From Baekduia soli (lineage in GTDB: Bacteria; Actinomycetota; Thermoleophilia; Solirubrobacterales; Solirubrobacteraceae), in contig NZ_CP042430.1 in the NCBI RefSeq assembly GCF_007970665.1, positions 62,001 to 126,000 of the forward strand: a DNA stretch of 64,000 nucleotides, given 5' to 3'. This document shows positions 1 through 64,000 of this stretch, piece after piece. Positions within the stretch are counted from its first letter, which is position 1, and every line of letters starts with the position of its first letter. Position numbers and translations under genes: made by a program. The notes beneath the pieces were generated by a model. It was not told the DNA's origin and ran no database searches. It worked only from the letters and a program-made list of their open reading frames with translations.

Positions 1-252
1 GGCGAGGCGCCGGGCGCGGAGACCACCGGCGACCCGCTGTTCTGCCGGACCTGGACGCTGCTGGGCACGCCCGCGATGAGCATGCCGCTGCACCGCTCGC
101 CGGCCGGGCTGCCCGTCGGGCTGCAGCTCGTGGCCCCGCGCGGGGCCGACGCCGCGCTGCTGGCCACCGCGCGCTGGGTGGCCGAGCGCCTGCTCGACGA
201 CGGCCGCGTCGCGGTCGTCGAGCCCGCCGCCGCGCAGCGCGATCCCGGCTGA
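1..252 (+). CDS. Amidase (amidase signature family), C-terminal fragment
   Basis: The reading frame is open from the first base and ends at TGA 250-252, giving the last 83 residues of a protein whose start lies outside the window. The segment GTPAMSMPL followed by GLPVGLQLV is the conserved C-terminal end of amidase-signature hydrolases (GatA-like and related amide hydrolases), where these strands close over the Ser-cisSer-Lys site. The catalytic Ser/Lys part is not in the window, so the substrate cannot be predicted. The next gene downstream is on the opposite strand and converges with this one. Confidence 0.8.
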   Translation, partial: GEAPGAETTGDPLFCRTWTLLGTPAMSMPLHRSPAGLPVGLQLVAPRGADAALLATARWVAERLLDDGRVAVVEPAAAQRDPG

Positions 253-493
253 GTCCCGCCTCGGGCGGCGGCGCCCGACGCCGTGGCGCTCGCGTGGCGC
301 ATGCCCATCGCGGGGGCCGGCCCAGGACCTGGCCGTAGACCCGCCACGGGCCGCTGTCGTGGTCCCGCCGCGCTCGTCGGCGCAGGCCGCGCCCGGTCCG
401 GCCAGGGCGCCCGCGATCGCGACCGCGGTGAGCGCCAGTCCGCGGAACGTGCTGCGCGTGGACTTCCCCTCCTGTGGTGACGGGCATCGCCGC

Positions 494-1762
494 TCACCCC
501 GGAGCGGCGGTCTCGGCCGCGGCGACCGCAGCGAGCGCGAGCGTGCGCTCCATCTCGTTGCGGACGATCGACAGGCCCTCGTCGACTCCCATGCCCGGCT
601 TGGCCAGCATCTGGTCGGCGCCCGCGCCGAGCGCGACGTGCACCGACACCTGCGCGGCGCGCTCGGTCTCGGTGCACGAGCCGCCGAGCAGCGCGGTCAC
701 GCCGTGGCGGCGGCAGTCGAGGATCGCCTCGACGGCGTGGTGCAGCGAGCCGAGGTCGGGCGCCTTGACCTGGATCACGTCGGCGGCGCCGGCCCGGGTG
801 AACGCCCGGACGTCCGCCGCGCTGTTGGCCCACTCGTCGGCGACGAGCTGCACCCCGGCGCCCCGGGCGGCGAGGATGCGCCGCAGCTGCGCCATCGCCG
901 CGATCTGACCGTCGCGCGAGCCGGCGTCCACCGGATGCTCGACGCGCAGGGCCAGCGGCGCGGCCTCGGCGCCCATGGCGCAGACGATGTCGGCGACCGC
1001 CTCGAGGTCGCCCCGCGCGACCTCGCCGAGCAACCCGTACACGTCGAAGTGCAGGACCGGCGCGTAGGCCGCCGAGGGGCGCAGCTGCTGCACCCGCTCG
1101 CGCACCCAGCGCACGTAGGCGATGAGGTCGGCGCCACCGGCGCCGACGAGGGAGGGCTCGTTGATGAGCCCGTGCGGCAGCGCGTCGACGCCCTTGAGGA
1201 TCATCTTGTCCACGTTGACCCGGCGCTCCTCGCCGCTCTGCGCGTAGACGGGGATCCGCCGCAACGGCCCGTCCAGCCCCCACTCGGCGCGCACGTGCTC
1301 GGCCATCGTCACGCCCGCGCCGTGCGCCGCCGCGTCGAGCAGCGCCTGCGACAGCCCGTAGGTCGCCGCCGTCCCCACATCGTCGATCGCCGCCGCGAGC
1401 CGGTCGAGCCGCCGTGCGGCGGCGCGGAAGCCGTCGACGGCCGTGCCGCGCAGCTCCGGCGCCACCGCGCCGGCGATCACGGCGGCGAGCGCCTGGGCAC
1501 GCAGGCGCGGCTCGCGCCCGCCGACGCCGCTGTACTGGACGCTGACGCAGTCGCCGTGGGCCACGTGCCCGTCGCTGAGGACGAGCAGCACCGAGACGGC
1601 CTCGGCCGGAGCTCGGATCGCGTCGGCGCCGGGCGTGACGGCCGGGCCGCGGTAGGCCAGGCCGTCGCGCGGCGCGCCGCCCTTGATCGCGGCCTGGTCG
1701 TCGGCGAAGAACCCTCCGGTGGCCGGCACGGCGAGGACGTCGGTGATGGTGAGCCCAGGCAT
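494..1762 (-). CDS. mal: Methylaspartate ammonia-lyase
   Basis: The product (422 aa, normal family length) should catalyse reversible deamination of L-threo-3-methylaspartate to mesaconate, a step of the methylaspartate routes of glutamate breakdown. It belongs to the enolase superfamily. Visible metal ligands are Asp240 (HFDVYG), Glu275 (VEHPV) and Asp309 (ADEW). Gln331 and Lys333 in QVKAPDLG match the catalytic Gln/Lys pair known from the clostridial enzyme with a constant offset of two residues. The YAQSGEER and NVDKMILKG segments are also family signatures. No glutamate mutase genes lie nearby, so the physiological pathway is open; some homologues act on other 3-substituted aspartates. 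Confidence 0.9.
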   Translation of the reverse strand: MPGLTITDVLAVPATGGFFADDQAAIKGGAPRDGLAYRGPAVTPGADAIRAPAEAVSVLLVLSDGHVAHGDCVSVQYSGVGGREPRLRAQALAAVIAGAVAPELRGTAVDGFRAAARRLDRLAAAIDDVGTAATYGLSQALLDAAAHGAGVTMAEHVRAEWGLDGPLRRIPVYAQSGEERRVNVDKMILKGVDALPHGLINEPSLVGAGGADLIAYVRWVRERVQQLRPSAAYAPVLHFDVYGLLGEVARGDLEAVADIVCAMGAEAAPLALRVEHPVDAGSRDGQIAAMAQLRRILAARGAGVQLVADEWANSAADVRAFTRAGAADVIQVKAPDLGSLHHAVEAILDCRRHGVTALLGGSCTETERAAQVSVHVALGAGADQMLAKPGMGVDEGLSIVRNEMERTLALAAVAAAETAAPG

Positions 1763-1938
1763 CGGCGCCAGTCTGGCGGCGGCCCCGGTCGGCGGTCTCG
1801 TCCACCAACAGACATCAATGCGGGGCGTCAGACGGTCGACCCAAGGGAGTACGCGGGCGTCTTGCCCGTGCGGGGGCCCGAGGCGTGCTGACGCAGGCGC
1901 GCGAGCTCTGCCACCTCACGTCCAAGAAGGACTACAGC

Positions 1939-3462
1939 ATGCCCCGTCTTCCGCGTCTGCTGGCGCCGGCTGCGGCCCTCGCCGCCCTCGCCGCGGTCGT
2001 TCCCGCCGCCCAGGCGGCGTCGACCGCCACCTTCCCATCCTCGGGTCCGGCGACCGCGACCGTCCAGATCACCGATCCGGGCCCGGCCTCGCCGACGGTG
2101 CACCTGACCGCGACGGTCGCCGACGCCTCCCACCTGGCCGACACGCGCGTGTTCCTCGGCCAGGACGGAGCGACCCCGAACGTCTCGGTCGGGATCGACG
2201 GCGTGCGCGACGCGCGCTACGACGACACCTACGACGGCGACCTCTCGACCGCGGGCTGCTCGATCTACGACAGCACGCGGACCTATGCCCCCGAGGTGAC
2301 GCACACGGCCGACACGCTGTCGGTCGACCTGCCCAAGGGCGAGATCATCTCCTTCGAGGACACCGAGGTGGCCGTCGGCGACATCGGCACCGACGCGCCC
2401 TGCGACAACGGCGGCGGCTTCCACGGCGTCGCGATGGACTACCCGGGCGTCCGCGAGACCATCGACGGCTTCTCCTGGGACGCGCCCGCCGCCCCCGCCG
2501 TCACGACCGACGGCGGCCGCCGGCAGGTCGCGCTGAGCTTCGACCAGGAGCCCGGTACCCAGTACGACATCTACCGCGTGGTCGACGGCGTGCGCTCGGA
2601 CACCCCGTTCGTTTCCAACGTCCGCGGCGACGGCAGCGACGTCCAGGTCGTCATCGACCAGGACCCCGAGGGCAACGCCCTGGAGCCGGGCACCACCTAC
2701 CGCTTCCAGGTCCAGGCCACGCGGCTGTTCAACGTCTGGCAGGGCTCGGACATGGTTCAGCCGACCAGCCCGTTCAGCGCCGTCGTGTCGGCCACGACCG
2801 CGGCCGTGCAGTCCGTCCGCTTCCTCTCGGCGCCCCCGGCCACCACGAGCGACAGCACCGCCCAGCTGACCTGGGCCATCGACGGCAACGACGCCGGCCA
2901 GGCGCCGTTCTGCGTCCTGGACGACCGCGTCGAGGTGGCCTGCACCACGACGGGCGTCAGCCTCACCGGCCTCGCGCCGGGCGCCCACGCGCTGACCGTG
3001 TACCCCGCCGACGGCGAGCGCTCGTTCACCGCGTCATGGACCGTCGTCGCGCCCGCCCCCGCCCCGGCCGTCGTCCCGGCGCCCGCCGTGGTCCTCCCGC
3101 GGGTCACCTTGCCGGCCGTGCGCTCCAACGACCGTGACGGCGACGGCATCGCGAACACGTGGCTGGTCGGCGGCCGGCTCGCGTCCGCCCCGGCGGCGCC
3201 GAAGGCGGCCGTGACCGCCAAGCGCGTCACGCTGTCGCTGCGGGCCGCGGCCAAGGCCGCCAAGCACGTGCGCATCTACCGGGCCGACGGCACCGGCGGC
3301 TTCAAGCTCGTCGGGACCGTCTCCCCGAAGCGCGGCACGTTCGCCGACACGAAGGTCAAGCCCGGCCACACCTACCGCTACAAGACGGTGGCGGTCAACG
3401 CCAAGGGCCAGCAGGGCCAGGCGTCCAAGGCGGTCACCGCGAAGGTCCGCAAGACCCGCTAG
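1939..3462 (+). CDS. Secreted fibronectin-III-like protein
   Basis: This is a 507-residue exported protein. I chose ATG 1939 because AAGAAGGA lies about 8 bases upstream and because the N-terminus (MPRLPRLLAP then an Ala-rich core ending AQAAS) is a typical Sec signal peptide. The mature part is rich in Thr, Asp and Val and seems to be built of beta-sandwich repeats. The last 90 residues (VRIYRADGTGGFKLVG, then GHTYRYKTVAVNAKGQQG) read as a fibronectin type III domain, and a similar segment (YDIYRVVDG, TTYRFQVQA) lies near residues 210-270. No catalytic motif is visible. Its stop codon TAG 3460-3462 lies inside the target site of the adjacent insertion sequence, which separates the gene from its probable terminator at 4561-4595. 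Confidence 0.75.
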   Translation: MPRLPRLLAPAAALAALAAVVPAAQAASTATFPSSGPATATVQITDPGPASPTVHLTATVADASHLADTRVFLGQDGATPNVSVGIDGVRDARYDDTYDGDLSTAGCSIYDSTRTYAPEVTHTADTLSVDLPKGEIISFEDTEVAVGDIGTDAPCDNGGGFHGVAMDYPGVRETIDGFSWDAPAAPAVTTDGGRRQVALSFDQEPGTQYDIYRVVDGVRSDTPFVSNVRGDGSDVQVVIDQDPEGNALEPGTTYRFQVQATRLFNVWQGSDMVQPTSPFSAVVSATTAAVQSVRFLSAPPATTSDSTAQLTWAIDGNDAGQAPFCVLDDRVEVACTTTGVSLTGLAPGAHALTVYPADGERSFTASWTVVAPAPAPAVVPAPAVVLPRVTLPAVRSNDRDGDGIANTWLVGGRLASAPAAPKAAVTAKRVTLSLRAAAKAAKHVRIYRADGTGGFKLVGTVSPKRGTFADTKVKPGHTYRYKTVAVNAKGQQGQASKAVTAKVRKTR

Positions 3463-3463
3463 G

Positions 3464-4541
3464 TGACGTGCCTCGGGACGTTCCGAACGTCTGAGGGCTG
3501 AAGTTGAGGCATCCGGGCTGAGACAGAGGCTGTGGGTCTTCTCAAGGATCCAACGGCCTCGGAGGTCATCAGCCCGGATGCAGTGCAAGCGTAGGTGGCT
3601 GCCCAGCTGGCAGCGTGTCGAGCTGGTTGATTGGTGTCTTGGCGAGGGACTTCCTCGACGCCAGGCAGCGGCCCGTCGGCGGGTGAGCGTGTCGACGGTG
3701 CAGTACTGGATCGACCGGTACCGCAACGCCTCAGACGCCGAGCGAGCGTCGGGCGCGTGGGCGCAGGATCGACCCTCGACGCCGCATCGCCAGCCGACGC
3801 GGTCCAGCGACGAGCTGCACGACCGTGTCTGCCAGGCGCGGACGCGGACGGGCTGGGGGCCGCGCCTGATCGCCTCCGAGCTCGGCATCGCGCACGCGAC
3901 GGTCTCGCGCTGTCTGAAGCGGCGCGGCATGTCGCGCCAGCCGCCGGCGCCCCGAGAGGCGGTGCAGCGCTTTGAGTGGCCGTGCCCTGGGGCGTTGATC
4001 CAAAACGACGTCAAGCGTTTCGCGCGGTTCTCCTCACCCGGCCATGCCGTCACCGGCAACCGTCACCGCACGGGCGCCGAGAAGCGCCAGCGTGTCGGCT
4101 ACGAGTTCGCCCACAGCGCGATCGACGACCACAGCCGCCTGGCCTACACCGAGCTGCACCGCGACGAGAAGGCCGCCACCGTCATCGGCTTCACCGAGCG
4201 GGCGATCGCGTTCTTCGCTGCGCACGGCATCATCATCGAGCGCTGGCAGACCGACAACGCCTGGACCTACACCCACAACAAGGCGCTGGCCGCCCTGTTT
4301 GACAGCCACGGCATCCGGCATCGCACGATCGCGCCCCGCACGCCGCGCCACAACGGCAAGGTCGAGCGCTACCAGCAGACCCTCAAACGCGAATGGGGCC
4401 TGGGACAGCGCTACCGCTCAAGCGACGCCAGAGCCGCAGCGCTGCCACACTGGCTGCACCACTACAACAACGAGCGGAACCACAGCTCGCTCGGCAACCG
4501 GCCGCCCATCACCCGCGTTCGGAACGACCTGAGGCAGAACA
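3464..4541 (+). mobile_element. IS481-family insertion sequence, complete
   Basis: The element is 1078 bp with one transposase gene. Terminal inverted repeats begin with TG at both ends. The inner 20 bp match 18/20 (left 3470-3489, GCCTCGGGACGTTCCGAACG; right 4516-4535, read on the minus strand as GCCTCAGGTCGTTCCGAACG). The flanks are GCTAGG on the left (3458-3463) and GCTAGC on the right (4542-4547). This agrees with the NCTAGN target and 6-bp duplication known for Bordetella IS481, with one mismatched base. The element sits between the FN3 gene stop codon and the hairpin at 4561-4595. Confidence 0.9.
3509..3581 (+). promoter_or_regulatory. Inverted repeat sequestering the transposase start codon
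   Basis: A perfect 13-bp inverted repeat pairs GCATCCGGGCTGA (3509-3521) with TCAGCCCGGATGC (3569-3581). The transposase ATG (3578-3580) lies inside the 3' arm, and the GGAGG-like stretch at 3561-3565 lies in the loop. In RNA entering from outside the element, this hairpin would hide the start codon. That is a known way for IS elements to avoid expression by read-through transcription. Confidence 0.6.
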
Positions 4542-4546
4542 GCTAG
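3578..4546 (+). CDS. IS481-family DDE transposase
   Basis: The 322-residue protein cuts and joins the IS ends. An N-terminal helix-turn-helix region (about residues 25-50, RRQAAARRRVSVSTVQYW) and a second helical DNA-binding part precede an integrase-core (rve) domain. The acidic triad is Asp144 (QNDVKRF), Asp226 (WQTDNAW) and Glu263 (GKVERYQ). It appears intact. Its last sense codon begins at the last base of the element, and the TAG stop (4544-4546) comes from the duplicated CTAG target. The reading frame is therefore closed only by the insertion site. Confidence 0.93.
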   Translation: MQCKRRWLPSWQRVELVDWCLGEGLPRRQAAARRRVSVSTVQYWIDRYRNASDAERASGAWAQDRPSTPHRQPTRSSDELHDRVCQARTRTGWGPRLIASELGIAHATVSRCLKRRGMSRQPPAPREAVQRFEWPCPGALIQNDVKRFARFSSPGHAVTGNRHRTGAEKRQRVGYEFAHSAIDDHSRLAYTELHRDEKAATVIGFTERAIAFFAAHGIIIERWQTDNAWTYTHNKALAALFDSHGIRHRTIAPRTPRHNGKVERYQQTLKREWGLGQRYRSSDARAAALPHWLHHYNNERNHSSLGNRPPITRVRNDLRQNS

Positions 4547-4560
4547 CCGCGTCCGGCCTC

Positions 4561-4595
4561 CGGCACCGCCGTCCCCCCGGGGCGCGGCGGTGCCG
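4561..4595 (+). terminator. Strong GC hairpin, probable displaced terminator
   Basis: An 11-bp perfect stem pairs CGGCACCGCCG (4561-4571) with CGGCGGTGCCG (4585-4595) around a 13-nt loop. No U-tract follows. Without the IS, it would begin about 15 nt after the stop codon of the secreted FN3 protein. It therefore probably served as that gene's terminator and now also insulates the arsR-like operon from the transposase. Confidence 0.55.
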
Positions 4596-4623
4596 GGCAC
4601 GCCGGGTATCTCAGCCTTGGCAT

Positions 4624-4643
4624 ATATAAGCCTAGACTGATAT
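4624..4643. promoter_or_regulatory. Imperfect palindrome, probable ArsR-family operator
   Basis: ATATAAGCCTAGACTGATAT equals its own reverse complement at 16 of 20 positions (ATAT-N-AG-N-CTAG-N-CT-N-ATAT). It is unusually AT-rich for this genome and ends 9 bases before the GTG start of the adjacent regulator. Both features fit an autoregulatory operator/promoter. Confidence 0.6.
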
Positions 4644-4652
4644 CCTTCTGGA

Positions 4653-5018
4653 GTGCACGCGTTCGACGTCCTCGGCGACCCCGTCCGTCGTCGGATCCTC
4701 ACCCTCCTGGCCGACGGTGAGCGACCCGCCGGCGCCATCGGCGCCGTCGTCCAGCGGGAGTTCGGCATCACGCAGCCCGCGGTGTCGCGCCAGCTGCGCG
4801 TGTTGCGCGAGAACGGCTTCGCGACCGTGCGCGCCCAGGGCACGCAACGGCTGTACGCGGTGGACCCCGCTCCGCTGCAGGCCGTCGATGAGTGGCTCGC
4901 GCCCTACCGGCGGTTCTGGGAGGGCCGGCTGGACGCACTGGGCACCGAGCTGGCGCGCGGCCGGCGCACGGCCCGCGCCGGTCGACCAACGATCCCCGCC
5001 AGGAAGGACCGCCCGTGA
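4653..5018 (+). CDS. ArsR-family winged-helix transcriptional regulator
   Basis: This 121-residue regulator starts at GTG 4653 and opens with FDVLGDPVRRRILTLLADGE, the first helices of the ArsR fold. The recognition-helix region is ITQPAVSRQLRVLRENG, and the wing is VRAQGTQRLYAVD. No metal-binding cysteines are present. This places it with the non-metal ArsR proteins commonly paired with an SRPBCC/AHSA1 gene. It overlaps the next gene (GTGA at 5015-5018), so the two are translationally coupled. It probably represses its own operon through the palindrome just upstream. Confidence 0.88.
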   Translation: MHAFDVLGDPVRRRILTLLADGERPAGAIGAVVQREFGITQPAVSRQLRVLRENGFATVRAQGTQRLYAVDPAPLQAVDEWLAPYRRFWEGRLDALGTELARGRRTARAGRPTIPARKDRP

Positions 5019-5599
5019 GCGATCGCGACGACGGGCTCGCCGAGCCCACCCCCCGGCTGCTGCACCGACGCATCGCCGCGGGCGACGCGCGCGTGGCGGT
5101 CTTCGACCGCGTCTACGCCGCCCCGATCGACGACGTCTGGGACGCCTGCACCAATCCCGACCGGCTCGCCCGCTGGTACGTGCCGGTCCGCGGCGACCTG
5201 CGCCTCGGGGGCCGCTTCGAGCAGGCCATGATGGGCTCCGGCGAGATCGTCGAGTGCGAGCCGCCCCGCCACCTGCGGGTGTCGCTGGGCGGCGGGGCCG
5301 ACGAGATCGAGCTGCGCCTGACAGAGGCCGGCCCGGGCGCGACCGCCCTGGAGCTGCAGCACGCCACGACGATCGCCGAGCACACGATCGGCGGGCAGGT
5401 CTTCGACGCGATCTTCTGCATGGGCGGTGGCTACTACCCGCGGCTCCTCGCGCTGGACCGCCACCTGCGCCGGGCGCTCCCCGACGGCTACGACCCGCTC
5501 GTCATGCACGAGAACCCCGCGATGCGGCCGGCCATCGAGCGCGGCAGCAGCGCGATGGCGGCGCTGTTGGCCGCGACCGCGTCGCGCGCCCGCGACTGA
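5015..5599 (+). CDS. SRPBCC/AHSA1-type START-like domain protein
   Basis: This 194-residue protein starts at GTG 5015 behind AGGAAGGA (5001-5008). Residues about 25-160 carry the AHSA1/SRPBCC pattern: FDRVYAAPIDDVWDACTNPDRLARWYVP, then GGRFEQAMMGSGEIVECEPPRHL. The family forms a hydrophobic pocket and usually binds or senses small ligands. Arrangement with an ArsR regulator as the first gene is common in actinobacteria, and its biochemical role is generally unknown. The C-terminal extension (VMHENPAMRPAIERGSSAM) is outside the core domain. Confidence 0.8.
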   Translation: MSDRDDGLAEPTPRLLHRRIAAGDARVAVFDRVYAAPIDDVWDACTNPDRLARWYVPVRGDLRLGGRFEQAMMGSGEIVECEPPRHLRVSLGGGADEIELRLTEAGPGATALELQHATTIAEHTIGGQVFDAIFCMGGGYYPRLLALDRHLRRALPDGYDPLVMHENPAMRPAIERGSSAMAALLAATASRARD

Positions 5600-5670
5600 G
5601 GACCGGAGATCCCGATCGACTACAGGCGGACGGAGGTGAGCTCACCGATGTGGAGGCGGTCGGCGGCGTT

Positions 5671-5688
5671 CCCGTCGAGCTCGACGGG
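5671..5688. promoter_or_regulatory. Perfect 18-bp palindrome upstream of the amidohydrolase operon
   Basis: CCCGTCGAGCTCGACGGG is identical to its reverse complement. It lies about 70 bp after the SRPBCC stop and about 147 bp before the first operon gene. It has no loop, which suits a protein-binding operator better than a terminator. The gene-free stretch 5600-5834 otherwise holds only the GAAGGAGA ribosome-binding site just before ATG 5835. Confidence 0.4.
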
Positions 5689-5834
5689 CGTCACCGGGCG
5701 CACGACGGAGGGCAGGCCCGCACCGTCGCACGGCCCCAGGCGGCCTGGAGCGACCTCCTCCGTGACGCCCGCGATTGCGCTGCGCGGCGGCACACCCGTA
5801 CGCTGGCCCTCACAGCGGCCGAAGGAGAGACGGC

Positions 5835-6958
5835 ATGACGTCATTGATCGACAGCACGGCCTCGCGCCCCGAGGGTGGGGCGCGGACGCTCATCATCGAC
5901 ACGGATACGCACAACTTCCCACTGCCGCCCGACATCGCGCCGTACCTGTCCGGCACCTGGGCGCGGTACCTCGAGACCTTCGGGCTGCGCACCGTCGGCG
6001 AGCACGGGATCCCGCGCGGCCGCCTCATGGCGTCGCGCGCCGACGCCTGGTCGCCGCGGGGCCGGCCGCCCGGCAACGACGCCGAGTACTTCGTCGAGCA
6101 GCTCCTGGACCGCTACGACGTGCACGCGGCGATCCTCAACAACTCGGCGACGTTCTTCACCGGCATGGTCGGCGGCAACCAGCCCTACGCGTTCACCGAG
6201 GCCTTCGTCGCCGCGGTCAACGACTGGGTCGTCGCCGAGTGGCTGTCGGTCGACGAGCGGCTGTACTCGTCGATCACGGTCGCCGTCGAGGATCCGAAGG
6301 CGACCGTCGCCGAGATCGAGCGCTTCGGCGCCGACGAGCGCTTCGTCCACCTCGGCCTGCCGTTCTCCACCCGCAACCCCATGGGGGCGCGGAAGTACTG
6401 GGACATGTTCGAGGCGGCATCGCACTTCGGCCTGCCGCTCTCGCTCCACACCGGCAACGCGCCGATGCCCAGCACGGGATCGGGCTGGCCGAGCTTCTAC
6501 TTCGAGGACCACATGGATCGACCGCCGTCCGTCCTGGCCCAGCTCGCGAGCCTCATCTGCGAGGGCGTCTTCGACCGCTTCCCCGACCTCAAGGTCGTCG
6601 TCCAGGAGGGCGGCTGGACCTGGGCCCCGTCCTACAGCTGGCTGCTGGACAGCGCCTGGCGCCGGCTGCGCGAGGAGGAGCCCTACCCGTTCGACCGCGC
6701 CCCGTCGGAGTACCTGCGCGACCACGTCTGGTTCACGACCCAGCCGATGGAGGAGACGCGCCGGCCCCACGAGTTCGACGAGGTCCTGGCCATGCTCGCC
6801 AAGGACCGGCTCATGTTCGCCAGCGACTACCCGCACTGGGACTTCGACCCGCCCGACCGCGCGCTGCCCACGACGCTGGCGCCCGAGCTGCGCGAGGCGG
6901 TGCTCGGGGCACGGCCGCCGCGCTGTACCCGCGGCTGGCCGAGGGGTTCGTCGCCTGA
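5835..6958 (+). CDS. Amidohydrolase-2 family metal-dependent hydrolase, 3' end frameshifted
   Basis: About 374 residues of a TIM-barrel amidohydrolase (ACMSD/LigW-like clan, often decarboxylases or C-C hydrolases). The DTDTHNFP segment near residue 20 supplies the DxDxH-like metal motif. SLHTGNAP provides the barrel histidine and FASDYPHWD the conserved C-terminal Asp. The frame as read runs past 6904 into unrelated sequence. Inserting one G in the run at about 6904-6908 restores GGTAAALYPRLAEGFVA and the stop at 6956-6958, which overlaps the next ATG. This is either a real frameshift or a sequence error. First gene of a five-gene operon. Confidence 0.8.
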
Positions 6959-8064
6959 TGCCGGCCGTCGCCCCCGACCGCCCCGACCTGCTGGGCACGC
7001 CGTGGACCGGCGCGGTCATCGACGCCGACCTGCACGTCAACCCGCCGTCGCTGGAGGCCATCCGGCCCTACCTGGCCCGCCAGTGGCTGGAGTGGATCGA
7101 CGAGACCGGGTTCACCGCGCCGGCGTCGCTGGTGACGAAGTACCCGCCGGGCAGCAGCGTGACGTGCGCGGCGCGCTGGCGACCGGCCGACGGCCGCACC
7201 CCGGCCAGCGACCTCGGCCTCCTGCAGGAGCACGTGCTCGACCCGCTCGGCGTCGAGCGCGCGGTCATCAGCTGCTACTGGGGCCAGGACGCCATCCGCA
7301 ACCCGGACTTCGCCGCCGCGCTGGCCCGGGCGATGAACGACTGGCTCGTCGACGAGTGGCTGGACCGCGACCCGCGCCTGCGCGCGACCGCCGTCGTCCC
7401 GTCGCACAACCCCGCCGATGCGGCGGCCGAGATCGACCGGGTCGGAGGGCATCCCGGGTTCGTGCAGGTGTTCCTGCCGCTGTGGTCGCCCAAGTTGTAC
7501 GGCAACCGCATCTGGCTGCCGCTCTTCGAGGCGATCGAGCGTCATGACCTCGTCGCCGGCCTGCACTACGGCGGCTCGTCGGAGGGCGCGACGACCGGCA
7601 CGGGGTGGGCGACGTGGTTCTTGGAGGAGTACGTCAGCGCGCTGGGCATGTGCTGGCAGCAGCTGACGAGCATGATCTGCGAGGGGCTCTTCCAGCGCTA
7701 CCCGACGCTGCGCGTCTCGCTGCTGGAGACCGGCTTCACGTGGCTGGCCCCGTTCCTCTGGCGGCTGGACAAGGAGTGGAAGGGGCTGCGGCGCGAGGTG
7801 CCCTGGGTCGACCGGCTGCCCTCCGACATCTTCCGCGAGCACGTCAAGGTCGCCGTCCAGCCCATCGGGGCCGGCCCGTCGCCCGACGACCTCGCCCGCC
7901 ACGTGGAGTGGCTGGGCTCCGACGAGATCCTCATGTTCGGCTCCGACTACCCCCACGGGCACGAGCACCCCGTCGCGACGCTGCTCGACGTGCTGCCCGA
8001 GGCGGCGCGCGCCAAGGTCATGGCCGGCAACGCCCGGGCCCACTACAAGCTCGGCGACGGCTGA
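6958..8064 (+). CDS. Amidohydrolase-2 family metal-dependent hydrolase (second copy)
   Basis: This 368-residue protein is a paralogue of the preceding one and is intact. It starts at ATG 6958, overlapping the upstream TGA (TGATG). The metal motif appears as IDADLHVNPP near residue 22. GLHYGGSSEG contributes the barrel histidine, and MFGSDYPHGHEHP the late Asp. Both copies share the layout LICEG(V/L)F-R(F/Y)P-L and a YCEEL-like helix, suggesting gene duplication and perhaps a heteromer or successive steps on related substrates. No close functional assignment is possible from sequence alone. Confidence 0.85.
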   Translation: MPAVAPDRPDLLGTPWTGAVIDADLHVNPPSLEAIRPYLARQWLEWIDETGFTAPASLVTKYPPGSSVTCAARWRPADGRTPASDLGLLQEHVLDPLGVERAVISCYWGQDAIRNPDFAAALARAMNDWLVDEWLDRDPRLRATAVVPSHNPADAAAEIDRVGGHPGFVQVFLPLWSPKLYGNRIWLPLFEAIERHDLVAGLHYGGSSEGATTGTGWATWFLEEYVSALGMCWQQLTSMICEGLFQRYPTLRVSLLETGFTWLAPFLWRLDKEWKGLRREVPWVDRLPSDIFREHVKVAVQPIGAGPSPDDLARHVEWLGSDEILMFGSDYPHGHEHPVATLLDVLPEAARAKVMAGNARAHYKLGDG

Positions 8065-8065
8065 G

Positions 8066-8602
8066 ATGGGCCGCCACGTCGTCGCCAAGGCGTCCGACCT
8101 GCCCGAGGGCGGGCGGATCATCGTCGAGGTCCAGGGCCGCTCCATCGGGGTGTTCCACATCAACGGGCGCTTCCACGCGCTGCTGAACCAGTGCCCGCAC
8201 ATGGGCGCCGAGCTGTGTCGCGGGTCGATCCTGGGGCGGCTGGACTCCACCGTGCCCGGCGAGTTCCGCTACGACGAGGAGCACGCGCTGTTGCGCTGCC
8301 CGTGGCACGGCTGGGAGTACGACATCGAGACCGGGCAGTCCTACTTCGACTCGCGGGCCCGGCCCTACCCCGTCGACGTGCGCGCCGGCGGCGAGGTGGC
8401 CCCGGAGGTGCAGACCGGCGACGTCGGGCGCCCGGCGGCGGGCACGGCCACCGAGTCGGTCGTGGGCCTGGCCGCGTCCAAGCTGCGGCCGGGACCCTAC
8501 GTGGCTGAGAGCTTCCCGATCGCGATCGAGGACGACTACATCGTGGTCACGATGCCGGGGCGGGCGCGGCCCGCGCCCCGGCCGGCCGAGGAGGGCGGAT
8601 GA
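8066..8602 (+). CDS. Rieske [2Fe-2S] ferredoxin-like protein
   Basis: This 178-residue soluble protein carries the two Rieske cluster boxes: CPHMG near residue 45 and CPWHG near residue 78, supplying the Cys-His pairs for a [2Fe-2S] cluster. The spacing includes an acidic insert (LDSTVPGEFRYDEEH). It is larger than a plain ferredoxin but lacks the catalytic non-heme iron domain of ring-hydroxylating oxygenases. It is therefore a likely electron carrier, possibly for a partner encoded elsewhere. It starts one base after the previous stop, and its own stop overlaps the next ATG. Confidence 0.88.
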   Translation: MGRHVVAKASDLPEGGRIIVEVQGRSIGVFHINGRFHALLNQCPHMGAELCRGSILGRLDSTVPGEFRYDEEHALLRCPWHGWEYDIETGQSYFDSRARPYPVDVRAGGEVAPEVQTGDVGRPAAGTATESVVGLAASKLRPGPYVAESFPIAIEDDYIVVTMPGRARPAPRPAEEGG

Positions 8603-9450
8603 TCCTCGAGCTGGCGCCGGGGCGGCTGGCCGCGATCATCAACAGCTATGCCATTGACGGGCGCGTGAGCTGGCATCCGCCCGCCGCACGCGGCGTGGGC
8701 TTCATGCACGTCTACGTCCTGCGCGACGGGAACTCGGTCGTGATCGTCGACACCGGGCTGGGCGCGCATCGCGAGCAGGTCCTCGCCGGGCTGGCCGAGC
8801 TCACCGGCCCCGGCGACGACCTCACCGTCATCGCCCTGCGCACGCAGGAGTTCGACGCGATGTGCAACCTCCTGCCGATCCTCGAGCGGTTCGCCGTGCG
8901 CGAGGTCTGCGGGCAGCACCCGGACCCGCTGGGCTGGGGCGACTTCCACGTCGACCTGCGCCTGGCCGGCCGCGACGCGCTCGTGCGCGGCGACGCGACG
9001 ACGCCCCTCACGGGCCTGAGCACCCGCGTGCTGCACGAGCACGAGGAGGTCGTCCTGGGCGCCAGGACGCTCGAGGTCTTCCGGCCGGCGATCCGGCTGC
9101 TGCAGACGCACTGGATCTACGACGCAGCCACGCGCACGCTGCTGACCTCGGACATGTTCACCCATGCCCGCGCACGCGGCGGCCAGGACGCGGCGGTCAT
9201 CACCGACGACAACGACGGCGCGACCGTCGAGTCCGTGCAGGAGCACCTGCTCGGCGGCCGCTACTGGTGGCTGGCCCAGTCGCACGCCGACGAGCTGCGC
9301 ACGTGGCTGGCCGGCGTGTTCGCCGAGCGTGACGTCGAGACCGTGGCCCCGGCCTACGGCGGCATCCTGCGCGGCCGCGACGTCGTCGCCCGCCACGTCG
9401 GGCTCCTCGACGAGGCCATCGCCCGGTGCGCCGCGATGATCCCCGCCTGA
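8599..9450 (+). CDS. Metallo-beta-lactamase-fold protein with degenerate metal site
   Basis: The 283-residue protein starts at ATG 8599 (ATGA overlap with the Rieske gene). The fold is clear from VVIVDTGLGAHREQVLAGL and LLTSDMFTH. The usual HxHxDH (or HxExDH of diiron flavoproteins) is replaced by TQEFDA near residue 80, so Glu and Asp remain while both histidines are lost. The late VAPGHG loop reads VAPAYGG, losing a further ligand. It may be a structural or regulatory partner of the next gene, or bind metal differently. Confidence 0.75.
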   Translation: MILELAPGRLAAIINSYAIDGRVSWHPPAARGVGFMHVYVLRDGNSVVIVDTGLGAHREQVLAGLAELTGPGDDLTVIALRTQEFDAMCNLLPILERFAVREVCGQHPDPLGWGDFHVDLRLAGRDALVRGDATTPLTGLSTRVLHEHEEVVLGARTLEVFRPAIRLLQTHWIYDAATRTLLTSDMFTHARARGGQDAAVITDDNDGATVESVQEHLLGGRYWWLAQSHADELRTWLAGVFAERDVETVAPAYGGILRGRDVVARHVGLLDEAIARCAAMIPA

Positions 9451-9459
9451 GGCCCGCCG

Positions 9460-10245
9460 ATGACGCGCCGATCCCTGCCCCGTGAGATCGCCCCCGGCCT
9501 GCACTGGCTCGGCGACTGCATCCACGTGACCTACGCCGGCACGACCCTGCACAGCCTCGACTCGCTCTTCGTGCTGCAGGGCAGCGAGGCCGCGGTGATC
9601 GTCGATGCGGGCCTGCCGAACGACCTCGACGTCATCGAGCGCCAGCTCGACGAGGTCGAGCGGTCCGGCGGGCCGCCGGTGCGCTACGTGTGGCCCACCC
9701 ATCAGGAGACGCCGCACGCCGGCGGCGTGGCGCGCTGGCTGGACCGCTACCCCGACGCCGTGCTGTGCGGCGACGTGCGCGACTACCACCTGATCTTCCC
9801 CGAGCTCGCCGCCCGCCTCATGCCGCTGGAGATCGGCGAGCGGATCAGCCTCGGCGACAGCGAGGTCGTGGCCGTCGCGCCGGTCTTCTACGACCTGCCC
9901 GGCACGCAATGGCTCTTCGACACGCGCCGCAGAGCGCTCTTCTCCGGCGACGGCTTCGCCTACGCGCACTACCACCTCGCCGAGCAGTGCAGCCTGGTCG
10001 CCGAGGAGGCCGACGACCTCGACATCCCCGAGATGACCGGGCTGTTCAGCGAGGCGTCGCTGCGCTGGTCGAAGTACCGGGACATGGAGCCGCTGACCCG
10101 GGAGCTCCAGGCGCTCGTCGCCGACCTCGGGGCCGAGGTCGTCGCGCCCGGCCACGGGCTCCCGATCCTCGACCCCGTGACCACGTTCCCGCGGGTGATC
10201 GAGGGCCTGCTCCTGGCCCACAAGGTCGACCGCGGCACCGGCTGA
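9460..10245 (+). CDS. Metallo-beta-lactamase-fold hydrolase/oxygen-sensor-like protein
   Basis: The 261-residue protein is the last gene of the operon, beginning 9 bases after the previous stop. The metal box reads THQETPH near residue 76 (HxExxH, like the diiron flavodiiron/ODP type but with Pro in place of Asp). The later ligands SGDGFA and APGHGLP are intact. It is therefore the better-preserved partner of the preceding degenerate paralogue. Substrate unknown; glyoxalase-II-like hydrolysis or diiron-based oxygen chemistry are both possible. Confidence 0.78.
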   Translation: MTRRSLPREIAPGLHWLGDCIHVTYAGTTLHSLDSLFVLQGSEAAVIVDAGLPNDLDVIERQLDEVERSGGPPVRYVWPTHQETPHAGGVARWLDRYPDAVLCGDVRDYHLIFPELAARLMPLEIGERISLGDSEVVAVAPVFYDLPGTQWLFDTRRRALFSGDGFAYAHYHLAEQCSLVAEEADDLDIPEMTGLFSEASLRWSKYRDMEPLTRELQALVADLGAEVVAPGHGLPILDPVTTFPRVIEGLLLAHKVDRGTG

Positions 10246-10251
10246 CCCGGC

Positions 10252-10378
10252 GCTCTCGAGCGTGCCGTTGGGCAGCAGCTCGGCCGACAGCGGCCCGGAG
10301 TCGCACGATCTGGTCGTCGTCGCCGGGCATGACGTGGACCGGCACCGTCATCCTCTTGAGGTCCCCGGTGAAGTCGGC
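10252..10378 (-). pseudogene. Relic of an alpha/beta hydrolase (non-heme haloperoxidase type)
   Basis: On the minus strand the stretch reads ADFTGDLKRMTVPVHVMPGD, then DDQIV. After an apparent small deletion it continues in another frame as DSGPLSAELLPNGTLES. These pieces match the acid-residue region of haloperoxidase-like alpha/beta hydrolases (VLVIHGDDDQIVP, then SAELLPNGTLKVYEG). An in-frame TAG immediately precedes the fragment, and there is no start. The rest of the gene-free stretch 10246-10582 shows nothing I can recognise. Confidence 0.6.
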
Positions 10379-10582
10379 CTACCGCGGCTGGGGGAAGCCG
10401 GCGGCAGCGGGGCGAGCCCGCCCCGCCACCATGGCCGTTTCTCGGTGCGGCCGCCGCAGACGCCGCACACAGCCAGGACGCGTTCCGTGGTCCTCGACGG
10501 CCCGGACCCTCTCCGACCGCGCCGCCGGGCGGAAGCCCCCGCGGCCGGCGAGGCCGCATCTTGCGGAGAAACTCGCGGCCGC

Positions 10583-12013
10583 CTAGAGGTCGTAGGAGAG
10601 GCCGGCGATCCCGTTGGCCGCCATGCGGGCCTGCAGCGCGGTGAGCGCCGGGGCGGCCGGCGCCAGCGCCTCGGCAACCTTCATGGCCGACCAGACCGCT
10701 GTCTCCTGCAGGTCGCTGCCCGCCGTGTAGGTACCGCTGAAGCACAGGCCACCGCGGCCCTGGAGCGGGCGCAGCGCGCGGGCGGCCGCGACGGTCTGCG
10801 CGCTGATGAGCGGGTGCTTGAACCGCCGCTCCAGGAGGATCTCCGTCGGGTCGGCACGCCGGCGCTGGGCCCACGACTTGAACAGCTCGACCGTCCCGCC
10901 TGAGGGCAGCGGGGCGTGCAGGGCGCCGATCCACGCGCTGCCCTCGCACTCGACCCCGTCGACCCCGGCGTTGTACGCGGCCCAGTTCCAGCGCCGGGGG
11001 TGCACGTAGGCCGGGTCGCGGTGGATCAGCAGGCGCGAGTCGAAGTACTCGTAGCGGTCGAGCAGCGCGGTGACATCGCCGAACGCGCGCAACGGCCGCA
11101 GCAGCTCGCGCCCGATGCGCGGCGGCGCGTTGAGCACCACGAAGCGGTACGGGCCCTGCCGGCCGGCGGGCGTGCGCAGGACCCAGCCGTCGCCGCGCAG
11201 CGCCAGGGCCCGCACCGGCGCGTCGAGGCGGACCCTCGCGGCCGGGGCGCGGTCCAGCAGGCGCTGGAGATTTCCCTGCAGGCCGATCTTCGAGGTGTAG
11301 GTGCTCGCCCCCTTGAGGTCGGCCGGGAACGCGAGCGCGAACGTCTGCAGGATCGAGCGCGCCGATGCCCGCGCGGCATCGGCGCGCGGGGAGCCGATCG
11401 TCGCCGTGATCCACGGGAAGAGCACGTCGGCCTTGAACGCCGGCCCGAGCGGGAGGCCGGCGATCCACTCGTCGACGGTCGTCTCCCACGCCAGGCCGTC
11501 CAGCACGGCGCGCCGCGCCAGCTGCGCGAAGACGGCGAACTCGATGGCGTTCCACGGCGTCGCCAGCGGGTGGGTCGAGGTGAGCCACGGCGGGCCGCCG
11601 GCCACAGGGAACACGCAGAGGCTGCCGGGCGCCGCGTAGGTCTCCCCCGCCGACGGGTCGGCGGGGTCGTAGAGGCCGAGCTCCTCGAGCAGCGTGACGT
11701 AGAGCGGATGGGTGTCGGGGTGGAAGAACTGCGCGCCGAGATCGACGGTCACGGCCTGCGACGGATCGGACGGGTCCGCCACGACGCGCGAGTCGCAGTG
11801 CCCGCCGATCCGGGCTCGCGCCTCGAACACGTCCACCTCGTAGCTGCCGGCGAGGAGGTATGCCGCGGTCACGCCGCCGGCCCCTGCGCCGATGACGGCC
11901 ACCCGGTCGCGCCGCGTGGCCGAGGCGGGCGCGGCCAGCGTCGCGCCGGCGCCGAGCGCCGCCAGACCGGCGGCCCCCTTGAGCACCTCGCGGCGGGTCA
12001 GCGGCGTGGGCAC
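10583..12013 (-). CDS. Tat-exported FAD-dependent amine-oxidase-like oxidoreductase
   Basis: This 476-residue flavoprotein begins MPTPLTRREVLKGAAGLAAL, a twin-arginine signal peptide, so it should fold with FAD in the cytoplasm and be exported. The FAD-binding site is VAVIGAGAGGVTAAYLLAG near residue 35 with the ARIGGHCDSR motif typical of flavin amine oxidases and phytoene-desaturase-like proteins. The end of the chain (GLCFSGTYTAGSDLQETAVWSAMKVAE) forms the second FAD-contacting segment. Substrate unknown. It is divergent from the small membrane gene at 12062. Confidence 0.85.
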   Translation of the reverse strand: MPTPLTRREVLKGAAGLAALGAGATLAAPASATRRDRVAVIGAGAGGVTAAYLLAGSYEVDVFEARARIGGHCDSRVVADPSDPSQAVTVDLGAQFFHPDTHPLYVTLLEELGLYDPADPSAGETYAAPGSLCVFPVAGGPPWLTSTHPLATPWNAIEFAVFAQLARRAVLDGLAWETTVDEWIAGLPLGPAFKADVLFPWITATIGSPRADAARASARSILQTFALAFPADLKGASTYTSKIGLQGNLQRLLDRAPAARVRLDAPVRALALRGDGWVLRTPAGRQGPYRFVVLNAPPRIGRELLRPLRAFGDVTALLDRYEYFDSRLLIHRDPAYVHPRRWNWAAYNAGVDGVECEGSAWIGALHAPLPSGGTVELFKSWAQRRRADPTEILLERRFKHPLISAQTVAAARALRPLQGRGGLCFSGTYTAGSDLQETAVWSAMKVAEALAPAAPALTALQARMAANGIAGLSYDL

Positions 12014-12061
12014 CGGGCGAGCCTATGGGAGCGCGATCCCCATCGGGTACACCTGAGCGAG

Positions 12062-12226
12062 ATGCGAACGGCCGCGCTCGTCCTGTGCGTCATCGCCATC
12101 GCGACGTGGGTGCCGGTGATCCGCGACATGGTCGTGGGCACCGGCAGCTCGTGGCGGGGCTGGGCGCTGCGGGCGATCGCCCTGCTGAGCTTCGTGCTCG
12201 CGGTGATCCTCAACGCAGCGCGGTGA
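12062..12226 (+). CDS. Small two-helix membrane protein
   Basis: A 54-residue ORF starting MRTAALVLCVIAIATWVPVI and ending in ALRAIALLSFVLAVILNAAR, with two clear hydrophobic helices separated by a short polar turn. It lies divergently, 48 bp from the flavoprotein start and about 40 bp before the rifamycin-type operator. No family recognised and no strong ribosome-binding site. Real small membrane protein or chance ORF; hydrophobic patterning favours the former. Confidence 0.45.
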   Translation: MRTAALVLCVIAIATWVPVIRDMVVGTGSSWRGWALRAIALLSFVLAVILNAAR

Positions 12227-12265
12227 GGACGAAGGCCCCCGCCACATCCAAAGTATCGCGACCAG

Positions 12266-12286
12266 GGGGGCTTGTTTCAAGCCCCC
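12266..12286. promoter_or_regulatory. Probable rifamycin-associated element (RAE)
   Basis: A perfect dyad GGGGCTTG-TTT-CAAGCCCC (12267-12285, one more G:C pair outside) lies about 50 bp before the rph start. Established work on actinomycete rifamycin resistance describes a conserved 19-bp inverted repeat of the form GGGGCTTG-N3-CAAG upstream of rph and other rif-inactivating genes, needed for rifamycin-induced expression. The arrangement and size match. A terminator is less likely because no U-tract follows and a CATACT -10-like box comes just after. Confidence 0.7.
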
Positions 12287-12334
12287 GGGGGTGCTGCATA
12301 CTCGCTCGCCGCAAACGACCAAGGGAGCTCCGCG

Positions 12335-15001
12335 ATGCGTGCCGAGCAGCAGTCCACAGCGGTCAGCACCAGCCATCCGATCAAGACCTTCACCTTGACC
12401 TCCGACCCCTATGTGTTGGACCTTCGCGAGATCGACGCGACGCGGGTGGCGCTCGCCGGCGGCAAGGGCGCCCACCTGGGAGCGCTGTCGCACCTGGAGG
12501 GCATCCGCGTGCCGCCCGGCTTCTGCGTGACGACCGAGGCGTTCCGGCGCGTCGTCACGCAGGCCCCATCGATCGACGGGGCGCTCGACCGGCTGTCGTG
12601 CCTGGACGCGGACGACCGCAGCGCGATCCGGGCGTTCAGCGCCGCGATCCGCCGCACGCTGCAGGACGTCGCCGTCCCGGGCGAGGTGACGGCGGCGATC
12701 ACGCTCGCGCTGGCGCGCGCGGGCGAGCGGTCCGCCTATGCCGTCCGGTCGAGCGCGACGGCCGAGGACTCGCCGACGGCCTCCTTCGCCGGCCAGCACG
12801 ACACGTACCTCAACATCGTTGGACCCGCCGCGATCCTCGAGCACGTCCGGCGGGCCTGGGCCTCGCTGTTCACCGAGCGCGCCGTGACCTACCGGATCCG
12901 CCACGGGCTCGACCACCGGACGACCCGGATGGCCGTGGTCGTCCAGCGGATGGCCGTCCCGCAGGCGGCCGGCGTCCTCTTCACCGCCGACCCGGTCACG
13001 TCCAACCGCAGGGTCGTCTCGGTCGAGGCCGCCTTCGGCCTCGGCGAGGCCGTGGTCTGCGGCCTGGTCGACAGCGACATCTACAAGGTGCGCGACGGCG
13101 CGGTCGTGGCCCGGGAGATCGGCGCCAAGCGGCTGGCCGTCCACGCGGGGGCCGCGGGCGGGACCGAGGAGCGGGCGATCGAGGCCGGGCGCCGGGCGCA
13201 GCCCGCGCTGACCGACGCGCAGGCCCTGCGGCTCGCCGCGCTCGGGCGCCGGATCGAGGCGCACTTCGGTCGCCCCCAGGACATCGAGTGGTGCCTGACC
13301 GGCGACGACGACATCGAGATCGTGCAGAGCCGGCCGATCACCACGCTGTTCCCCGTGCCCGACGCCGGCGACGACGCACGTCGCGTCTACGTCTCCGTCG
13401 GCCACGGGCAGATGATGACCGACGCCATGAGGCCGCTGGGGATCTCGCTGTACCAGCACGTGGCCCTCCCCACGATGTACGAGGCGGGCGGCCGGCTGTT
13501 CGTCGACGTCGCGCCGCGCCTGGCCTCGCCGGCCACGCGCCCGGGCGTCCTGGAGGCGCTCGGCCGGTCCGATCCGCTCGTCGGCGACGCGCTGCGGACC
13601 ATCGTCGAGCGCGGCGGCCTCCTCCCGCCGGCGCCGGAGGACGACCGCCCCGCCGGGGCCGCCGCGGGCGGCGCGCCCGTGCCGATCGCGACCGATCCGG
13701 CCGTCGTCGACGAACTCATCAGGACCAGCCGGGCGTCCGTCGCGGCGCTGGGCCGCGACATCCGGACGATGTCCGGCCCGGCGCTTCTGGACTTCATCCT
13801 CGCCGACATCCAGGAGCTGCGGCGGATCACGTTCGACTCGCGGAGCACCCAGGTCATCACGGCCGGCATGGAGGCCGCGTGGTGGCTCGACGAGCGCCTG
13901 GAGGCGTGGCTGGGCGAGAAGGGCGCGGCGGACACGCTGGCGCTCTCGGTCCCCCGGAACATCACGTCGGAGATGGGGCTGGCACTGCTGGACGTGGCCG
14001 ACGTCGTGCGCCCGCACCCCGAGGTGATGGCCTTCCTGGACGGGGTCGAGGACGACGCCTTCCTCGACGGCCTGGATGAGCTCGACGGCGGCCGGGAGGC
14101 GCGGGAGGCCATCGAGGGCTACCTCGAGCGCTACGGCATGCGCTGCGTCGGTGAGATCGACATCACCCGGCCGCGCTGGGGCGAGCGTCCCTCGGCGCTC
14201 GTGCCGATGATCCTCGGCAACGCCCGCAACGCCGAGGCGGGGGCCGGCCGGCGGCGCTTCGAGCAGGGCCGGCGGCAGGCCTGGGAGAAGGAGCAGGACG
14301 TCCTCGAGCGCCTGCGGGCCCTGCCGGGCGGCGCGGACAAGGCGCGGGAGGCCAAGCGGATGATCGACCGCGTCCGGACCTTCAGCGGGTACCGGGAGGA
14401 TCCGAAGTACTGCATCGTCAGCCGCTTCTACGTGTACAAGCAGGCGCTGATGGGCGAGGCCGGCCGCCTGGCCGCGGCCGGCGTGCTCCGCGAGCCCGAG
14501 GACGTCTTCTACCTCACGCTGCCCGAGCTCGGCGACGTCCTGCGCACCCACGCGGCGGACCACGGCCGCATCGCCGAGCGCCGCCAGGCGTTCGCCGCGC
14601 ACCAGGCCCTGACGCCGCCGCGGGTGATGACGTCGGAGGGCGAGGTCGTCACCGGGGCCTACCGGCGCGACGACGTGCCGGCCGGCGCGCTGGCCGGCCT
14701 GCCGGTCTCCGCCGGGACCGTCGAGGGACGCGCCCGCGTCATCCTGGACCTGGGCGAGGCCGAGCTCGAGCCGGGCGACATCCTGGTCACCACCGGAACG
14801 GACCCCAGCTGGTCGCCCCTGTTCGTGGCCATCACGGGGCTCGTCACGGAGGTCGGCGGCCTGATGACCCACGGCACGGTGATCGCCCGCGAGTACGGCC
14901 TGCCGGCGGTCGTCGGGGTCGAGGACGCCACCCGGCGCATCCGCGACGGGCAGCGGATCCGCGTGCACGGCACCGGCGGGTACGTGGAGCTCCTGGCGTG
15001 A
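12335..15001 (+). CDS. rph: Rifamycin-inactivating phosphotransferase
   Basis: The 888-residue enzyme should transfer the beta-phosphate of ATP to the ansa-bridge hydroxyl of rifamycins. ATG 12335 follows AAGGGAG (12321-12327). Order of domains: ATP-grasp (about 40-345, GGKGAHLGAL and VRSSATAEDSPTASFAGQ), rifamycin-binding (about 360-770, opening RVYVSVGHGQMMTD), and a swivelling His domain with the phosphorylated His near 846 in GGLMTHGTVIAREYG. It lacks the C-terminal PEP/pyruvate-binding barrel of PEP synthase, which argues against ppsA. The upstream RAE suggests rifamycin-inducible expression. Confidence 0.88.
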   Translation: MRAEQQSTAVSTSHPIKTFTLTSDPYVLDLREIDATRVALAGGKGAHLGALSHLEGIRVPPGFCVTTEAFRRVVTQAPSIDGALDRLSCLDADDRSAIRAFSAAIRRTLQDVAVPGEVTAAITLALARAGERSAYAVRSSATAEDSPTASFAGQHDTYLNIVGPAAILEHVRRAWASLFTERAVTYRIRHGLDHRTTRMAVVVQRMAVPQAAGVLFTADPVTSNRRVVSVEAAFGLGEAVVCGLVDSDIYKVRDGAVVAREIGAKRLAVHAGAAGGTEERAIEAGRRAQPALTDAQALRLAALGRRIEAHFGRPQDIEWCLTGDDDIEIVQSRPITTLFPVPDAGDDARRVYVSVGHGQMMTDAMRPLGISLYQHVALPTMYEAGGRLFVDVAPRLASPATRPGVLEALGRSDPLVGDALRTIVERGGLLPPAPEDDRPAGAAAGGAPVPIATDPAVVDELIRTSRASVAALGRDIRTMSGPALLDFILADIQELRRITFDSRSTQVITAGMEAAWWLDERLEAWLGEKGAADTLALSVPRNITSEMGLALLDVADVVRPHPEVMAFLDGVEDDAFLDGLDELDGGREAREAIEGYLERYGMRCVGEIDITRPRWGERPSALVPMILGNARNAEAGAGRRRFEQGRRQAWEKEQDVLERLRALPGGADKAREAKRMIDRVRTFSGYREDPKYCIVSRFYVYKQALMGEAGRLAAAGVLREPEDVFYLTLPELGDVLRTHAADHGRIAERRQAFAAHQALTPPRVMTSEGEVVTGAYRRDDVPAGALAGLPVSAGTVEGRARVILDLGEAELEPGDILVTTGTDPSWSPLFVAITGLVTEVGGLMTHGTVIAREYGLPAVVGVEDATRRIRDGQRIRVHGTGGYVELLA

Positions 15002-15088
15002 GGACGCGGAGCGCACGGCCGCCCCGCGGATCTCGGAGGGTCGGTCCCGAGCCTGGGGACGCCATCGGCGCGCCGCCGCGTGGATGGG

Positions 15089-15117
15089 TTGACCCGCTCG
15101 AGCGCACGGTGGAGAAT
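15089..15117 (+). promoter_or_regulatory. Sigma70-like promoter for the DUF1326/DUF2182 operon
   Basis: TTGACC (15089-15094) and GAGAAT (15112-15117) are separated by exactly 17 bp. CTCGAG occurs in the spacer and again directly after the -10. The ATG follows about 30 bp downstream, behind AGAAGGTGG. Confidence 0.5.
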
Positions 15118-15146
15118 CGGCTCGAGCGATCAGAAGGTGGTGTGAC

Positions 15147-15749
15147 ATGGCGTGGACCCTGAAGGGCAGCTACGCGGAGACGTGTTCGTGCGAGCTCATG
15201 TGCCCGTGCAACCTCTCCTTCGATCACGGCGCGACCTACGACTTCTGCCGCGCGACCCTCGGCTTCCACATCGATGAGGGCCAGATCGACGGCACCGACG
15301 TCGCGGGGCTCAACGTCGTCGTGATCATCGACACTCCGAAGGTCATGACCGAGGGCAACTGGCGGCTCGGGATGTTCATCGACGAGCGGGCGGCCGACGA
15401 GCAGGCGGACAAGCTCGGCAAGGTGTTCGGCGGTCAGCTCGGCGGACCGATGAGCGGACTCGCGCCGCTGGTGGGCGAGGTCCTCGGCGTGGAGCGGGCA
15501 CCCATCGAGATGACCGACGACGGCCTGCGCCACACCGTGCGGGTGGGCGACGCGATCGACTTCGAGGTCGAGGACATCGTGCCCTTCGGGGTCGAGACCG
15601 GAGCGCCGGTGCGCTTCTCCGGCATGTTCCACCCCGTCGGATCCGATCTCACGATGGCGGAGGCCAAGCGCTCGCGCATCAGCGCGTTCGGGATCGAGTA
15701 CGAGGGCAAGACCGGGCTGTCGACGTCCGCGTTCTCCTGGGCGGCATGA
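15147..15749 (+). CDS. DUF1326 family protein
   Basis: A 200-residue cytoplasmic protein with the DUF1326 hallmark YAETCSCELMCPCNLSF at residues 8-24, a cysteine-rich segment (four Cys in a CSC-x3-CPC arrangement) that looks suited to metal or redox chemistry. The remaining sequence is a beta-rich domain with no known catalytic motif. It is translationally coupled (ATGA) to the downstream DUF2182 membrane protein, a pairing seen repeatedly in bacteria. Function of the pair is not established. Confidence 0.88.
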   Translation: MAWTLKGSYAETCSCELMCPCNLSFDHGATYDFCRATLGFHIDEGQIDGTDVAGLNVVVIIDTPKVMTEGNWRLGMFIDERAADEQADKLGKVFGGQLGGPMSGLAPLVGEVLGVERAPIEMTDDGLRHTVRVGDAIDFEVEDIVPFGVETGAPVRFSGMFHPVGSDLTMAEAKRSRISAFGIEYEGKTGLSTSAFSWAA

Positions 15750-16561
15750 CCCTCGCGGCGCCGGACCGGGCCGCCGGCCCCGCAGCGGCGCTCGGCCCGG
15801 CTCGCGCGCGCCTGGGGCTCGTCGCGTTGCTCGTCGCGGTCGCCGCGGTCGGGTGGTGGTCGACCGCGGAGCGGATGCGCGGCATGGACGCCGGTCCTTG
15901 GTCTCCGCTGGGCACACTCGGCTGGTTCGTCGGCGTGTGGGTCGTGATGATGGCCGCCATGATGTTCCCGTCGCTGTCCCCGACGGTCGGGCTCTATGCG
16001 CGCATGACGCGCGATAGCGTGGCGCCGCTGGTGTTCGCCGCCGGCTACCTGCTCGTGTGGGGGGCCGCCGGGCTGGCCGCCTTCGCGTTCTCGCGATCCG
16101 TCGGCCTCGTCGCCGGAGACGCGCTGGCGTGGGACGGCGCCGGACGGTGGATCGCGGGGGCGACGCTGCTGGTCGCGGCGGTCTACGAGGTCACGCCGCT
16201 CAAGCACGTCTGCCTCGCGAAGTGCCGCAGTCCGCTCGGGTTCCTGCTCGGCGCCTGGCGCGACGGCCGGGCCGGCGCGCTGCGGATGGGCGTCCGGCAC
16301 GGCGCATGGTGCCTGGGGTGCTGCTGGGCGCTCATGGCGTCGCTGTTCGCGCTCGGCGTCATGAGCATCGTGTGGATGGCGGTCGTCTCGGCGCTCATCG
16401 CGGCCGAGAAGACGCTGCCCTGGCGTCGTGTCGTCACCTACGGGACGGCGGCGATCCTGATCGTGCTCGGCGTCCTGATGCTCGCCGCGCCCGATGCGCT
16501 CCCGGGCCTGACCGTCCCCGAGGGGCACGCGATGCCGAGCATGCCGCAGGACGGCATGTGA
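15746..16561 (+). CDS. DUF2182 family integral membrane protein
   Basis: The 271-residue protein has about six to seven hydrophobic helices. Family marks include MMAAMMFPSLSPTV near residue 70, a Lys-His-x-Cys-Leu-x3-Cys segment (KHVCLAKCRSP) and GAWCLGCCWALM, giving paired cysteines at the membrane face. The C-terminus is His/Met-rich (EGHAMPSMPQDGM), which may bind a soft metal such as copper. Annotated in databases as predicted metal-binding membrane protein. Its start overlaps the DUF1326 stop, so the two are made together. Confidence 0.87.
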   Translation: MTLAAPDRAAGPAAALGPARARLGLVALLVAVAAVGWWSTAERMRGMDAGPWSPLGTLGWFVGVWVVMMAAMMFPSLSPTVGLYARMTRDSVAPLVFAAGYLLVWGAAGLAAFAFSRSVGLVAGDALAWDGAGRWIAGATLLVAAVYEVTPLKHVCLAKCRSPLGFLLGAWRDGRAGALRMGVRHGAWCLGCCWALMASLFALGVMSIVWMAVVSALIAAEKTLPWRRVVTYGTAAILIVLGVLMLAAPDALPGLTVPEGHAMPSMPQDGM

Positions 16562-16567
16562 CACGAA

Positions 16568-16581
16568 GGCGGGGTTCCGCC
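16568..16581. terminator. Short hairpin after the DUF2182 gene
   Basis: GGCGG-GGTT-CCGCC forms a 5-bp stem with a tetraloop seven bases after the stop. It could act as a weak terminator between this operon and the opposing frame at 16587. There is no U-tract. Confidence 0.35.
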
Positions 16582-16586
16582 GGCGC

Positions 16587-16802
16587 CTAGGACTCCACCA
16601 CGGCGATGCTGACGCGGATCGAGCCGTCGTGCGCCGTCCACAGGTCAGCGCGGCCCTGGCCGGGGCCGGGCGCCGCGGTCTGGACACTGCCGTGCCGGCT
16701 CAGCGGGGGCACGAGGATCGACCACCCGTGGCGGGGCGCGTAGCCGGCGATGGCCGCGTACGCCCCCTCGGCCCGCGGTGACGGAGCGTGGCCCGGCGCC
16801 AC
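16587..16802 (-). CDS. Possible small protein or C-terminal gene fragment
   Basis: The frame encodes 71 residues from a possible GTG at 16802, including GAYAAIAGYAPRHGWSILVP and DLWTAHDGSIRVSIAVVES. The residue composition looks protein-like rather than like an antisense shadow, but there is no ribosome-binding site and the frame stays open further upstream. It may be the tail of a gene truncated by rearrangement. The rest of the gap 16562-16881 shows no other feature. Confidence 0.3.
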   Translation of the reverse strand: MAPGHAPSPRAEGAYAAIAGYAPRHGWSILVPPLSRHGSVQTAAPGPGQGRADLWTAHDGSIRVSIAVVES

Positions 16803-16881
16803 GACGCCCGGTCCGGGCTCCGCTGCTGCGCCGGGGCGCGCCGTGCGCCTGGGGATCCGGACGAGCGGGTACCTTCGCGCG

Positions 16882-17271
16882 ATGAGCCGACGCGAGGCGC
16901 GCTGCCGCTGTGGGCAATTGCAGGCGTTCGTCGAGGGCGAGCCCAAGCGTGTGTCGATCTGCCACTGCCTCTCGTGCCAACGACGCACCGGCAGCGCGTT
17001 CGGCGAGCAGGCGCGGTTCAGCCGCGTCGGGTTCAGCCACTCGGGGGAGTTCCGCGAGTGGGAGCGCGTCTCCGACGACGGACAGCCGCGGTCCTACTGG
17101 TTCTGTCCGATCTGCGGATCGACGGTCTGGTATGCGACGGACGAGGGCGAGGTGGCGATCCCGGTCGGCGCACTCGCCGATCCGACGTTCCCGCCGCCGA
17201 CGCGATCGGTGTGGGAGCGACGCAAGCACGCGTGGGTGCACCCGCCCGCCGCCGCCGACCGTCACGACTGA
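16882..17271 (+). CDS. GFA/CENP-V domain protein
   Basis: A 129-residue protein of the glutathione-dependent formaldehyde-activating (GFA) fold, starting at ATG 16882. Zinc ligands are visible as CRCGQ at residues 8-12, CHCLSCQRR near 28-36 and FCPICGSTVWY near 75-85. Most GFA-domain proteins are not formaldehyde enzymes and their substrates are unknown. It is the last chromosomal gene before the island boundary. Confidence 0.85.
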   Translation: MSRREARCRCGQLQAFVEGEPKRVSICHCLSCQRRTGSAFGEQARFSRVGFSHSGEFREWERVSDDGQPRSYWFCPICGSTVWYATDEGEVAIPVGALADPTFPPPTRSVWERRKHAWVHPPAAADRHD

Positions 17272-17394
17272 TCGGCAGGCGCAGCAGCGCGCGTCCGACC
17301 GCCACTGGCGTCCTCGGGCCCGAAGGGCGAGCCGTCGACCGACCCGCCTCGGATGTCGTCGGCACAGCCGCGCCGCGTCGAGCACCTCGTGCCA

Positions 17395-17436
17395 AGCCGA
17401 CGCGGGGACTCGAACCCCGGACCCCTTCATTACGAG
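17395..17436. other. attL: duplicated 3' half of tRNA-Thr
   Basis: These 42 bases are identical to 26870-26911, the 3' half of the intact tRNA-Thr gene, and end just past the anticodon. This is the distal attachment site left by integration. The gap 17272-17578 otherwise contains the 20-bp repeat at 17544 and no gene. The tRNA fragment lacks the 5' half and cannot be functional. Confidence 0.92.
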
Positions 17437-17543
17437 CGTCGCAATGGGTAGTCACAGCGGGCCGTGAGTGGACGCTCAGGCCTGATTCTGCGCGGTTTTT
17501 GCCGGCGCGAGGACCCGCCCTGCCCGCGCTGATTTCCGCGGAT

Positions 17544-17563
17544 GTACCCGTCTGGTACCCGCG
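17544..17563. repeat. 20-bp repeat, left copy (possible integrase arm site)
   Basis: GTACCCGTCTGGTACCCGCG is identical to 26778-26797. It contains two direct copies of GTACCCG with an 11-bp period. Its position just inside attL mirrors the right copy just inside attR, as expected for arm-type sites bound by a tyrosine integrase. Confidence 0.5.
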
Positions 17564-17578
17564 AGGTCCGACCCCGCT

Positions 17579-19168
17579 CTAGCGGGTCACAGTGATCCCG
17601 TGCGCCTCACGGTCCCAGGTCTGTGCCGTGATTCCGCGCTCGCCCATCTGGCGCAGCTGCACCTTCTGCACCTTCTCGTTGGCGGTCTTGGGCAGCTCGG
17701 GGAGGATCTCGATGTAGCGCGGAACCATGAAGTAGGGCAGGCGCTCGTCGAGGAACGCGATGAGCTCGGCCATGTCGAGCTCCGCACCGGGCCCAAGCAC
17801 GACGCAGGCCTTGACGTCGTCCTCGCCGAGATCGGACGGCACGGCGATGACCGCGCTCTCCTGGACCGCCGGGTGGGCGTTGACCACGCTCTCGACCTCG
17901 GCGGAGGTGATGTTCTCGCCGCGGCGGCGGATCGCGTCCTTCTTGCGGTCGACGAAGGTGAAGGAGCCGTCGGTGTCGCGGCGCCCGTAGTCACCGGTGT
18001 GAAACCACAGGTTGCGAAACGCCTCTGCCGTCTCCTCGGGCCGGCCGTGGTAGCCGGTCAGCAGCGTCCACGGATCGCGTGAGCGCACGACGATCTCCCC
18101 GACGGTGCCGTCGGGCACCGGGTGGTCGAGATCGTCGACGACGTCGACGTCATAGGTGCGGGCGTTGGCGCGACCGCACGAGCCGGCCCGCACCTCCTCC
18201 CCCGGTTCGAAGAGCGTGACGACGCCGGTCTCAGTGGCGCCGTAGACCTCGATGACCTCGCAGCCGAATCGCTCCAAGAACGCCGCCGACAGGGCACTCG
18301 GGCCGATGTAGAACCGCCGCACCCGATGATCGCGATCGTCCGCGCGCGGGGGCTGGTTGAGGAGGATCGGGACCATCCCGAAGATGCCGTGCACGATCGT
18401 CGCGTCGACGGCACGGGCCTGGTCCCAGAAGCGCGAGGCGCTGAACCGCTCGACGACGCAGAGCTGCGAACCGGCCATCAACGTTGGAAGCACGCCGAGT
18501 GTGCGGGCGATGCTGTGAAACAGCGGCAGCGGCGTCAGCAGGACGTCGTCACGTGTGTAGCCGACCGCCCTGATCCAGTCCTCGGCGAACCGGTGCGCGT
18601 GGCCGTGCGTGACTTCGACGCCCTTGGCCCGACCTGTCGTGCCCGACGTGTACATGATCGCCGACAGCGTCGCGGCGTCGGCTACCACCGGGTCGGGCAT
18701 CGCGGGGGTGTCGAGCGCTTCGAACCGCTCGCATCCGGCCGGCAACTCCTCGTCCGCAGCGTCGACGACGACGACCGTCACGGGTTCGAGACCGTCGAGC
18801 ACGGGCAGCAGGCGAGCCAGCAGTGGCGCGTGCACGACCAACAGGCGGGCGCCGCAGTCGGTGATCTGGTGGCGCAGCACGTCGCCCTTGAGCGCGGTGT
18901 TGACCGGCACCTCGACCGCACCCGCCCAGGAGACCGCGAGGGCGCAGAACACGAACTCGGGCGCGTTGTGGAGCATCAAGGCGACGCGGTCGCCGGGCCG
19001 GACGCCGAGACGGCTGAGCGCTCCTGCCAACGCGGCGGCCTCGCGGGCGGCCGCGGCGTAGGTCCACGACCTGTCGCCGAACCGCAGGAACACTCGGTCC
19101 GGCTCCCGCAGCGCGCGCCGGTGCAGCATGATCGACATCGCCGCCGGGGGTGTCGCTGGGTCCGTCAC
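17579..19168 (-). CDS. AMP-forming acyl-CoA ligase
   Basis: About 529 residues. I chose GTG 19168 because AGGAG lies upstream and the chain VTDPATPPAAMSIMLHRRAL reads as a natural start; ATG 19138 is the alternative. The adenylate-forming signatures are present: YTSGTTGRAKGVEVTH (P-loop, about residue 180), YGATETG, TGDYGRRD and the C-terminal ELPKTANEKVQK lysine needed for adenylation. It activates a carboxylic acid to its CoA thioester. Divergent from tetR and facing away from the hyuA/hyuB operon. Given the neighbours, a beta-keto acid such as a carboxylated ketone is a reasonable substrate guess. Confidence 0.85.
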   Translation of the reverse strand: MTDPATPPAAMSIMLHRRALREPDRVFLRFGDRSWTYAAAAREAAALAGALSRLGVRPGDRVALMLHNAPEFVFCALAVSWAGAVEVPVNTALKGDVLRHQITDCGARLLVVHAPLLARLLPVLDGLEPVTVVVVDAADEELPAGCERFEALDTPAMPDPVVADAATLSAIMYTSGTTGRAKGVEVTHGHAHRFAEDWIRAVGYTRDDVLLTPLPLFHSIARTLGVLPTLMAGSQLCVVERFSASRFWDQARAVDATIVHGIFGMVPILLNQPPRADDRDHRVRRFYIGPSALSAAFLERFGCEVIEVYGATETGVVTLFEPGEEVRAGSCGRANARTYDVDVVDDLDHPVPDGTVGEIVVRSRDPWTLLTGYHGRPEETAEAFRNLWFHTGDYGRRDTDGSFTFVDRKKDAIRRRGENITSAEVESVVNAHPAVQESAVIAVPSDLGEDDVKACVVLGPGAELDMAELIAFLDERLPYFMVPRYIEILPELPKTANEKVQKVQLRQMGERGITAQTWDREAHGITVTR

Positions 19169-19193
19169 GGTGTCGATCAGCTCCTGGTGGGGG

Positions 19194-19215
19194 ACATTCC
19201 GACCGACCGGAATGT
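19194..19215. promoter_or_regulatory. TetR-type operator between ligase and tetR
   Basis: The site is an ACATTCCG arm, the six bases ACCGAC, then a CGGAATGT arm: a perfect 8-bp inverted repeat, 18/22 overall symmetry. It lies in the 106-bp divergent region, so one bound dimer could control both genes. Confidence 0.65.
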
Positions 19216-19274
19216 ATGGCCGGCCCGCCGATGTCGTCAAGGTTCGCCCAGCCCCGTGGCTACGATCCGCACCG

Positions 19275-19922
19275 ATGAAGCCCACGAGGTCGTACGCGCC
19301 CGAGATGACGCGGCAGCTCCTCATGGAGGCCGCGCTGGACCTGTTCGCGGAGCGCGGCTTCCGCGAGACGTCGATCCAGGACGTCGTCGAGCGGGCCGGA
19401 CTGACCAAAGGCGCGTTCTACCATCACTTCCGCACCAAGGAGGATGCCCTGCGCATCCTTCACGACGCGTTCTTGGACCTGGTCACGGTCGAGCAGGACC
19501 GGGCGCTGGCCGAGTTCTCCTCGCCCACCGAGCAGCTGTGGCACGTCACCTCGGCGATCACGCAGATATGCATCGAGTACCAGAAGCACGTGCGGGTCTT
19601 CTACCGCGAGCGTCACGGCCTCTCCGGCGACGTCCGGGTGGCTGTTCTGGCTAAGCGTCGGGTGTTCACCAAGCGCTTCCAGGACATCGTCGCGCGGGGA
19701 ATCGCGGCTGGCGAGTTCTCCGTCGGGCCCGACGCCGACGTCGCCGCCCTGGGGGTGCTCGGGACGTGCATCTGGGCCTACCAGTGGTACCGCCCCGACG
19801 GGCGCCGCCGGCCGGAGGAGATCGCCGACCAGCTCGGCCGGATGGCGCTCCTGTCGGTCGGCGTCGGCCCGGATCGCATCCGTGCGATCGCGCGATCCGC
19901 CGGTCCCGGCGACCCTGGGTAA
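19275..19922 (+). CDS. TetR-family transcriptional regulator
   Basis: A 215-residue regulator. The N-terminal HTH is classic: MEAALDLFAERGFRETSIQD, then VVERAGLTKGAFYHHFRTKE. The ligand-binding half (about 65-215) is helical and of the type common in acyl-CoA-sensing TetR proteins. It sits between the acyl-CoA ligase (divergent) and the hyuA/hyuB operon (same direction, 139 bp away). Related palindromes lie in front of both, so it probably represses the whole cargo and is released by a CoA ester or its acid. Confidence 0.88.
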   Translation: MKPTRSYAPEMTRQLLMEAALDLFAERGFRETSIQDVVERAGLTKGAFYHHFRTKEDALRILHDAFLDLVTVEQDRALAEFSSPTEQLWHVTSAITQICIEYQKHVRVFYRERHGLSGDVRVAVLAKRRVFTKRFQDIVARGIAAGEFSVGPDADVAALGVLGTCIWAYQWYRPDGRRRPEEIADQLGRMALLSVGVGPDRIRAIARSAGPGDPG

Positions 19923-19986
19923 CGCCTTCCGCGACACCTCGAGTTGACAGCGGCCACCGGAGGTGGGAGGGTCGCCGCCCAGGAAA

Positions 19987-20002
19987 CCGACCGGTCGGAA
20001 TG
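19987..20002. promoter_or_regulatory. Second TetR-type operator, upstream of the hyuA-like gene
   Basis: CCGACCGGTCGG is a perfect 12-bp palindrome followed by AATG. It shares CCGACCG and CGGAATG blocks with the operator at 19194-19215, and it lies 60 bp before the hyuA-like start. Confidence 0.55.
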
Positions 20003-20061
20003 CTGTGAGCGGCGTGGGTCGCCGTGATGTTCCGCTGGGCGAACGTCGGACAGGAGAGACC

Positions 20062-22140
20062 ATGGCCAGTGCCCCCGCTGCAGCGGTCCTGATCGGAGTC
20101 GACACCGGAGGCACGTTCACCGACGTGATCCTCAGCGACGCGCAGGGGCGGGTGTCGGCCCACAAGTCACCGACGACCATGCCCGATCCCTCCGAGGGCT
20201 TCGTCCGTGGCATCGGCAAGGCGGGCGTCACCGGCGCAGACGTCGACTCGATCACCCACGGGACGACGATCGGGCTCAACGCGATCATCACGCGCCGGGG
20301 CGCCAAGGTCGGCCTCGTTCACACCGAGGGCTTCCGCGACCTCCTCGACACGGGCCGCGCCTGGCGGCCGGTGGAGGCCACCGTCGACCCGCGCTACCAG
20401 CGTCCGCACGAGGAGCGCCCGATCGTCCGACGTAGCCTCCGCCGGCCGGTCAAGGAACGCGTGCTGGCCGACGGCACCGTGCTGTTCGCACTGGACCAGG
20501 CGGCGCGGGACGATCTGCTGGCGCAGGTGCGCGGCATGGTCGACGAGGGCGTCGAGAGCATCGCCGTCTGCCTCCTGCACTCCTACAAGTTCCCCGAGCA
20601 CGAGCAGCAGATCCGCGCTCTCATCGCGACTGAGCACCCCGATCTGCCCGTCGACATCTCCTCGGAGACCTGCCCGTACCCCAAGGAATACGGGCGCACG
20701 ATGACCACCGTGCTCAACGCCTACATCCGGCCGATCACCGAGCGCTACGTCACACGGCTGCAGGATCGGCTCGCCAAGGACGGCTACACCAACCCGATCT
20801 GGATCGCGACCAACCAGGGCGGCATGACCACGGGCGAGGTCTCCAAGACCAAGCCGGTGCTCACGCTCGGGTCGGGGCCGGTGGGCGGGGTGCTGGCCGC
20901 CAAGCGCTACAGCGAGCTGCTGGGCCTGCCCAACCTCATCACCTTCGACCTCGGTGGCACGAGCGCCGACGTCAGCATCATCACCGACGGCGCGATGGTC
21001 ATGGCCCGCGAGCTCGTCTTCGAACACGACATCATCACCACCCTGCCGGTCATCGAGGTGTCGAGCATCGGAGCCGGCGGGGGGAGCATCGCGTCGCTGG
21101 ATCCGGCCGGCGGGATCCACGTCGGCCCCCAGAGCGCGGGTGGCAACCCGGGGCCGGCGTGCTACGGGCAGGGCGGAGAGGAGCCGACGGTGACCGACGC
21201 CTGGCTGCTGCAGAACATCCTGTCGCCCGAGCAGTCGCTCGGGGGTGAGATCGCGCTGCGCCCCGACCTGGCCGAGGAGGCCATGCGCACCATCGCCGAG
21301 CCCCTGGGCGTCGACGTCAAGGAGGCGGCCCGGGTGATCGGGCGCGTCGCCAACTCGAACATGGCCGAGCTCATCCGGCGCATGACGATGTACCGCGGGC
21401 TCGACCCCCGCGACTACACCCTCCTGGCCTTCGGCGCGGCCGGGCCCGTGCCGGCCGCGGCGATCGCCCGCGACCTGGGCGTGGGACAGGTCGTCGTGCC
21501 CGGGCTGGCCGGCGGCTTCTCGGCCTACGGGCTGGCCCAAGCGGACTTCACCACCGAGGAGACCGAGCCCATCATGGGCGTGCTGGACGGGCTCGACGAG
21601 GACGGGCTGCGCCGGACGTTCGCCGAGCTCACCGAACGGGCCCTGCACACCGTCGGCCAGCACAACATCGCCCGCGCCGACAGCTCGGTCGTCCTCAGCT
21701 TCGACGGCATGTACCTCGGCCAGTCGTGGGAGTTGAGCTCGCCGATCGGCGAACTCCCTGCCACCGGCGCGATCGAGGCGCTCGTCGAGAGCTTTCACCA
21801 GACCCACGAGCTGCTACGCGGCTATCGCATCGAGGACATGGGCATCCGCATCCTGACGGCACGCGCCGTGGCCTACGGCCAGCGCGCTCGCGCCCAGCTT
21901 CCGGAGATCGCGACCGGCACGATCGAGCCGCCGGACGACGCCCTGCTCGGCCGGCGCGAGGTCGACTTCGACGCCGTCACCGCCGACGCCGCCTGCTACC
22001 GCATGGAGGCCTTGGCGGCCGGCAACGAGATCGCCGGCCCCGCCGTCCTGCACAACGAGAACTTCACCGTGCTCGTCCCCCCGGGCGATCGCTGCCGGAT
22101 CGACGCGCACGGCAACTGCGTCCTGACCATCGAGAGCTGA
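20062..22140 (+). CDS. Hydantoinase A/oxoprolinase-type subunit (putative ketone carboxylase beta-like)
   Basis: The 692-residue protein starts at ATG 20062 behind CAGGAGAG. It is an ASKHA-fold ATPase subunit of the HyuA/acetone-carboxylase/acetophenone-carboxylase family. DTGGTFTDVILSD at residues 14-26 is the phosphate-binding loop, THGTTIGLNAIITRRGA the second signature, and FDLGGTSADVSII plus SIGAGGGSIA the C-terminal ATP-binding elements. In this family the subunit phosphorylates the substrate or its carboxylated intermediate. Co-transcribed with the HyuB-like gene (9-bp gap) and next to a CoA ligase, an arrangement closer to ketone carboxylases than to hydantoin or oxoproline hydrolysis. 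Confidence 0.85.
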   Translation: MASAPAAAVLIGVDTGGTFTDVILSDAQGRVSAHKSPTTMPDPSEGFVRGIGKAGVTGADVDSITHGTTIGLNAIITRRGAKVGLVHTEGFRDLLDTGRAWRPVEATVDPRYQRPHEERPIVRRSLRRPVKERVLADGTVLFALDQAARDDLLAQVRGMVDEGVESIAVCLLHSYKFPEHEQQIRALIATEHPDLPVDISSETCPYPKEYGRTMTTVLNAYIRPITERYVTRLQDRLAKDGYTNPIWIATNQGGMTTGEVSKTKPVLTLGSGPVGGVLAAKRYSELLGLPNLITFDLGGTSADVSIITDGAMVMARELVFEHDIITTLPVIEVSSIGAGGGSIASLDPAGGIHVGPQSAGGNPGPACYGQGGEEPTVTDAWLLQNILSPEQSLGGEIALRPDLAEEAMRTIAEPLGVDVKEAARVIGRVANSNMAELIRRMTMYRGLDPRDYTLLAFGAAGPVPAAAIARDLGVGQVVVPGLAGGFSAYGLAQADFTTEETEPIMGVLDGLDEDGLRRTFAELTERALHTVGQHNIARADSSVVLSFDGMYLGQSWELSSPIGELPATGAIEALVESFHQTHELLRGYRIEDMGIRILTARAVAYGQRARAQLPEIATGTIEPPDDALLGRREVDFDAVTADAACYRMEALAAGNEIAGPAVLHNENFTVLVPPGDRCRIDAHGNCVLTIES

Positions 22141-22149
22141 GGACCGACC

Positions 22150-24084
22150 ATGGCGACCGAACAGATCACCGGCGGCACCAACCGCTACGTGGCCTCAGCG
22201 GAGGACATCCGCGAACGCTTCGACATCGACCTCACCACCGGCGAGGTCATCCGGCACTCGCTCATCAACACCTGCAGTCAGATGGCGTGGAACCTCACGG
22301 TGTCGGCGTTCAGCTCGGTTGTGCGCGACCTGCAGGACTTCTCGGTCGGCATCGCCTCGCCGTGGCTGCCCGACCAGGACCTGCAGCTCGACCTCCTCGC
22401 CTCGGCCGAGGGGTGCGCGATCCACTTCTTCACCTTCCAGTACAAGGCGCGCAACAACATCATGGAGTTCGGGCTCGACAACCTCGAGCCCGGCGACGTG
22501 TTGGTCTACAACGACCCGTTCCGGGGCGGCAGCCACGTCATGGACATCGGCTGCGCGCGGCCCGTGTTCGTCGGCGACGAGATCATCGCCTTCACGATGA
22601 CCGACGCCCACTGGGTCGACATCGGCGGCCCGGTGCCCGGCGGGTTCAGCCCCGGCTACGCGACCGACATGTGGATGGAGGGCATCCGGCTCAGCCCGCG
22701 GCTGCTGTTCCGCGGGGGCAAGAAGGTCAAGTCGACGTTCGACCTGTTTCTCGACAACACGCGCATCCCCGAGATCAGCCTCAACGATCTGCAGGCCAAG
22801 GTGGCCACGCTCGGTCTGGGCGAGCAGGCGATTCGGCGCAGTGTCGAGAAGTACGGCCGCGACACGTTCGTCAACGCCATGCGCTACGTGCTCGACTACG
22901 GCGAGCGGCGCATGCGGGCGGCGATCGCCGAGCTTCCGGACGGCGACTACCTGGGCGAGGACGCCATCGACGACGACGGCATCGTCGACGAGGAGCACCT
23001 GGTCAAGGCCACCCTGCGCAAGCGCGGTGACTGCATCGAGCTGGACCTGTCCGGATCGGCCCGCCAGTCGGTGGGCAATGCCAACGGGCAGTCCAGCGAT
23101 GTCGCCTCCGGTGGTCACATCGCGATCAAGTCGATGATCCTGCCCGACGTCGACACCAACGCCGGGCTGTTCCGCCCGATCGACATGGTCCTGCCGGCCG
23201 GCTCGATCGTGCACGCGCTGCCGCCCGCGGCCAACACCCAGGGCCACCTGCTGCCGACGTGCAAGCTGACGACGGCCGTCCAGCAGGCCCTTGCCAACGC
23301 CCGTCCCGACATGGCGGTCGGCGAAAGCTACGACGACATCCCGACCATCGGCTTCGGCGGCCTCGACACGCGCGGCGACACGCCGGCCCCGTTCGTCTGC
23401 TTCCAGGTGCCGTTCGGTCCGTTCGGCGGCACCGCCACGCACGATGGGTTGTCCTACAGCCTGCACATCATCGGCAACTGCCTCGAGCTCTCGTATGAGA
23501 TCGAGGAGGAGTTCTATCCCATCGTCATCCTGCGCAAGGAGTTCGTCCCGGATACCGCGGGAGCGGGGACGTTCCGCGGCGGCCCGGCAATGGTCTGGGA
23601 GGAGATGCCGTTGGTTGACGTCACCGCCAGCGCCTCGTTCGAGCACATCCGCCACCGGACCAAAGGCGTGTTCGGCGGTGCCGGTGGGCACTCAGCGTTC
23701 ATCAGCCTCGTTGACCCCGCGCCTGGGGACGATGCGCCATCGACACACGACGGAGGCTCCCAGCCACGCGGCACCGTGATCTCGGGGATGGTCGACGTCG
23801 CCACCGGAGCGATCGACGTCGAGCACGGTGAGTTCCGGACCGGCAAGTGGGCGAATCGCTCGATCCCAGCCCGGTCGGTCATCGTGATGCAGGTGGCCGG
23901 CGGCGCGGGCTACGGCAGCCCGCTGGAGCGGGATCCGGTCCGGGTCCAGCGCGACGTCGAGGACGAGCTAGTCTCGATCGACGGCGCACGGGAGCACTAT
24001 GGCGTCGTGATCGATCCGACGACGCTGACCGTCGATGAGGCCGCCACGACGGCCCGTCGCACCGAGCTGAAGGCGGAGGCCTGA
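22150..24084 (+). CDS. Hydantoinase B/oxoprolinase-type subunit (putative ketone carboxylase alpha-like)
   Basis: The 644-residue partner of the preceding subunit. The conserved metal/substrate region is YNDPFRGGSHVMDIGCARPV near residue 118, with further marks LIFTMTDAHWVDIGG-like and GNANGQSSD. The C-terminal half contains PFGPFGGTATHDGLSYSLHI and FRGGPAMVWEEM. The family forms A2B2 or larger complexes that hydrolyse or carboxylate at the expense of ATP. A one-base gap to the next small gene indicates a single transcript and complex. Confidence 0.85.
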   Translation: MATEQITGGTNRYVASAEDIRERFDIDLTTGEVIRHSLINTCSQMAWNLTVSAFSSVVRDLQDFSVGIASPWLPDQDLQLDLLASAEGCAIHFFTFQYKARNNIMEFGLDNLEPGDVLVYNDPFRGGSHVMDIGCARPVFVGDEIIAFTMTDAHWVDIGGPVPGGFSPGYATDMWMEGIRLSPRLLFRGGKKVKSTFDLFLDNTRIPEISLNDLQAKVATLGLGEQAIRRSVEKYGRDTFVNAMRYVLDYGERRMRAAIAELPDGDYLGEDAIDDDGIVDEEHLVKATLRKRGDCIELDLSGSARQSVGNANGQSSDVASGGHIAIKSMILPDVDTNAGLFRPIDMVLPAGSIVHALPPAANTQGHLLPTCKLTTAVQQALANARPDMAVGESYDDIPTIGFGGLDTRGDTPAPFVCFQVPFGPFGGTATHDGLSYSLHIIGNCLELSYEIEEEFYPIVILRKEFVPDTAGAGTFRGGPAMVWEEMPLVDVTASASFEHIRHRTKGVFGGAGGHSAFISLVDPAPGDDAPSTHDGGSQPRGTVISGMVDVATGAIDVEHGEFRTGKWANRSIPARSVIVMQVAGGAGYGSPLERDPVRVQRDVEDELVSIDGAREHYGVVIDPTTLTVDEAATTARRTELKAEA

Positions 24085-24085
24085 G

Positions 24086-24328
24086 ATGGCGATCTTCTTC
24101 CCGCGTCCGGAGGAGCCGTTCCTCCACGTGACCCGAGAGCCCCGTGAGGGCACGTGCCGCGCGTGTGGCGCGCCAGATCTGGCGGCGTATCCCGTCCTCG
24201 GCGCTAAGGGCTGGGCGGACGTCGTCAAATGCCAGCAATGCCTCGCCGTCGACAGCGAGACGATGATGCCGATCTGGGGCTTCTGGAAGCCGCTCAGCGC
24301 GGACTGGGAACGCTCGTCGGCGGGATAG
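24086..24328 (+). CDS. Small zinc-ribbon protein (putative carboxylase gamma-like subunit)
   Basis: This 80-residue protein begins one base after the hyuB-like stop. TCRACGAP near residue 23 and KCQQCL near residue 49 give two CxxC pairs, a probable zinc ribbon, followed by an aromatic tail (PIWGFWKPLSADW). Acetone and acetophenone carboxylases also have a small zinc-binding subunit encoded beside the two large ones. Sequence similarity to those cannot be judged by eye, so the assignment rests on size, cysteines and position. Confidence 0.75.
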   Translation: MAIFFPRPEEPFLHVTREPREGTCRACGAPDLAAYPVLGAKGWADVVKCQQCLAVDSETMMPIWGFWKPLSADWERSSAG

Positions 24329-25170
24329 GTCTCGCCCTCATGGCCGCTCCGAACGTGTTGCGTCTCCGACGACTGCATGCGCCGCGGTGCCGCACGCAGC
24401 GCGTCCGCCCCTAGCGAGACACTCCCGTCCCGTCCCTAGGCCTCCTACGTCTGCCTCACTCTGCTGATCGCGAGAGCCGGATCCGGACCTGACCGTCGCA
24501 TGCGCGACAGGCCCGGCGCGCGATCATGTGCCGCCCTCCTCGTTGCCTTCTCCAGGCCGCCAAGCACTGCTTTGTCCTTTCGTTGATCCCTTTCGTCTGA
24601 CGGTGAGCCCACCACCGCCAAACGCCCGATAGCCATGCGGAATTCGGGCCTGGTCGTGACCCCGACCACCCGCGCCCTCCATGAGAACAGAGACGAGCGG
24701 GCTCGGGTGGTCGGACTCCCTCCCAGGACAAGAGGACCGAGGACACGGGCTGGCGGTGGTGGGCCAGGACAGATCAGGACGGGGAGACAGGTCAGACGGA
24801 ACACAGCAGAAGACAAGGAACAGATCATCGAGAGAGGGCGGGCACGGAGACGCGGACGAAGATGGGACGGGCAACAAGAACCGGCACCGATCAAGGCAGA
24901 AACGGCAGGCTTGGCGAGACGCGTGAAATCGGAAGGCAACCGGGCGACGTTGATGGCTTGGAACCGGCGGGCGAGGGCCAGGGCGATCAAGGTGGTGGCC
25001 TATACAAGCTAGGTAGATAGCGAGATAGCTAGCGTGCTAGCAAGGCCCGGCCGACGTGGCGGGCGGGACGTGCGGGTCAGCGCACGCGCAATCGCCTTGG
25101 TGACGATGACCTACGTCGGTCCAACGCTTCACGACACGGCCCGGCCGTTCGTCAGGGAGCTCGAGGTGCG
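24329..25170. other. 842-bp gene-poor region inside the island
   Basis: No convincing gene is present. The frames here have poor codon character and no ribosome-binding sites. Base composition from about 24445 to 25040 is clearly less GC-rich than the rest, consistent with foreign DNA. The only structured part is the CTAG-rich repeat cluster at 25007-25041. Confidence 0.6.
25007..25041. repeat. CTAG-rich short-repeat cluster
   Basis: Within 35 bp there are AGCTA/TAGCT arms (25007-25011, 25026-25030), a tandem AGATAGCG/AGATAGCT pair and GCTAGC-GT-GCTAGC (25028-25041). It is AT-rich for this genome and lies 130 bp before the excisionase-like gene. It may be a binding site for that protein or a promoter/operator. 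Confidence 0.4.
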
Positions 25171-25569
25171 GTGAGCGCCGACCCCGCCACGCTGGCGCTC
25201 GCTCTTGTTGATGCACTCGATGACCGGGCTCTCGACGCGCTCGCCGAGCGCCTGGCGTCACGGCTCGTCGGCCGGATCCCTCGTGCACGGCACGACGAGC
25301 GCCCCGCCTACACCGTCGCCGCCTTGGCCGAGAGCTTGGGGCTCAGTCCCAAGGCCGTGCGCAACGCCATCGGTCGCGGCGAGCTGCGCGCACGCAAGCG
25401 CGGCGCACGCTGGCTCATCACCACCGACGCCGTGGCGAAATGGCTCGAGGTCTCCCCCGCGCCGGCACCGCCGCGCGGCACGAGCGACGGACCCAGACCG
25501 CATCGTCGTCGCAGCCGTGCAATCGGTCCGATGACCCGTGCCCTGGCCGCCGTCCAGACTCCGATGTAG
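25171..25569 (+). CDS. Excisionase-like helix-turn-helix protein
   Basis: A 132-residue protein beginning at GTG 25171 behind GAGG. The MerR-like/excisionase HTH_17 domain runs from about 47 to 90: AYTVAALAESLGLSPKAVRN, then RGELRARKRGARWLITTDAV. Position just upstream of the integrase suggests a recombination directionality factor that promotes excision, or the repressor of the integrase. The C-terminal 40 residues are basic and disordered in appearance. Confidence 0.75.
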   Translation: MSADPATLALALVDALDDRALDALAERLASRLVGRIPRARHDERPAYTVAALAESLGLSPKAVRNAIGRGELRARKRGARWLITTDAVAKWLEVSPAPAPPRGTSDGPRPHRRRSRAIGPMTRALAAVQTPM

Positions 25570-25592
25570 CTTTGGCTCATCCAGATCAAAGT

Positions 25593-25623
25593 GCCCCCGG
25601 CGACGCTGGAACGTCCCGGGGGC
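25593..25623 (+). promoter_or_regulatory. Hairpin between excisionase-like gene and integrase
   Basis: GCCCCCGG (25593-25600) pairs with CCGGGGGC (25616-25623) around a 15-nt loop, 24 bp after the HTH gene stop. It may attenuate transcription into the integrase gene. No U-tract. Confidence 0.4.
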
Positions 25624-25717
25624 CGGCACCGAACACAGGAGGTTCGATGCACAAGCAGCCTACGGGCGGCCATACACGCCGCGCGTCCACGCCCGCCCCG
25701 ACCGTCGGAAGGTCGGC

Positions 25718-26824
25718 ATGAGCGTCGAGAGGGTCGTCCGTGCCAACGGCACGACGCGCTACCGGGTCCGCTGGCGCGAGGCGGGCCGCAACCGCGCGGA
25801 GACCTTCGACCGGCGCAAGGACGCGCTGAACTTCGAGGCCGAGATCCGCCGGCGCCGCCAGCTCGGCACGCTCGACAGCCTCGACGCCGGCACCGAGACC
25901 CTTGACGAGTACGTCACCGACACCTGGGCTCCGGCGCACGCTCCGGCCCTGGCCGACAGCACACGCAAGATCTATGCCTTGATCTACGACCGCCACCTGT
26001 CGCCGTACCTCGGCGACGTCTCGCTGCGCGACATCACTCCGGAGCGCATCGCGCGCTGGCAGAGCGAGCGCCTGGCCGCCGGCGTCGGCCCGCACTCGGT
26101 GCGCAAGGCCATCGCCATCCTCAGCGGCGTGATGCAACGGGCCACCGAAGCCCGGCGCATCCCCTACAACCCGGTGCGCGTCGCACGCAAGGCTCGCCTG
26201 CCCAAGTCCGAGCCGGTACGCCCGCTGTCACCCGCCGTCGTGGAGGCCATCCGCGCCGAGCTCGCCCAGCGCGACGCCACGCTCGTCTCGATCCTGGCCT
26301 ACGCCGGGCTGCGCCCCGGCGAGGCGCTGGACCTCACGTGGGGCTCGGTCCAGGAGCGCACGCTGATCGTCGACGCCAGCAAGACAGGGCGCCGGCGCAC
26401 CGTGCGGCTGCTCGAGCCGCTGGCCGAGGACCTGGCCGCCTGGCGCAAAGCGAGCGGCGACCCATCCTCCAGCGCGTTCGTGTTCCCCAGCGCAACGGGC
26501 CGGCGCTGGACCCAGGAGGCCTACAAGTCCTGGACCCGGCGCACCTTCGCCGAAGCCGCCGCCGCGGCGGGCGCCGACCACGCCACCCCGTACAGCCTGC
26601 GCCACAGCTTCGTCTCGCTGCTGCTGGCCGAAGGGCGCAGCGTGCTCTACGTCGCCGCCCAGGCCGGCCACCGCCCCAGCATGTCCTGGGACACCTACGG
26701 CCACGTCTTCGAGGACCTCGACGACCGCATCCGCATCGATCCCGCGGAGGCGATCCGCACGGCGCGGGAGCAGATCGGTACCCGTCTGGTACCCGCGGAG
26801 GAGCCGCAGACGACCGACGGCTGA
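25718..26824 (+). CDS. int: Tyrosine-recombinase integrase
   Basis: The 368-residue integrase starts at ATG 25718 behind GGAAGG. N-terminal arm-binding (1-55), core-binding (about 60-160) and catalytic domains (about 165-340) are in standard order. Catalytic residues: Arg199 (YAGLRPGEAL), Lys222, Arg295 (YSLRHSF), His318 (AGHRP) and nucleophile Tyr327 (WDTYGHV). The histidine normally three residues before the second Arg is Tyr292, a substitution that some members tolerate. The gene ends 45 bp from the tRNA-Thr 3' end. Its last codons contain the right copy of the 20-bp repeat. Confidence 0.93.
   Translation: MSVERVVRANGTTRYRVRWREAGRNRAETFDRRKDALNFEAEIRRRRQLGTLDSLDAGTETLDEYVTDTWAPAHAPALADSTRKIYALIYDRHLSPYLGDVSLRDITPERIARWQSERLAAGVGPHSVRKAIAILSGVMQRATEARRIPYNPVRVARKARLPKSEPVRPLSPAVVEAIRAELAQRDATLVSILAYAGLRPGEALDLTWGSVQERTLIVDASKTGRRRTVRLLEPLAEDLAAWRKASGDPSSSAFVFPSATGRRWTQEAYKSWTRRTFAEAAAAAGADHATPYSLRHSFVSLLLAEGRSVLYVAAQAGHRPSMSWDTYGHVFEDLDDRIRIDPAEAIRTAREQIGTRLVPAEEPQTTDG
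26778..26797. repeat. 20-bp repeat, right copy (possible integrase arm site)
   Basis: Identical to 17544-17563. It lies within the 3' end of the integrase gene (coding for GTRLVPA), about 70 bp inside the tRNA end of the island. Confidence 0.5.
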
Positions 26825-26869
26825 TGCCTCCCAGACCAGAAGGCCGGGACTACCAGGGCCTTCTCCGAG

Positions 26870-26942
26870 AGCCGACGCGGGGACTCGAACCCCGGACCCC
26901 TTCATTACGAGTGAAGTGCTCTACCAGCTGAGCTACGTCGGC
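26870..26942 (-). tRNA. tRNA-Thr (anticodon CGT)
   Basis: A complete 73-nt cloverleaf read on the minus strand. The acceptor stem GCCGACG pairs with CGTCGGC, followed by discriminator U. The D arm contains AGCTCAGCTGGTAGAGC. The anticodon stem CTTCA/TGAAG encloses loop CTCGTAA (anticodon CGT, reading ACG), and the T arm has GGTTCGAGTCC. CCA is not encoded. The 3' half (26870-26911) doubles as the attachment site, so integration left the tRNA intact. Confidence 0.95.
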
Positions 26943-27023
26943 GCGGGTGCCCTGACGAGCACCGTGGCGGATGGTACCCAAGGGTCGTCGGCCGCCGTCG
27001 CGCGGAGATGAGCCGGGCGCCGC

Positions 27024-28559
27024 TCAGGCGGGCACGGGCGGCGCGGCGGCAGGCTGGGGCTCGCCGTCGGCGGCCGCCGCGCGCGTGCGCGCCCGGCGCT
27101 CCTCGCGCATGAGCAACAGCGCGGGCACCAGCGCGATGAGCACGGCCGCCAGCGACCACGCGTAGGCGTGGGCGAACGCGGCGCCGAGCGGGTCGGCGAA
27201 GCGGTCGCGCAGCGCGGCGGGAAGCGTCCCCGCCTCGGCCGCGCTGCCGCCCGCGCCCGAGCCGAGGTTGGAGGCCAGGCGGTTCTGCAGCACGACGGTG
27301 AGGATCGCCACGCCCAGCGAGCCGCCGATGCGCTGCAGGACGTTGAGCATCGGCGTCGCGCGCGGCACCTCCGAGGCGCTGCCCAGCGTCGCGTACGCGG
27401 CGGCCATCGCCGGCATCATCGTCGCGCCGAGCCCGAGGCCGCGCACGAACAGGCCGGCCATGAGCAGCAGGTACGGGGTGTGGCCGCCGATCAAGGCATA
27501 GGGGATGGTCCCCACCGCCAGGATGACGAGCCCGACGGGCACGACGCGCCCCGCCCCGATGCGGTCGGTCAGCCGGCCGCCGACGTTCATCCCCAGCGCC
27601 GCGCCGATGCCCTGGGGCGTCATGAGCAGCCCGGCCTCCAGCGGCGACGCGCCTCGGGCCAGCTGGTAGTAGAGCGGCAGCAGGATCATCGACCCGAACA
27701 GCGCCGCGCCCAGCAGGAAGATCGTGCCCGCCGCCGCGCTGAAGCCCGCGCCGCGGAACAGGCGGACCTCGACGAGCGGGTGGGCGATGCGCAGCGCGCG
27801 CAGGACGAAGGCGACGATCGCGCTCAGCCCGACCGCAAGCGGGATCAACGCGCTCGGGGTCCCCACCGTCCCGTGGGTGCCGATCTCGCTGAGCCCGAAG
27901 ACGACCGCCGCCACGCCGGGCGACAGCAGCAGCAGGCCGAGCTTGTCCAGCGGCGGCGTGGCGTGGCCGGCCGCCGACGCCAGGCCCTCGGCCCGCGCCT
28001 TGGGCAGCAGCCGCCAGGCGAGCACGAGCCCGACGAGGCCGATGGGCAGGTTGACGTAGAAGATCCAGCGCCACGACAGGTTGTCGACCAGCAGGCCGCC
28101 GATGACCGGGCCGAGCACCGGGCCCAGCAGCATCGGGACGCCCACCACGCTCATGACCCGGCCCATGCGCTGGGGCCCGGCGGCCTGGGCCAGCGTGATC
28201 ATCCCGATGGGCATGATCATGCCGCCCGCCAGGCCCTGCAGGACGCGGAAGGCGATGAGCGACCCCGCGTTCCAGGCCGCGCCGCACAGCACGCTGGTGA
28301 CCACGAACGCCGCGACCGACGCCATCCACACCGTGCGCGGGCCGAGGCGCTCCGCCATCCAGCCCGTGAGCGGGATGACCGACGCCAGCGCCAGCAGGTA
28401 GGCCGTGCTGACCCACTGGATCGTCGAGAGCGAGACGTGCAGGTCGGTCCGCAGCGTCTGCAGCGCGACGTTGACGATCGTCGCGTCGAGGATCGACATG
28501 ATCGCGCCGATCACGACGACCAGCGCGATCGGCCGCAGGTCCTTCGGCAGGCCCGACAT
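27024..28559 (-). CDS. DHA2-type MFS drug exporter
   Basis: A 511-residue EmrB/QacA-type proton-drug antiporter with about 14 membrane helices. Visible family motifs: IMSILDATIVNVALQTL (motif D1, helix 1), GWMAERLGPRTVWM (motif A) and GPVLGPVIGGLLVD (antiporter motif C, helix 5). ATG 28559 overlaps the stop of the upstream marR gene (TGATG), so exporter and regulator are translationally coupled. Likely induced by the compounds it expels via the MarR protein. Substrates unknown. Confidence 0.9.
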   Translation of the reverse strand: MSGLPKDLRPIALVVVIGAIMSILDATIVNVALQTLRTDLHVSLSTIQWVSTAYLLALASVIPLTGWMAERLGPRTVWMASVAAFVVTSVLCGAAWNAGSLIAFRVLQGLAGGMIMPIGMITLAQAAGPQRMGRVMSVVGVPMLLGPVLGPVIGGLLVDNLSWRWIFYVNLPIGLVGLVLAWRLLPKARAEGLASAAGHATPPLDKLGLLLLSPGVAAVVFGLSEIGTHGTVGTPSALIPLAVGLSAIVAFVLRALRIAHPLVEVRLFRGAGFSAAAGTIFLLGAALFGSMILLPLYYQLARGASPLEAGLLMTPQGIGAALGMNVGGRLTDRIGAGRVVPVGLVILAVGTIPYALIGGHTPYLLLMAGLFVRGLGLGATMMPAMAAAYATLGSASEVPRATPMLNVLQRIGGSLGVAILTVVLQNRLASNLGSGAGGSAAEAGTLPAALRDRFADPLGAAFAHAYAWSLAAVLIALVPALLLMREERRARTRAAAADGEPQPAAAPPVPA

Positions 28560-29008
28560 CAACCCTGGACCCCCTCGTAGGCCTCGGCCAGGCGCGACAG
28601 CACGCGCGCGGCGGCGCGCCGCTCGTCGGGCTCCAGCTGGGCGAACAGCGCCCGGCGGCGCTCGGCCTGGCGCTCGTGGAAGTCGGCGACCGCCTCCCGG
28701 CCCGCGTCGGTCAGCTCCAGGCGCACGGCGCGGCGGTCGTCGGTGCAGCGCTCGCGGGTCACGAGGCCGCGGACCTGCAGGCCGTCGAGCATGCGCGTCG
28801 CGGTGGGCGCGCTCACGCCGGCCGCCCGGGCCAGCTCACGCAGGCCGAGCGCGTCGCCGGCGTGGCGCAGCGGCGCGAGCAGGTCGTACTGGGCGAGCGT
28901 GAGCGTGTCGTCGGGCGCCGCGCGCACGCGGGCGCGCTTGGCGGCGCGGACGAAGTCGTCGAACGCCGCCAGGAACGCGTGGAGCTGCGGATCGGTCGCC
29001 GTGGGCAT
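28559..29008 (-). CDS. MarR-family transcriptional regulator
   Basis: A 149-residue winged-helix repressor. The recognition region is LRELARAAGVSAPTATRMLD, then the RERCTDDRRAVRLELTDAG wing, typical of MarR. It is first in the operon with the DHA2 exporter. The 16-bp palindrome 29032-29047 lies 24 bp upstream in the divergent promoter region, so autorepression is likely; it may also control the PHP gene. Confidence 0.9.
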   Translation of the reverse strand: MPTATDPQLHAFLAAFDDFVRAAKRARVRAAPDDTLTLAQYDLLAPLRHAGDALGLRELARAAGVSAPTATRMLDGLQVRGLVTRERCTDDRRAVRLELTDAGREAVADFHERQAERRRALFAQLEPDERRAAARVLSRLAEAYEGVQG

Positions 29009-29031
29009 CGCCCGGCAGGCTACCCGCCTTC

Positions 29032-29047
29032 CGTTAGCGTGCTAACG
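29032..29047. promoter_or_regulatory. MarR operator
   Basis: CGTTAGC-GT-GCTAACG has perfect 7-bp arms. It sits in the 64-bp region between divergent marR and the PHP phosphoesterase gene, 26 bp from the latter's ATG. Confidence 0.72.
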
Positions 29048-29072
29048 ATCCCGGCGCGGGTACGGTCCCCCG

Positions 29073-29945
29073 ATGTCCGCGCCGGCCTTCGACCTGCAGT
29101 CGCACTCCACCCGCTCCGACGGCTCGCTGGAGCCGGCCGAGGTCGTCGCCCGCGCCGCCGCGGCGGGCGTCCGGCTGCTCGCCCTCTCCGACCACGACAC
29201 CGTCGACGGCCTCGATGAGGCGCTGGCCGCCGCACAGGAGCACGGCCTGCGACTCGTGACCGCGACCGAGCTCTCCTGCCTGGACGGCGACCGCGAGGAC
29301 CTGCACGTCCTGGGGTACGGCATCGACCACCACGACCCGGCGCTGCTGGACGCCCTGGAGCGCTGGCGCGCCGACCGGGCCGCCCGCGGCGACCGGATGG
29401 CCGACGCGCTGGAGCAGGAGGGCTTCGCGCTGGACCGTGCACCCCTGGAAGCCCGCCGCGCCGCCGGCCTGCCGGTCGGGCGACCGCACCTCGCGCAGGC
29501 GGCGTTCGACCACCCCGGCAACGCCGAGCGCTGCCGGCGCGAGGGCCTCGCCGACTTCGGCCAACTGCTGGGGACCTACCTCGTGCCCGGGGCGCGGGCC
29601 TTCCGGCGGCGCACCACGCCGACGGTCGCCGAGGCGATCGGCGTCATCCACGACGCCGGCGGTGTGGCGGTCTGGGCCCACCCGTTCTGGGACCTGGACC
29701 ACGACGCCGAGGTCATCGACACGATCGACCGGTTCGTCGCCGTCGGCCTGGACGGCGTCGAGGCCTTCTACATCACGCACACGCGCGAGCAGACGCTGCT
29801 GCTCGCCGGCCTGTGCGCCGAGCGCGGCCTGCTCAGCACCGGCTCGGCCGACTTCCACGGGCCCGACCACCCCCGCTTCCACGCCTTCCGCGCGTTCGAC
29901 CGCTGCGGCGCGGAGCCCGACCTGGGCCCGCTGGGCCCGGTCTGA
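29073..29945 (+). CDS. PHP-domain phosphoesterase (TrpH/RNase AM-like)
   Basis: This 290-residue metal-dependent hydrolase resembles the 3',5'-nucleoside bisphosphate phosphatase/5'-3' exonuclease YciV group. Metal ligands sit in FDLQSHSTRSDG near residue 10, LLALSDHDTVDG near residue 37, TELSC, VWAHPF near residue 198 and TGSADFHGPDH near residue 252. The family acts on short RNA or pAp-like substrates. Divergent from marR; downstream gene uppP is separate. Confidence 0.85.
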   Translation: MSAPAFDLQSHSTRSDGSLEPAEVVARAAAAGVRLLALSDHDTVDGLDEALAAAQEHGLRLVTATELSCLDGDREDLHVLGYGIDHHDPALLDALERWRADRAARGDRMADALEQEGFALDRAPLEARRAAGLPVGRPHLAQAAFDHPGNAERCRREGLADFGQLLGTYLVPGARAFRRRTTPTVAEAIGVIHDAGGVAVWAHPFWDLDHDAEVIDTIDRFVAVGLDGVEAFYITHTREQTLLLAGLCAERGLLSTGSADFHGPDHPRFHAFRAFDRCGAEPDLGPLGPV

Positions 29946-30022
29946 GGGCTCGGTCGACCCTGGCCGGGCGTCCAGGGAGGCCGTGCTGCGACCGCCCGAG
30001 ACACTAGCCTGCGCCGCTGCTC

Positions 30023-30841
30023 ATGGATGCCTTCCAAGCCATCGTCCTCGGCATCGTGCAGGGCCTCACCGAGTTCCTGCCGATCTCCTCCACGGCGCAC
30101 CTGCGCATCGTCCCCGCGTTCGCCGGGTGGGAGGATCCGGGCGCCGCGTTCACCGCCGTCGTGCAGCTCGGGACGATGGCCGCCGTCCTGCTCTACTTCC
30201 GCCGCGACCTGTGGAACATCACCACGGTGACGCTGCGCTCCATCCGCGACCCGGAGCTGCGCCGCACCCTCGACGCCCGGCTGGGCTGGGGCATCGTCAT
30301 CGGCACGATCCCGATCGCCGTCCTCGGCGTGTTGTTCAAGAACAAGGTCGAGACCGACGCCCGTCAGCTGACGCTCATCGCGATCGCGCTCATCGTGCTC
30401 GGCCTCATCCTCGAGATCGCCGAGCGCACGGGCCGCAAGGACCGCGACGTCGAGTCGCTCAGCGTCCGCGACGGCGTGACGATCGGCGTGGCGCAGGCGC
30501 TCGCGCTGATCCCGGGCGTGAGCCGCAGCGGCTCGACGATCTCCGCCGGCCTGTTCCTGGGCCTCAACCGCGCCGCGGCCGCGCGCTTCTCCTTCCTGCT
30601 GTCGGTGCCCGCGGTCGTGCTGTCGGGGCTCTTCGAGCTCAAGGACGTCGGCGACGGCAACGGCGCGGGCTTCGGCCCGACGCTGCTGGCCACCCTCCTG
30701 GCCTTCATCGTCGGCTACGCGTCCATCGCCTGGTTCCTGAAGTACCTGACCCGCCACCCCGTGACGGTCTTCGTGATCTACCGCGTCGTGCTCGGCGCCG
30801 CGCTGCTGGTGCTCGTCGCCACGAACGTGGTCGACGGCTGA
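30023..30841 (+). CDS. uppP: Undecaprenyl-diphosphatase
   Basis: The 272-residue membrane enzyme recycles C55-PP to C55-P for cell-wall synthesis and gives some bacitracin tolerance. Signature motifs are present: IVQGLTEFLPISSTAHL at residues 12-28 (the Glu-rich motif) and LIPGVSRSGSTI near 160 (the Arg/Ser phosphate site). About eight hydrophobic segments fit the BacA fold. Length is usual. Convergent with holB, stops one base apart. Confidence 0.94.
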   Translation: MDAFQAIVLGIVQGLTEFLPISSTAHLRIVPAFAGWEDPGAAFTAVVQLGTMAAVLLYFRRDLWNITTVTLRSIRDPELRRTLDARLGWGIVIGTIPIAVLGVLFKNKVETDARQLTLIAIALIVLGLILEIAERTGRKDRDVESLSVRDGVTIGVAQALALIPGVSRSGSTISAGLFLGLNRAAAARFSFLLSVPAVVLSGLFELKDVGDGNGAGFGPTLLATLLAFIVGYASIAWFLKYLTRHPVTVFVIYRVVLGAALLVLVATNVVDG

Positions 30842-30842
30842 G

Positions 30843-31961
30843 TCAGGGGCTCAGGACCCGCTGCAGCCGCGAGGCCAGCGCCTCGAGCACGAGCTCCTCG
30901 GTGGGATTGAGGATGAGCGTCGTGCGCGTCTCCTCGATGAGCGCGACGCCCTCGCGCAGCCGTGCCGACGATGCCTCGCCCTCGCGCGCGTCGCGCGCGA
31001 TCTCCTCGGCGCGGTCGACGTGGTGGACGAGCTCGGGCAGGCCGTCGGCGGTCACGGCGACGTCGCGCAGCCACAGCGCGGCGAGCTGCAGGCCGTGGTC
31101 GATCGTGCGGGCGTGCGCGCGGCGGTGGGCGCGCTTGGCCGCGGTCTCGCCCTCGCGCTTGAGGCGCCGGCCGTCGCGGTCGGGCAGCAGCTCGGCGTCC
31201 TGCGCCACGCGCTGGGCGACCCCGCTGGCCGCGGCGTCGCCGGCGGCGCGCGCCTGGTCGAGCAGGGCGCCCCAGGGACGCGTGCCGAGCTCGCGGTGCA
31301 GCGACGCGCGGGCGTAGCGCTCGGCGGCGTCGCGCAGCGCCGGGCCGTCGGCCAGCGCGAGGATCAGCGCGCGGCCCGCGTCGCCCAGCGCCAGGCGCGC
31401 GCACGCGTCGGCGGTCAGCGGCGCCACGCCGTGGCGGGTCTGCAGGCGCTGGGAGAGCTCGGCCGCGGTCGGCGCCTCGAAGCGCACGTGCTGGCAGCGC
31501 GAGGCGATCGTGGGCAGCACGTTGCCGGGCTTGTCGGTGAGCAGCACGAGGTGCGCGAAGGGCGGCGGCTCCTCCAGCGTCTTGAGCATCTTGTTGGCCG
31601 CCTGGTCGTTCATCGTGTCGGCGCCCTCGACGACGAACACGCGCCGGCGCGCCTCGAACGGCGTGTGGGTCGCGGCGGCGACGACGGGCTCGTCGATGTC
31701 GCCGACGAGCATCTCGGCGGCGCCGCTGGGCGTGACCCACGTCAGGTCGGGATGCACGCCGTCGATCGCCCGGCGCCGCGCCCCGTCGGGGTCGGCCGCG
31801 CCCTCGGCCAGCAGCTCGGCGGCGAACGCGCGGGCGGCGTCGCGCTTGCCCGCGCCCGCCGGCCCGTGGAACAGGTAGGCGTGCGAGGGGTGGCCCTCCG
31901 GCGGCACCGCGGCGCGCAGCACCGCCTGGGCGTGGGGGTGGCGATCGACGACCTCGAGCAT
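30843..31961 (-). CDS. holB: DNA polymerase III delta-prime subunit
   Basis: A 372-residue clamp-loader subunit. FHGPAGAGKRDAARAF near residue 35 is the Walker A region, and KTLEEPPPFAHLVLLTDKPG near 125-145 with SRCQHVRF (sensor region) is diagnostic of DnaX/HolB. The four-cysteine zinc module found in many delta-prime proteins is missing; the region after the P-loop has no cysteines. Divergent from tmk by 29 bp, a common pairing in bacterial genomes (tmk-holB). Confidence 0.9.
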   Translation of the reverse strand: MLEVVDRHPHAQAVLRAAVPPEGHPSHAYLFHGPAGAGKRDAARAFAAELLAEGAADPDGARRRAIDGVHPDLTWVTPSGAAEMLVGDIDEPVVAAATHTPFEARRRVFVVEGADTMNDQAANKMLKTLEEPPPFAHLVLLTDKPGNVLPTIASRCQHVRFEAPTAAELSQRLQTRHGVAPLTADACARLALGDAGRALILALADGPALRDAAERYARASLHRELGTRPWGALLDQARAAGDAAASGVAQRVAQDAELLPDRDGRRLKREGETAAKRAHRRAHARTIDHGLQLAALWLRDVAVTADGLPELVHHVDRAEEIARDAREGEASSARLREGVALIEETRTTLILNPTEELVLEALASRLQRVLSP

Positions 31962-31990
31962 GCGCGGGCCAGGGTACTCTCGCGCCCGGC

Positions 31991-32590
31991 ATGCCAGACC
32001 GCGGACGGCTCATCACGGTGGAGGGGATCGACGGCGCGGGCAAGACGACGCTGGTCGAGGGGCTGGCGCATGCCCTGCCCGGACTGGTCGTCCTTCGCGA
32101 GCCCGGCGGCGTCGCGGTCTCCGAGCGCATCCGCGACCTCGTCAAGGACCCGGCGCTGCACGTCGACCCGCGGGCCGAGGCCCTGCTCTACGCGGCCGCG
32201 CGCGCCCAGCTCGTCCACGAGCGCCTGCTGCCGCTGCTGACGGACGGCCAGGACGTGCTGCTGGACCGCTTCGTGGACTCCTCGCTGGCCTACCAGGGCG
32301 GCGGGCGCGGCCTGGGTGTCGCCGAGGTGGCCGAGCTCAATCGCTTCGCCACCGCGGGCCTCGTGGCCGACCTGACGCTCTACGTCCGGGTCGAGCCGGC
32401 GGTCGGCGCGGCGCGGCGCAGCGGCACCGACCGGCTCGAACAGGCCGGGGAGGCGTTCTTCGCCGCGGTCGTCGGCGCCTACGACGCCCTGGCGGCGGCG
32501 GATCCGGCCCGCGTGCGGGTCCTGGACGGCGCTCGCGCACCCGAGGAGGTCCTCGAGGATGCGCTGGTGGTATTGAAATCCCTGCAATAG
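31991..32590 (+). CDS. tmk: Thymidylate kinase
   Basis: A 199-residue dTMP kinase providing dTDP for DNA synthesis. VEGIDGAGKTTLVEGL near residue 8 is the P-loop. LLDRFVDSSLAYQGGG near residue 85 is the DR(Y/F/H) motif, and RRSGTDRLEQAGEAFF is the LID region. Length is normal. It shares a short divergent promoter region with holB. Confidence 0.94.
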   Translation: MPDRGRLITVEGIDGAGKTTLVEGLAHALPGLVVLREPGGVAVSERIRDLVKDPALHVDPRAEALLYAAARAQLVHERLLPLLTDGQDVLLDRFVDSSLAYQGGGRGLGVAEVAELNRFATAGLVADLTLYVRVEPAVGAARRSGTDRLEQAGEAFFAAVVGAYDALAAADPARVRVLDGARAPEEVLEDALVVLKSLQ

Positions 32591-32642
32591 CCGATCATGG
32601 GGCTACGATCGCCTGCACCACGCCGGGCGCAGGTTCCCTCAG

Positions 32643-35600
32643 ATGACTCCGCGCTTCGAGGTCCAGACCTTCGAGCAGGTCTCCGCAGGTCCCGGCACGG
32701 TGCTGCTGCGGATCGCGGGCCGCTGGGTGGACGTGTCGCGCGGACGGCTCCCGCCGCCGCTGCTGCTGCTCGACGACGGGCGCCGCACGCTGCGCCTGTC
32801 GCCGCTGCCCGGGCCCGACGACGCCAACCCGCTGACGGGCCCGGAGGGCGTGCCGTGGCGCGCCGCGTTCTCGGCCCGTGCCGACGCGGTCGCCGACGGC
32901 CGGACGGCCTTCGCGCTGGAGGCCGGCCAGGCCGGGATCATCGACCTGCCGCGCCCGACGGCCCGCGGCGCCGTGGCGCGGGCGGCGCCGGCCCCGCCGC
33001 CCGCGGCCGCCCCCGCCCCTGCGCCCGCGCACGACGAGCCCCGCGCGCGCGGCTTCCTCCGGCGTGGGCCCCCGGCCGAGGGCGCGCCCCCGCGGGCGAC
33101 GTTCGACCCGGGCGCGCTCGCCCACGCCTCCGACGTCGCCGCGCTCAACGCGCGCCTGGCCGAGGAGCGCGAGGCGCGCGAGACCGCCGAGCGCCGTGCG
33201 GTCGAGGCCCACGCCATCGCCCGCCAGGCCGCGGCCGAGGCCGCGCGCGCCGCCGACATCGCCGCCCGCGCCGAGGCCGCGCGCGCCGGCGCCGTCGACG
33301 CCCTGACCGACGAGCGGATGCGCGCCAGCGAGCGCGTCGCCGCCGAGGACGAGCGCGCCCGCGAGCACCAGGCCGTCGCGGTCGCCCGCGAGTCGCGCCG
33401 CTCGCTGCAGGAGCGCGAGGCCGACCTGGAGGCCGCCCGCGAGCAGGCCGAGCGCGCGTCGCGCGCGGCCCGCGCGGCCGAGGCGCGGCTGGCAGCGGTC
33501 GAGGACGCCCGCGCCGTCGCCGAGGCGCGGGCCGCCGAGCTGGCCGAGCTGCGCGAGCGCGCCGCCGAGATCGATCGCGCGCGCGAGCACGCGCTGCTCG
33601 CCGGCCAGGCCGCCCAGCGGCGCGCCGAGGTGGCCGAGCAGCGCGTCACCGCGCTCGAGATGCGCCTCGGCGAGACCGAGACGCTCGCCCGCCGCGCCGA
33701 GACCGCCGCGCGCCGCGCCGACGAGCTCACGACCCGCGTGCGCGAGGAGCGCGCCGCCCGCCGTGCCGCCGAGGACGAGTCCGAGCGCGCGCTGCGGGCC
33801 ACCGCCGACGAGTCCACGCGGCGCGCCGCTCTGCTCGCGGCCGAGCTGCGCGAGACCCGCGGCCGGATCGAGGCCGAGCACGCCGCCCGCCGCGACGCCG
33901 AGGCCCGCGCCCAGGCCGCCGCGGCCGAGCTGGCCGAGCTGCGCGTCGAGGCCCGGCGCGCCGCCGAGCGCGCCACGCTCGCCGAGCGCGCGGCCGCGGG
34001 CATCGCCGCGCTGGAGGAGCGCCTGGCCGCCGCCGAGGCCCAGGCCGCCGAGGTCGCGCCGCTGGAGCAGCGCCTGGAGAGCGCGGTCGGCGAGCGCGAC
34101 GCCCGCGCCCTGGAGACCGACGAGCTGCGCGAGCGGCTCGCCGAGGCCCGGCGGCTGCATGCCGCCGAGACCCAGGAGCTGCGCACCGCGCTGGGCGACG
34201 CCGAGGCCGCGGCCGAGGGCGCCACCCAGGCGCTGAAGGCCGACGCCGACGGGCTGCGCGACGGCCTGGCCGACGCCGAGCAGCGCGCGGGCCGCGCGGA
34301 AGCCGACGCCGAGGCGCTGCGCGCGCGGATCGCCGACGTCGAGGCCGCCGGCGCCGAGGAGATCGCGGGGCTGCGAGCCCGCATCGGCGAGCTCGAGCAG
34401 ACCTCCGCCCAGGAGGCCGAGGCGCTGCGCGAGCGGGCCGCGGCCGCCGAGCGCGCCGCGCAGGCCGCCGCCGACGCCCTGCGCGACCGCCTGGCCGAGG
34501 CCCAGCGCGACGCCCAGGCCCAGGCCGCCCAGCTCACCGAGCGCCTCGAGGCGGCCCAGGCCGCGGGCGCCGCCGAGGCCCGGCGGCTGCAGGCCGAGCT
34601 CGCTGACGCCGAGGCGGCCACCGCGGCGGCGCGCGCCCAGGCCGCCGCGGAGGTCGAGGACCTCCGGTCCCACCTCGCCGAGGAGCTGGCGGCCGCCGAC
34701 GCCGAGGCGGCGGCGCTGCGCGGGCGGATCGCCGAGGCCGACGCGGCCGCGGCCGCCGAGGGCGACCGCCTGCGCGCCCAGCTCGACGAGCTCGAGCGCA
34801 CGAGCGGCCAGGAGGCCGAGGCGCTGCGCGCGCAGGCGGCCGCCGCCGAGCGCACCGCGGCCGCCGAGGCCGAGGCGTGGCGCACGCGCCTGGAGGAGGC
34901 CGAGCGCTCAGCCGCCGACGAGGCGCGCGCGCTGCAGGAGCGGCTGGCCGAGGCCGAGCAGGCCGCCGCCGAGCAGGCCGCCGCCCTGCACGAGCGGCTG
35001 GCCGAGGCCGAGGCGGGCACCACGGCCGCCCGTGACGAGCTGGCGGCGCGGACCGCCGAGCTGCAGGCCGCGGCCGCCGCCGACGTCCAGGCGCTCGAGG
35101 CGCGCGTGGCCCAGGCGCGCGAGGAGGCCGCCGCCGCCCAGCGCACCTCCGCCCAGCTCGAGGCCACCGAGCGCGCGGGCGTCGCCGAGCGCGAGGAGCT
35201 CGTCCAGCGCCTGGCCGAGGCCGAGGCCCACGGTGTGCAGGAGGCCGAGCGCCTCACCCGCGACCTCCGCGAGGCACGCGCCGCGCACGCCGCCGAGCTC
35301 GAGGCGCTGCGCACGCGGCTGGGCGCGGTCGAGGCCGCCGCCCAGCACGACGCCGAGGCGCTGCAGGACCGGCTGACCGACGCCCACGCCGCGGTCGCCG
35401 CGGCGCAGGAGGCCCACGTCACCGAGGTCGACGTGCTCACCGCGCGCCTGGCGGAGGTGGAGCGGTCGGGCGCCGAGGAGGCGCAGGCGCTGCTGGAGCG
35501 CATCGCCGAGCTCGAGGAGCGCGCCGGCGAGCTCGACGCCCTGCGGGCGCGCCTGGGCGGCGTCGAGGCCGAGCGCGACCGCCTCCGCAGCGGGCTGCGG

Positions 35601-37799
35601 CAGACCCGCGAGCGCCTCGAGATCGTCGAGCCGCGCCTGGTCGAGCTCGGCGACGAGCTGGCCGCCGTGCGCGAGCAGCTGGCCGCCGAGCGCGGCCGGG
35701 CGGGCGCCGCCGAGGCCCGGGCGCAGCAGGCCGCCGAGGAGATCGAGCGCCGTGCGGCGGCCGCTGCCGCCCAGGACGCCGAGCTCGTCCAGGCACGCGA
35801 CGCGCTGGCCCGCGGCGAGCAGGACGCCCTGGCGCGCGTGCAGGCCGCCGAGGCGCGCACGGCCGAGGCCCAGCGTGCGGCGCAGGCGCTGCGCGAGGAG
35901 CTCGACGCGCTCACGGAGGCCGAAGCGGAGGCGCGCTCGCGCGCCTCCGCGGCAATCGGCCGTGCCGGCGACCTCGAGGCCGAGCTCGAGGCCGCGCGCG
36001 CCCGCGCCGCCGACCTGCAGACCGCGCTCGACGTGGCCCGCGACGAGGCATCGGCGGGCGCCGCGGCCGCCCTGGCCCAGGCGCGCGCCGACGCCGACCG
36101 CCACGCGGGTGAGCACCGCTCCGCGGTCGCGCAGGTGCAGGAGCTGCAGGCGCAGGCCGAAGCCCAGCAGGCCGACGCCGCCTCCCGGCTGCAGGCCCTG
36201 CACGCCGCGCTGGACGACGCCCGCGCGCAGGCGGCGGCCGCCGAGGCGGCCGCCGCCGCCGGCGCCGAGGAGGGCGCGGCCGCGCTGGCGCAGGCCCGCG
36301 AGCGGGCCGACGAGCTGGAGGCGCAGCTGGCCGACCGCAGCGCGCGGTCCGAGCGCGAGTCCGCCGCGCTGCAGGCGCAGCTGGCCGAGGCCGTCGAACA
36401 CGCCGGGCGCCTGCAGGCGACGCTCGCCGCCTCCGGCGAGGAGCTCGAGCGCGTGCGGGCCGAGGCCGCCGCGGCGCAGGAGGCCCGTGAGCGCGCCGAC
36501 GCACTGGCCGGCGACCGCGACGCCGCGCTGACCCGCATCGAGGCGCTCGAGCAGGAGCTGCGCGCCGCGCAGGCGGCGGCGCAGGAGCGCGAGGCGGCGG
36601 CCGCCACCGAGCTCCAGGAGGTCCGGGAGGCGCGCGACTCGGGCGCCGAGCGGATCGTCTACCTCCAGGCCGAGCTGGCCGAGGGCATCCGGGAGGCCCA
36701 CGAGGCCACCGCGCGCCACGCCGAGGAGGCCGAGCTCCACGACGTCGCGCTGCGCCGCGCGGCGGCGGCCGAGGAGGAGCGCGACGCGCTCGCCGAGCGC
36801 CTCGCCGACGCCCGTGCCGAGGCCCGCGACGCCGACCGCGAGACGGCTGCGCTGCGCGGCGAGCTCGAGGCGCTGCGGGCCGGCGGGGACGCCGCCGCGG
36901 CCCGCGAGGACGAGCTCACGGCCGCGCTGGCCACCGCGCAGGACCTGGAGCGCGCCCGCCGCGAGGAGGTCGTCGCGCTGGAGGCCGCCGTGGCCGCCCG
37001 CGACGCCGAGCATCGCGACGCGCTCGCCGCGCTGCGCGCCGGCGCGTCGGACCGCGAGCAGGAGCTCCTGGCCGAGCTCGAGGCGCTCGAGGCCGGCGAG
37101 AGCGAGCACACCGAGCACCTGCGGGCCGAGCTGGCGACCCTTCACGCCGCGATCGAGGAGGGCCGGGCGCGCGAGGCCGCGCTGGCCGAGCGCCTCGACC
37201 AGGCGCGCGCCGGCGACGACGAGCAGACGCGCGCGCTGTCGGCGCGCCACGACGCGCTGGAGGCCGCCGTCGCACAGGCGCGCGAGCGCGAGGCCGCGCT
37301 CGCCGCCCAGCTGGCCGAGCAGCAGGAGGCCCACGCGCAGGGGGCCGCCGGCGCGCAGGAGCGCGAGGCCCACCTGCAGGCCCAGCTCGCGGCGCTGCAG
37401 GACGCGATCGCCGGCGCCCAGGAGCGCGAGGCCGCGCTGGCCGCCGAGGTCGACCAGGCGCGCGCCGGCGACGACGAGCAGACGCGCGCGCTGGCGGCAC
37501 GCCACGACGCCCTGGAGTCCGCGCTCGCCGACGCACAGGAGCGCGAGGATGCGCTGCGCGACGAGATCGCGGCGCTGCACGCGACGATCGAGCAGCTCGA
37601 GGCCGGGGCCGCCGCCCCGGGCACCGGGACCGCCGACGCCGCCGCCCGCGCACGCGAGGAGGATGACGACCTCGAGGCCGGCGGCGGCCTGCTGACCGGG
37701 GTGCGCCGCGAGCGCACGATGGTCACCGCGCTCTTCTTCTTCGTCGTCGCGGCCGGGCTGCTGCTGCTGCTCGGCGGCCTCATCGACGTCCTGCGCTAG
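32643..37799 (+). CDS. Giant tail-anchored coiled-coil protein
   Basis: This protein of 1718 residues is by far the largest in the window. Residues 1-105 form a small beta-rich domain (FEQVSAGPGTVLLRIAGRWV), followed by an Ala/Pro linker. From about 165 to 1650 it is almost unbroken Ala/Glu/Arg/Leu heptad-type coiled coil with no signal peptide. The C-terminus has a single membrane helix (MVTALFFFVVAAGLLLLLGG) and ends four residues after IDV, so the protein is cytoplasmic and anchored by its tail. A 44-bp exact repeat (37195-37238 and 37450-37493) indicates internal duplication. Role unknown; polar scaffold, cell-division or spacer functions are possible. Confidence 0.8.
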   Translation: MTPRFEVQTFEQVSAGPGTVLLRIAGRWVDVSRGRLPPPLLLLDDGRRTLRLSPLPGPDDANPLTGPEGVPWRAAFSARADAVADGRTAFALEAGQAGIIDLPRPTARGAVARAAPAPPPAAAPAPAPAHDEPRARGFLRRGPPAEGAPPRATFDPGALAHASDVAALNARLAEEREARETAERRAVEAHAIARQAAAEAARAADIAARAEAARAGAVDALTDERMRASERVAAEDERAREHQAVAVARESRRSLQEREADLEAAREQAERASRAARAAEARLAAVEDARAVAEARAAELAELRERAAEIDRAREHALLAGQAAQRRAEVAEQRVTALEMRLGETETLARRAETAARRADELTTRVREERAARRAAEDESERALRATADESTRRAALLAAELRETRGRIEAEHAARRDAEARAQAAAAELAELRVEARRAAERATLAERAAAGIAALEERLAAAEAQAAEVAPLEQRLESAVGERDARALETDELRERLAEARRLHAAETQELRTALGDAEAAAEGATQALKADADGLRDGLADAEQRAGRAEADAEALRARIADVEAAGAEEIAGLRARIGELEQTSAQEAEALRERAAAAERAAQAAADALRDRLAEAQRDAQAQAAQLTERLEAAQAAGAAEARRLQAELADAEAATAAARAQAAAEVEDLRSHLAEELAAADAEAAALRGRIAEADAAAAAEGDRLRAQLDELERTSGQEAEALRAQAAAAERTAAAEAEAWRTRLEEAERSAADEARALQERLAEAEQAAAEQAAALHERLAEAEAGTTAARDELAARTAELQAAAAADVQALEARVAQAREEAAAAQRTSAQLEATERAGVAEREELVQRLAEAEAHGVQEAERLTRDLREARAAHAAELEALRTRLGAVEAAAQHDAEALQDRLTDAHAAVAAAQEAHVTEVDVLTARLAEVERSGAEEAQALLERIAELEERAGELDALRARLGGVEAERDRLRSGLRQTRERLEIVEPRLVELGDELAAVREQLAAERGRAGAAEARAQQAAEEIERRAAAAAAQDAELVQARDALARGEQDALARVQAAEARTAEAQRAAQALREELDALTEAEAEARSRASAAIGRAGDLEAELEAARARAADLQTALDVARDEASAGAAAALAQARADADRHAGEHRSAVAQVQELQAQAEAQQADAASRLQALHAALDDARAQAAAAEAAAAAGAEEGAAALAQARERADELEAQLADRSARSERESAALQAQLAEAVEHAGRLQATLAASGEELERVRAEAAAAQEARERADALAGDRDAALTRIEALEQELRAAQAAAQEREAAAATELQEVREARDSGAERIVYLQAELAEGIREAHEATARHAEEAELHDVALRRAAAAEEERDALAERLADARAEARDADRETAALRGELEALRAGGDAAAAREDELTAALATAQDLERARREEVVALEAAVAARDAEHRDALAALRAGASDREQELLAELEALEAGESEHTEHLRAELATLHAAIEEGRAREAALAERLDQARAGDDEQTRALSARHDALEAAVAQAREREAALAAQLAEQQEAHAQGAAGAQEREAHLQAQLAALQDAIAGAQEREAALAAEVDQARAGDDEQTRALAARHDALESALADAQEREDALRDEIAALHATIEQLEAGAAAPGTGTADAAARAREEDDDLEAGGGLLTGVRRERTMVTALFFFVVAAGLLLLLGGLIDVLR

Positions 37800-37832
37800 G
37801 GCGCCGGCCCGGCCGGGCTACGCTGTCGCCCG

Positions 37833-38255
37833 ATGCGCCGTGGGCCGATCACCACCCTGCTGGCCTGCGTCGCCCTGGCGGCGGCGCCGGCGGGCGCCGC
37901 GACCGCCGCGGGCCCCGGAGCCAGTGACGTGACGCCGGCGTCCTCGGCCCTGCCCGCGTCGACGGCGGCCCCGGCGACGACGGCCGCCCCCGCCGCGGCC
38001 GCTCCCGCCTCGACGACCGCGCCCGGACCCGCGACGGCGTCGGCCAGTCCGTCCTCGGACCACACCGGCCGGTGGATCCTCGTGGCCGCCGTGGGGCTCG
38101 CGCTCGTGCTCGCCGCCGTGGCCTGGGCGGCGGCCCGCTGGTGGGCCTACGAGCCGCGCTGGCTGCTGCGCTCGCGGCACGCCGGCGCCGAGGCCGGGTG
38201 GCGCACGAGCGCCGCCTGGGCCGAGTTCCGGGACTGGGTCCGCCTCGGGCGCTGA
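37833..38255 (+). CDS. Membrane protein with signal peptide and Ala/Thr/Pro linker
   Basis: A 140-residue protein. Residues 1-27 look like a signal peptide (LLACVALAAAPAGAATA). Residues 28-85 are a low-complexity Ala/Thr/Pro linker, and WILVAAVGLALVLAAVAWAA (about 90-109) is a membrane helix. A cytoplasmic-type basic tail (RWLLRSRHAGAEAGWRTSAA) follows. No known domain. It follows the coiled-coil gene by 33 bp, perhaps in one transcript. Confidence 0.65.
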   Translation: MRRGPITTLLACVALAAAPAGAATAAGPGASDVTPASSALPASTAAPATTAAPAAAAPASTTAPGPATASASPSSDHTGRWILVAAVGLALVLAAVAWAAARWWAYEPRWLLRSRHAGAEAGWRTSAAWAEFRDWVRLGR

Positions 38256-38282
38256 GCCCGCCGCGGACTACACTGGAGGGAC

Positions 38283-38312
38283 GCTCCGCGCCGAAATCCC
38301 TGCACGCGGAGC
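38283..38312 (+). promoter_or_regulatory. Leader hairpin before nrdJ
   Basis: GCTCCGCG (38283-38290) pairs perfectly with CGCGGAGC (38305-38312) around a 14-nt loop. A TACACT -10-like box occurs at 38270-38275. No cobalamin B12-box and no NrdR box are recognisable, so the role is open. Confidence 0.35.
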
Positions 38313-38421
38313 CGCCGGCCGGACCCGCGCCGTTACGTCCGACGAGCCCGCCACGCTGTTCGACCCCACTTCAAGGTTTTCGATGGCGCCGCGGGCCGGC
38401 GGCGAGGAGGAACAGCAGCAC

Positions 38422-41256
38422 ATGGAGACGACACCGCAGACCGCATTGGCGACCCACGTCGAGGCCGGGCGCGCGCTCACGATCGAGCGCTATTTCACGA
38501 CGCCCGGCGTCCACCCGTTCGACGGCGTCGAGTGGGAGCTGCGCACCGCCGCGGTGGGCTCCTTCCGCCAGGACGACGTGGAGTTCCCGCGCTCGTGGTC
38601 GCAGAACTCGACGAACATCGTCGCCCAGAAGTACTTCCGTGGGCAGCTGACCTCGCCCGCGCGCGAGCGCTCCGTCAAGCAGATGATCGGCCGCGTCGCC
38701 GGCACGATCGCCGACTGGGGCCGCCAGCGCGGCTACTTCGCCACCGGCCAGGACGGCGACGCCTTCGAGGACGAGCTCACCTACGTCCTGCTGCACCAGA
38801 TGGCGGCGTTCAACTCGCCCGTCTGGTTCAACGTGGGCTTCGAGGAGCAGCCGCAGTGCTCGGCCTGCTTCATCCTGTCCGTCGAGGACACGATGGAGTC
38901 GATCCTCGACTGGAACACGCGCGAGGGCCGGATCTTCCGCGGCGGCTCGGGCTCGGGCATCAACCTGTCCAACATCCGCGGGTCGATGGAGCCGCTGAGC
39001 AAGGGCGGCACCGCGTCGGGCCCCGTGTCCTTCATGCGCGGCGCCGACTCCTGGGCCGGCACGATCAAGTCGGGGGGCAAGACCCGCCGCGCGGCCAAGA
39101 TGGTCGTCCTCGACGTCGACCACCCCGACATCGTCGAGTTCATCGAGTGCAAGGCCAAGGAGGAGGACAAGGCCGAGGCGCTGCGCAACGCGGGCTTCGA
39201 CATGTCCATCGACGGCGACGGCTTCAAGTCGATCCAGTACCAGAACGCCAACAACTCGGTCCGCGTCACCGACGAGTTCATGAACGCCGTCGAGGCCGAC
39301 GGCGAGTGGCGCACGATCGCCCGCCAGACCGGCAAGCCGATCGGCAAGCCGCTGCGCGCCCGCGACGTCATGCGCAAGATCGCCGAGGCCGCGTGGCGCT
39401 GCGCCGATCCGGGCGTCCAGTACGACACCATCATCAACGAGTGGCACACCTGCCCGGTGTCGGGCCGCATCAACGCGAGCAACCCGTGCTCGGAGTACAT
39501 GCACGTCGACGACTCGGCGTGCAACCTGGCCTCGCTGAACCTCATGAAGTTCCGCCGCCCGGACGGCACGTTCGACGTCGAGCGCTTCGAGCGCGCCGTC
39601 GACGTCGTGTTCCTGGCCCAGGAGATCGTCGTCGGGCCGTCGAGCTATCCGACGGAGGAGATCGGGGCCAACGCCCGCGCCTTCCGCCAGCTCGGCATGG
39701 GCTATGCCAACCTCGGCGCCTACCTCATGGCCAACGGCATGCCCTACGACTCCGAGCAGGGCCGGGCGACCGCCGCCGCGATCACCGCGCTCATGACGGG
39801 CCGTGCCTACCTGCAGTCGGCCAAGGTCGCCGCCGCGATCGGCCCGTACGAGCGCTACGCCGAGAACCGCGACGCGCACAACGCCGTCATGCGGATGCAC
39901 CGCGATGCCACCGCCCACATCCCCGTGGGCGTCGGCCGCGACGACAGCCTGCTGGCAGCCGCGCGCGAGGTGTGGGACGAGGCCGTCGAGCTCGGGGAGC
40001 TGCACGGCTACCGCAACGCGCAGGCGACGGTGCTGGCTCCCACCGGCACGATCTCCTTCCTCATGGACTGCGACACGACGGGCGTCGAGCCCGACTTCTC
40101 GCTGGTCAAGTACAAGGAGCTCGTCGGCGGCGGCTCGATGACGATCGTCAACCAGACCGTCGGCCTGGCCCTGCAGACGCTGGGCTACACGCCGACCCAG
40201 GTCGACGCGATCGTCGCCCACATCGACCAGTACGGCACGATCGTGGAGGCGCCCGGCGTGCTCGACGAGCACCTCGAGGTCTTCGACGTCGCCGTCGGAT
40301 CGCGCGCCATCAGCCATATGGGCCACATCAAGATGATGGGCGCCGTCCAGCCCTTCATCTCTGGTGCGATCTCCAAGACGGTCAACCTGCCCTCGACGGC
40401 CACGGTGGAGGACATCGTCGACGCCTACACGCAGGCCTGGCACCTGGGCGTGAAGGCGCTGGCCATCTACCGTGACGGGTCGAAGACCGCGCAGGCGCTG
40501 CGCACCGACGCCCAGCAGGAGGAGGCCGCCGTGCCGTCGCTGGACTCCGAGGAGTTCGCCCAGGCCGTCAAGGACGAAGTCGCCAAGCAGCTCGACTCGA
40601 TCGGGCCGCGCCGCAACAAGATGCCGCGTGAGCGCCAGTCGATCACGCACAAGTTCAACATCGGCGGCCACGAGGGCTACATCACGGCCGGCATGTACGA
40701 GGACGGCACGGTCGGCGAGATCTTCATCACCGACGTCGGCAAGGAGGGCTCGACCCTCCGCGGCATGATGAACTCGTTCGCCACGGCGATCTCCATCGCG
40801 CTGCAGTACGGCGTGCCGCTCGAGACGCTCGTGCAGAAGTTCGCCTACATGCGCTTCGAGCCGGAGGGGATCACGCAGAACCCGGAGATCCCGTTCGCGA
40901 AGTCGATGCCCGACTACATCATGCGCTGGCTGGCGTCCCGCTTCCTGGACGCCGACATCCAGGAGGAGCTCGGGATCCTGACCACCGAGGTGCGGGCCAA
41001 GAAGGCCGCCCAGGACGCGATCACGTCGATCTCCTCCGACACCGCCGGGCCGCAGGCCGTCCCGACGAACGGGGGCGGCAAGGGCGGCGCCGCGCAGGCG
41101 CCGACGGCCAAGCTGACCGACACGCCGCCGGTACGCCCGGCGCGCATGATCGGCCTCGAGCTCGGCCCGGCCTGCCAGCAGTGCGGCGGCATGATGCAGC
41201 GCACGGGCTCGTGCTACACGTGCTCGTCCTGCGGCAACAACACCGGCTGCGGCTGA
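38422..41256 (+). CDS. nrdJ: Adenosylcobalamin-dependent (class II) ribonucleotide reductase
   Basis: About 944 residues from ATG 38422 (AGGAGG at 38405-38410); ATG 38383 is an alternative in-frame start. It reduces ribonucleotides using a B12-generated thiyl radical. Marks of the family: FNSPVWFNVG, CSACFILSVEDTMESI, the active-site NPCSEYMHVDDSACNLASLN near residue 352, and LAPTGTISFLMDCDTTG. A C-terminal Cys-rich tail (CQQCGGMMQRTGSCYTC) carries the thiols that re-reduce the active site. It is the only ribonucleotide reductase in the window and implies a B12 requirement for DNA precursors. Confidence 0.95.
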   Translation: METTPQTALATHVEAGRALTIERYFTTPGVHPFDGVEWELRTAAVGSFRQDDVEFPRSWSQNSTNIVAQKYFRGQLTSPARERSVKQMIGRVAGTIADWGRQRGYFATGQDGDAFEDELTYVLLHQMAAFNSPVWFNVGFEEQPQCSACFILSVEDTMESILDWNTREGRIFRGGSGSGINLSNIRGSMEPLSKGGTASGPVSFMRGADSWAGTIKSGGKTRRAAKMVVLDVDHPDIVEFIECKAKEEDKAEALRNAGFDMSIDGDGFKSIQYQNANNSVRVTDEFMNAVEADGEWRTIARQTGKPIGKPLRARDVMRKIAEAAWRCADPGVQYDTIINEWHTCPVSGRINASNPCSEYMHVDDSACNLASLNLMKFRRPDGTFDVERFERAVDVVFLAQEIVVGPSSYPTEEIGANARAFRQLGMGYANLGAYLMANGMPYDSEQGRATAAAITALMTGRAYLQSAKVAAAIGPYERYAENRDAHNAVMRMHRDATAHIPVGVGRDDSLLAAAREVWDEAVELGELHGYRNAQATVLAPTGTISFLMDCDTTGVEPDFSLVKYKELVGGGSMTIVNQTVGLALQTLGYTPTQVDAIVAHIDQYGTIVEAPGVLDEHLEVFDVAVGSRAISHMGHIKMMGAVQPFISGAISKTVNLPSTATVEDIVDAYTQAWHLGVKALAIYRDGSKTAQALRTDAQQEEAAVPSLDSEEFAQAVKDEVAKQLDSIGPRRNKMPRERQSITHKFNIGGHEGYITAGMYEDGTVGEIFITDVGKEGSTLRGMMNSFATAISIALQYGVPLETLVQKFAYMRFEPEGITQNPEIPFAKSMPDYIMRWLASRFLDADIQEELGILTTEVRAKKAAQDAITSISSDTAGPQAVPTNGGGKGGAAQAPTAKLTDTPPVRPARMIGLELGPACQQCGGMMQRTGSCYTCSSCGNNTGCG

Positions 41257-41288
41257 GCGGCACCGGGCCAGCGCCACCGGGAACCGGC

Positions 41289-41310
41289 AAGGGGACCTTC
41301 GGGTCCCCTT
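41289..41310 (+). terminator. UUCG-loop terminator after nrdJ
   Basis: AAGGGGACC-TTCG-GGTCCCCTT: a perfect 9-bp stem closed by the very stable UUCG tetraloop, 33 bp after the nrdJ stop. Confidence 0.8.
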
Positions 41311-41352
41311 CGTCGTTCTCGGACCGGACGGGGCCGCGTCAGGTTGGGCACC

Positions 41353-41628
41353 TCACGGGAGCTCCACCTGGCCGGCCCGGCGCCGGCCGAGCAGCCGGCC
41401 GCGGGCGCGGTGCAGGTGGGGCATGAGGCCGTAGATGACGATGGGCACGGCGATGGTGGCCAGGACGAACGTGCGGGGGACGGCCGAGAGGGTGCCGAGC
41501 CAGTCGCCGAGCAGCAGGTTGAGGACGGTGAGCGTGGGGAAGACGCACAGCCAGATCATGGCCGCGAGCTGGTGGCGGCTCGGCGGCGCCGGCGGGGTCG
41601 TGGTCTCGGCGGCGGTGGTCTTGGGCAT
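41353..41628 (-). CDS. Small two-helix membrane protein
   Basis: A 91-residue protein starting at minus-strand ATG 41628 behind GGAG. A short polar N-terminus is followed by two helices: MIWLCVFPTLTVLNLLLGDW (about 25-44) and FVLATIAVPIVIYGLMPHLH (about 52-71), then a basic tail. This resembles small DUF2798-type membrane proteins. It lies 23 bp behind the flavoprotein gene, in the same operon under the 20-bp operator at 42614. Confidence 0.7.
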   Translation of the reverse strand: MPKTTAAETTTPPAPPSRHQLAAMIWLCVFPTLTVLNLLLGDWLGTLSAVPRTFVLATIAVPIVIYGLMPHLHRARGRLLGRRRAGQVELP

Positions 41629-41651
41629 GGCGATCTCCGATGGGATGGACT

Positions 41652-42575
41652 TCAGGCGGCGCCGACCAGCCCCGCGGTGGCGGCGACCTCGTCGGCGACG
41701 ATCTGGTTGTTGATGGCGATGGCCGCCGCCGACGCGTCTCCGGCGGCGGTGATGACCTGGGCGCGAGGGTTGGCGGCGTTGCCGGCCGCCCACACCCCGA
41801 GCACGCTGGTGCGCCCGTCGGCGTCGGCGAGCACGAGCCCGTCGCTCGACAGCGCGCAGCCGAGGGCGGCGGCGACGCTGTCGGGGCGGGCACGCAGCCG
41901 CGGTCGCATGAACACCGCCGCTCGCCGGACGGTGCGTCCGTCGTCGAGCTGGACGGCCTGGAGGCGGTCGTCGGCGATGACGAGCCGCTGCACGGCCCCG
42001 TCGACGACGGCAACGCCGCGCGCGGCGAGCGTCGCGCGCTCGTCGTCGGCGAGCGCGTGGGTGTTGGTGAAGTAGGTGACGTCGTCGCTCCACTGACGCA
42101 GCAGGTGGGCCTGCTGTATCGAGCCGGGGCCGGTGGCGAGCACGCCGATGGGCTGGTCTGCGACCTCGTAGCCGTGGCAGTAGGGGCAGTGCAGGAAGTC
42201 GCGTCCCCACCGCTCGCGCACGCCGGGGATGTCGGGCAGCACGTCGGTGGCGCCGCCGGCCAGCAGCACGTGCCGGGCGGCGACGGTGCCGGTGCTCTCG
42301 GTCTGCAGCTCGAAGCCGGCGGCAGCATCGAGCACGCGGTCCTCGACGAGCCGCACGCCGTAGCTGGCGACCTCCACGCGACCGCTTTTCAGCAGCTCGG
42401 AGGGCGGCATGCCGTCGCGCGAAAGGTAGCCCTGCATGTGGGCGGCCGGGGCGTTGCGCGGCTCGCCGGCGTCGATCACGACGACGTCGCGCCGAGCCCG
42501 ACCGAGGACCAGCGCCGCGCTGAGGCCGGCGGCGCCGCCGCCGACGATGGCCACGTCATAGGTCTTGGTCTGCAT
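41652..42575 (-). CDS. Thioredoxin-reductase-like FAD/NAD(P) oxidoreductase
   Basis: A 307-residue class II flavin disulfide reductase. The FAD site is VAIVGGGAAGLSAALVLGRA at the N-terminus. The redox-active pair is in HCPYCHGYE near residue 133 (CxxC). VLATGPG marks the NAD(P)H domain and VWAAGNAANPRAQV the second FAD contact. Homologues with CPYC and no thioredoxin partner are often called TrxR-like or ferredoxin-like flavoproteins. Divergent from the XRE-cupin regulator with a shared operator. Confidence 0.88.
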   Translation of the reverse strand: MQTKTYDVAIVGGGAAGLSAALVLGRARRDVVVIDAGEPRNAPAAHMQGYLSRDGMPPSELLKSGRVEVASYGVRLVEDRVLDAAAGFELQTESTGTVAARHVLLAGGATDVLPDIPGVRERWGRDFLHCPYCHGYEVADQPIGVLATGPGSIQQAHLLRQWSDDVTYFTNTHALADDERATLAARGVAVVDGAVQRLVIADDRLQAVQLDDGRTVRRAAVFMRPRLRARPDSVAAALGCALSSDGLVLADADGRTSVLGVWAAGNAANPRAQVITAAGDASAAAIAINNQIVADEVAATAGLVGAA

Positions 42576-42613
42576 GCGTCCAGGGTGCGCGCAGGCCGCC
42601 GCGATGGGAAGCG

Positions 42614-42633
42614 TTGTTGCCGTTTCCGGGAAC
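42614..42633. promoter_or_regulatory. XRE-cupin operator, copy 1
   Basis: TTGTTGCCGTTTCCGGGAAC lies 21 bp before the XRE-cupin start and 39 bp from the divergent flavoprotein start. The same 20 bases occur inverted at 43268-43287. Confidence 0.75.
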
Positions 42634-42654
42634 CGCCGGTAGCGTCGGCGTGCC

Positions 42655-43245
42655 ATGCCCGACGAGGCCGCGATCCCTGACGTCCTGGCCGACGTCGGTC
42701 CTCGTCTCCGGCGGTTGCGCGAGCGCCGTGGCGTGACGCTCACCGCGCTGGCGGCCAGGACCGGGATCTCCAAGAGCACGCTGTCGCGGCTGGAGAGCGG
42801 GCAGCGCAAGCCCAGCCTGGAGCTGCTGCTGCCGCTCGCCCAGGCCCATCACCTGCCGCTGGACGAGCTGGTGGGCGCGCCGCGCATCGGCGACCCCAGG
42901 GTGCGGATGCAGCCGAAGACCCGCAACGGCCGGTTGGTCTATCCGCTCACGGGCGCCAACAGCCCCATGGCCGTGTGGAAGGTCGTGATCCCGCCCCAGT
43001 CCGAACGCAGGCTCCGCACGCACGCAGGACACGAGTGGCTCTACGTGCTGGCGGGCGAGCTGCAGCTCATCCTCGGGGAGCACGACCTGATCCTGAGCGC
43101 GGGCGAGGTCGCGGAGTTCGACACCCGGGTCCCGCACTGGTTCGGGCCCACCGGCGAGGAGCCGGTGGAGATCCTCAGCATCCACGGCAGCCACGGCCGG
43201 CGCATGCACGTGCGCGCCGCACCGCGCGCCGGGCAGCCCGCCTGA
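42655..43245 (+). CDS. XRE-family regulator with cupin sensor domain
   Basis: A 196-residue protein. The HTH_3 domain is residues 18-70 (LRERRGVTLTALAARTGISK, STLSRLESGQRKPSLELLL). A linker follows, and the C-terminal cupin is residues 105-180 (HAGHEWLYVLAGELQLILGE). Such fusions sense a small ligand in the cupin and usually act locally. Two identical 20-bp sites flank its gene, so it probably controls the divergent flavoprotein operon, itself and the downstream DUF4386 gene. Confidence 0.9.
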   Translation: MPDEAAIPDVLADVGPRLRRLRERRGVTLTALAARTGISKSTLSRLESGQRKPSLELLLPLAQAHHLPLDELVGAPRIGDPRVRMQPKTRNGRLVYPLTGANSPMAVWKVVIPPQSERRLRTHAGHEWLYVLAGELQLILGEHDLILSAGEVAEFDTRVPHWFGPTGEEPVEILSIHGSHGRRMHVRAAPRAGQPA

Positions 43246-43267
43246 GCGACGATCCGGGATCCACGCC

Positions 43268-43287
43268 GTTCCCGGAAACGGCAACAA
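43268..43287. promoter_or_regulatory. XRE-cupin operator, copy 2 (inverted)
   Basis: GTTCCCGGAAACGGCAACAA is the exact reverse complement of 42614-42633. It lies 73 bp before the DUF4386 start. Confidence 0.75.
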
Positions 43288-43359
43288 GGCTTGGCCTCCG
43301 ACGCACCATGAGGGCAGGGTCCCCGTCGTCAGCAGCAACCGACCGGAGGGACCAACGCC

Positions 43360-44091
43360 ATGACCACCTCGGACCGCTCGACCGCCCGCCTCGTGGGCTG
43401 GCTGTTCATCGGCACGTTCGTCTTCTCGATCCCGGGCCTGCTGCTCTACGGGCCGCTGCTCGATCATCCCGACTACGTTCTCGGCGCCGGCCACGACACC
43501 CGGATCACCGCCGGCGCGTTCCTGGAGATCCTCACGGCGATCTGCAACATCGGCACCGCCGTCGCGCTGTATCCGCTGGCCCGCCGCCTCAGCCCCCGCC
43601 TCGCCATCGGCTACGTGGCGGTCCGGATCCTCGAGTCGACCGTGATCGTCGCCGGCATCGTCAGCGTCCTCTCCGTCCTGACGCTGCGCGAGCAGTCCGC
43701 CGGCGCTGACCCCGAGACCTTCACCGTCGCCGGGCAGGCGCTGGTGGCCTTCCACGACTGGACGTTCCTGCTCGGCCCCGGCTTCTGCGCCGCCATCGGC
43801 AACGGCCTGCTGCTCGGCTTCCTCATGTCCAGGACGGGACTCCTGCCGCAGCGCCTCGCCGCGTTCGGGATCCTCGCCGGCGGCTTCGCGTTCATCGCCG
43901 CAACCGGCGCGCTGTTCGACGTCTACGACCGACAGTCAGGACCGCAGCTCCTGCTCACCGTCCCCGAGATGATCTGGGAGGCCACCTTCGGCATCTACCT
44001 GATCGTCAGGGGGTTCGCCCCACCGGCCGTGCGCGAGCGCCGGGCCGGCAGGGAGCGGGGGGTCTCGGCACCGGTCGCGGCGGCGGGCTGA
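43360..44091 (+). CDS. DUF4386 family membrane protein
   Basis: A 243-residue protein with about six hydrophobic helices. The opening STARLVGWLFIGTFVFSIPG and the middle ILTAICNIGTAVALYPLARR (then RRLSPRLAIGYVAVRILEST) are typical of DUF4386. GGACCAACG precedes the start. Function unknown; the operator upstream places it in the XRE-cupin regulon. Confidence 0.85.
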   Translation: MTTSDRSTARLVGWLFIGTFVFSIPGLLLYGPLLDHPDYVLGAGHDTRITAGAFLEILTAICNIGTAVALYPLARRLSPRLAIGYVAVRILESTVIVAGIVSVLSVLTLREQSAGADPETFTVAGQALVAFHDWTFLLGPGFCAAIGNGLLLGFLMSRTGLLPQRLAAFGILAGGFAFIAATGALFDVYDRQSGPQLLLTVPEMIWEATFGIYLIVRGFAPPAVRERRAGRERGVSAPVAAAG

Positions 44092-44198
44092 CCGGGCTGC
44101 CTTCACCGCCCACCGGCATCGCGCGGTCCCGAGCTCGCGGGACCGCGTCCCCGTGGCCCGCACCGATGACTTCCGCCGGCCGGCGCCGTCTGGAGGGT

Positions 44199-44606
44199 AT
44201 GAGCGATCTCACGCAGTCCCCTACGACCCTCACGAACATCGGCGTCGTCATGTTCACCGTCGCCGACCAGGACGCCGCACTGGCGTTCTACACCGGGAAG
44301 CTCGGCTTCGAGGTGCGCAGCGACAGCCGCTTCGGCGAGCACGACGAGATGCGCTGGCTCGAGGTCGCGCCGCCCGGCTCCACCGCCCGCCTGTCCCTGA
44401 ACCCGCCGATGGCCGACGAGCCCGGCGGGAGCGCGATCGGCGTCGAGACCACCGACGTGCTCGGCGAGCACGCCCGGCTCAGCGCGATCGGCGGCATCGA
44501 CCTCGACCCCGAGCCGATGCGCATGCCCGGCGCCCCGCTGATGTTCATGGTCCGCGACCCCGACGGCAACACCGTCGTCGTGGTGGAGGCGCCTCCGGCG
44601 GCCTAG
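44199..44606 (+). CDS. VOC-superfamily (glyoxalase-like) protein
   Basis: A 135-residue protein with two beta-alpha-beta-beta-beta halves: NIGVVMFTVADQDAALAFYT and GKLGFEVRSDSR, then FMVRDPDGNTVVVVE, which supplies the late metal-ligand Glu. The first-half ligand expected near VMFTV is hydrophobic rather than His, so the metal site may be incomplete. ATG 44199 follows GGAGGG very closely; ATG 44166 is an alternative. It could be a small-molecule binding or detoxifying protein; no specific substrate is indicated. Confidence 0.82.
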   Translation: MSDLTQSPTTLTNIGVVMFTVADQDAALAFYTGKLGFEVRSDSRFGEHDEMRWLEVAPPGSTARLSLNPPMADEPGGSAIGVETTDVLGEHARLSAIGGIDLDPEPMRMPGAPLMFMVRDPDGNTVVVVEAPPAA

Positions 44607-44679
44607 GACCACGACGCCCCGGCGCGGCCGCCCCCCACGTGCCGCGCCGGGCGCGCGCCGCGCATGCCCCGTCCCGGAC

Positions 44680-45417
44680 CTACCCGGCGGCCGGCAGGCG
44701 GGCCAGCGGCGTGAAGGCGAAGTCGCGGATGATGATCGGCGGCGGCGCGAGATCGCGCGGGTATCCCGGATAGAGCCAGTAGGACATCCGCGCCACCATG
44801 AACTGCCCGTCGCTGAGCACCGGGCGCGTGACGTCGTAGAGGACCCTCCCCGTCGCGTCGCGCAGCAGCAGGCGCACTCCGGAGTGGCGCCAGGTCACCG
44901 AGGCCGTATAGGGCGCCGCGTCGGACACCGTGAAGCTCTCGTAGGACCGCACGCGCCGCGACCAGGAGACCGCCCAGCCCTGCGGCCCGAGGGGCTCGCC
45001 CCAGCGGGCGAACTCGAAGATCTGCTCGCCGTAGGGCGAGCGGTAGACCGAGTCGTCGGTGAACAGCGCCAGGACGCTGTAGGGGTCGATCGAGCCCAGC
45101 CGGGACTCCACGACCCACCGATAGCGCCCGTATCCCAGCCGGCGCGTCGTTGCGAGCTCCACCGAGCGACGCCGCGCGCCCGCTCGCGTGATCCCCAGGC
45201 GCAGTGTGCCGTCGGCACGGACGCGGACGTTGCCGTCGGAGTCCCACCAGTCGTTGTTGCCGGGGTTCTCGTGGGTCGCGAGGCGCACCTGCCAGCGATA
45301 CCCCGACCAGGAGAAGAACCGGCGATAGCGCTCGGCCCCGGCGCCGGCGGGCAGCGCGAGCAGCAGCAGCAGCGAGGCCATCAGTCCGATCAGGGGTGCT
45401 CTGCATGCTCGGGGCAT
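44680..45417 (-). CDS. Secreted GH16-like protein with altered active-site motif
   Basis: A 245-residue exported beta-jelly-roll protein. The signal peptide is residues 1-28 (LIGLMASLLLLLALPAGAGA). It shares with the paralogue at 50127 the layout FSWSGYRWQVR, YGRYRWVVESRL, PYSVLALFTD and IIIRDFAFTPLA. In the GH16 catalytic slot it reads EQIFEF, so both glutamates of ExDxE remain but the middle Asp is Ile. It may be a weakened enzyme or a binding protein. It bounds the left side of the polysaccharide locus and is transcribed outward. Confidence 0.75.
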   Translation of the reverse strand: MPRACRAPLIGLMASLLLLLALPAGAGAERYRRFFSWSGYRWQVRLATHENPGNNDWWDSDGNVRVRADGTLRLGITRAGARRRSVELATTRRLGYGRYRWVVESRLGSIDPYSVLALFTDDSVYRSPYGEQIFEFARWGEPLGPQGWAVSWSRRVRSYESFTVSDAAPYTASVTWRHSGVRLLLRDATGRVLYDVTRPVLSDGQFMVARMSYWLYPGYPRDLAPPPIIIRDFAFTPLARLPAAG

Positions 45418-45733
45418 CGAGCGGACGCTAGGTCCCCCGGGCCCGCTCGTCGTCGTCGGGTTGCCGCACGGATCGTGCGGGATTCCCGCACGGCAGGAGA
45501 CCCGGTCCGCGCCTCCGTACTTCTCGCGCGACATCCGCGGCGCAGCGCGGTGCCGATCCCGGCCGAGCGCGCCTAGTGTCCGAGGCACCGCAAGGCAGGA
45601 CCGTCCTCGGCGCTGTGACTGTCCACCCCGTCCACCGGCGATCCGGGCGAACCAGGAGGCGACATGTGTGGAGTCGTTGGACATGCCGGCCGTCGTGACA
45701 CGACGACGTGCCTACCAGGACGGTGACCGCCGG
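45418..45733. other. Divergent intergenic region of the polysaccharide locus
   Basis: This holds a CCGCACG-GAT-CGTGCGG palindrome (45464-45480), with a third CCGCACG half-site at 45486-45492. It also holds a well-formed AGGAGG plus ATG (45654-45666) leading only to a 20-codon frame that starts MCGVVGHAG and stops at 45724-45726. The latter resembles the N-terminus of class-II glutamine amidotransferases such as asparagine synthetase and may be a relic. No other gene seen. Confidence 0.5.
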
Positions 45734-46537
45734 ATGACCGGCGGCCTGCCGCGCGCGACGATCCGCAAGTGGGGCACGCTCGCCGCACTCTCCGTCCTCG
45801 GCGTGTGCCTCGTCTCGGTGCCCGTCCTCATCGCCCTCGTCCTCTCGGGCCCCGATGCCGGCCGGACACCGGACGCCGTCGCGGGCGCCGGCGACGAGGC
45901 GGACTCGGCGACCACGGCGCGTGCCGCCTCGCGCTGCATCGCCACGCGTGGTCACTACGCCCTGACGATCGACGACGGGCCCTTCGCCGGGACCACCCCG
46001 TCGCTCGTGGCCGCCATCGCGCGCGAGGGGGCCACCGCGACCTTCTTCGACGTGGGCGAGCGCGCCGCGGCCCATGGGAACCTCGTCGCGCTGCAGCGCC
46101 ACGTGGGCCAGGTGGCCAACCACACCTATCGCCACCTGCACATGACCAGGCTGTCGCGCGCGCACCGCCTCCGGGAGCTGGAGCGGACGGCCGACGTCCT
46201 CGGCCCCCACAGCGCCTTCTACCGCGACCCGTACGGCGAGTCCGACCCGGCGACCGACGCCGACGTGCGGGCGGCCGGGCTGACGCCGGTGGGCTGGACG
46301 ATCGACGCGCAGTCCGGTGGCGGCCCGTCGGAGGCGATCGTCGCTCGCGCCATGCGGGTGCGGGCGGGCGGCATCCTCCTGCTGCGTGACGGCGACCGGC
46401 GCGCCGTGGCCGCCGTCGGGCGGATCCTCGGCCGCCTGGCGGCGCGCGGGATGTGCACCGGCCGCCTCACGCTGCGGCCCGCGTCCGCGTCCTCCGGGCG
46501 CCCGACCCCCGACCGCATCGCCGTGGCCGGGCGATGA
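45734..46537 (+). CDS. Membrane-anchored polysaccharide deacetylase
   Basis: About 267 residues from ATG 45734; ATG 45683 is an alternative. One N-terminal helix (GTLAALSVLGVCLVSVPVLI) anchors a periplasmic-type NodB domain. YALTIDDGPFAG provides the catalytic Asp and metal Asp, and VANHTYRHLHM the HxxxH metal pair. Later motifs (FYRDPYGES, VGWTIDAQSG) are conserved. It should remove N-acetyl groups from a polymer made by the next gene, to which it is coupled by an ATGA overlap. Confidence 0.85.
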   Translation: MTGGLPRATIRKWGTLAALSVLGVCLVSVPVLIALVLSGPDAGRTPDAVAGAGDEADSATTARAASRCIATRGHYALTIDDGPFAGTTPSLVAAIAREGATATFFDVGERAAAHGNLVALQRHVGQVANHTYRHLHMTRLSRAHRLRELERTADVLGPHSAFYRDPYGESDPATDADVRAAGLTPVGWTIDAQSGGGPSEAIVARAMRVRAGGILLLRDGDRRAVAAVGRILGRLAARGMCTGRLTLRPASASSGRPTPDRIAVAGR

Positions 46538-47640
46538 GCGCGGTGATGGTCGCCGACGAGCGTGCAGCGGCTCGCGCCCCGGCCGTCGGCCCGGCCGCGC
46601 GGCGCAGCCGGGTCATCGTGCTGATCCCGGCCCGCAACGAGGAGCTCGGGATCGTCGCCGCGATGGAGTCCGTCGAGGCGCAGACGAGGAAGCCCGACCG
46701 CCGGATCGTGATCAGCGACAACAGCACGGACGGGACCGTCGAGCGCGCACGCTCGCGCCCCGGCTGGGAGGTCTGGGAGACGGTGGGCAACCGGGGCCGC
46801 AAGGGCGGGGCGCTCAACCAGGCCTGGGCCATCCTCGAGCCCACGCTGTCGGACGCCGACTTCGTGCTGACGATGGATGCGGACACGATCCTCGATCCCC
46901 ACTTCATCGAGAACGCCCGGTTGAAGTACCTGCAGGAGGAGTCCAACGGCCTCCTGCTCGGAGGCGTCTGCGCGAACTTCTCCGGGCTTCCGCTCAACAC
47001 GGCCCTCGGCGCGCTGCAGATGATGGAGTACGCACGCGCGACGAAGATCAACCGCTCGCGCAGGGGCACCGCCCCCGTCCTGGCCGGCGCGGCCACGATG
47101 CTCTCGGTCCAGGCCCTGCGCTCGGTCTACCGCGAGCGCGGCCATCTGTACGAGCCGGTGCTGACCGAGGACTACGAGCTCTCCCTGGTTCTGCGCGCGC
47201 ACGGCTACGTGACCCTCGCACCGAGTGCGTGCCGGGCCCGCACCGACCTCATGCCCACCATGTCGGCGCTCTGGGCCCAGCGCCTGCGGTGGTACCGGGG
47301 CGCGTTCGAGGCCCTGCGGGCCCACGGCTTCGAACCCGGGATCCGCTCCGACATCGCATGGCTGGCGTTCTCGCTCTGGGCCGCCGCGTCGCGCTGGCTG
47401 TTCCTCATCGCGCTCGCGGCGACCGCGATCACCGTCGGCCACATGACCTTCTCGCCCTGGCTCCTGCTCCTGTTCGCCCTGGCCTCCCTGCTGCGGGTGA
47501 TCCAGGTCAGCGAGCTCGGCTGGAAGTACATGGTGCTCGCCGGGCTCATGGTCGAGGAGCTCTATTACGCCCTGTTCCTCGAGGCCGTCCTCTGGCGCTC
47601 GTTCTACCTCGCCTGCACCCAACGATCTGCTCACTGGTGA
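46534..47640 (+). CDS. Processive family-2 glycosyltransferase
   Basis: A 368-residue membrane glycosyltransferase. IVLIPARNEELGIVAAMESV opens the GT-A fold. TMDADTILDP is the DxD site, VLTEDYELSLVLR carries the acceptor-binding ED, and QRLRWYRGA is the QxxRW motif of processive enzymes like PgaC, NodC and hyaluronan synthases. Several helices follow (SRWLFLIALAATAI, WLLLLFALASLLRVI). Flanked by deacetylases on both sides, it most likely makes an N-acetylhexosamine polymer that is then partly deacetylated. Confidence 0.88.
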   Translation: MSAVMVADERAAARAPAVGPAARRSRVIVLIPARNEELGIVAAMESVEAQTRKPDRRIVISDNSTDGTVERARSRPGWEVWETVGNRGRKGGALNQAWAILEPTLSDADFVLTMDADTILDPHFIENARLKYLQEESNGLLLGGVCANFSGLPLNTALGALQMMEYARATKINRSRRGTAPVLAGAATMLSVQALRSVYRERGHLYEPVLTEDYELSLVLRAHGYVTLAPSACRARTDLMPTMSALWAQRLRWYRGAFEALRAHGFEPGIRSDIAWLAFSLWAAASRWLFLIALAATAITVGHMTFSPWLLLLFALASLLRVIQVSELGWKYMVLAGLMVEELYYALFLEAVLWRSFYLACTQRSAHW

Positions 47641-47822
47641 GCCTTCCATATCGCAATCTCATGTTCCCCACCGCACCTACGCTCTCCATCGTCACCGTGA
47701 TCATCGCCATCGGCGTCATCTCCACGATCGGCTTCTCGTGGATCTGGATCGCCTTCGCGGTGACCCTGATCGTGACCACCGCCATCGCGATCCATCGCTC
47801 GATCCCGCGCAAGGAGCGCTGA
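47637..47822 (+). CDS. Small membrane protein of the polysaccharide operon
   Basis: A 61-residue protein from GTG 47637, overlapping the glycosyltransferase stop (GTGA). Two helices are visible: LSIVTVIIAIGVISTIGF and WIWIAFAVTLIVTTAIAI. A basic tail (HRSIPRKER) follows. It may be an accessory subunit of the synthase, similar in place (not sequence) to PgaD/IcaD. Confidence 0.65.
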   Translation: MSLPYRNLMFPTAPTLSIVTVIIAIGVISTIGFSWIWIAFAVTLIVTTAIAIHRSIPRKER

Positions 47823-47825
47823 GCC

Positions 47826-50027
47826 GTGGCCCCCTTCAGCCGGATGGTCCTGCTCGCCGCCGCGGTGCTCTCGCTGAGCTCCGGCGTGGTCCTCCAACGC
47901 CCCGCCCGGGCATCGGCCGCCACCGAGCTGCTGACCAACGCGGGGCTCGAGGCCGCCGGCACCGGCGGCCTGCCCGCCTACTGGCAGCCGTCCTCCTGGG
48001 GCACCCACACCGCGGCGTTCGGCTGGTCCACCGACGCCCACACCGGCACGCACTCCGTCCGGGTCGACGTCTCGGCCTACACCGACGGCGACAGCAAGTG
48101 GGTCCCCGACGACGCGCACCTGGTGCCGGTGACCGGCGGGACCTACTACCGGTTCTCGGACTGGTACAAGGCCACCGCCAGCACCGCCGTCAGCGTGTAC
48201 TACGAGACCGCCGCCGACGCCCCCGGCGAAGGCCGGTGGGCGAACCTGTTCGCCGGCATCGCCCCGGCTGCCGCCTGGACGCAGTACCGGACGGGCTTCA
48301 CGATGCCCAGCGGCGCGGTCCGCGCGTACTTCGCGCACTTCATCGCCGGCAACGGCTCCCTGCAGACCGACGACTACTCGATGACCGCGGCGCCCGCACC
48401 GCCCGGCTTCGGACGGCCGTTGATCAGCCTCACGTTCGACGACGGCTCCGAGGGCTTCCACCAGACGGCGCTCGGCCTGCTCGACGCCAAGGGGTTCAAG
48501 ACCACGCAGTACATCCCCACCGCGGGCCTGGTGACCAGTCCACCCGACCCCTTCATGATGACGACCGCACAGCTGGGCGACATGGCCCGCGACGGGCACG
48601 AGATCGGCGCGCACAGCGTCACGCACCCCGACCTGACCACGATCGGCGACGCGGCGCTGGCCGCCGAGCTGCAGGACCCCAAGACCCTGCTGCAGGCCAT
48701 CCCGGGCGTCGGCACCGTCTCGGACTTCGCCTATCCCTTCGGCAGCTACGACGCGCGCGTCATCGCCGCCACCCAGGCGGCCGGGTACCAGACGGCCCGT
48801 TCGGTGGAGGAGGGCTACAACACCAAGGGCGACCTCGAGCCCTACGACCTCCGCGGGCAGAACATGACCAGCACGACCACGCTGGCGCAGTTCAGGTCCT
48901 GGGTGGACTACGCCGAGGCCCACAACTACTGGCTCGTCGTGATCTACCACGAGGTCGTGCCCGACTCGGCGCCCGTGTGCACCGATCCCGCGACGGTGGA
49001 TCCGTGTCTGGGCCCCTACGACACGAGGGCCGGGCTCTTCCAGCAGCAGCTCGACTACCTCTCGGCCAGCGGCGCCGGCCGCGACGTCATGACGGTGCGC
49101 GACGCGCTGGCCCGGACCGGCGCCGTCGTGCTGCCTCTCGCCGGCACGGTGCAGATCACGCCGAGCCTTCCCGCGACCACCGCGGTCCTGACGGCGACCA
49201 CCTCCGGGTTCCACGATCCCGACGGGGACGCGCTCACCTACCACTACCGATGGCTGGTCGACGGCGTGACGGTCACCGGCGCCACGGGCCCGACGCTGGA
49301 CCTGGCCGCCGCCGGCCACGGGGACCACGGCGACGTGGTGGCGGTACAGGTCTCGGCCGATGACGGCCACGGCCACAGCACGGCGACGGCGCAGGCGACG
49401 ACCACCGTCGTCAACACGCCGCCCGGCGCGGGCTCGGTGGCGCTCGACCCGCCGGCGCCCGCGGCCGGCACCGCGCTCACGGCGACCCCCGGCGGGTTCG
49501 CCGACGCCGACGCCGACGCCCTCGGCTACTCGTACGCCTGGTTCCGCAACGGCCAGGCGATCGCGGGGCAGTCCTCGGCGACGCTGCCGGCCACGGGGAG
49601 CCCGGGCGATGTGATCACGGTCGAGGTCCGCGCCACCGACGGCCACGGCGGCACCAGCGTCCCGGCCACCGCGGCCGCGACGCTCGGGGCCGCGACGCTC
49701 GGGGCCGCTGCCGAGGTCACCGGCACGACGGTCGCCCCGCCGCGCACGGGAGACCGGACGGCACCCCGGATCCGCATCACGAGCCCGACCCCGCGGACCT
49801 ACCGGCTCGGCTGGAAGGTGACGATCCGGTTCACCTGCACCGACAGCTCCGGTGCGGTGAGCACCAGGGTCACGCTGCGCCGCGTCGGATCGGCGACGCG
49901 GAGGGTGCACCAGGGCACCAGGGTGCGGCTGTCGCACACCGGGACCTATGTCCTGCGCATCACCGCGACCGATCGCGCGGGCAACGCCGCGACCCGCACC
50001 GTGCGCTTCCACGTCCGGCGGCGATAG
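47826..50027 (+). CDS. Secreted modular polysaccharide deacetylase
   Basis: The 733-residue exported protein starts at GTG 47826, 3 bp after the previous gene. Order: signal peptide (1-32); a jelly-roll, carbohydrate-binding-like domain (about 35-185); a NodB deacetylase domain (about 195-420, with ISLTFDDGSEG and GAHSVTHPDL as metal motifs and DFAYPFGSYD); two Ig/PKD-like repeats each with an FxDPDGDALTY-type pattern (about 435-615); and a C-terminal beta domain (RIRITSPTPRTYRLG). A 15-bp tandem repeat encodes ATLGA twice near 49677. Likely acts on the locus polymer outside the cell. Confidence 0.85.
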   Translation: MAPFSRMVLLAAAVLSLSSGVVLQRPARASAATELLTNAGLEAAGTGGLPAYWQPSSWGTHTAAFGWSTDAHTGTHSVRVDVSAYTDGDSKWVPDDAHLVPVTGGTYYRFSDWYKATASTAVSVYYETAADAPGEGRWANLFAGIAPAAAWTQYRTGFTMPSGAVRAYFAHFIAGNGSLQTDDYSMTAAPAPPGFGRPLISLTFDDGSEGFHQTALGLLDAKGFKTTQYIPTAGLVTSPPDPFMMTTAQLGDMARDGHEIGAHSVTHPDLTTIGDAALAAELQDPKTLLQAIPGVGTVSDFAYPFGSYDARVIAATQAAGYQTARSVEEGYNTKGDLEPYDLRGQNMTSTTTLAQFRSWVDYAEAHNYWLVVIYHEVVPDSAPVCTDPATVDPCLGPYDTRAGLFQQQLDYLSASGAGRDVMTVRDALARTGAVVLPLAGTVQITPSLPATTAVLTATTSGFHDPDGDALTYHYRWLVDGVTVTGATGPTLDLAAAGHGDHGDVVAVQVSADDGHGHSTATAQATTTVVNTPPGAGSVALDPPAPAAGTALTATPGGFADADADALGYSYAWFRNGQAIAGQSSATLPATGSPGDVITVEVRATDGHGGTSVPATAAATLGAATLGAAAEVTGTTVAPPRTGDRTAPRIRITSPTPRTYRLGWKVTIRFTCTDSSGAVSTRVTLRRVGSATRRVHQGTRVRLSHTGTYVLRITATDRAGNAATRTVRFHVRRR

Positions 50028-50126
50028 CCCTGCGGCGGATGAGCCCCGCGGCCGGGACTCATCCGCCGGGCCGGCCCCATCGTCCGAAGGTCCGCTCCGG
50101 GCTCGCCGCGGTTACCCTGACGGCTC

Positions 50127-51326
50127 GTGCGGTGCCCCGACGGCCCCGCACGACCCGTCGCGGTGCCCGCGAAGTCCCTGACACTCCTGCCCGTGCTGGT
50201 CCTCCTCCTGCTGGGCGGCCCGGTCACGCGCGCCGTGGCCCGGACGATCCAGTGGTCGGGCTCGACCTGGGACGTGCGGCCCGCGGGGTTCGGCGAGCCC
50301 GGTCCGACCGCCTGGACGGACTCCGAGGCCGGCGTGCACGTGGAGGGATCCGACCTCGTGCTGTCGATCTCCCGGGATGCGTCCGGCGCCTGGGCGAGCA
50401 CCGAGCTCGACGGTCGCCAGCACCTCGGCTACGGCACCTACCGCTGGGTCGTCGCGTCGGACCTCAGCGCCCTGGACGCCAACGAGGTGCTGGGCATGTT
50501 CACCTACGGCGGCGCGTCGCCGTCCAACAACGAGATCGACATCGAGCCGTCGCACTGGGGCAACGCCGGCTGGCCGACCGGATCGGCGACCGTCTGGCAG
50601 GACGCCACGGCCGGCCTGAGCCAGGCCAAGACGTTCGCGTACTCGAGCCGGCCGCCGTACGTGAACCAGTTCACCTGGGAACCAGGACGGATCCGCTACC
50701 TGATCACGGATGCCGCCGGAGCCACGCTCCTGGACTGGACGGTGACCCGCGGCGTGCCGGTGCCCTCGACCGAGGTCCCGGTCATCAACTACTGGCGCTT
50801 CGAGAACGCCCCGCCGGCGGGCGTGCGGAGCATGCGGCTGTCGAGCTTCGCCTGGGTCCCGCCGGGCCACGAGGCCGACCTCCCGAGCCTCACCGGCGGG
50901 GCGGCGACCGGCGCCGCGGGCCCGGACGGCACGGCCTCCCCGGCCGCCACGCCCGCACCGAGCCCGGCCGCGGCGGGCACCGCGGCCGGCGGCTGGGACT
51001 GCGCGGTCAAGGGGTCCGGCGCGGGCGCCACGACGAACCGGCACCGAAGCGCCACACCACGCACGGCGCTCATCACCTGGAGGGCGCCCGGCCGATCGAC
51101 GCTGCACGTCACGCTCCGGCGGCCGAGGGCCGGCCACGGGTTCGTGACCGTCAGGGCGCTGCGGCGCTCACTGGAGGGCGGCCCGGGGCGGCTGAACGTC
51201 ACGCGTTCGCTGGGCGGCCGGCACCTGCGGCCGGGCCACTACCGCCTGGAGGTCTCGGTCACCGATGCCTCCCGGGCCCTGCGCTGCGGCCCCAAGGTCC
51301 TGGGCGTCAGCGTCCCCGCGCGCTGA
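50127..51326 (+). CDS. Secreted glycoside hydrolase family 16 enzyme
   Basis: Up to 399 residues; GTG 50163 gives a cleaner signal peptide (PAKSLTLLPVLVLLLLGG). The GH16 domain spans about 40-260. The catalytic motif is NNEIDIEPSHWG (ExDxE), with nucleophile and acid/base glutamates and the assisting Asp intact. An Ala/Pro/Gly linker (about 265-300) leads to a C-terminal beta domain of about 100 residues. It probably cleaves beta-glucans or a related polymer, perhaps releasing or trimming the exopolysaccharide made by the upstream genes. Confidence 0.85.
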   Translation: MRCPDGPARPVAVPAKSLTLLPVLVLLLLGGPVTRAVARTIQWSGSTWDVRPAGFGEPGPTAWTDSEAGVHVEGSDLVLSISRDASGAWASTELDGRQHLGYGTYRWVVASDLSALDANEVLGMFTYGGASPSNNEIDIEPSHWGNAGWPTGSATVWQDATAGLSQAKTFAYSSRPPYVNQFTWEPGRIRYLITDAAGATLLDWTVTRGVPVPSTEVPVINYWRFENAPPAGVRSMRLSSFAWVPPGHEADLPSLTGGAATGAAGPDGTASPAATPAPSPAAAGTAAGGWDCAVKGSGAGATTNRHRSATPRTALITWRAPGRSTLHVTLRRPRAGHGFVTVRALRRSLEGGPGRLNVTRSLGGRHLRPGHYRLEVSVTDASRALRCGPKVLGVSVPAR

Positions 51327-51370
51327 CCCGCGTGCTGACCCGCGCCCGACCCCGAAGTTACTGTGGGGTA

Positions 51371-51382
51371 TACCATCTGGTA
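51371..51382. promoter_or_regulatory. Palindrome before the tetR-hydrolase pair
   Basis: TACCA-TC-TGGTA lies 11 bp before the tetR ATG, with GGTATACC overlapping its left arm. It is AT-richer than the surroundings and suits a TetR operator overlapping the promoter. Confidence 0.5.
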
Positions 51383-51393
51383 GCCTCGTCGTC

Positions 51394-52014
51394 ATGACCC
51401 CGGACGCCTCCCCCCGCCTCACCGCCGCGCAGCGCCGCGAGCGCATCGAGCAGGCGGCCGTGCAGCTGTTCGCCCGGAACGGCTACACGGCCACGACCGT
51501 CGAGGACATCGCCCGAGCGGCGGGCGTCACCAAGCCCATGCTCTACCGGCACTTCGAGTCCAAGCAGGAGTTGTGCGTGGCGCTGCTGGAGCGCAGCCGC
51601 GACGCCCTCATCGCCGCCGCCCTGGGCCGCTTCACGCCCGGGATGGCGGACCCGGCCCCGCAGGTCCCGGCGATGCTCGAGGCGTGGCTGGGCCACGTCG
51701 AGCAGCACCCCGACGAGGCACGGCTGCTGCTGGCCCCGATCGGCGGCGACCCGGAGGTCGCGCGCGTGCAGCGCGACCTCCACGCCCGCCAGGCCGCGAC
51801 CCAGACCGCGCTGCTGCGGGAGTTCGTCCCCGGCCTCGACGAGGCCGAGGCCGAGCCGCTGGGCGAGATCGTGCGCGCGACGCTCGTCGCCGTCGCGCTG
51901 TGGTGGCTCGACCATCCCGAGGTGGCGCGCGAGGTGCCGTCGCGTGCGCTGCTGCGCGCCGTCCAGGGCATCCTCACGGCGGCCGGCGCGCCGGTGCAGG
52001 GCGGGCGGCGATGA
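51394..52014 (+). CDS. TetR-family transcriptional regulator
   Basis: A 206-residue regulator. HTH: IEQAAVQLFARNGYTATTVE and DIARAAGVTKPMLYRHFESK, with a helical ligand-binding domain after residue 70. Its stop overlaps the ATG of the alpha/beta hydrolase (ATGA), so the two are coupled. The nearby palindrome suggests autorepression relieved by a substrate of the hydrolase. Confidence 0.88.
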   Translation: MTPDASPRLTAAQRRERIEQAAVQLFARNGYTATTVEDIARAAGVTKPMLYRHFESKQELCVALLERSRDALIAAALGRFTPGMADPAPQVPAMLEAWLGHVEQHPDEARLLLAPIGGDPEVARVQRDLHARQAATQTALLREFVPGLDEAEAEPLGEIVRATLVAVALWWLDHPEVAREVPSRALLRAVQGILTAAGAPVQGGRR

Positions 52015-52880
52015 CGACGCGGCGGATCGACCTGTCGGCGGGCACCATCGACTACGACGACCGCGGCGAGGGACGCGTCGTCGTGCTGCTGCCCGGGCTG
52101 CTCATGGACGCCACGCTGTACGCCGGCGTGGTCGCCGAGCTCGCCGCCGACCACCGCTGCGTGACGCCGACCCTGCCGCTGGACGCCCACCGACATCCCG
52201 TGCGCGAGGGCGCCGACCTGTCGCTGGGCGCCGTCGCCGGCCTCGTCGCCGAGCTGCTGCGGCGGCTGGACCTGCGCGACGTCACGCTCGTGGGCAACGA
52301 CACCGGCGGCGCCGTGGCGCAGCTGCTCATGGCCGACGGCGCCGAGCGCGTCGGCCGCGTCGTGCTGGCCTCCTGCGACGCGTTCGACAACTTCCCGCCC
52401 GGCCTCACCGGCCGGACGCTCGTGCGGACCGGCCGCCTGTCGCCGCGGCTGTTCGGGCTGTTCATGCAGCAGATGCGCCTGCGGCCCGTGCGCCGGCTGC
52501 CGCTGGCCTTCGGGTGGCTGACCCGCCGCGGCGACGCGACGACCGCCGGCTGGCTGCAGCCGCTCCTGCACGACGCGGGGATCCGCCGCGACACCGTGCG
52601 CGTCCTGCGCGCCATCGCCGCCGAGCCGCGCCTGCTGCTCGACGCGGCCGAGCGCCTGCCCGCGTTCGACCGCCCGGTCCTCGTCGTCTGGGCGCGGGGC
52701 GACCGTGTCATGCCGCCCGAGCACGGCCGCCGCCTCGCCGAGCTGCTGCCCCATGCCCGGCTCGTCGAGATCGGCGACAGCGCGACGCTCATCCCGCTCG
52801 ACCAGCCCGCGCGGCTGGCAAAGGGCATCCGCGACCTCACGGCCGCGCCCGCCCCGGCGCCCGCACCGTCGACGGCCTAG
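52011..52880 (+). CDS. Alpha/beta hydrolase with Asp nucleophile motif
   Basis: A 289-residue protein of the alpha/beta-hydrolase fold. VVVLLPGLLMDATLY forms the oxyanion region. The nucleophile elbow is LVGNDTGGAVAQL near residue 100, with Asp where lipases have Ser, as in haloalkane dehalogenases and epoxide hydrolases. VWARGDRVMPP supplies the acid. The expected catalytic His near the C-terminus is not clear (the stretch reads DSATLIPLDQPARLA), so activity is uncertain. Confidence 0.82.
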   Translation: MTTRRIDLSAGTIDYDDRGEGRVVVLLPGLLMDATLYAGVVAELAADHRCVTPTLPLDAHRHPVREGADLSLGAVAGLVAELLRRLDLRDVTLVGNDTGGAVAQLLMADGAERVGRVVLASCDAFDNFPPGLTGRTLVRTGRLSPRLFGLFMQQMRLRPVRRLPLAFGWLTRRGDATTAGWLQPLLHDAGIRRDTVRVLRAIAAEPRLLLDAAERLPAFDRPVLVVWARGDRVMPPEHGRRLAELLPHARLVEIGDSATLIPLDQPARLAKGIRDLTAAPAPAPAPSTA

Positions 52881-52903
52881 CCGGCGTCGGGCATCATGGG
52901 CAC

Positions 52904-53053
52904 GTGCTCCCCGCGCTGCTCCTGTGCGTCCTGGTCGCCGCGGCCGTGCTGCTCGGCCGGCGCGGCCCGGGCCGTCGCGTGCAGGTCCGCTCGTGCTGCT
53001 CGCTGCAGACCTGGCCGCCCGACGACCTGACGGACCCGGTCCCGCCGGCCTGA
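52904..53053 (+). CDS. Small single-helix membrane peptide
   Basis: A possible 49-residue product from GTG 52904: a hydrophobic helix (VLPALLLCVLVAAAVLLG), then a basic stretch and a tail with a Cys-Cys pair and WPPDD. No family recognised. It follows the hydrolase by 23 bp. Real small gene or chance frame. Confidence 0.4.
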   Translation: MLPALLLCVLVAAAVLLGRRGPGRRVQVRSCCSLQTWPPDDLTDPVPPA

Positions 53054-53276
53054 GCGTCCCGGGCGGCACGGTGGCCCGACGCAGAAGGGGGCGCCGTCCC
53101 GCACGGCGCGCCCATCCCGCTGCGCTGCATCCTCCTGCGGGCGCTACGTCTTGACCTCGTCGGCCGCGCCGCGCGCGGCGGTTGGCCGCGTCGCGCTGGG
53201 CCAGCTCGGCGACACCGACGTGCCTGTGGCGCTCGGCGGTGCTCGGCGGTGCGAGCACCGGCGGGCCCGGGCGCCG

Positions 53277-54070
53277 TCAGCCGACGACGCTGGTGACGAT
53301 GTGGCCGATGGCGAAGCCGACGCCGGCGCTGACCGAGCCGATGGCCAGGACCTGCAGGCCCGACCGGCCGCGAGGCTGGCGCGCGACGCGGCCCTTGACC
53401 CAGCCCAGCACGAACAGCGCCACCAGCGTGCAGGCGAGGCTGGCGATCAGCGCCGGGGCCATGAGCGGCAGCACGGCGTAGGGCCACAGCGGGATGAACG
53501 CCGCCGCGAGGTAGCTGAGGCCGACGGTCAATGCGTCGCCGAGCGCGGCGCCGCCGGCGTCGGGCGAGAGCCCGAGCTCCTTCTGGACCTTCGTGCGCAG
53601 GAAGACGGTCGGGTTGGCGGCCAGGCCCAGCGCGACGCGCTCGGCGGCGGCCCGGTCCAGCCCCTCATGCTCGAGGACGAGCGCCAGCTCGGCGACCTCG
53701 CGCTCGGGGTGCTCGGCGATCTCGGCGCCCTCGTCGCGGATCTCGGCCGCGTACAGCGCCTCCTCGGCCTCGCTGGCCAGGTAGGAGCCCCGCCCATCGC
53801 GATGCAGCCGGCCACGGCCTCGGCCAGGCCGGCGACGAGGATCGCGGGCCGGCCCGGGTTGGCGGCCGCCATGCCGGTCACCACGCCCAGCGGCACCAGC
53901 AGGCCGTCCTGGAAGCCGAGGACCAGCTCGCGCACGCGCGAGAGCTTGGAGATCCGCTCGGCCTCGCCCAGGGCGTGCTCCTCGATGTGGGCGCGGGCCT
54001 CCTCGCGCACCTCGACGCCCAGGCGCTCGGGGTCGGGCAACGGGATCGGCGACGAGGTGCTCACGTCCAT
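53277..54070 (-). pseudogene. VIT1/CCC1-family transporter with a single-base frameshift
   Basis: Read on the minus strand from ATG 54070, the first part (EHALGEAERISKLSRVRELV, LGFQDGLLVPLGVVTGMAAA, EAVAGCIAMG) is typical of vacuolar-iron-transporter-like proteins. Near 53791-53796 the frame must shift by one base to continue GSYLASEAEEALYAAEIRDE and run to the end (FIPLWPYAVLPLM, VGFAIGHIVTSVVG) at 53277. With one extra base the protein would be about 264 residues and complete. Either a recent pseudogene or a base lost in a GC run. Likely iron/manganese transport if intact. Confidence 0.8.
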
Positions 54071-54092
54071 AGTCTCCCAGGCGCCGCGACGG

Positions 54093-54833
54093 TCAGCCGG
54101 AGACGCGGTGGTGCAGGAAGACGAAGTCGCCGTCGCGATGGACGTCGTGCAGCGCCAGACGCCGCGGCTCGCCGGCCTCGAAGTCGGCCAGCACGACGGG
54201 CCCGTGGCCCACGAGCAGCGGCGACACGGTGAGGCTGAGGTCGGTGAGCAGCCCGGACTGGGCGACCCGGGCCAGGAGCGTCGGGCCGCCCTCGCAGAGG
54301 ATGCGCGTCGCGCCGGCCTCGCGCCGGGCGTGCGCGATCGCGGCCGCGGCCGTCAGCCGCGCCAGGCGCACGACCCCGACGCTGGGCCGGCCGGCGGGGG
54401 CGGTGACGTCGGCCTCGGTGTAGACCGTCACGTCGAGCTGCTCGTCGTAGCCCAGGACCTGGTCGAGGTCGAGGTCGAAGCCGCGGCTCAGCGTCACGAT
54501 CGGCGGGACCGGCGGGCGTCCGGCGGCCACGCGCGACGCGCTCTGGGCAGGGGTGACCAGCGCGCCGTAGCGCTCCTGCTCCAGCGTGCGCGCCCCGACG
54601 AGCAGGAGGTCGCTCGCGGCGCGCCAGGCGCGCAGCAGCTCACGGTCGGCCTCGCTGCTGAGCCCCCCGGAGCGGCCGGCGACGGCCGCGCGGAAGTCGA
54701 CGGACGCGACCATCACCCCGACGACGCGCTCAGGCGGGCCGGCGGCCAGGGCGGACTGCACGCGCCCGTGCGCCCACCGGGCCTCGGGACTCGAGCCGGG
54801 CGGCGGGTCGGGCGCGTCGGACACGGCCGACAT
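54093..54833 (-). CDS. RibD-C/dihydrofolate-reductase-like domain protein
   Basis: A 246-residue protein from ATG 54833. The RibD C-terminal/DHFR-like fold shows in VVGVMVASVDFRAAVAGRSG, then LLRAWRAASDLLLVGARTL, ILCEGGPTLLARVAQSGLLT and the closing FEAGEPRRLAL. Such stand-alone proteins use NADPH or F420-like cofactors; the exact substrate is unknown. It lies 22 bp after the transporter on the same strand. Confidence 0.82.
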   Translation of the reverse strand: MSAVSDAPDPPPGSSPEARWAHGRVQSALAAGPPERVVGVMVASVDFRAAVAGRSGGLSSEADRELLRAWRAASDLLLVGARTLEQERYGALVTPAQSASRVAAGRPPVPPIVTLSRGFDLDLDQVLGYDEQLDVTVYTEADVTAPAGRPSVGVVRLARLTAAAAIAHARREAGATRILCEGGPTLLARVAQSGLLTDLSLTVSPLLVGHGPVVLADFEAGEPRRLALHDVHRDGDFVFLHHRVSG

Positions 54834-55204
54834 CCTAGGCGGCGCCGGTGCCCCGCCGCCCGGGAGCACCCCTGAAGGCCCCCGGGCGGCGTTGCCCGCT
54901 TGAGGAGAAGAGGAGGCTCGCGTGCGCGTGTGCGAAGACGGGCCTCCGCCGGGTGCTCGGCCCCGGCGGCCTGATCTGAAGGCCCGGCGGTGGAAGAGCA
55001 TCGTGCCGCGGTCGCTGCAGGTACGTCGAGGAACAGCGACCGCGACACGTGCGAAGCGCCCCGTCCCCAGGGCCACGTTGCGGCCAGGACGCTACCCACG
55101 GGACCGCTAGCGGATTCGTCAGTCACCCTCATGACCTGCGCGCGCCGGGGCTCCGTCCGGCCGGCGACAGCCGTGTCCTGCCGGTGCGCTATACCGGCAC
55201 GCCA
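54834..55204. other. Intergenic region with strong hairpin
   Basis: A perfect 10-bp stem pairs GCCGCCCGGG (54855-54864) with CCCGGGCGGC (54881-54890). It lies in the leader of the divergent RibD-like gene and could be an attenuator or bidirectional terminator. The rest of the 371 bp shows no gene I can support. Confidence 0.45.
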
Positions 55205-56866
55205 ATGCCGTCAGACGTCGAGCTCTACCAGCGCACCTACACGACCCTCCTGCGCTCCCGGGGCGAGACCAAGCTGCGGATCCTCGAGCCGTCGCACCGG
55301 GCGATGGGCTCCTCGCTGCATCCGCTGGCGGCCTCCGACGAGCTCGACCTCGGCGCGTTCCTGTACGCCACGCAGCGCCTGCCCGCCCGGATCTACGCAG
55401 GCCGCGTGGTCATCATGGGCCAGGAGGCCGAGCAGTTCGCGGTGGCCGGCATCGACTACACGCCGTGGCCGACGGTCGAGTCGCCCGCGCGCCGGCGCCG
55501 CTGGCACGAGGGTCCCGACGGGCAGTGGGTGGTCCTGCTGTCCTCCACGTCGGACGTCGACGACCTCATCCCGACGCTCGTCGCCTACCAGCTCGAGTGG
55601 AACAAGCTGCGTCGGCGGCTGCGCGCGATCGGCTGGCCGCGACCGCAGGGGTTGCCCGGCTCGGCCGAGTGCGCCCGCGCGCTGGGCGGCAGCCCCGAGG
55701 ACTGGGACCGCCTGCAGGAGGCGTGGGGCACGGCGTTCGCGCGGCGGCTGGGCGAGGTGGCCGAGATCAACCTCTCGCTGCGCGTGCGGATGCTCGGGGG
55801 CTCGCAGGTCAGCTACGCGCGCATGACGCGCCGCTGGTGGGCGCCGGTGGCCCGCCGCATGGAGGACGACGGCCTGGCCGCGGCCCCGGTCTACTTCGTC
55901 TCGTCCAACACCCACTCCTTGGTCAACCTGCTCTCCGGCGACGCGCGCGCCCGCGAGCGCGAGCTCGTCGAGTGGGTGCAGCGGGCCGGGCCCAAGGACC
56001 TGCAGGAGGAGCTCGCGGCGTTCCGCGAGGAGCGCACGGCGGGCTCGTGGGACAACTTCCTGTACTTCGTCGCCCGCGACCACGCGACGGTCGATCCGGG
56101 CGCCCAGACGCCGCGGCGCGACGCCGAGGACGACGTCGGCATCGTGCACCTCGGCTCGCACACGGCCCTGCGTGTCGCGGCCCAGATCATGCCGCTGGCC
56201 CGCCTGGACCCCGCACGCCTGGACCCCCGGCTCGGCGAGGTCGATCCGGACGCGCTGCGCGCCAGCGGTGCGGTGATCGTCAACGTCGACTATCCGCTGG
56301 GCCTGGCGGCCTACAACATCCTGCGCGAGATCACCGAGGACCGCGACACGCTGCGCGGCGTCTACGTGCTGGGCAAGGCCGCGACGCTGAACGCCGACGT
56401 GGGCGACGTGATGATCTCCTCGACGGTCTTCGACGAGCACTCGGGCACGACGTACTGGCTGGACAACGCGTTCGGCTTCGACGACATCGCGCCGTACCTG
56501 CGCTTCGGCTCGGGCCTGGACAACCAGCGCGCGGTGACGGTCCGCTCGACGTTCCTGCAGAATCGCGACTACCTCGACCTGTACTACCGCGAGGCCTACA
56601 CCGTCGTCGAGATGGAGGCCGGGCCCTACTGCGACGCGGTCTACGAGCTCTCCGAGGCCGACCGCTACCCCTCCGACGGGCAGGTCAACATGTCCAAGCT
56701 GCCCGTCGACTTCGGCGTCGTGCACTACGCCTCGGACACGCCGTTCACCCAGGCGCGCACGCTCGGCGCCCGCGGGATGAGCTACTACGGCATGGACTCG
56801 ACGTACGCCACGTCGATCGCGATCCTCCGGCGCATCTTCACGCAGGCGGGTGCGCTGCAGCAGTAG
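55205..56866 (+). CDS. DUF6909-like protein with nucleoside-phosphorylase-like C-terminal domain
   Basis: A 553-residue cytoplasmic protein from ATG 55205. The N-terminal 350 residues are mainly helical and unfamiliar. The C-terminal part (about 355-553) resembles the purine nucleoside phosphorylase/AMP nucleosidase fold: ASGAVIVNVDYPLGLAAYNI, GVYVLGKAATLNADVGDVMI as the glycine-turn plus GD strand, and TVVEMEAGPYCDAV matching the VEMExxA motif that contacts the nucleoside. I recall similar proteins under the DUF6909 label. Function not established; nucleotide or nucleoside binding is inferred. Confidence 0.7.
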   Translation: MPSDVELYQRTYTTLLRSRGETKLRILEPSHRAMGSSLHPLAASDELDLGAFLYATQRLPARIYAGRVVIMGQEAEQFAVAGIDYTPWPTVESPARRRRWHEGPDGQWVVLLSSTSDVDDLIPTLVAYQLEWNKLRRRLRAIGWPRPQGLPGSAECARALGGSPEDWDRLQEAWGTAFARRLGEVAEINLSLRVRMLGGSQVSYARMTRRWWAPVARRMEDDGLAAAPVYFVSSNTHSLVNLLSGDARARERELVEWVQRAGPKDLQEELAAFREERTAGSWDNFLYFVARDHATVDPGAQTPRRDAEDDVGIVHLGSHTALRVAAQIMPLARLDPARLDPRLGEVDPDALRASGAVIVNVDYPLGLAAYNILREITEDRDTLRGVYVLGKAATLNADVGDVMISSTVFDEHSGTTYWLDNAFGFDDIAPYLRFGSGLDNQRAVTVRSTFLQNRDYLDLYYREAYTVVEMEAGPYCDAVYELSEADRYPSDGQVNMSKLPVDFGVVHYASDTPFTQARTLGARGMSYYGMDSTYATSIAILRRIFTQAGALQQ

Positions 56867-56877
56867 GGGCGCCCTGG

Positions 56878-56897
56878 GGGCGGGGGGCCACCCGCCC
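56878..56897 (+). terminator. GC hairpin after the DUF6909-like gene
   Basis: GGGCGGG-GGGCCA-CCCGCCC forms a 7-bp stem 12 bp after the stop. No U-tract. Confidence 0.5.
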
Positions 56898-56978
56898 TCA
56901 AGCCGGGTGCGCAACCGGCCGATGTTCCGGGTAGCACCCGCATCGCGACATGTCCCCCCGGCCCGCTAGCGTGAACTG

Positions 56979-57416
56979 ATGGTCAACGCCGAGCTCCACA
57001 CGCTCCACGACACCGATGGCGTCCCCGTCTGCAACGTGTCGTTCGACCTCTCGGCCGTGCAGGTGTCGGCTGCGGCGCACGCCGTGGAGGCCGTCCGGCT
57101 CGAGCGCCACCGCGGGCAGACGCTGTCCACCGACGACGTCCTCGCGCTGCGCGAGATCACCGGCCTGTCGGACGAGCTGCACGGCCTGGCCGACAGCCAC
57201 GCCCACACGACGCTGCTGCTGACCCTGGCCCGCCTGGTGACGCTGCACGACGCCCTGAGCGACTGGGTCGGGGCGCTCGACGAGCGCGGCTGGATGCGCG
57301 AGGAGGACGAGGAGCGCCACCCGCTCGTCGTGGCGCTGCTGGCGCCGATGGCCTCCCTGCGCGCCGACGCCGTGTGCGCCGTCCTGGGCGAGGGCGCCCA
57401 GGCCCCCGGGGCCTGA
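56979..57416 (+). CDS. Hypothetical helical protein
   Basis: A 145-residue, acidic, largely helical protein of no recognised family. It has no signal peptide or membrane helix and contains scattered His residues (SDELHGLADSHAHTTLLLTL). Codon use is normal for the genome, and the start ATG 56979 lies in a GCGTGAACTG context without a strong ribosome-binding site. It converges with the methyltransferase gene. Confidence 0.65.
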   Translation: MVNAELHTLHDTDGVPVCNVSFDLSAVQVSAAAHAVEAVRLERHRGQTLSTDDVLALREITGLSDELHGLADSHAHTTLLLTLARLVTLHDALSDWVGALDERGWMREEDEERHPLVVALLAPMASLRADAVCAVLGEGAQAPGA

Positions 57417-57435
57417 GCGCGGCCGGACCCGCCCC

Positions 57436-58269
57436 TCACGCGACGGCGATCGCCGCCAGGCGCCGGGTGGCGACCGCGATCGCCTCGGGGTTGCTGTCGA
57501 TGAGCACGTAGCGGCGGCCCGTGCGCGCCGCGACGGCGCCGAGCGTCCCGCTGCCGGCGAACGGATCCAGGCAGCGATCGCCGGGGCGGGTCGAGGCGAG
57601 CACCATGCGGCGCACGATCCCCTCGGGCTTCTGGGTCGGGTAGCCCGTCTTCTCGCGCCCGTTGGTCGGCACGATCGTGTGCCACCAGACGTCGGTGGGG
57701 AGCTTGCCGCGGGCCGCCTTCTCCGGCGTGACCAGGCCGGGCGCCATGTAGGGCTCGCGGTCGACGGCCTCGGCGTCGAACCAGTAGGCGCCCGGGTCCT
57801 TGACGTAGACGAGGATCGTGTCGTGCTTGGCCGGCCAGCGGCGCTTGGCGCGCGCGCCGTAGTCGTAGGCCCAGATGATCTCGTTGAGGAAGCACGCGCG
57901 CCCGAAGATCGCGTCGAGCGCCAGCTTGCAGTAGTGCGCCTCGCGGTAGTCGATGTGCAGGTACAACGTGCCGCTGGCGGCGAGCACGCGGTGCAGCTGC
58001 TCCAGGCGCGGGCCGAGGAACTCCAGGTAGTCGTCGAACGCGTCGCCGTAGGCCGCCTCGGCGAGCAGCCGTGTGCTGTAGCGCCGCCCGCCGAAACCGG
58101 TGCGGTCGCCCCCATCCTCGCCGGCGACCTCGGTGGCCAGCGTGCGCCGCGTCTGGCGCCGGCCGGTGTTGAACGGCGGATCCAGGTAGACGAGGTCGAA
58201 GCTGCCGTCCGCGAGGCGCGGCAGCACCTCGAGGTTGTCGCCGAGGATGATCTCGCCGTCGGCCGCCAT
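57436..58269 (-). CDS. Orphan DNA methyltransferase (beta-class, N6-adenine/N4-cytosine)
   Basis: A 277-residue enzyme. Motif IV (VYLDPPFNTG, residues about 28-37) precedes motif I (CLDPFAGSGTLGAVAA, about 238-253), the beta-class order. YPTQKPEGIVRRMV lies just before motif I, as in type III and orphan adenine methyltransferases. ILGDNLEVLPRL starts the domain. There is no restriction endonuclease or specificity subunit nearby, so it is an orphan, possibly regulatory. Recognition sequence unknown. Confidence 0.85.
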   Translation of the reverse strand: MAADGEIILGDNLEVLPRLADGSFDLVYLDPPFNTGRRQTRRTLATEVAGEDGGDRTGFGGRRYSTRLLAEAAYGDAFDDYLEFLGPRLEQLHRVLAASGTLYLHIDYREAHYCKLALDAIFGRACFLNEIIWAYDYGARAKRRWPAKHDTILVYVKDPGAYWFDAEAVDREPYMAPGLVTPEKAARGKLPTDVWWHTIVPTNGREKTGYPTQKPEGIVRRMVLASTRPGDRCLDPFAGSGTLGAVAARTGRRYVLIDSNPEAIAVATRRLAAIAVA

Positions 58270-58287
58270 ACGCTGCACCCTACGGCC

Positions 58288-58506
58288 CAGGTCCTGACCG
58301 AACCCCGGTGGCGCGCGACCCTCGCCGAGACCACCCACCCCGGCAAGCCGGCGACGGTGACCCGCGACGGCTCGCCGACGATCGTCCCGACCTGGTTCGT
58401 GCTCGACGGCGAACCCGGTGTTCGCACCGGCGAGGACTCGGCCAAGGCCGGGCACTTCCGGCGCGACCCGCGCGCAGCGCTCGTCGTCGACGTGGCCCAC
58501 CGCCCG
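58288..58506 (+). pseudogene. Relic of a PPOX-class (F420/FMN) oxidoreductase N-terminal half
   Basis: The frame reads LTEPRWRATLAETTHPGKPA, GSPTIVPTWFVLDGEP and DSAKAGHFRRDPRAALVVDV, the first strands of PPOX/F420-dependent flavin-fold proteins (typically DGSPHVTPVWFVLDG, KGRNLRRDPRVALCV). It lacks a start codon and the second half. It runs without a stop into the lysR frame, which argues for a deletion joining the remnant to the regulator's upstream region. Confidence 0.6.
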
Positions 58507-58542
58507 CGCGCCGCCCATGGACCGCCGGGCACAATGGCGCCC

Positions 58543-59433
58543 ATGGACCTGCGACAGCTCGAGTACTTCGTGGCCGTCGCCCGCCACCGGCATTTCCGCC
58601 TCGCGGCCGAGAGCCTGTACGTCACCCAGTCGGCCGTCTCCCAGCAGGTGCGCCGCCTGGAGGCCGAGCTCGGCGTCCAGCTCCTGCGCCGCACGAACGC
58701 GCGCCCGCCCGTCCAGGTCACCGCGGCAGGGGCCGAGCTGCTCACGCGCGCCGAGGCCATCCTCGCCGACGCCGCCGCGGCGCGGGCGGCGATGGACGCG
58801 CACGCGGGCGTGGTGCGCGGCGCGGTGCGGGTGGTGTCGACGCCGGGCGACGCGCTGCGCCTGGCACCCGCGCTCGCGCGCTTCCACGCCGGCCACCCGG
58901 CCGTGCGCATCTCCCTGCGCCAGGGCACCGCGGCCGCGGCGGCCGACGCCGTGCGGACCGGCGCCGCCGACCTGGCCGTGGTGGCGCCCGTCATGGGCAC
59001 CGCCGCCCCCGAGGGGCTGGAGGCCGCGCCGCTGCGCGACGAGCCGCTCGTGCTCATCGTGGCGCCGGGTGACCCGCTGGAGGACACGGGGCCCGTGACG
59101 CTGTGGGACCTGCGCGACCGCCCGTTCATCCTCGGCGAGCCGGGCACCGCGCTGCGCGAGGTGGTCGTCGAGGCCTGCAGCCGCGAGGGCTTCGGGCCCG
59201 TGCCGCTCTTCGAGGTGGGCGACCCGACGGCCGTCCGCTTCCTCGTGCACGCCGGCCTGGGCGTCAGCCTGGTGCCGGCGTCGTGGATGGCCCAGCCCGG
59301 ACCGGAGGTCGCGGTCCTGGCGCCGGCCGGCCCGGCCCCGGGCCACGCTCTGGCGCTCCTGTCGCGGCCCGGGGCGCTGACGCCCCTCGCGGGGCTGCTG
59401 GCCGCGGCGCTGCGCGCCGAGCTCGGGGACTAG
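58543..59433 (+). CDS. LysR-family transcriptional regulator
   Basis: A 296-residue regulator from ATG 58543 (MDLRQLEYFVAVARHRHFRL). HTH: AAESLYVTQSAVSQQVRRLE and AELGVQLLRR, followed by the periplasmic-binding-like effector domain (about 90-290, GAVRVVSTPGDALRLAPALA). Its stop overlaps the convergent thioredoxin gene. The upstream PPOX relic is in the same frame but carries no start. Target genes not evident. Confidence 0.88.
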   Translation: MDLRQLEYFVAVARHRHFRLAAESLYVTQSAVSQQVRRLEAELGVQLLRRTNARPPVQVTAAGAELLTRAEAILADAAAARAAMDAHAGVVRGAVRVVSTPGDALRLAPALARFHAGHPAVRISLRQGTAAAAADAVRTGAADLAVVAPVMGTAAPEGLEAAPLRDEPLVLIVAPGDPLEDTGPVTLWDLRDRPFILGEPGTALREVVVEACSREGFGPVPLFEVGDPTAVRFLVHAGLGVSLVPASWMAQPGPEVAVLAPAGPAPGHALALLSRPGALTPLAGLLAAALRAELGD

Positions 59434-59765
59434 GTCCCGAGCACCTCGTCGAGCTCGCGCTCCAGGCGCCGGCGCGGGCGGGCGCCGACGAGGCGCAGGA
59501 CGGGCGCGCCGTCCCGGAAGAGCAGGAACGTCGGCATCGCCAGCACGCCGTGGCGGGCGGCCGACAGCGGGTGGGCCTCGACGTCGAGGCTGACGATCCG
59601 CAGCCCCGGGCGCTCCCGGGCGAGCTCGTCGAGGATGGGGTGCATGACGCGGCAGGGGCCGCACCAGGAGGCCCAGAAGTCGACGAGGACGGGCACGTCG
59701 GACTCGAGGACCTGCGCGGCGAAGTCAACGTCGGTGATCTGGGTGACGCTCGTCGTGGTGGGCAT
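59430..59765 (-). CDS. Thioredoxin
   Basis: A 111-residue protein with the active site FWASWCGPCRVMHPILDELA near residue 35 and the cis-Pro loop VLAMPTFLLFRDG near residue 75. This is a standard thioredoxin reducing protein disulfides. Several thioredoxins usually exist per genome, so I do not assign trxA. It overlaps the lysR 3' end in convergent orientation. Confidence 0.92.
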   Translation of the reverse strand: MPTTTSVTQITDVDFAAQVLESDVPVLVDFWASWCGPCRVMHPILDELARERPGLRIVSLDVEAHPLSAARHGVLAMPTFLLFRDGAPVLRLVGARPRRRLERELDEVLGT

Positions 59766-59900
59766 GGCCGCAGTGTCCCGGCGGCCCGCGCCGCGGTCGA
59801 CGCGGATTCGTGATCGCGCCGATCAGCGCGCCTGCACGCCGGCCGCCGGCGGCCGCCGGAAGACCCGGGGCGACCCACGCGCCAGAATGTCGGGCACGAG

Positions 59901-61469
59901 ATGGCCGAGCTGGAACCCGGATCCGAGTTCGCCGGCTGCCGCATCGAGGGCGTCCTCGGGCGCGGCGGCATGGGCGTGATCTACCGCGCGACCGAGGTGC
60001 GCCTCGGCCGTCCCGTCGCGCTCAAGCTCATCGCCACCGAGCAGGCGTCGGACCCCGACGTGCGCGAGCGCTTCGAGCGCGAGGCACGCCTGACGGCCTC
60101 CATCGACCACCCCAACGTGGTCCCGGTCTACGCGGCGGGCGAGGAGGACGGCCACCTCTACCTCGTCATGCGCTACGTGCCCGGCACCGACCTGCAGGCG
60201 CTGCTGCGTCGCGAGGGTCGCCTGGCGCCCGACCGCGCCGCGGGCATCGTCGCCCAGATCGCCGACGCGCTGGACGCCGCCCACCAGACCGGGCTCGTGC
60301 ATCGCGACGTCAAGCCCGCCAACGTCCTGATCGCCGCCGCCAACCCCCCCGCCACCTCGTCGGCGGCGAACGGTGCCGACGGTTGGCGCGGACACGTGTA
60401 CCTCAGCGACTTCGGCATCACGCGCGTGCAGTCGGCCGACACGCGCATCACCGACAGCGGCGGCTGGATCGGCACCGTGGACTTCATGGCGCCCGAGCAC
60501 CTGCGCGGCGAGCCGACCGACGCGCGCTCCGACGTCTACGCCCTGGGCTGTGTGCTGCACAGCGCGCTGACCGGCACGCCGCCGTTCCGCCGCGAGACGG
60601 TCCCGGCGACGATCACCGCGCACCTGCACGAGGCGCCGCCGCGGCCGTCGGAGACCCCCGGGGTCCCGGAGGCGTTCGACTCGGTCATCGCCCGCGCCCT
60701 GGCCAAGGAGCCGGCGGGGCGCTACCCGTCGGCCGGCGACCTCGGCCGCGCCGCCCGCGCCGCGGCCACCGGCGCGGTGGCGTCCACCGCGCGCGGCAGC
60801 GTGGCCACGGGGGCGGCGACGCCCGAGCACGCCGAGCCCACGCGCCTGGCCCCGGCCGCCGGGGCGACCGCGGTGGCCACGCCGCCGGCGCCCCCCACGG
60901 CGGTGACGCGCGTCGCCGGCGGCCCGGACCCGGGCGACGGGACGGGCGCCGGGCGCGGCCCCGGGAGCGGGCGCCCCGAGGCCGTGCGCATCCAGCACGG
61001 GCGCCGGCGCAAGCTGGCGCTCGCCGCGACGGTCCTCGTCCTCGCGCTGCCCACGATCCTCATCGTGCGCTGGGCCGCGGGCTGGGGATCGTCGACCTCC
61101 ACCGGGCCGCTGAGCGCCGGCGAGGTGCGCGACGTCGCGCGGTCGTTCGCCGACGCCTACACCAACGAGGACGATGCGGCGCTGCGGCGGATCCTCACGC
61201 CCGCGGTGCGGCGCGTGAGCCCCAACGACGTCCAGCGCGGGCGCCCGGCCGTCGTGGGCGAGTACCGCCGGCAGTTCGCCGCCGACGACGTGCAGCGCTA
61301 CGCGCTGGACGGCCTGCAGGCCACAGGCGGGATGGTCGGGCGCGCCGCGGGCCGCTACACCGTGACGCGCAAGGGCGCGCCGCCGATCACCGGCAAGCTC
61401 GTCCTCGGCGTCGTGCGCCGCGACGGCCGCGCGGTCATCGACCAGATCGACACGGAGCCGCGGGCCTGA
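59901..61469 (+). CDS. Transmembrane Ser/Thr protein kinase with NTF2-like extracellular domain
   Basis: A 522-residue PknB-type kinase. Kinase domain 1-275: GRGGMGVIYRATEVRLGRPV, catalytic HRDVKPANVL (near residue 135), DFGITR and GTVDFMAPEH. A Thr/Ala/Pro linker follows, then one membrane helix (LALAATVLVLALPTILIV, about 373-390). The extracellular part, about 130 residues, starts DVARSFADAYTNEDDAALRR and looks like an NTF2/SnoaL-type domain instead of PASTA repeats. It may bind a ligand at the cell surface and signal inward. Confidence 0.9.
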   Translation: MAELEPGSEFAGCRIEGVLGRGGMGVIYRATEVRLGRPVALKLIATEQASDPDVRERFEREARLTASIDHPNVVPVYAAGEEDGHLYLVMRYVPGTDLQALLRREGRLAPDRAAGIVAQIADALDAAHQTGLVHRDVKPANVLIAAANPPATSSAANGADGWRGHVYLSDFGITRVQSADTRITDSGGWIGTVDFMAPEHLRGEPTDARSDVYALGCVLHSALTGTPPFRRETVPATITAHLHEAPPRPSETPGVPEAFDSVIARALAKEPAGRYPSAGDLGRAARAAATGAVASTARGSVATGAATPEHAEPTRLAPAAGATAVATPPAPPTAVTRVAGGPDPGDGTGAGRGPGSGRPEAVRIQHGRRRKLALAATVLVLALPTILIVRWAAGWGSSTSTGPLSAGEVRDVARSFADAYTNEDDAALRRILTPAVRRVSPNDVQRGRPAVVGEYRRQFAADDVQRYALDGLQATGGMVGRAAGRYTVTRKGAPPITGKLVLGVVRRDGRAVIDQIDTEPRA

Positions 61470-61479
61470 CGGCGCCGGC

Positions 61480-62025
61480 TCAACAGGACTTCGACACGGT
61501 CACGGTGACCGTGGTGCCGGGGTCGACGCGCCGCCCGGCGGGCGGGTCGGTCGAGCAGACGACGGGGTCGCCGCCGAAGAGGTCGTCGAGCAGGCCGCCG
61601 CCCGAGGTCTGGGTGTCGGCCTTCAGCCCCAGGCCCTTGAGCTGGGCCGCCGCGTCGTCGGGGCTCAGCCCCGCCAGGTCGGGCACCCGGACGTCGACGA
61701 TCCGGCGCACGCGCACGGCGGCCAGGGCGGGGCGCGCGCTGCCCGCGCTCGCCAGCACGTCGATGACGTTGATGCCGGCGGCGAGGTCGACGCCGGCGCT
61801 GAAGCGCGCGCCCGACACGGTCGCGCGACGGCCGGCGACGGTGACCTCGGCACCCGCGGGGCGGACGATGCCCTGCACACGGACCGAGGCGCTGCGGACG
61901 ACGCCGAGGTCGGCGGGGGCGGTGATCTGCAAGCGCACGGGGTCGGGGGCCGCGGCCGTGCCGCCCGAGCCGCAGCCGGTGATGAGGAGGGCGCCGGCGG
62001 TGCCGGCGAGCAGGAGGGGTCGCAT
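61480..62025 (-). CDS. PASTA-domain lipoprotein
   Basis: A 181-residue exported protein. LLLAGTAGALLITGC is a lipoprotein signal with the acylated Cys at about residue 21. A beta-sandwich domain (ITAPADLGVVRSASVRVQGI) is followed by one PASTA repeat (VPDLAGLSPDDAAAQLKGLG, CSTDPPAGRRVDPGTTVTVT) ending KSC. PASTA domains bind muropeptides or beta-lactams and normally form the sensor part of PknB kinases. Here the domain is separate and convergent with a kinase lacking it. Confidence 0.85.
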   Translation of the reverse strand: MRPLLLAGTAGALLITGCGSGGTAAAPDPVRLQITAPADLGVVRSASVRVQGIVRPAGAEVTVAGRRATVSGARFSAGVDLAAGINVIDVLASAGSARPALAAVRVRRIVDVRVPDLAGLSPDDAAAQLKGLGLKADTQTSGGGLLDDLFGGDPVVCSTDPPAGRRVDPGTTVTVTVSKSC

Positions 62026-62081
62026 GGCGTGGGCCCGGCGCGGCGCGCCGGGCCCGTCAGTATCGCGCCGCCGCGCGGGCG

Positions 62082-62546
62082 TCAGGCGGCGACGGGAGCC
62101 GCGGCACCCTCGATCTGGGCCTTGAGCCGCGTCATCGCGATGGCGTTCTGGCGTGCGAGCCAGCGCCGTGCCATCGGCGCGAGCGCGCGCTCGTGGGCGG
62201 GTGCGCGCTCCGTGACCAGCTCGAACTCGACCTCGGTGGCCGCCGGGCCGGCCTCGCGCAGAACGTAGCTTCCGCGCGTGACGCGCCGGCCGCCCGCGCC
62301 GCGCGTGCGTTCGACGATGCGCTCGGGCGCGTGCGCCTCGCAGACCTCGAGGTCCATCCACTCCCCGCGCCCCGGGGTCAGCGCGCGGAAGCGCAGCCGG
62401 CCCCCGGGGCCGCTCGCGGGCCCGCTGAGCTGCCCGTCGGCCATGAAGTGGTCGCAGAAGGGCAGGTGGTTGGCGAGGACGTCGAGGTGCTCGAAGACCT
62501 CCCGGCGCGGGCGGTCGATGCGGATCGAGACGGTGATGGGCTTCAT
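62082..62546 (-). CDS. SRPBCC/polyketide-cyclase-like START domain protein
   Basis: A 154-residue protein: ITVSIRIDRPRREVFEHLDV, LANHLPFCDHFMADGQLSGP and RGSYVLREAGPAATEVEFEL fit the SRPBCC fold with its hydrophobic ligand pocket. Divergent from tetR with two related palindromes between, so it is probably repressed by that regulator. Confidence 0.8.
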   Translation of the reverse strand: MKPITVSIRIDRPRREVFEHLDVLANHLPFCDHFMADGQLSGPASGPGGRLRFRALTPGRGEWMDLEVCEAHAPERIVERTRGAGGRRVTRGSYVLREAGPAATEVEFELVTERAPAHERALAPMARRWLARQNAIAMTRLKAQIEGAAAPVAA

Positions 62547-62565
62547 GGGGACTCCGGGGAGGGGG

Positions 62566-62586
62566 CTTGTGACACGCTGTCGCAAG
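62566..62586. promoter_or_regulatory. TetR operator, copy 1
   Basis: The site is a CTTG-T-GACA arm, the three central bases CGC, then a TGTC-G-CAAG arm: an inverted repeat of 8 of 9 pairs, 20 bp upstream of the SRPBCC start. Confidence 0.65.
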
Positions 62587-62601
62587 ACCGACGGTGCCAT
62601 A

Positions 62602-62620
62602 CTTGCGACACGGTGTCAAC
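62602..62620. promoter_or_regulatory. TetR operator, copy 2 (overlaps tetR start)
   Basis: CTTGCGACA-CGG-TGTCAAC shares the CTTG-N-GACA-N3-TGTC core with copy 1, centre to centre 36 bp. It covers the GTG start codon at 62613 and contains the perfect 11-bp palindrome GACACGGTGTC. Confidence 0.55.
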
Positions 62621-63212
62621 TTCCGCTCGAGGGCCCGCCCGCACCCCTCGGATCCCCAAGGACGAGGCCCGCGCGCGGATCCGCGACGCGGCCGCCCGCC
62701 TGCTGGCGCACGGCAGCTACCGCGACCTGTCGGTCGACGCGGTGATGGCCGAGGCCGGCCTGGCCCGGACGCTGTTCTACCGCCACTTCGACGGCCTCCC
62801 GGCGCTCGTGCTCAGCCTGCTCGAGGATCTGCGCGAAGGCCTGGTCGGCAGTGGCGACCCCGCGGATCCCGAGTACCTGCGCCGGGTCCTGGAGCACACC
62901 GTCGACGTCGCCGTCCGCCACGGCCCGATCCTGCGGGCGGTCGACGACGCGGCGCGCCACGACGCCGAGGTCGACCGGGTCTACCGGTCGTTCGTGGACT
63001 GGTCGGCGCAGTTCACCGCCACGATCTTCGCCGAGGGCGTCGCGACCGGCCGGGTCCGCGACGTGCCCGACATCACGGCCACGTCGCGCGCGCTGACGCT
63101 CATGAACGGCGTGTTCCTCATCGACGCGATGGAGCGCGAGGGCGGCCTGCAGCGCGACGTGGCGGTCGACGTGCTGTGGACGATCTGGGCGCGGGTGCTC
63201 GGGCTGGACTGA
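62613..63212 (+). CDS. TetR-family transcriptional regulator
   Basis: A 199-residue regulator from GTG 62613. HTH: DAAARLLAHGSYRDLSVDAV and MAEAGLARTLFYRHFDGLP, followed by a helical effector domain. No closer in-frame ATG suits. Its start lies inside operator copy 2, a hallmark of tight autoregulation. Likely controls the divergent SRPBCC gene and perhaps the permease that follows. Confidence 0.87.
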   Translation: MSTSARGPARTPRIPKDEARARIRDAAARLLAHGSYRDLSVDAVMAEAGLARTLFYRHFDGLPALVLSLLEDLREGLVGSGDPADPEYLRRVLEHTVDVAVRHGPILRAVDDAARHDAEVDRVYRSFVDWSAQFTATIFAEGVATGRVRDVPDITATSRALTLMNGVFLIDAMEREGGLQRDVAVDVLWTIWARVLGLD

Positions 63213-63215
63213 CTG

Positions 63216-64000
63216 ATGGCGCCGCGTGCGGGGAACCTGCGGCGCGTGACGGGATCCATCGCGCTGCGGCTGGCGGGCGCGCCGGTCGTGGCCGGTGCGC
63301 TGGTGGCCGTGATCGCCGACGGCCGCGCGCGCGACGCCGCCGACCAGGCCCAGGGACCGTTCCTGCTCGTCGCGGGGCTGCTGCTGCTCGGCCTGGTCGC
63401 CGACGGCGACGGCGTCTTCCGCTGGGCCAGCGCGCGGCTGCTCGGCGTGACCGCCGCGCCGCGCCGGCTGCTCGTGCTGGCCCTCGTGCTCGTCGCCGCG
63501 GTCACCGCAGTGCTCAACCTCGACACGTCGGTCGTGTTCCTGACGCCCATCCTCATCGGCGCCGCGCGCGCGGCCGGCGCCGACGAGGAGGCGTTCCTGT
63601 ACGGGTCGGTCCTCATGGCCAACGCGTCGTCGCTGCTGCTGCCCGGGGCCAACCTCACCAACCTGCTCGTCCTCGCCGGCGAGCCGGTCGGCGGCGCGAC
63701 GTTCGCCTGGCGGATCCTGCCCGCCGCGCTGGCCGCCGCGCTCGTGACGGGCCTGGGGCTGCTGGCGGTCGAGGAGCTCCGGGCGCGCGCCGCGGCGGCC
63801 GGGTCCGGGGACGCCGCCGTCCGCCGCCTCGCCGGGGGCGCGCGGCCGGCCACCGGCATGCGGTCCCTGGGCGCGTGCGCGTGCGCGGTCGCGGCCGTGC
63901 TCGTGCTGGCGCTGCCCCACCCCGGCCTGCCCGTGCTGGCGGTCGGCCTCGTCGTCGCCGCGGTGCGGGTGCGCCAGGGCGCGGTGAGCGGCGCGGCGGC
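63216..64000 (+). CDS. ArsB/NhaD-like ion permease, 3' end missing
   Basis: The frame from ATG 63216 (GTG 63246 is an alternative) stays open to the window end, giving 261 residues. Several hydrophobic helices are visible: PFLLVAGLLLLGLVADGDGV, RRLLVLALVLVAAVTAVLNL. The signature segment LNLDTSVVFLTPILIGAARA resembles the ArsB/NhaD/SLC13 (ion-transporter superfamily) helix, and MANASSLLLPGANLTNLLVL the second conserved region. Substrate could be arsenite, another oxyanion or Na+/H+. It begins 3 bp after tetR. Confidence 0.8.
   Translation, partial: MAPRAGNLRRVTGSIALRLAGAPVVAGALVAVIADGRARDAADQAQGPFLLVAGLLLLGLVADGDGVFRWASARLLGVTAAPRRLLVLALVLVAAVTAVLNLDTSVVFLTPILIGAARAAGADEEAFLYGSVLMANASSLLLPGANLTNLLVLAGEPVGGATFAWRILPAALAAALVTGLGLLAVEELRARAAAAGSGDAAVRRLAGGARPATGMRSLGACACAVAAVLVLALPHPGLPVLAVGLVVAAVRVRQGAVSGAA

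Follow-up and report, generated by a model that had tools for sequence, protein, structure and literature searches.

The closest described relative of the operon analysed here is the AibH1H2-AibG-AibF system, the 2-aminoisobutyrate hydroxylase of Rhodococcus wratislaviensis (PMC7782822, PMC10401708). In this group of amidohydrolase-related dinuclear oxygenases (AROs), a small Rieske gene adjoins 90% of AibH2-like genes, mutation of D342 lowers the activity of AibH2, and surveys of ARO neighbourhoods found few common partners besides the Rieske protein and permeases (PMC10401708). SfbO and other AROs (8SM6-8SM9; PMC10811679) have family, ligands and Rieske neighbour in common with the window, that is, the whole stretch of 64,000 nucleotides of Baekduia soli DNA that was analysed; SfbO and 8SM7 fall outside the tree clade of the paired AROs, whereas the window contains the paired form. 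The last two genes of the operon resemble the flavodiiron proteins (FprA, 2ohh and relatives), with which they share the MBL core, and ODP (6qnm, 6qrq, 6r9n), which like gene 5 is a stand-alone flavodiiron-like MBL domain. ODP is an oxygen-binding di-iron protein whose site is tied to a chemoreceptor; no chemoreceptor was found within the operon studied here, and genes 4 and 5 differ from ODP in that they occur as a pair, amid genes for catabolism and transport, and in the variant site of gene 5.

Operon layout and upstream region

The five genes at 5835-10245 of the window were found to be real and coupled, all on the + strand (Table 1). The ATG of gene 2 overlaps the stop expected for gene 1, genes 2 and 3 are separated by 1 bp, genes 3 and 4 overlap by 4 bp, and a gap of 9 bp lies between genes 4 and 5. 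These overlaps and gaps, read from the sequence, bear out the coupling proposed in the initial annotation, and the operon does look like a single coupled redox or metabolic unit, as suggested there. In NCBIfam, genes 1, 2 and 4 remained unnamed and genes 3 and 5 gave only matches below the cut-off. No gene that would name a substrate, such as a transporter or a downstream dehydrogenase, was present inside the operon, a point against our main reading. The annotation of the genes as two amidohydrolases, an MBL hydrolase and a hypothetical protein is probably incorrect. A transposase-like ORF was observed at 3578-4546.

Table 1. Features of the operon and its upstream region (positions in the 64-kb window)
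Feature	Position	Strand	Description
Palindrome	5671-5688	none	perfect, 18 bp, CCCGTCGAGCTCGACGGG; 146 bp 5' of the gene 1 ATG
Gene 1	5835-6958	+	ARO catalytic subunit by sequence, AibH2 type; PF04909; frame break near 6905
Gene 2	6958-8064	+	ARO partner subunit by sequence, AibH1 type; PF04909
Gene 3	8066-8602	+	small AibG-like Rieske [2Fe-2S] ferredoxin; PF00355, E=3.3e-14
Gene 4 (MBLa)	8599-9450	+	degenerate flavodiiron-like MBL paralogue; 283 aa
Gene 5 (MBLb)	9460-10245	+	flavodiiron-like MBL core; PF00753 and PF19583; 261 aa

As given, gene 1 showed no stop before gene 2, its frame being open over 5835-7547. The expected C-terminus, GTAAALYPRLAEGFVA, which ends at 6958, sits in a different frame beyond a run of G near 6905, consistent with the absence of a single base. 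This one-base break near the end of the gene is probably a sequence error; a comparable frame break was found in the paralogous Rieske gene of the same genome, at C1:4.29 Mb. As assembled, the break counts against reading the operon as one encoding a monooxygenase.

The palindrome noted ahead of the operon is indeed present, and CCCGTCGAGCTCGACGGG is the sole perfect palindrome of at least 18 bp across the 64 kb, but a Markov model of the window gave a mean of 1.94 such palindromes, and its occurrence is thus not above chance. A second exact copy was not found genome-wide, and palindrome-like sites with up to two mismatches numbered 26 a strand vs 10 in a reversed control, a modest excess. These counts did not support a palindrome-based regulon, and the element is regarded as a possible operator, as yet unproven.

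Genes 1 to 3 and the paired ARO family

The best PDB match of gene 1 was AibH2 (6m1w_B, E=1.6e-66) and that of gene 2 was AibH1 (6m2i_A, E=1.7e-64). All six ligands of the dinuclear site of AibH2 (D25, H27, H211, E265, D337 and H340) were conserved in gene 1, whose residue set at these positions plus the second shell is DHHEDH+D, and gene 2 carries the same six ligand letters, as does AibH1. At the second-shell position of AibH2 Asp342, gene 1 has Asp and gene 2 has His, matching AibH2 and AibH1, respectively, and the same split was observed in the remaining ARO pairs of the alignment, drawn from the own genome, other genomes and plasmids. In the tree, all paired AROs were placed in one clade (support 98/94), with gene 1 on the AibH2 side (99/97) and gene 2 on the AibH1 side (100/99). 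By these ligands, the code at the D342 position and the tree placement, the sequences of genes 1 and 2 identify them as monooxygenase subunits of a paired ARO of the AibH1H2 type and not as hydrolases.

The initial annotation had described two paralogous amidohydrolases and a Rieske carrier without oxygenase, in a system for which it knew no described counterpart. Genes 1 and 2 do encode two PF04909 proteins, but the same three lines of evidence contradict a hydrolase function; the supposed amidohydrolases are themselves the predicted oxygenase, and genes 1-3 match AibH1H2 plus AibG (PMC7782822, PMC10401708, PMC10811679). Because of this described oxygenase counterpart, decarboxylase or hydrolase assays would be the wrong first tests. 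That genes 1 and 2 might be ordinary amidohydrolases or decarboxylases of the ACMSD/resorcylate decarboxylase type, with the Rieske gene serving another process, is very improbable: PF04909 includes decarboxylases that match both genes, yet more weakly, the matches to AibH1H2 and SfbO-type AROs being better by more than 35 orders of magnitude in E-value, and both genes side with the AROs in their dinuclear ligands, in the residue at the D342 position and in the tree. This reading was dropped on the active-site residues and the tree.

Gene 3 carries the Rieske motif CPH...CPWH (C-x-H...C-x2-H) and adjoins the ARO pair, with the same placement immediately 3' of the subunit genes as in the aib cluster. 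Its product is 55-57% identical to that of the Rieske gene of a paralogous operon in the same genome, a second ARO operon with the order H2-H1-Rieske-reductase, whose reductase is the only close AibF-like one in the genome (C1:4290500). The operon under study likewise shares with the aib system the paired PF04909 AibH2/AibH1 subunits, the six ligands, the D342/His code and the common tree clade. On the contrary, its order is H2-H1 instead of H1-H2, no AibF-type NADH reductase was found in 5835-10245, and it also lacks the transporter and the Aib catabolic genes and includes two flavodiiron-like genes. A co-operonic AibF reductase is a feature of the aib cluster and is not found in all AROs. 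Genes 4 and 5 were considered as substitutes for the missing reductase and rejected, neither of them having a flavin or NAD domain.

The flavodiiron-like gene pair

The initial annotation of two MBL-fold proteins with ODP-like metal boxes was only partly sustained. For gene 5 the fold is backed by Pfam matches to MBL and ODP families (PF00753, PF19583), by profile (E=5.8e-20) and structural (Z 23.7) matches to FprA, and by a comparison of folds in which flavodiiron proteins and ODP came nearest at Z 20-24 and every other MBL fold scored 17 or below. For gene 4, without any Pfam match, it is backed by the model (pLDDT 88), which displays a flavodiiron-like MBL core and for which flavodiiron proteins and ODP ranked top in Foldseek. 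The metal site of gene 5 (H81-x-E83-x-P85-H86, D145, D164, H232) is invariant in 54 family members. It keeps the His-x-Glu, with the Glu typical of flavodiiron sites, the bridging Asp and the last His, whereas in 54/54 members the Asp of HxExDH is replaced by Pro85 and the third His by Asp145; the box is thus HxExPH, and the Zn-hydrolase motif HxHxDH is likewise absent from all 54. Gene 4 has lost the metal ligands except Glu84 and Asp185, so that no ODP-like box exists there. The full flavodiiron ligand set (HxExDH, His, Asp, His) is absent from both genes and, unlike flavodiiron proteins, both consist of the MBL domain alone, without a C-terminal flavodoxin (FMN) domain, gene 5 being encoded beside its degenerate paralogue. 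Gene 4 is probably a non-catalytic partner, and iron in gene 5 is a sensible guess given that its nearest folds are flavodiiron proteins.

Relatives in genome contigs were found with a gene 5 alignment search; a single-sequence search of these contigs with gene 4 gave no match. MBLa and MBLb were adjacent and in the same order in 74/80 loci from at least three phyla, with intergenic gaps mostly of -4 to 13 bp, and the identical six plasmids matched both genes. In gene layout, a contig assigned to Thermoflexus (Chloroflexota; L022) matches the betaproteobacterial contigs L023 and L024; it may therefore be misbinned, for which reason Chloroflexota was left out of the phylum count. These data strongly support the pairing of genes 4 and 5 as a two-gene module, on which nothing relevant was found in open-access papers. 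Most of the loci have no ARO close by and show transporters (TctC, TauABC/NMT1 type) along with a variety of catabolic genes, which excludes an obligate role for the pair as part of an oxygenase.

Probable connection of the two modules and proposed function

Conservation of the five-gene order had been put forward as a test of whether the genes belong together. None of the other genomes surveyed showed the exact order, but the ARO and MBLa-MBLb modules come together at four further loci (L009, L064, L053/L162 and L163/L167), with ARO and Rieske genes at most about 6 kb from the pair. The initial annotation was to be refuted by an unconserved order or by genes common in unrelated contexts, and this holds in part: the order is unique among the genomes surveyed, yet the modules co-occur at these four loci. 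In L167 they belong to a single directon (Rieske, small ORF, ARO, 157-aa ORF, FAD protein, TAXI receptor, DctM, MBLa, MBLb). Of the ~390 genomes of a phylum sample, 3 carry the pair and 5 an L009-type ARO; 2 of the 3 belong to these 5 (hypergeometric P=4e-4), each having pair and ARO within 6 kb of one another. The L009-type AROs are far from AibH2 in the tree (branch 1.84), which counts against our main reading. Loci L018, L049 and L085 also have PF04909 genes near the pair, but these genes do not carry the ARO ligands and were left out of the count.

A chance juxtaposition of two modules, with genes 4 and 5 having no functional tie to the monooxygenase, is rather unlikely. Uniqueness of the order to the Baekduia soli genome in our surveys, the occurrence of genes 4-5 mainly in other contexts and the transposase-like ORF would fit it, against which stand the close coupling of the genes (-4 and 9 bp apart) and the four further loci, one of them a single directon. 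It is also unlikely, if slightly less so, that genes 4-5 are a redox di-iron partner in which the metal site of gene 5 would bind or reduce O2 (or NO, or peroxide) with Rieske electrons, protecting or gating the oxygenase; flavodiiron proteins and ODP act in this way with other electron donors. The nearest folds, the invariant Glu of HxE and the recurrence of the pair close to ARO and Rieske genes are in agreement with such a partner; the two flavodiiron ligands substituted throughout the family, the lack of a flavodoxin domain and the absence of a nearby ARO or AibG-like Rieske gene from most pair loci argue against it. We give little credence to the stronger version, in which genes 4-5 would be a new heteromeric, flavin-free, flavodiiron-like redox enzyme partnering AROs directly and fed by the shared Rieske protein.

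The reading that we favour, and regard as likely, is that of a paired ARO monooxygenase encoded together with a companion flavodiiron-like pair. The operon would most likely carry out the oxidation of a small organic substrate, in a pathway to which genes 4-5 also contribute. Given the family identity provided by sequence, the products of genes 1 and 2 would assemble into an active heteromer of the AibH1H2 type, in which the dinuclear site of gene 1 (Mn/Fe or Fe/Fe) would activate O2 and hydroxylate an aliphatic C-H of the small substrate, gene 2 serving as its structural partner. Electrons would pass from gene 3 to gene 1 and, as the operon has no reductase, would most likely reach gene 3 from the sole AibF-like reductase at C1:4290500. 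Genes 4 and 5 may form a second heteromer, with the metal site in gene 5 and gene 4 degenerate, acting most likely on the substrate or the product of the monooxygenase.

Few substrates are known for the AROs, a recently described family of monooxygenases. To this family the locus contributes a candidate partner, a conserved and uncharacterised flavodiiron-like pair present in at least three phyla. Furthermore, Asp vs His/Gln at the AibH2 D342 position is a simple code by which the catalytic subunit of a paired ARO can be told from its partner.

The paired oxygenase and its electron supply

Pfam assigned genes 1 and 2 to Amidohydro_2 and gene 3 to Rieske, and the top PDB matches of the first two were both subunits of AibH1H2 (2-aminoisobutyrate hydroxylase) and the related oxygenases 8SM6-8SM9. 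Amidohydrolase-related dinuclear oxygenases (AROs) are defined as PF04909 proteins whose dinuclear site holds Mn/Fe or Fe/Fe, and a small Rieske gene usually adjoins the ARO gene (PMC7782822, PMC10401708, PMC10811679). Alignment of about 40 PF04909 proteins revealed a likeness to AibH1H2 in each subunit: gene 1 presents the six AibH2 ligands (6/6) together with the second-shell Asp342, and gene 2 carries His at the Asp342 position, like AibH1. Other ARO pairs in the source genome, in other genomes and on plasmids likewise combine one Asp subunit with one His/Gln subunit. In a maximum-likelihood tree all paired AROs formed a single clade (support 98/94), with gene 1 on its AibH2 side (99/97) and gene 2 on its AibH1 side (100/99). 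Judged from this residue split and tree placement, gene 1 therefore probably encodes the catalytic subunit and gene 2 its structural partner. Genes 1-3 thus belong to a known kind, the paired ARO, whereas the initial annotation knew of no described counterpart for the five-gene system.

No reductase gene was found in the operon. A paralogous operon at 4.29 Mb of the source contig encodes, in this order, AibH2-like, AibH1-like and Rieske proteins, a ferredoxin reductase and an FMN-dependent alpha-hydroxy-acid dehydrogenase; its ferredoxin reductase was the sole close match within the genome, and the operon under study would borrow it in trans. A further ARO pair, at 1.03 Mb, adjoins an M24 peptidase-like gene. 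The lone AibH2-type gene at 0.43 Mb has no AibH1 partner; it adjoins a different PF04909 gene and lies in the tree close to the AibH2-type gene of the 4.29-Mb operon.

Operon structure and conservation

The five same-strand genes are coupled as described initially: the gene 2 start overlaps the expected gene 1 stop, 1 bp separates genes 2 and 3, genes 3 and 4 overlap by 4 bp, and 9 bp lie between genes 4 and 5. The 18-bp palindrome reported ahead of them is present, yet chance alone predicts about two in a 64-kb stretch of like composition; a second exact copy is absent from the 5.2-Mb genome. A point overlooked initially is that the gene 1 reading frame, in the sequence as given, has no stop until 7547, and that its natural C-terminus lies in another frame past a G-run near 6905. 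A comparable frame break interrupts the Rieske gene of the paralogous operon. These breaks suggest likely indel errors of the single-contig assembly, or else real decay.

Features of the operon region and of related loci
Feature	Position	Strand	Remark
Methylaspartate ammonia-lyase	494-1762	-	exceeds NCBIfam cut-off
Integrase-type transposase-like ORF	3578-4546	+	reads like one; upstream of operon
ArsR-type regulator	4653-5018	+	between transposase-like ORF and AHSA1/SRPBCC gene
AHSA1/SRPBCC protein	~5015-5599	+	just 5' of operon
Palindrome	5671-5688		18 bp
Genes 1-5	5835-10245	+	five-gene operon
Flavin amine-oxidase family gene	10583-12013	-	convergent to operon
Rifamycin-inactivating phosphotransferase (Rph)	12272-15001	+	NCBIfam 1454.6 bits vs curated cut-off 999
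Lone AibH2-type gene	L014 7770-8885	-	source genome (G000), 0.43 Mb
Paralogous-operon Rieske gene	L016 6472-7010	-	source genome (G000), 4.29 Mb
Rieske-FMN domain and Rieske-TPP enzyme fusions	L012 10880-14457	+

Conservation of the five-gene order, which the initial annotation had proposed to survey, did not emerge: among class (299 genomes), family (146), order (232) and phylum (396) samples it was seen only in the source genome. Gene 2-related ARO loci of the class usually have Rieske neighbours and lack the gene 4-5 pair.

The MBL-fold pair

A gene 5 profile search of species genomes yielded 131 related loci, 80 of which were kept for analysis. Alpha- and Betaproteobacteria, Nitrospinota and Actinomycetota account for most of these 80, and other groups are represented by single MAG contigs. 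Gene 4 lies directly upstream of gene 5 in 74 of the 80 (gaps mostly -4 to 13 bp); in most of the remaining loci the contig is short or a gene call was missed, and in one of them (L053) tblastn placed both genes side by side. Among plasmids, gene 4 hits six records and gene 5 hits the same six, in some of which the order is inverted. The gene 4 profile also picks up gene 5; by sequence the two are distant paralogues, and together they are an uncharacterised module.

The predicted gene 5 model (pLDDT 90) has a flavodiiron-type MBL core, with Z of about 20-24 against flavodiiron proteins and the oxygen-binding di-iron protein ODP and at most 17 against every other MBL fold; its profile matched FprA across the MBL domain (E=5.8e-20). 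Relative to the flavodiiron ligand set, gene 5 retains His81, Glu83, His86, Asp164 and His232, whereas the Asp of HxExDH is replaced by Pro85 and the next His by Asp145. All seven residues are invariant in 54/54 family members, as are His110, His170, His172, Cys20 and Cys177. Since gene 5 retains the flavodiiron Glu and lacks the hydrolytic HxHxDH motif, a redox role is possible, although the altered ligands and the many pair loci without an oxygenase keep it tentative. The gene 4 model (pLDDT 88) is likewise nearest to flavodiiron/ODP folds, but of the six ligands just two remain, Glu84 and Asp185; Arg81, Asn90 and Arg166 are invariant in gene 4. The simplest reading is a putative heteromer of one metal-bearing and one degenerate subunit, a scheme that would parallel genes 1-2.

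Genomic context and proposed function

Operon mates of genes 4-5 are mostly uptake systems (TctC in 11/76 proteins, ABC permeases 8/76, TctB 4/76), while assorted hydrolases, dehydrogenases and regulators occur in other places, and this context points to the catabolism of small organic compounds. Besides the operon studied here, there are four loci at which no more than about 6 kb separates the pair from an ARO and a Rieske gene: L009 from the same family, L053/L162 from the same order, L163/L167 from another actinobacterial class, and L064 from Rhodoplanes. L167 forms one directon running from Rieske gene, ARO, FAD protein and transporter through to genes 4 and 5. In the phylum sample of about 390 genomes, the pair occurs in three, an L009-type ARO in five and both in two, less than 6 kb apart in each (2/2); the genome overlap, excluding this proximity, gives a hypergeometric P=4e-4, indicative only as it was tested after L009 had been seen.

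Two other arrangements were observed. Loci L164-L171 repeat a three-gene cassette made up of a Rieske gene, a small ORF of ~75-125 aa and a divergent ARO. Frequent neighbours of this cassette are transporters (NMT1-type ABC or TTT) and TPP enzymes; Pfam gave no match for the single small ORF searched. Close to a gene 4-5 pair, L012 encodes a Rieske protein fused to a glutamate-synthase FMN domain, side by side with a Rieske-TPP enzyme fusion.

Altogether, the operon combines a paired ARO monooxygenase, which is of known kind, with an undescribed accessory module. Most likely, genes 1-3 would hydroxylate a small substrate, and genes 4-5 would act in their pathway.

What the first reader, a model, noticed from the sequence alone, without database searches (positions are those of the whole stretch)
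42614..43287. Identical 20-bp operators in inverted orientation define a local XRE-cupin regulon
TTGTTGCCGTTTCCGGGAAC at 42614-42633 recurs as its exact reverse complement at 43268-43287. Together they cover three transcripts: the TrxR-like flavoprotein plus small membrane protein, the regulator, and DUF4386. This links proteins of unknown role into one redox-responsive unit.
Basis: partly seen in the sequence, partly recalled or inferred. Interest (0 to 1): 0.58.

Follow-up and report, generated by a model that had tools for sequence, protein, structure and literature searches.

The report
Repressor switch for dithiol detoxification genes
Two matching DNA sites flank a gene for a regulator protein and are very probably its own docking sites, belonging to a switch found across many soil actinobacteria that probably turns on enzymes disarming toxic sulfur compounds such as holomycin and gliotoxin.

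Summary
The 20-mer is at 42614-42633 (+) and 43268-43287 (-), its only copies in the 5.21-Mb genome even with 3 mismatches. It is an operator. Upstream of 81 orthologues of the XRE-cupin regulator the same block (about GRCAA-N6-TTGCYG-N4-YGSRAA) is conserved: 22.8 bits, against 7.6-7.8 in five shuffled controls. A model of it finds exactly the two window sites in the home genome. It overlaps the regulator's promoter, so autorepression plus repression of the neighbours is the best reading.

One label needs correcting: the 'TrxR-like' protein scores 81 bits against a cut-off of 343, lacks the NADPH motif, and is closest to the dithiol oxidase HlmI. In other actinobacteria the operator marks HlmI-like oxidases, SAM methyltransferases, fusions of the two, and MFS pumps: 16 of 20 unlinked sites in 27 genomes, and 24 of 29 in an independent set. 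This points to inducible defence against dithiol/disulfide toxins. The regulator has no conserved cysteine but keeps a 2-His-1-Glu cupin triad, so a thiol switch is unlikely. DUF4386 is a lineage-specific recruit. Binding and ligand are untested.

The parts
42614..42633 (+). operator 1 (core 20-mer; further half-site GGGAA at 42606-42610), overlapping the -35 of the regulator promoter
   Evidence: exact match, conserved block upstream of 81 regulator orthologues
43268..43287 (-). operator 2, upstream of DUF4386; same orientation towards DUF4386 as operator 1 towards the flavoprotein
   Evidence: scores 25.7 bits; a downstream site in the same position occurs in 2 of 3 close relatives
42617..42645 (+). 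inferred regulator promoter TTGCCG-N17-TAGCGT, its -35 inside operator 1
   Evidence: the same TTGCCG-N17-TA[GC][CG]GT spacing is read in L084, L085 and L086. Below the threshold of the consensus scan
42655..43245 (+). XRE-cupin regulator, 196 aa (HTH_31/HTH_3 at 14-72, Cupin_2 at 110-176); no Cys; H123, E127, H161 = 2-His-1-Glu triad
41652..42575 (-). HlmI/GliT-like FAD dithiol oxidase (CPYC motif), 307 aa, not a thioredoxin reductase
41353..41628 (-). small membrane protein, 91 aa, 23 bp after the oxidase gene, probably the same operon; linked in several relatives
   Evidence: no family match; homologues beside the oxidase in L007, L010, L011, L013, L015, L016, L025, L053, L084, L085
43360..44091 (+). 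DUF4386 membrane protein, 243 aa, predicted bundle of long helices
   Evidence: orthologue (69%) in the same place with its operator in G026

Best explanation
The two 20-mers are binding sites (operators) of the XRE-cupin protein encoded between them. A dimer, or two dimers on half-sites one helical turn apart, covers the -35 region of the regulator's own promoter and the divergent oxidase promoter, and a second copy covers the DUF4386 promoter. The result is a local, autorepressed unit: HlmI-like dithiol oxidase + small membrane protein / regulator / DUF4386. A small molecule or metal state sensed by the cupin barrel releases the repressor. From the genes that carry this operator across actinobacteria (HlmI/GliT-like dithiol oxidases, SAM methyltransferases incl. 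TPMT-like ones, fusions of the two, MFS pumps), the inducer is most likely a reactive dithiol/disulfide natural product (holomycin, thiolutin or gliotoxin type), and the unit closes, caps or exports it. Shown by computation: sites, conservation, uniqueness, target classes. Inferred: binding, repression (about 0.85), dithiol-toxin role (about 0.5), metal in the cupin (about 0.5), role of DUF4386 (unknown).
For: Uniqueness: only 2 copies in 5.21 Mb at up to 3 mismatches, and only these 2 sites by model up to E 10. Conservation: motif search over 81 orthologues gives 22.8 bits, against 7.6-7.8 in 5 dinucleotide-shuffled sets. 77 of 81 loci have a site of 16 bits or more within 230 nt upstream; elsewhere in those loci only 4 do, 3 of them the downstream site of the window's own lineage (window, G089, G026), and 0 turn up in shuffled loci. 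The operator stays while the promoter moves: in Streptomyces/Saccharopolyspora-type loci it lies inside TTGACA...TGCAAT, in the window's group it overlaps the -35 (read by eye). Targets: in 81 orthologous loci the divergent neighbour is an HlmI-like oxidase in 44 and a SAM methyltransferase in 16. Of 20 unlinked operator sites in 27 genomes, 16 lie beside an HlmI-like oxidase (11), methyltransferase (3) or MFS pump (2). In 29 operator loci from Streptomycetaceae, none with an operator used to build the model, 24 lie beside such a gene and 27 beside such a gene or the regulator. Oxidase identity: nearest solved structure 4ntd (E 9.6e-97), then DepH and GliT; 80.8 bits against the TrxR cut-off of 343.45, while the genome's true TrxB scores 359; the NADPH motif HRRDEFR of TrxB is FTNTHALADDE in this protein. 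Literature: XRE-cupin proteins are local repressors of neighbours, with palindromic sites (PMC7901475, passages); the dithiol oxidase DnoP protects against gliotoxin and related toxins (PMC11317636, passages); loss of hlmI leads to S-methylated dithiols, i.e. oxidation and S-methylation are alternative protections (PMC3826145, passages).
Against: No binding, expression or toxicity data. In 21 of 81 orthologous loci the divergent neighbour is neither oxidase nor methyltransferase by this test (L003 is cut by its contig end). 2 of 20 unlinked sites and 2 of 29 Streptomycetaceae sites have no recognisable target, and 2 of the 20 are decayed copies. The methyltransferases match generic domains, TPMT only in part; S-methylation is not shown. 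Of three close relatives, G073 has no downstream site, G089 has it before a GNAT gene, and only G026 has it before DUF4386. The consensus scan found no sigma-70 promoter here.
Confidence: 0.72

Rival explanations
1. Same operator and repressor, but the physiological role is not toxin defence: the oxidase and methyltransferases process an endogenous thiol or a catabolic metabolite sensed by the cupin.
For: Characterised XRE-cupin regulators mostly sense metabolites and control metabolism (PMC7901475). The XRE regulator DbuR likewise represses a divergent catabolic operon (PMC12724383, abstract). 21 of 81 orthologous loci have other neighbours.
Against: The recurring target classes are HlmI/GliT-type oxidases, methyltransferases and MFS pumps, the set that fits dithiol self-protection.
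Confidence: 0.3
2. The motif is a conserved alternative (ECF-type) sigma-factor promoter rather than a repressor operator.
For: In the window both copies read GGAAAC in the direction of the oxidase and DUF4386, and no sigma-70 consensus promoter was found.
Against: In many orthologous loci the block lies in the spacer of a TTGACA...TGCAAT promoter, and its distance to the promoter differs between groups. It follows the regulator gene and its paralogues.
Confidence: 0.05
3. The inverted copies are ends of a mobile or invertible element or a repeat family.
For: Inverted orientation, 634 bp apart, flanking one gene.
Against: Only 2 copies in the genome. No downstream copy of 16 bits or more in 78 of 81 orthologous loci. 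No transposase or recombinase is inside; the interval is just the regulator gene.
Confidence: 0.02
4. The protein activates the oxidase and DUF4386 rather than repressing them.
For: Position alone cannot exclude it; both target genes have the site in the same orientation.
Against: Operator 1 overlaps the inferred promoter of the regulator, and the sites end 38 and 72 nt before the target start codons. The studied Pseudomonas XRE-cupin proteins are all described as inhibitors (PMC7901475).
Confidence: 0.1

Closest known systems
XRE-cupin local repressors of Pseudomonas (ErfA, PsdR, PauR; PMC7901475)
   Same: HTH + cupin architecture, few targets, adjacent genes, palindromic site, autoregulation in some
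   Different: Different targets; here three half-sites in GGCAA-N6-TTGCC-N5/6-GGCAA spacing; conserved HppE-like metal triad; dithiol oxidase/methyltransferase/efflux regulon. Ligand unknown
HlmI (4ntd), DepH (4nte) and GliT (4ntc) dithiol oxidases
   Same: Closest solved relatives by sequence that have a known function, CxxC motif; no NADPH motif in the window protein
   Different: Those enzymes were described from biosynthetic clusters for dithiol products (PMC11317636). The window's immediate neighbours are not biosynthetic genes; this was not searched further
DnoP (PA4170) of Pseudomonas aeruginosa (PMC11317636)
   Same: Dithiol oxidase in a non-producer, inducible, protective against gliotoxin and related toxins
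   Different: DnoP is in the DepH group and is induced by zinc depletion; the window's enzyme is nearest HlmI and has a dedicated XRE-cupin neighbour
HppE, hydroxypropylphosphonate epoxidase (HTH + cupin enzyme)
   Same: Among the best structural matches of the regulator model; metal triad His138-Glu142-His180 (PMC7916636, passage) matches H123-E127-H161 in order and His-x3-Glu spacing
   Different: HppE is an enzyme; the regulator sits beside operators and is about 20% identical

Membership tests
XRE-cupin transcription factor | N-terminal Cro/C1-type HTH plus C-terminal Cupin_2 | tested here: met
   HTH_31 62 bits (cut-off 27), Cupin_2 57.2 bits (cut-off 27.2); fold
XRE-cupin transcription factor | Conserved palindromic site at its own and neighbouring promoters | tested here: met
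XRE-cupin transcription factor | Represses neighbouring genes | not testable with these tools
   needs EMSA, footprint and deletion mutant
Thioredoxin-disulfide reductase (TIGR01292) | Score over the curated cut-off | tested here: not met
   81 bits against 343.45; the genome's TrxB scores 359
Thioredoxin-disulfide reductase (TIGR01292) | NADPH-binding HRRxxxR motif (motif name recalled; present in the genome's own TrxB) | tested here: not met
   HRRDEFR in TrxB, FTNTHALADDE in the window protein
HlmI/GliT/DepH dithiol oxidase | Sequence relationship and CxxC motif | tested here: met
   4ntd 9.6e-97, DepH 5e-46, GliT 6e-25; HCPYCHGYE shared with 4ntd and DepH
HlmI/GliT/DepH dithiol oxidase | Oxidises small-molecule dithiols | not testable with these tools
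   needs enzyme assay
Metal cupin with 2-His-1-carboxylate triad (HppE type) | His, Glu, His at the triad positions | tested here: met
   H123 81/81, E127 77/81 (His in 4), H161 81/81; HppE triad from PMC7916636
Metal cupin with 2-His-1-carboxylate triad (HppE type) | Bound metal | not testable with these tools
   needs purified protein
Cysteine-based redox sensor | Conserved cysteine(s) | tested here: not met
   60 of 81 orthologues have no Cys, the window's among them
Repeat family / mobile element | Further copies in the genome | tested here: not met
DUF4386 (PF14329) | Score over gathering cut-off | tested here: met
   139.3 bits against 27.6

The most novel reading that the evidence does not exclude
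An actinobacteria-wide inducible defence against dithiol/disulfide natural products from competitors: a cysteine-free metal-cupin repressor senses the dithiol directly, for example by its ligating or stripping the cupin metal, and releases a dispersed operator-defined regulon of dithiol oxidase, S-methyltransferase, efflux pump and, in this lineage, DUF4386 as a new membrane component.
Probability: 0.3. Interest if true: 0.75.

Novelty: new member of a known kind. Interest (0 to 1): 0.56.

Why it matters
Dithiol oxidases are known mainly from producers of holomycin, romidepsin and gliotoxin, plus DnoP in one pathogen (PMC11317636). A conserved operator that ties this enzyme class to methyltransferases and pumps over many actinobacteria turns many 'thioredoxin reductase-like' annotations into a testable hypothesis about defence against sulfur toxins. 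It also gives a ready reporter sequence for finding the inducer, and places DUF4386, for which no paper was found by name in the held library, in a functional context.

Tried and rejected
Repeat family or mobile element: rejected on copy number and phylogenetic pattern. Thioredoxin reductase: rejected on score and NADPH motif. Thiol-switch redox sensing: rejected for lack of conserved cysteine. MshB (mycothiol synthesis) as a regulon member: the operator in front of mshB in L167 (TIGR03445, 316.9 bits) first looked like a strong functional clue. The locus also holds an N-terminal scrap of the oxidase and a C-terminal scrap of the regulator, so it is a rearranged remnant and I do not count it. 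L181 is likewise a decayed regulator copy (read by eye). Consensus promoter scan: no hit. DUF4386 fold: no PDB match at E 0.001 or better; this is absence of a match, not a new fold. Operator beside other DUF4386 genes: none in 28 of the 30 loci scanned, these 30 being the loci returned, not all matches. Papers: searches, 72 of the held open-access library gave no paper on an XRE-cupin regulator of a dithiol oxidase among the listed titles; subscription papers are not held.

Rows dropped before counts: orthologues under 58% identity were left out of the 81. The operator model used 59 of 79 distinct sites, chosen by hand, mostly to thin near-duplicates. The 20 unlinked sites are those with E up to 0.0245 that are not at the known regulator gene or directly beside it; the weaker rows, up to E 1, were not typed, except L175 and L176 in G026. 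In one search, 30 of 61 genomes had a match at E up to 0.01; one best locus per genome was typed, and the query genome G159 was left out.

Full report
Observation. With up to 3 mismatches there are 2 copies in the window (0 in 100 shuffles) and the same 2 in the whole 5,212,251-base single-contig genome, with none for the reversed control. The similarity extends to 24 of 25 bases.

Anatomy. From left to right: small membrane protein (41353-41628, -), FAD flavoprotein (41652-42575, -), operator 1 (42614-42633), regulator (42655-43245, +), operator 2 (43268-43287), DUF4386 (43360-44091, +), then a glyoxalase-like gene (44199-44606, +). Although inverted on the chromosome, both operators have the same orientation relative to the gene they precede: GTTCCCGGAAACGGCAACAA reads towards the flavoprotein and towards DUF4386. 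The regulator's promoter can be read as TTGCCG-N17-TAGCGT with the -35 inside operator 1, and the same arrangement is seen in L084, L085 and L086. This is inference; the consensus scan did not reach threshold.

The sites are operators. The search for related loci gave 80 loci with regulator orthologues, and the genome search gave three close ones (78-84%) among 150 relatives. Upstream of 81 orthologues (58% or more, window included) an unsupervised motif search gives a 20-bp block of 22.8 bits, against 7.6-7.8 in five dinucleotide-shuffled sets. The ungapped alignment of 59 sites reads GACAA-N5-GTTGCCGTTTCTGCAA; A10, T18, T19, G20, C21, G29 and A32 are invariant. Read by eye, there are three half-sites, GGCAA-N6-TTGCC-N5/6-GGCAA, about one helical turn apart. 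In one group of loci the block lies in the spacer of a TTGACA...TGCAAT promoter; in the window's group it overlaps the -35. The operator therefore stays conserved while the promoter shifts. 77 of 81 loci have a site of 16 bits or more within 230 nt upstream. In the rest of the 650 kb of those loci there are only four, three of them the downstream site of the window, G089 and G026, and shuffled loci have none.

Regulon in other genomes. A sequence-only model of the operator finds exactly the two window sites in the home genome up to E 10. Eleven lie beside an HlmI-like oxidase (five fused to a methyltransferase: L156, L158, L159, L162, L173; one followed by one: L160), three beside a SAM methyltransferase, two beside an MFS pump related to chloramphenicol exporters, two at decayed copies of the system, and two beside nothing recognisable. 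In an independent draw of 61 Streptomycetaceae genomes, 30 had a site at E up to 0.01. Of the 29 best loci outside the query genome, none with an operator used in training, 24 lie beside an oxidase, methyltransferase or MFS gene, 21 beside the regulator or a paralogue, and 2 beside neither. In the 81 orthologous loci the divergent neighbour is the oxidase in 44, a methyltransferase in 16, and neither in 21.

What the flavoprotein is. Its nearest solved relative is 4ntd (E 9.6e-97); DepH and GliT are also close. The PDB entry calls 4ntd 'Thioredoxin reductase'; that it is HlmI is recalled, and it fits PMC11317636, which says HlmI of S. clavuligerus has a solved structure. The window protein scores 81 bits for thioredoxin reductase against a cut-off of 343, while the genome has a true TrxB at 359. 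Aligned with that TrxB it keeps the CxxC but has FTNTHALADDE in place of HRRDEFR. It should be called a dithiol-oxidase-like protein.

What the unit probably does. PMC11317636 (passages and one section read) shows that the dithiol oxidase DnoP protects P. aeruginosa from gliotoxin and related toxins. PMC3826145 (passages) reports that loss of hlmI raises holomycin sensitivity and leads to S-methylated intermediates. Oxidation, S-methylation and export are thus a coherent set, and they are the classes that carry this operator. TPMT-like matches in some of the methyltransferases fit, but are weak. I put the dithiol-toxin role at about 0.5.

How it may sense. The window's regulator has no cysteine and 60 of 81 orthologues have none, so a thiol switch is unlikely. 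H123 and H161 are invariant and E127 is present in 77 of 81. The predicted fold (mean pLDDT 84) matches 1y9q and the HTH-cupin enzyme HppE, whose metal is held by His138, Glu142 and His180 (PMC7916636, one passage). In whole-chain matches the rmsd is above 10, so the two domains are differently placed; cupin-only matches are at about 2 to 4. A metal-bearing cupin that dithiols, themselves metal chelators, could ligate or strip is attractive but untested.

DUF4386. In G026 the oxidase is absent from this locus but regulator, operator 2 and DUF4386 (69% identical) remain, which argues that the pairing is functional. In G089 the downstream operator precedes a GNAT gene instead, and G073 has no downstream operator. 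Of 30 DUF4386 loci scanned in the family only the window's and G026's carry the operator. DUF4386 is therefore a lineage-specific recruit. Its role is unknown, and no paper in the held library names it.

Verdict. A real operator pair of a local XRE-cupin regulon; the general kind is known (PMC7901475, passages). The target set and its spread over actinobacteria make a defence role against dithiol toxins directly testable.

Noticed in passing
L167 (G169:C1:6922100-6927100), about 2198-3645: Operator in front of an mshB-like gene, flanked by scraps of the oxidase (77 aa) and of the regulator (33 aa): a rearranged copy in which another gene seems to have taken over the regulator's promoter.
   Followed up: partly
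L181 (G155:C145:79300-84300), about 2413-2560: Operator followed directly by the C-terminal end of a regulator gene: an internally deleted copy whose operator is still intact.
   Followed up: partly
L156, L158, L159, L162, L173: HlmI-like oxidase fused to a TPMT/TehB-like SAM methyltransferase (525-539 aa), divergent from a regulator paralogue with the same operator.
   Followed up: partly
L237 (Streptomycetaceae), 1573-2307: A gene whose start reads like a PIG-L-type deacetylase lies directly upstream of a regulator orthologue with operator; identified by eye only.
   Followed up: no
window 41353-41628: Small membrane protein with no Pfam or NCBIfam match that travels with the oxidase in the window's group of loci; its pattern recalls a membrane tail of some ABM-domain proteins (recalled, not tested).
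   Followed up: partly
window 38383-41256: Large ORF that looks like a vitamin B12-dependent ribonucleotide reductase next to the unit (by eye, no family search).
   Followed up: no
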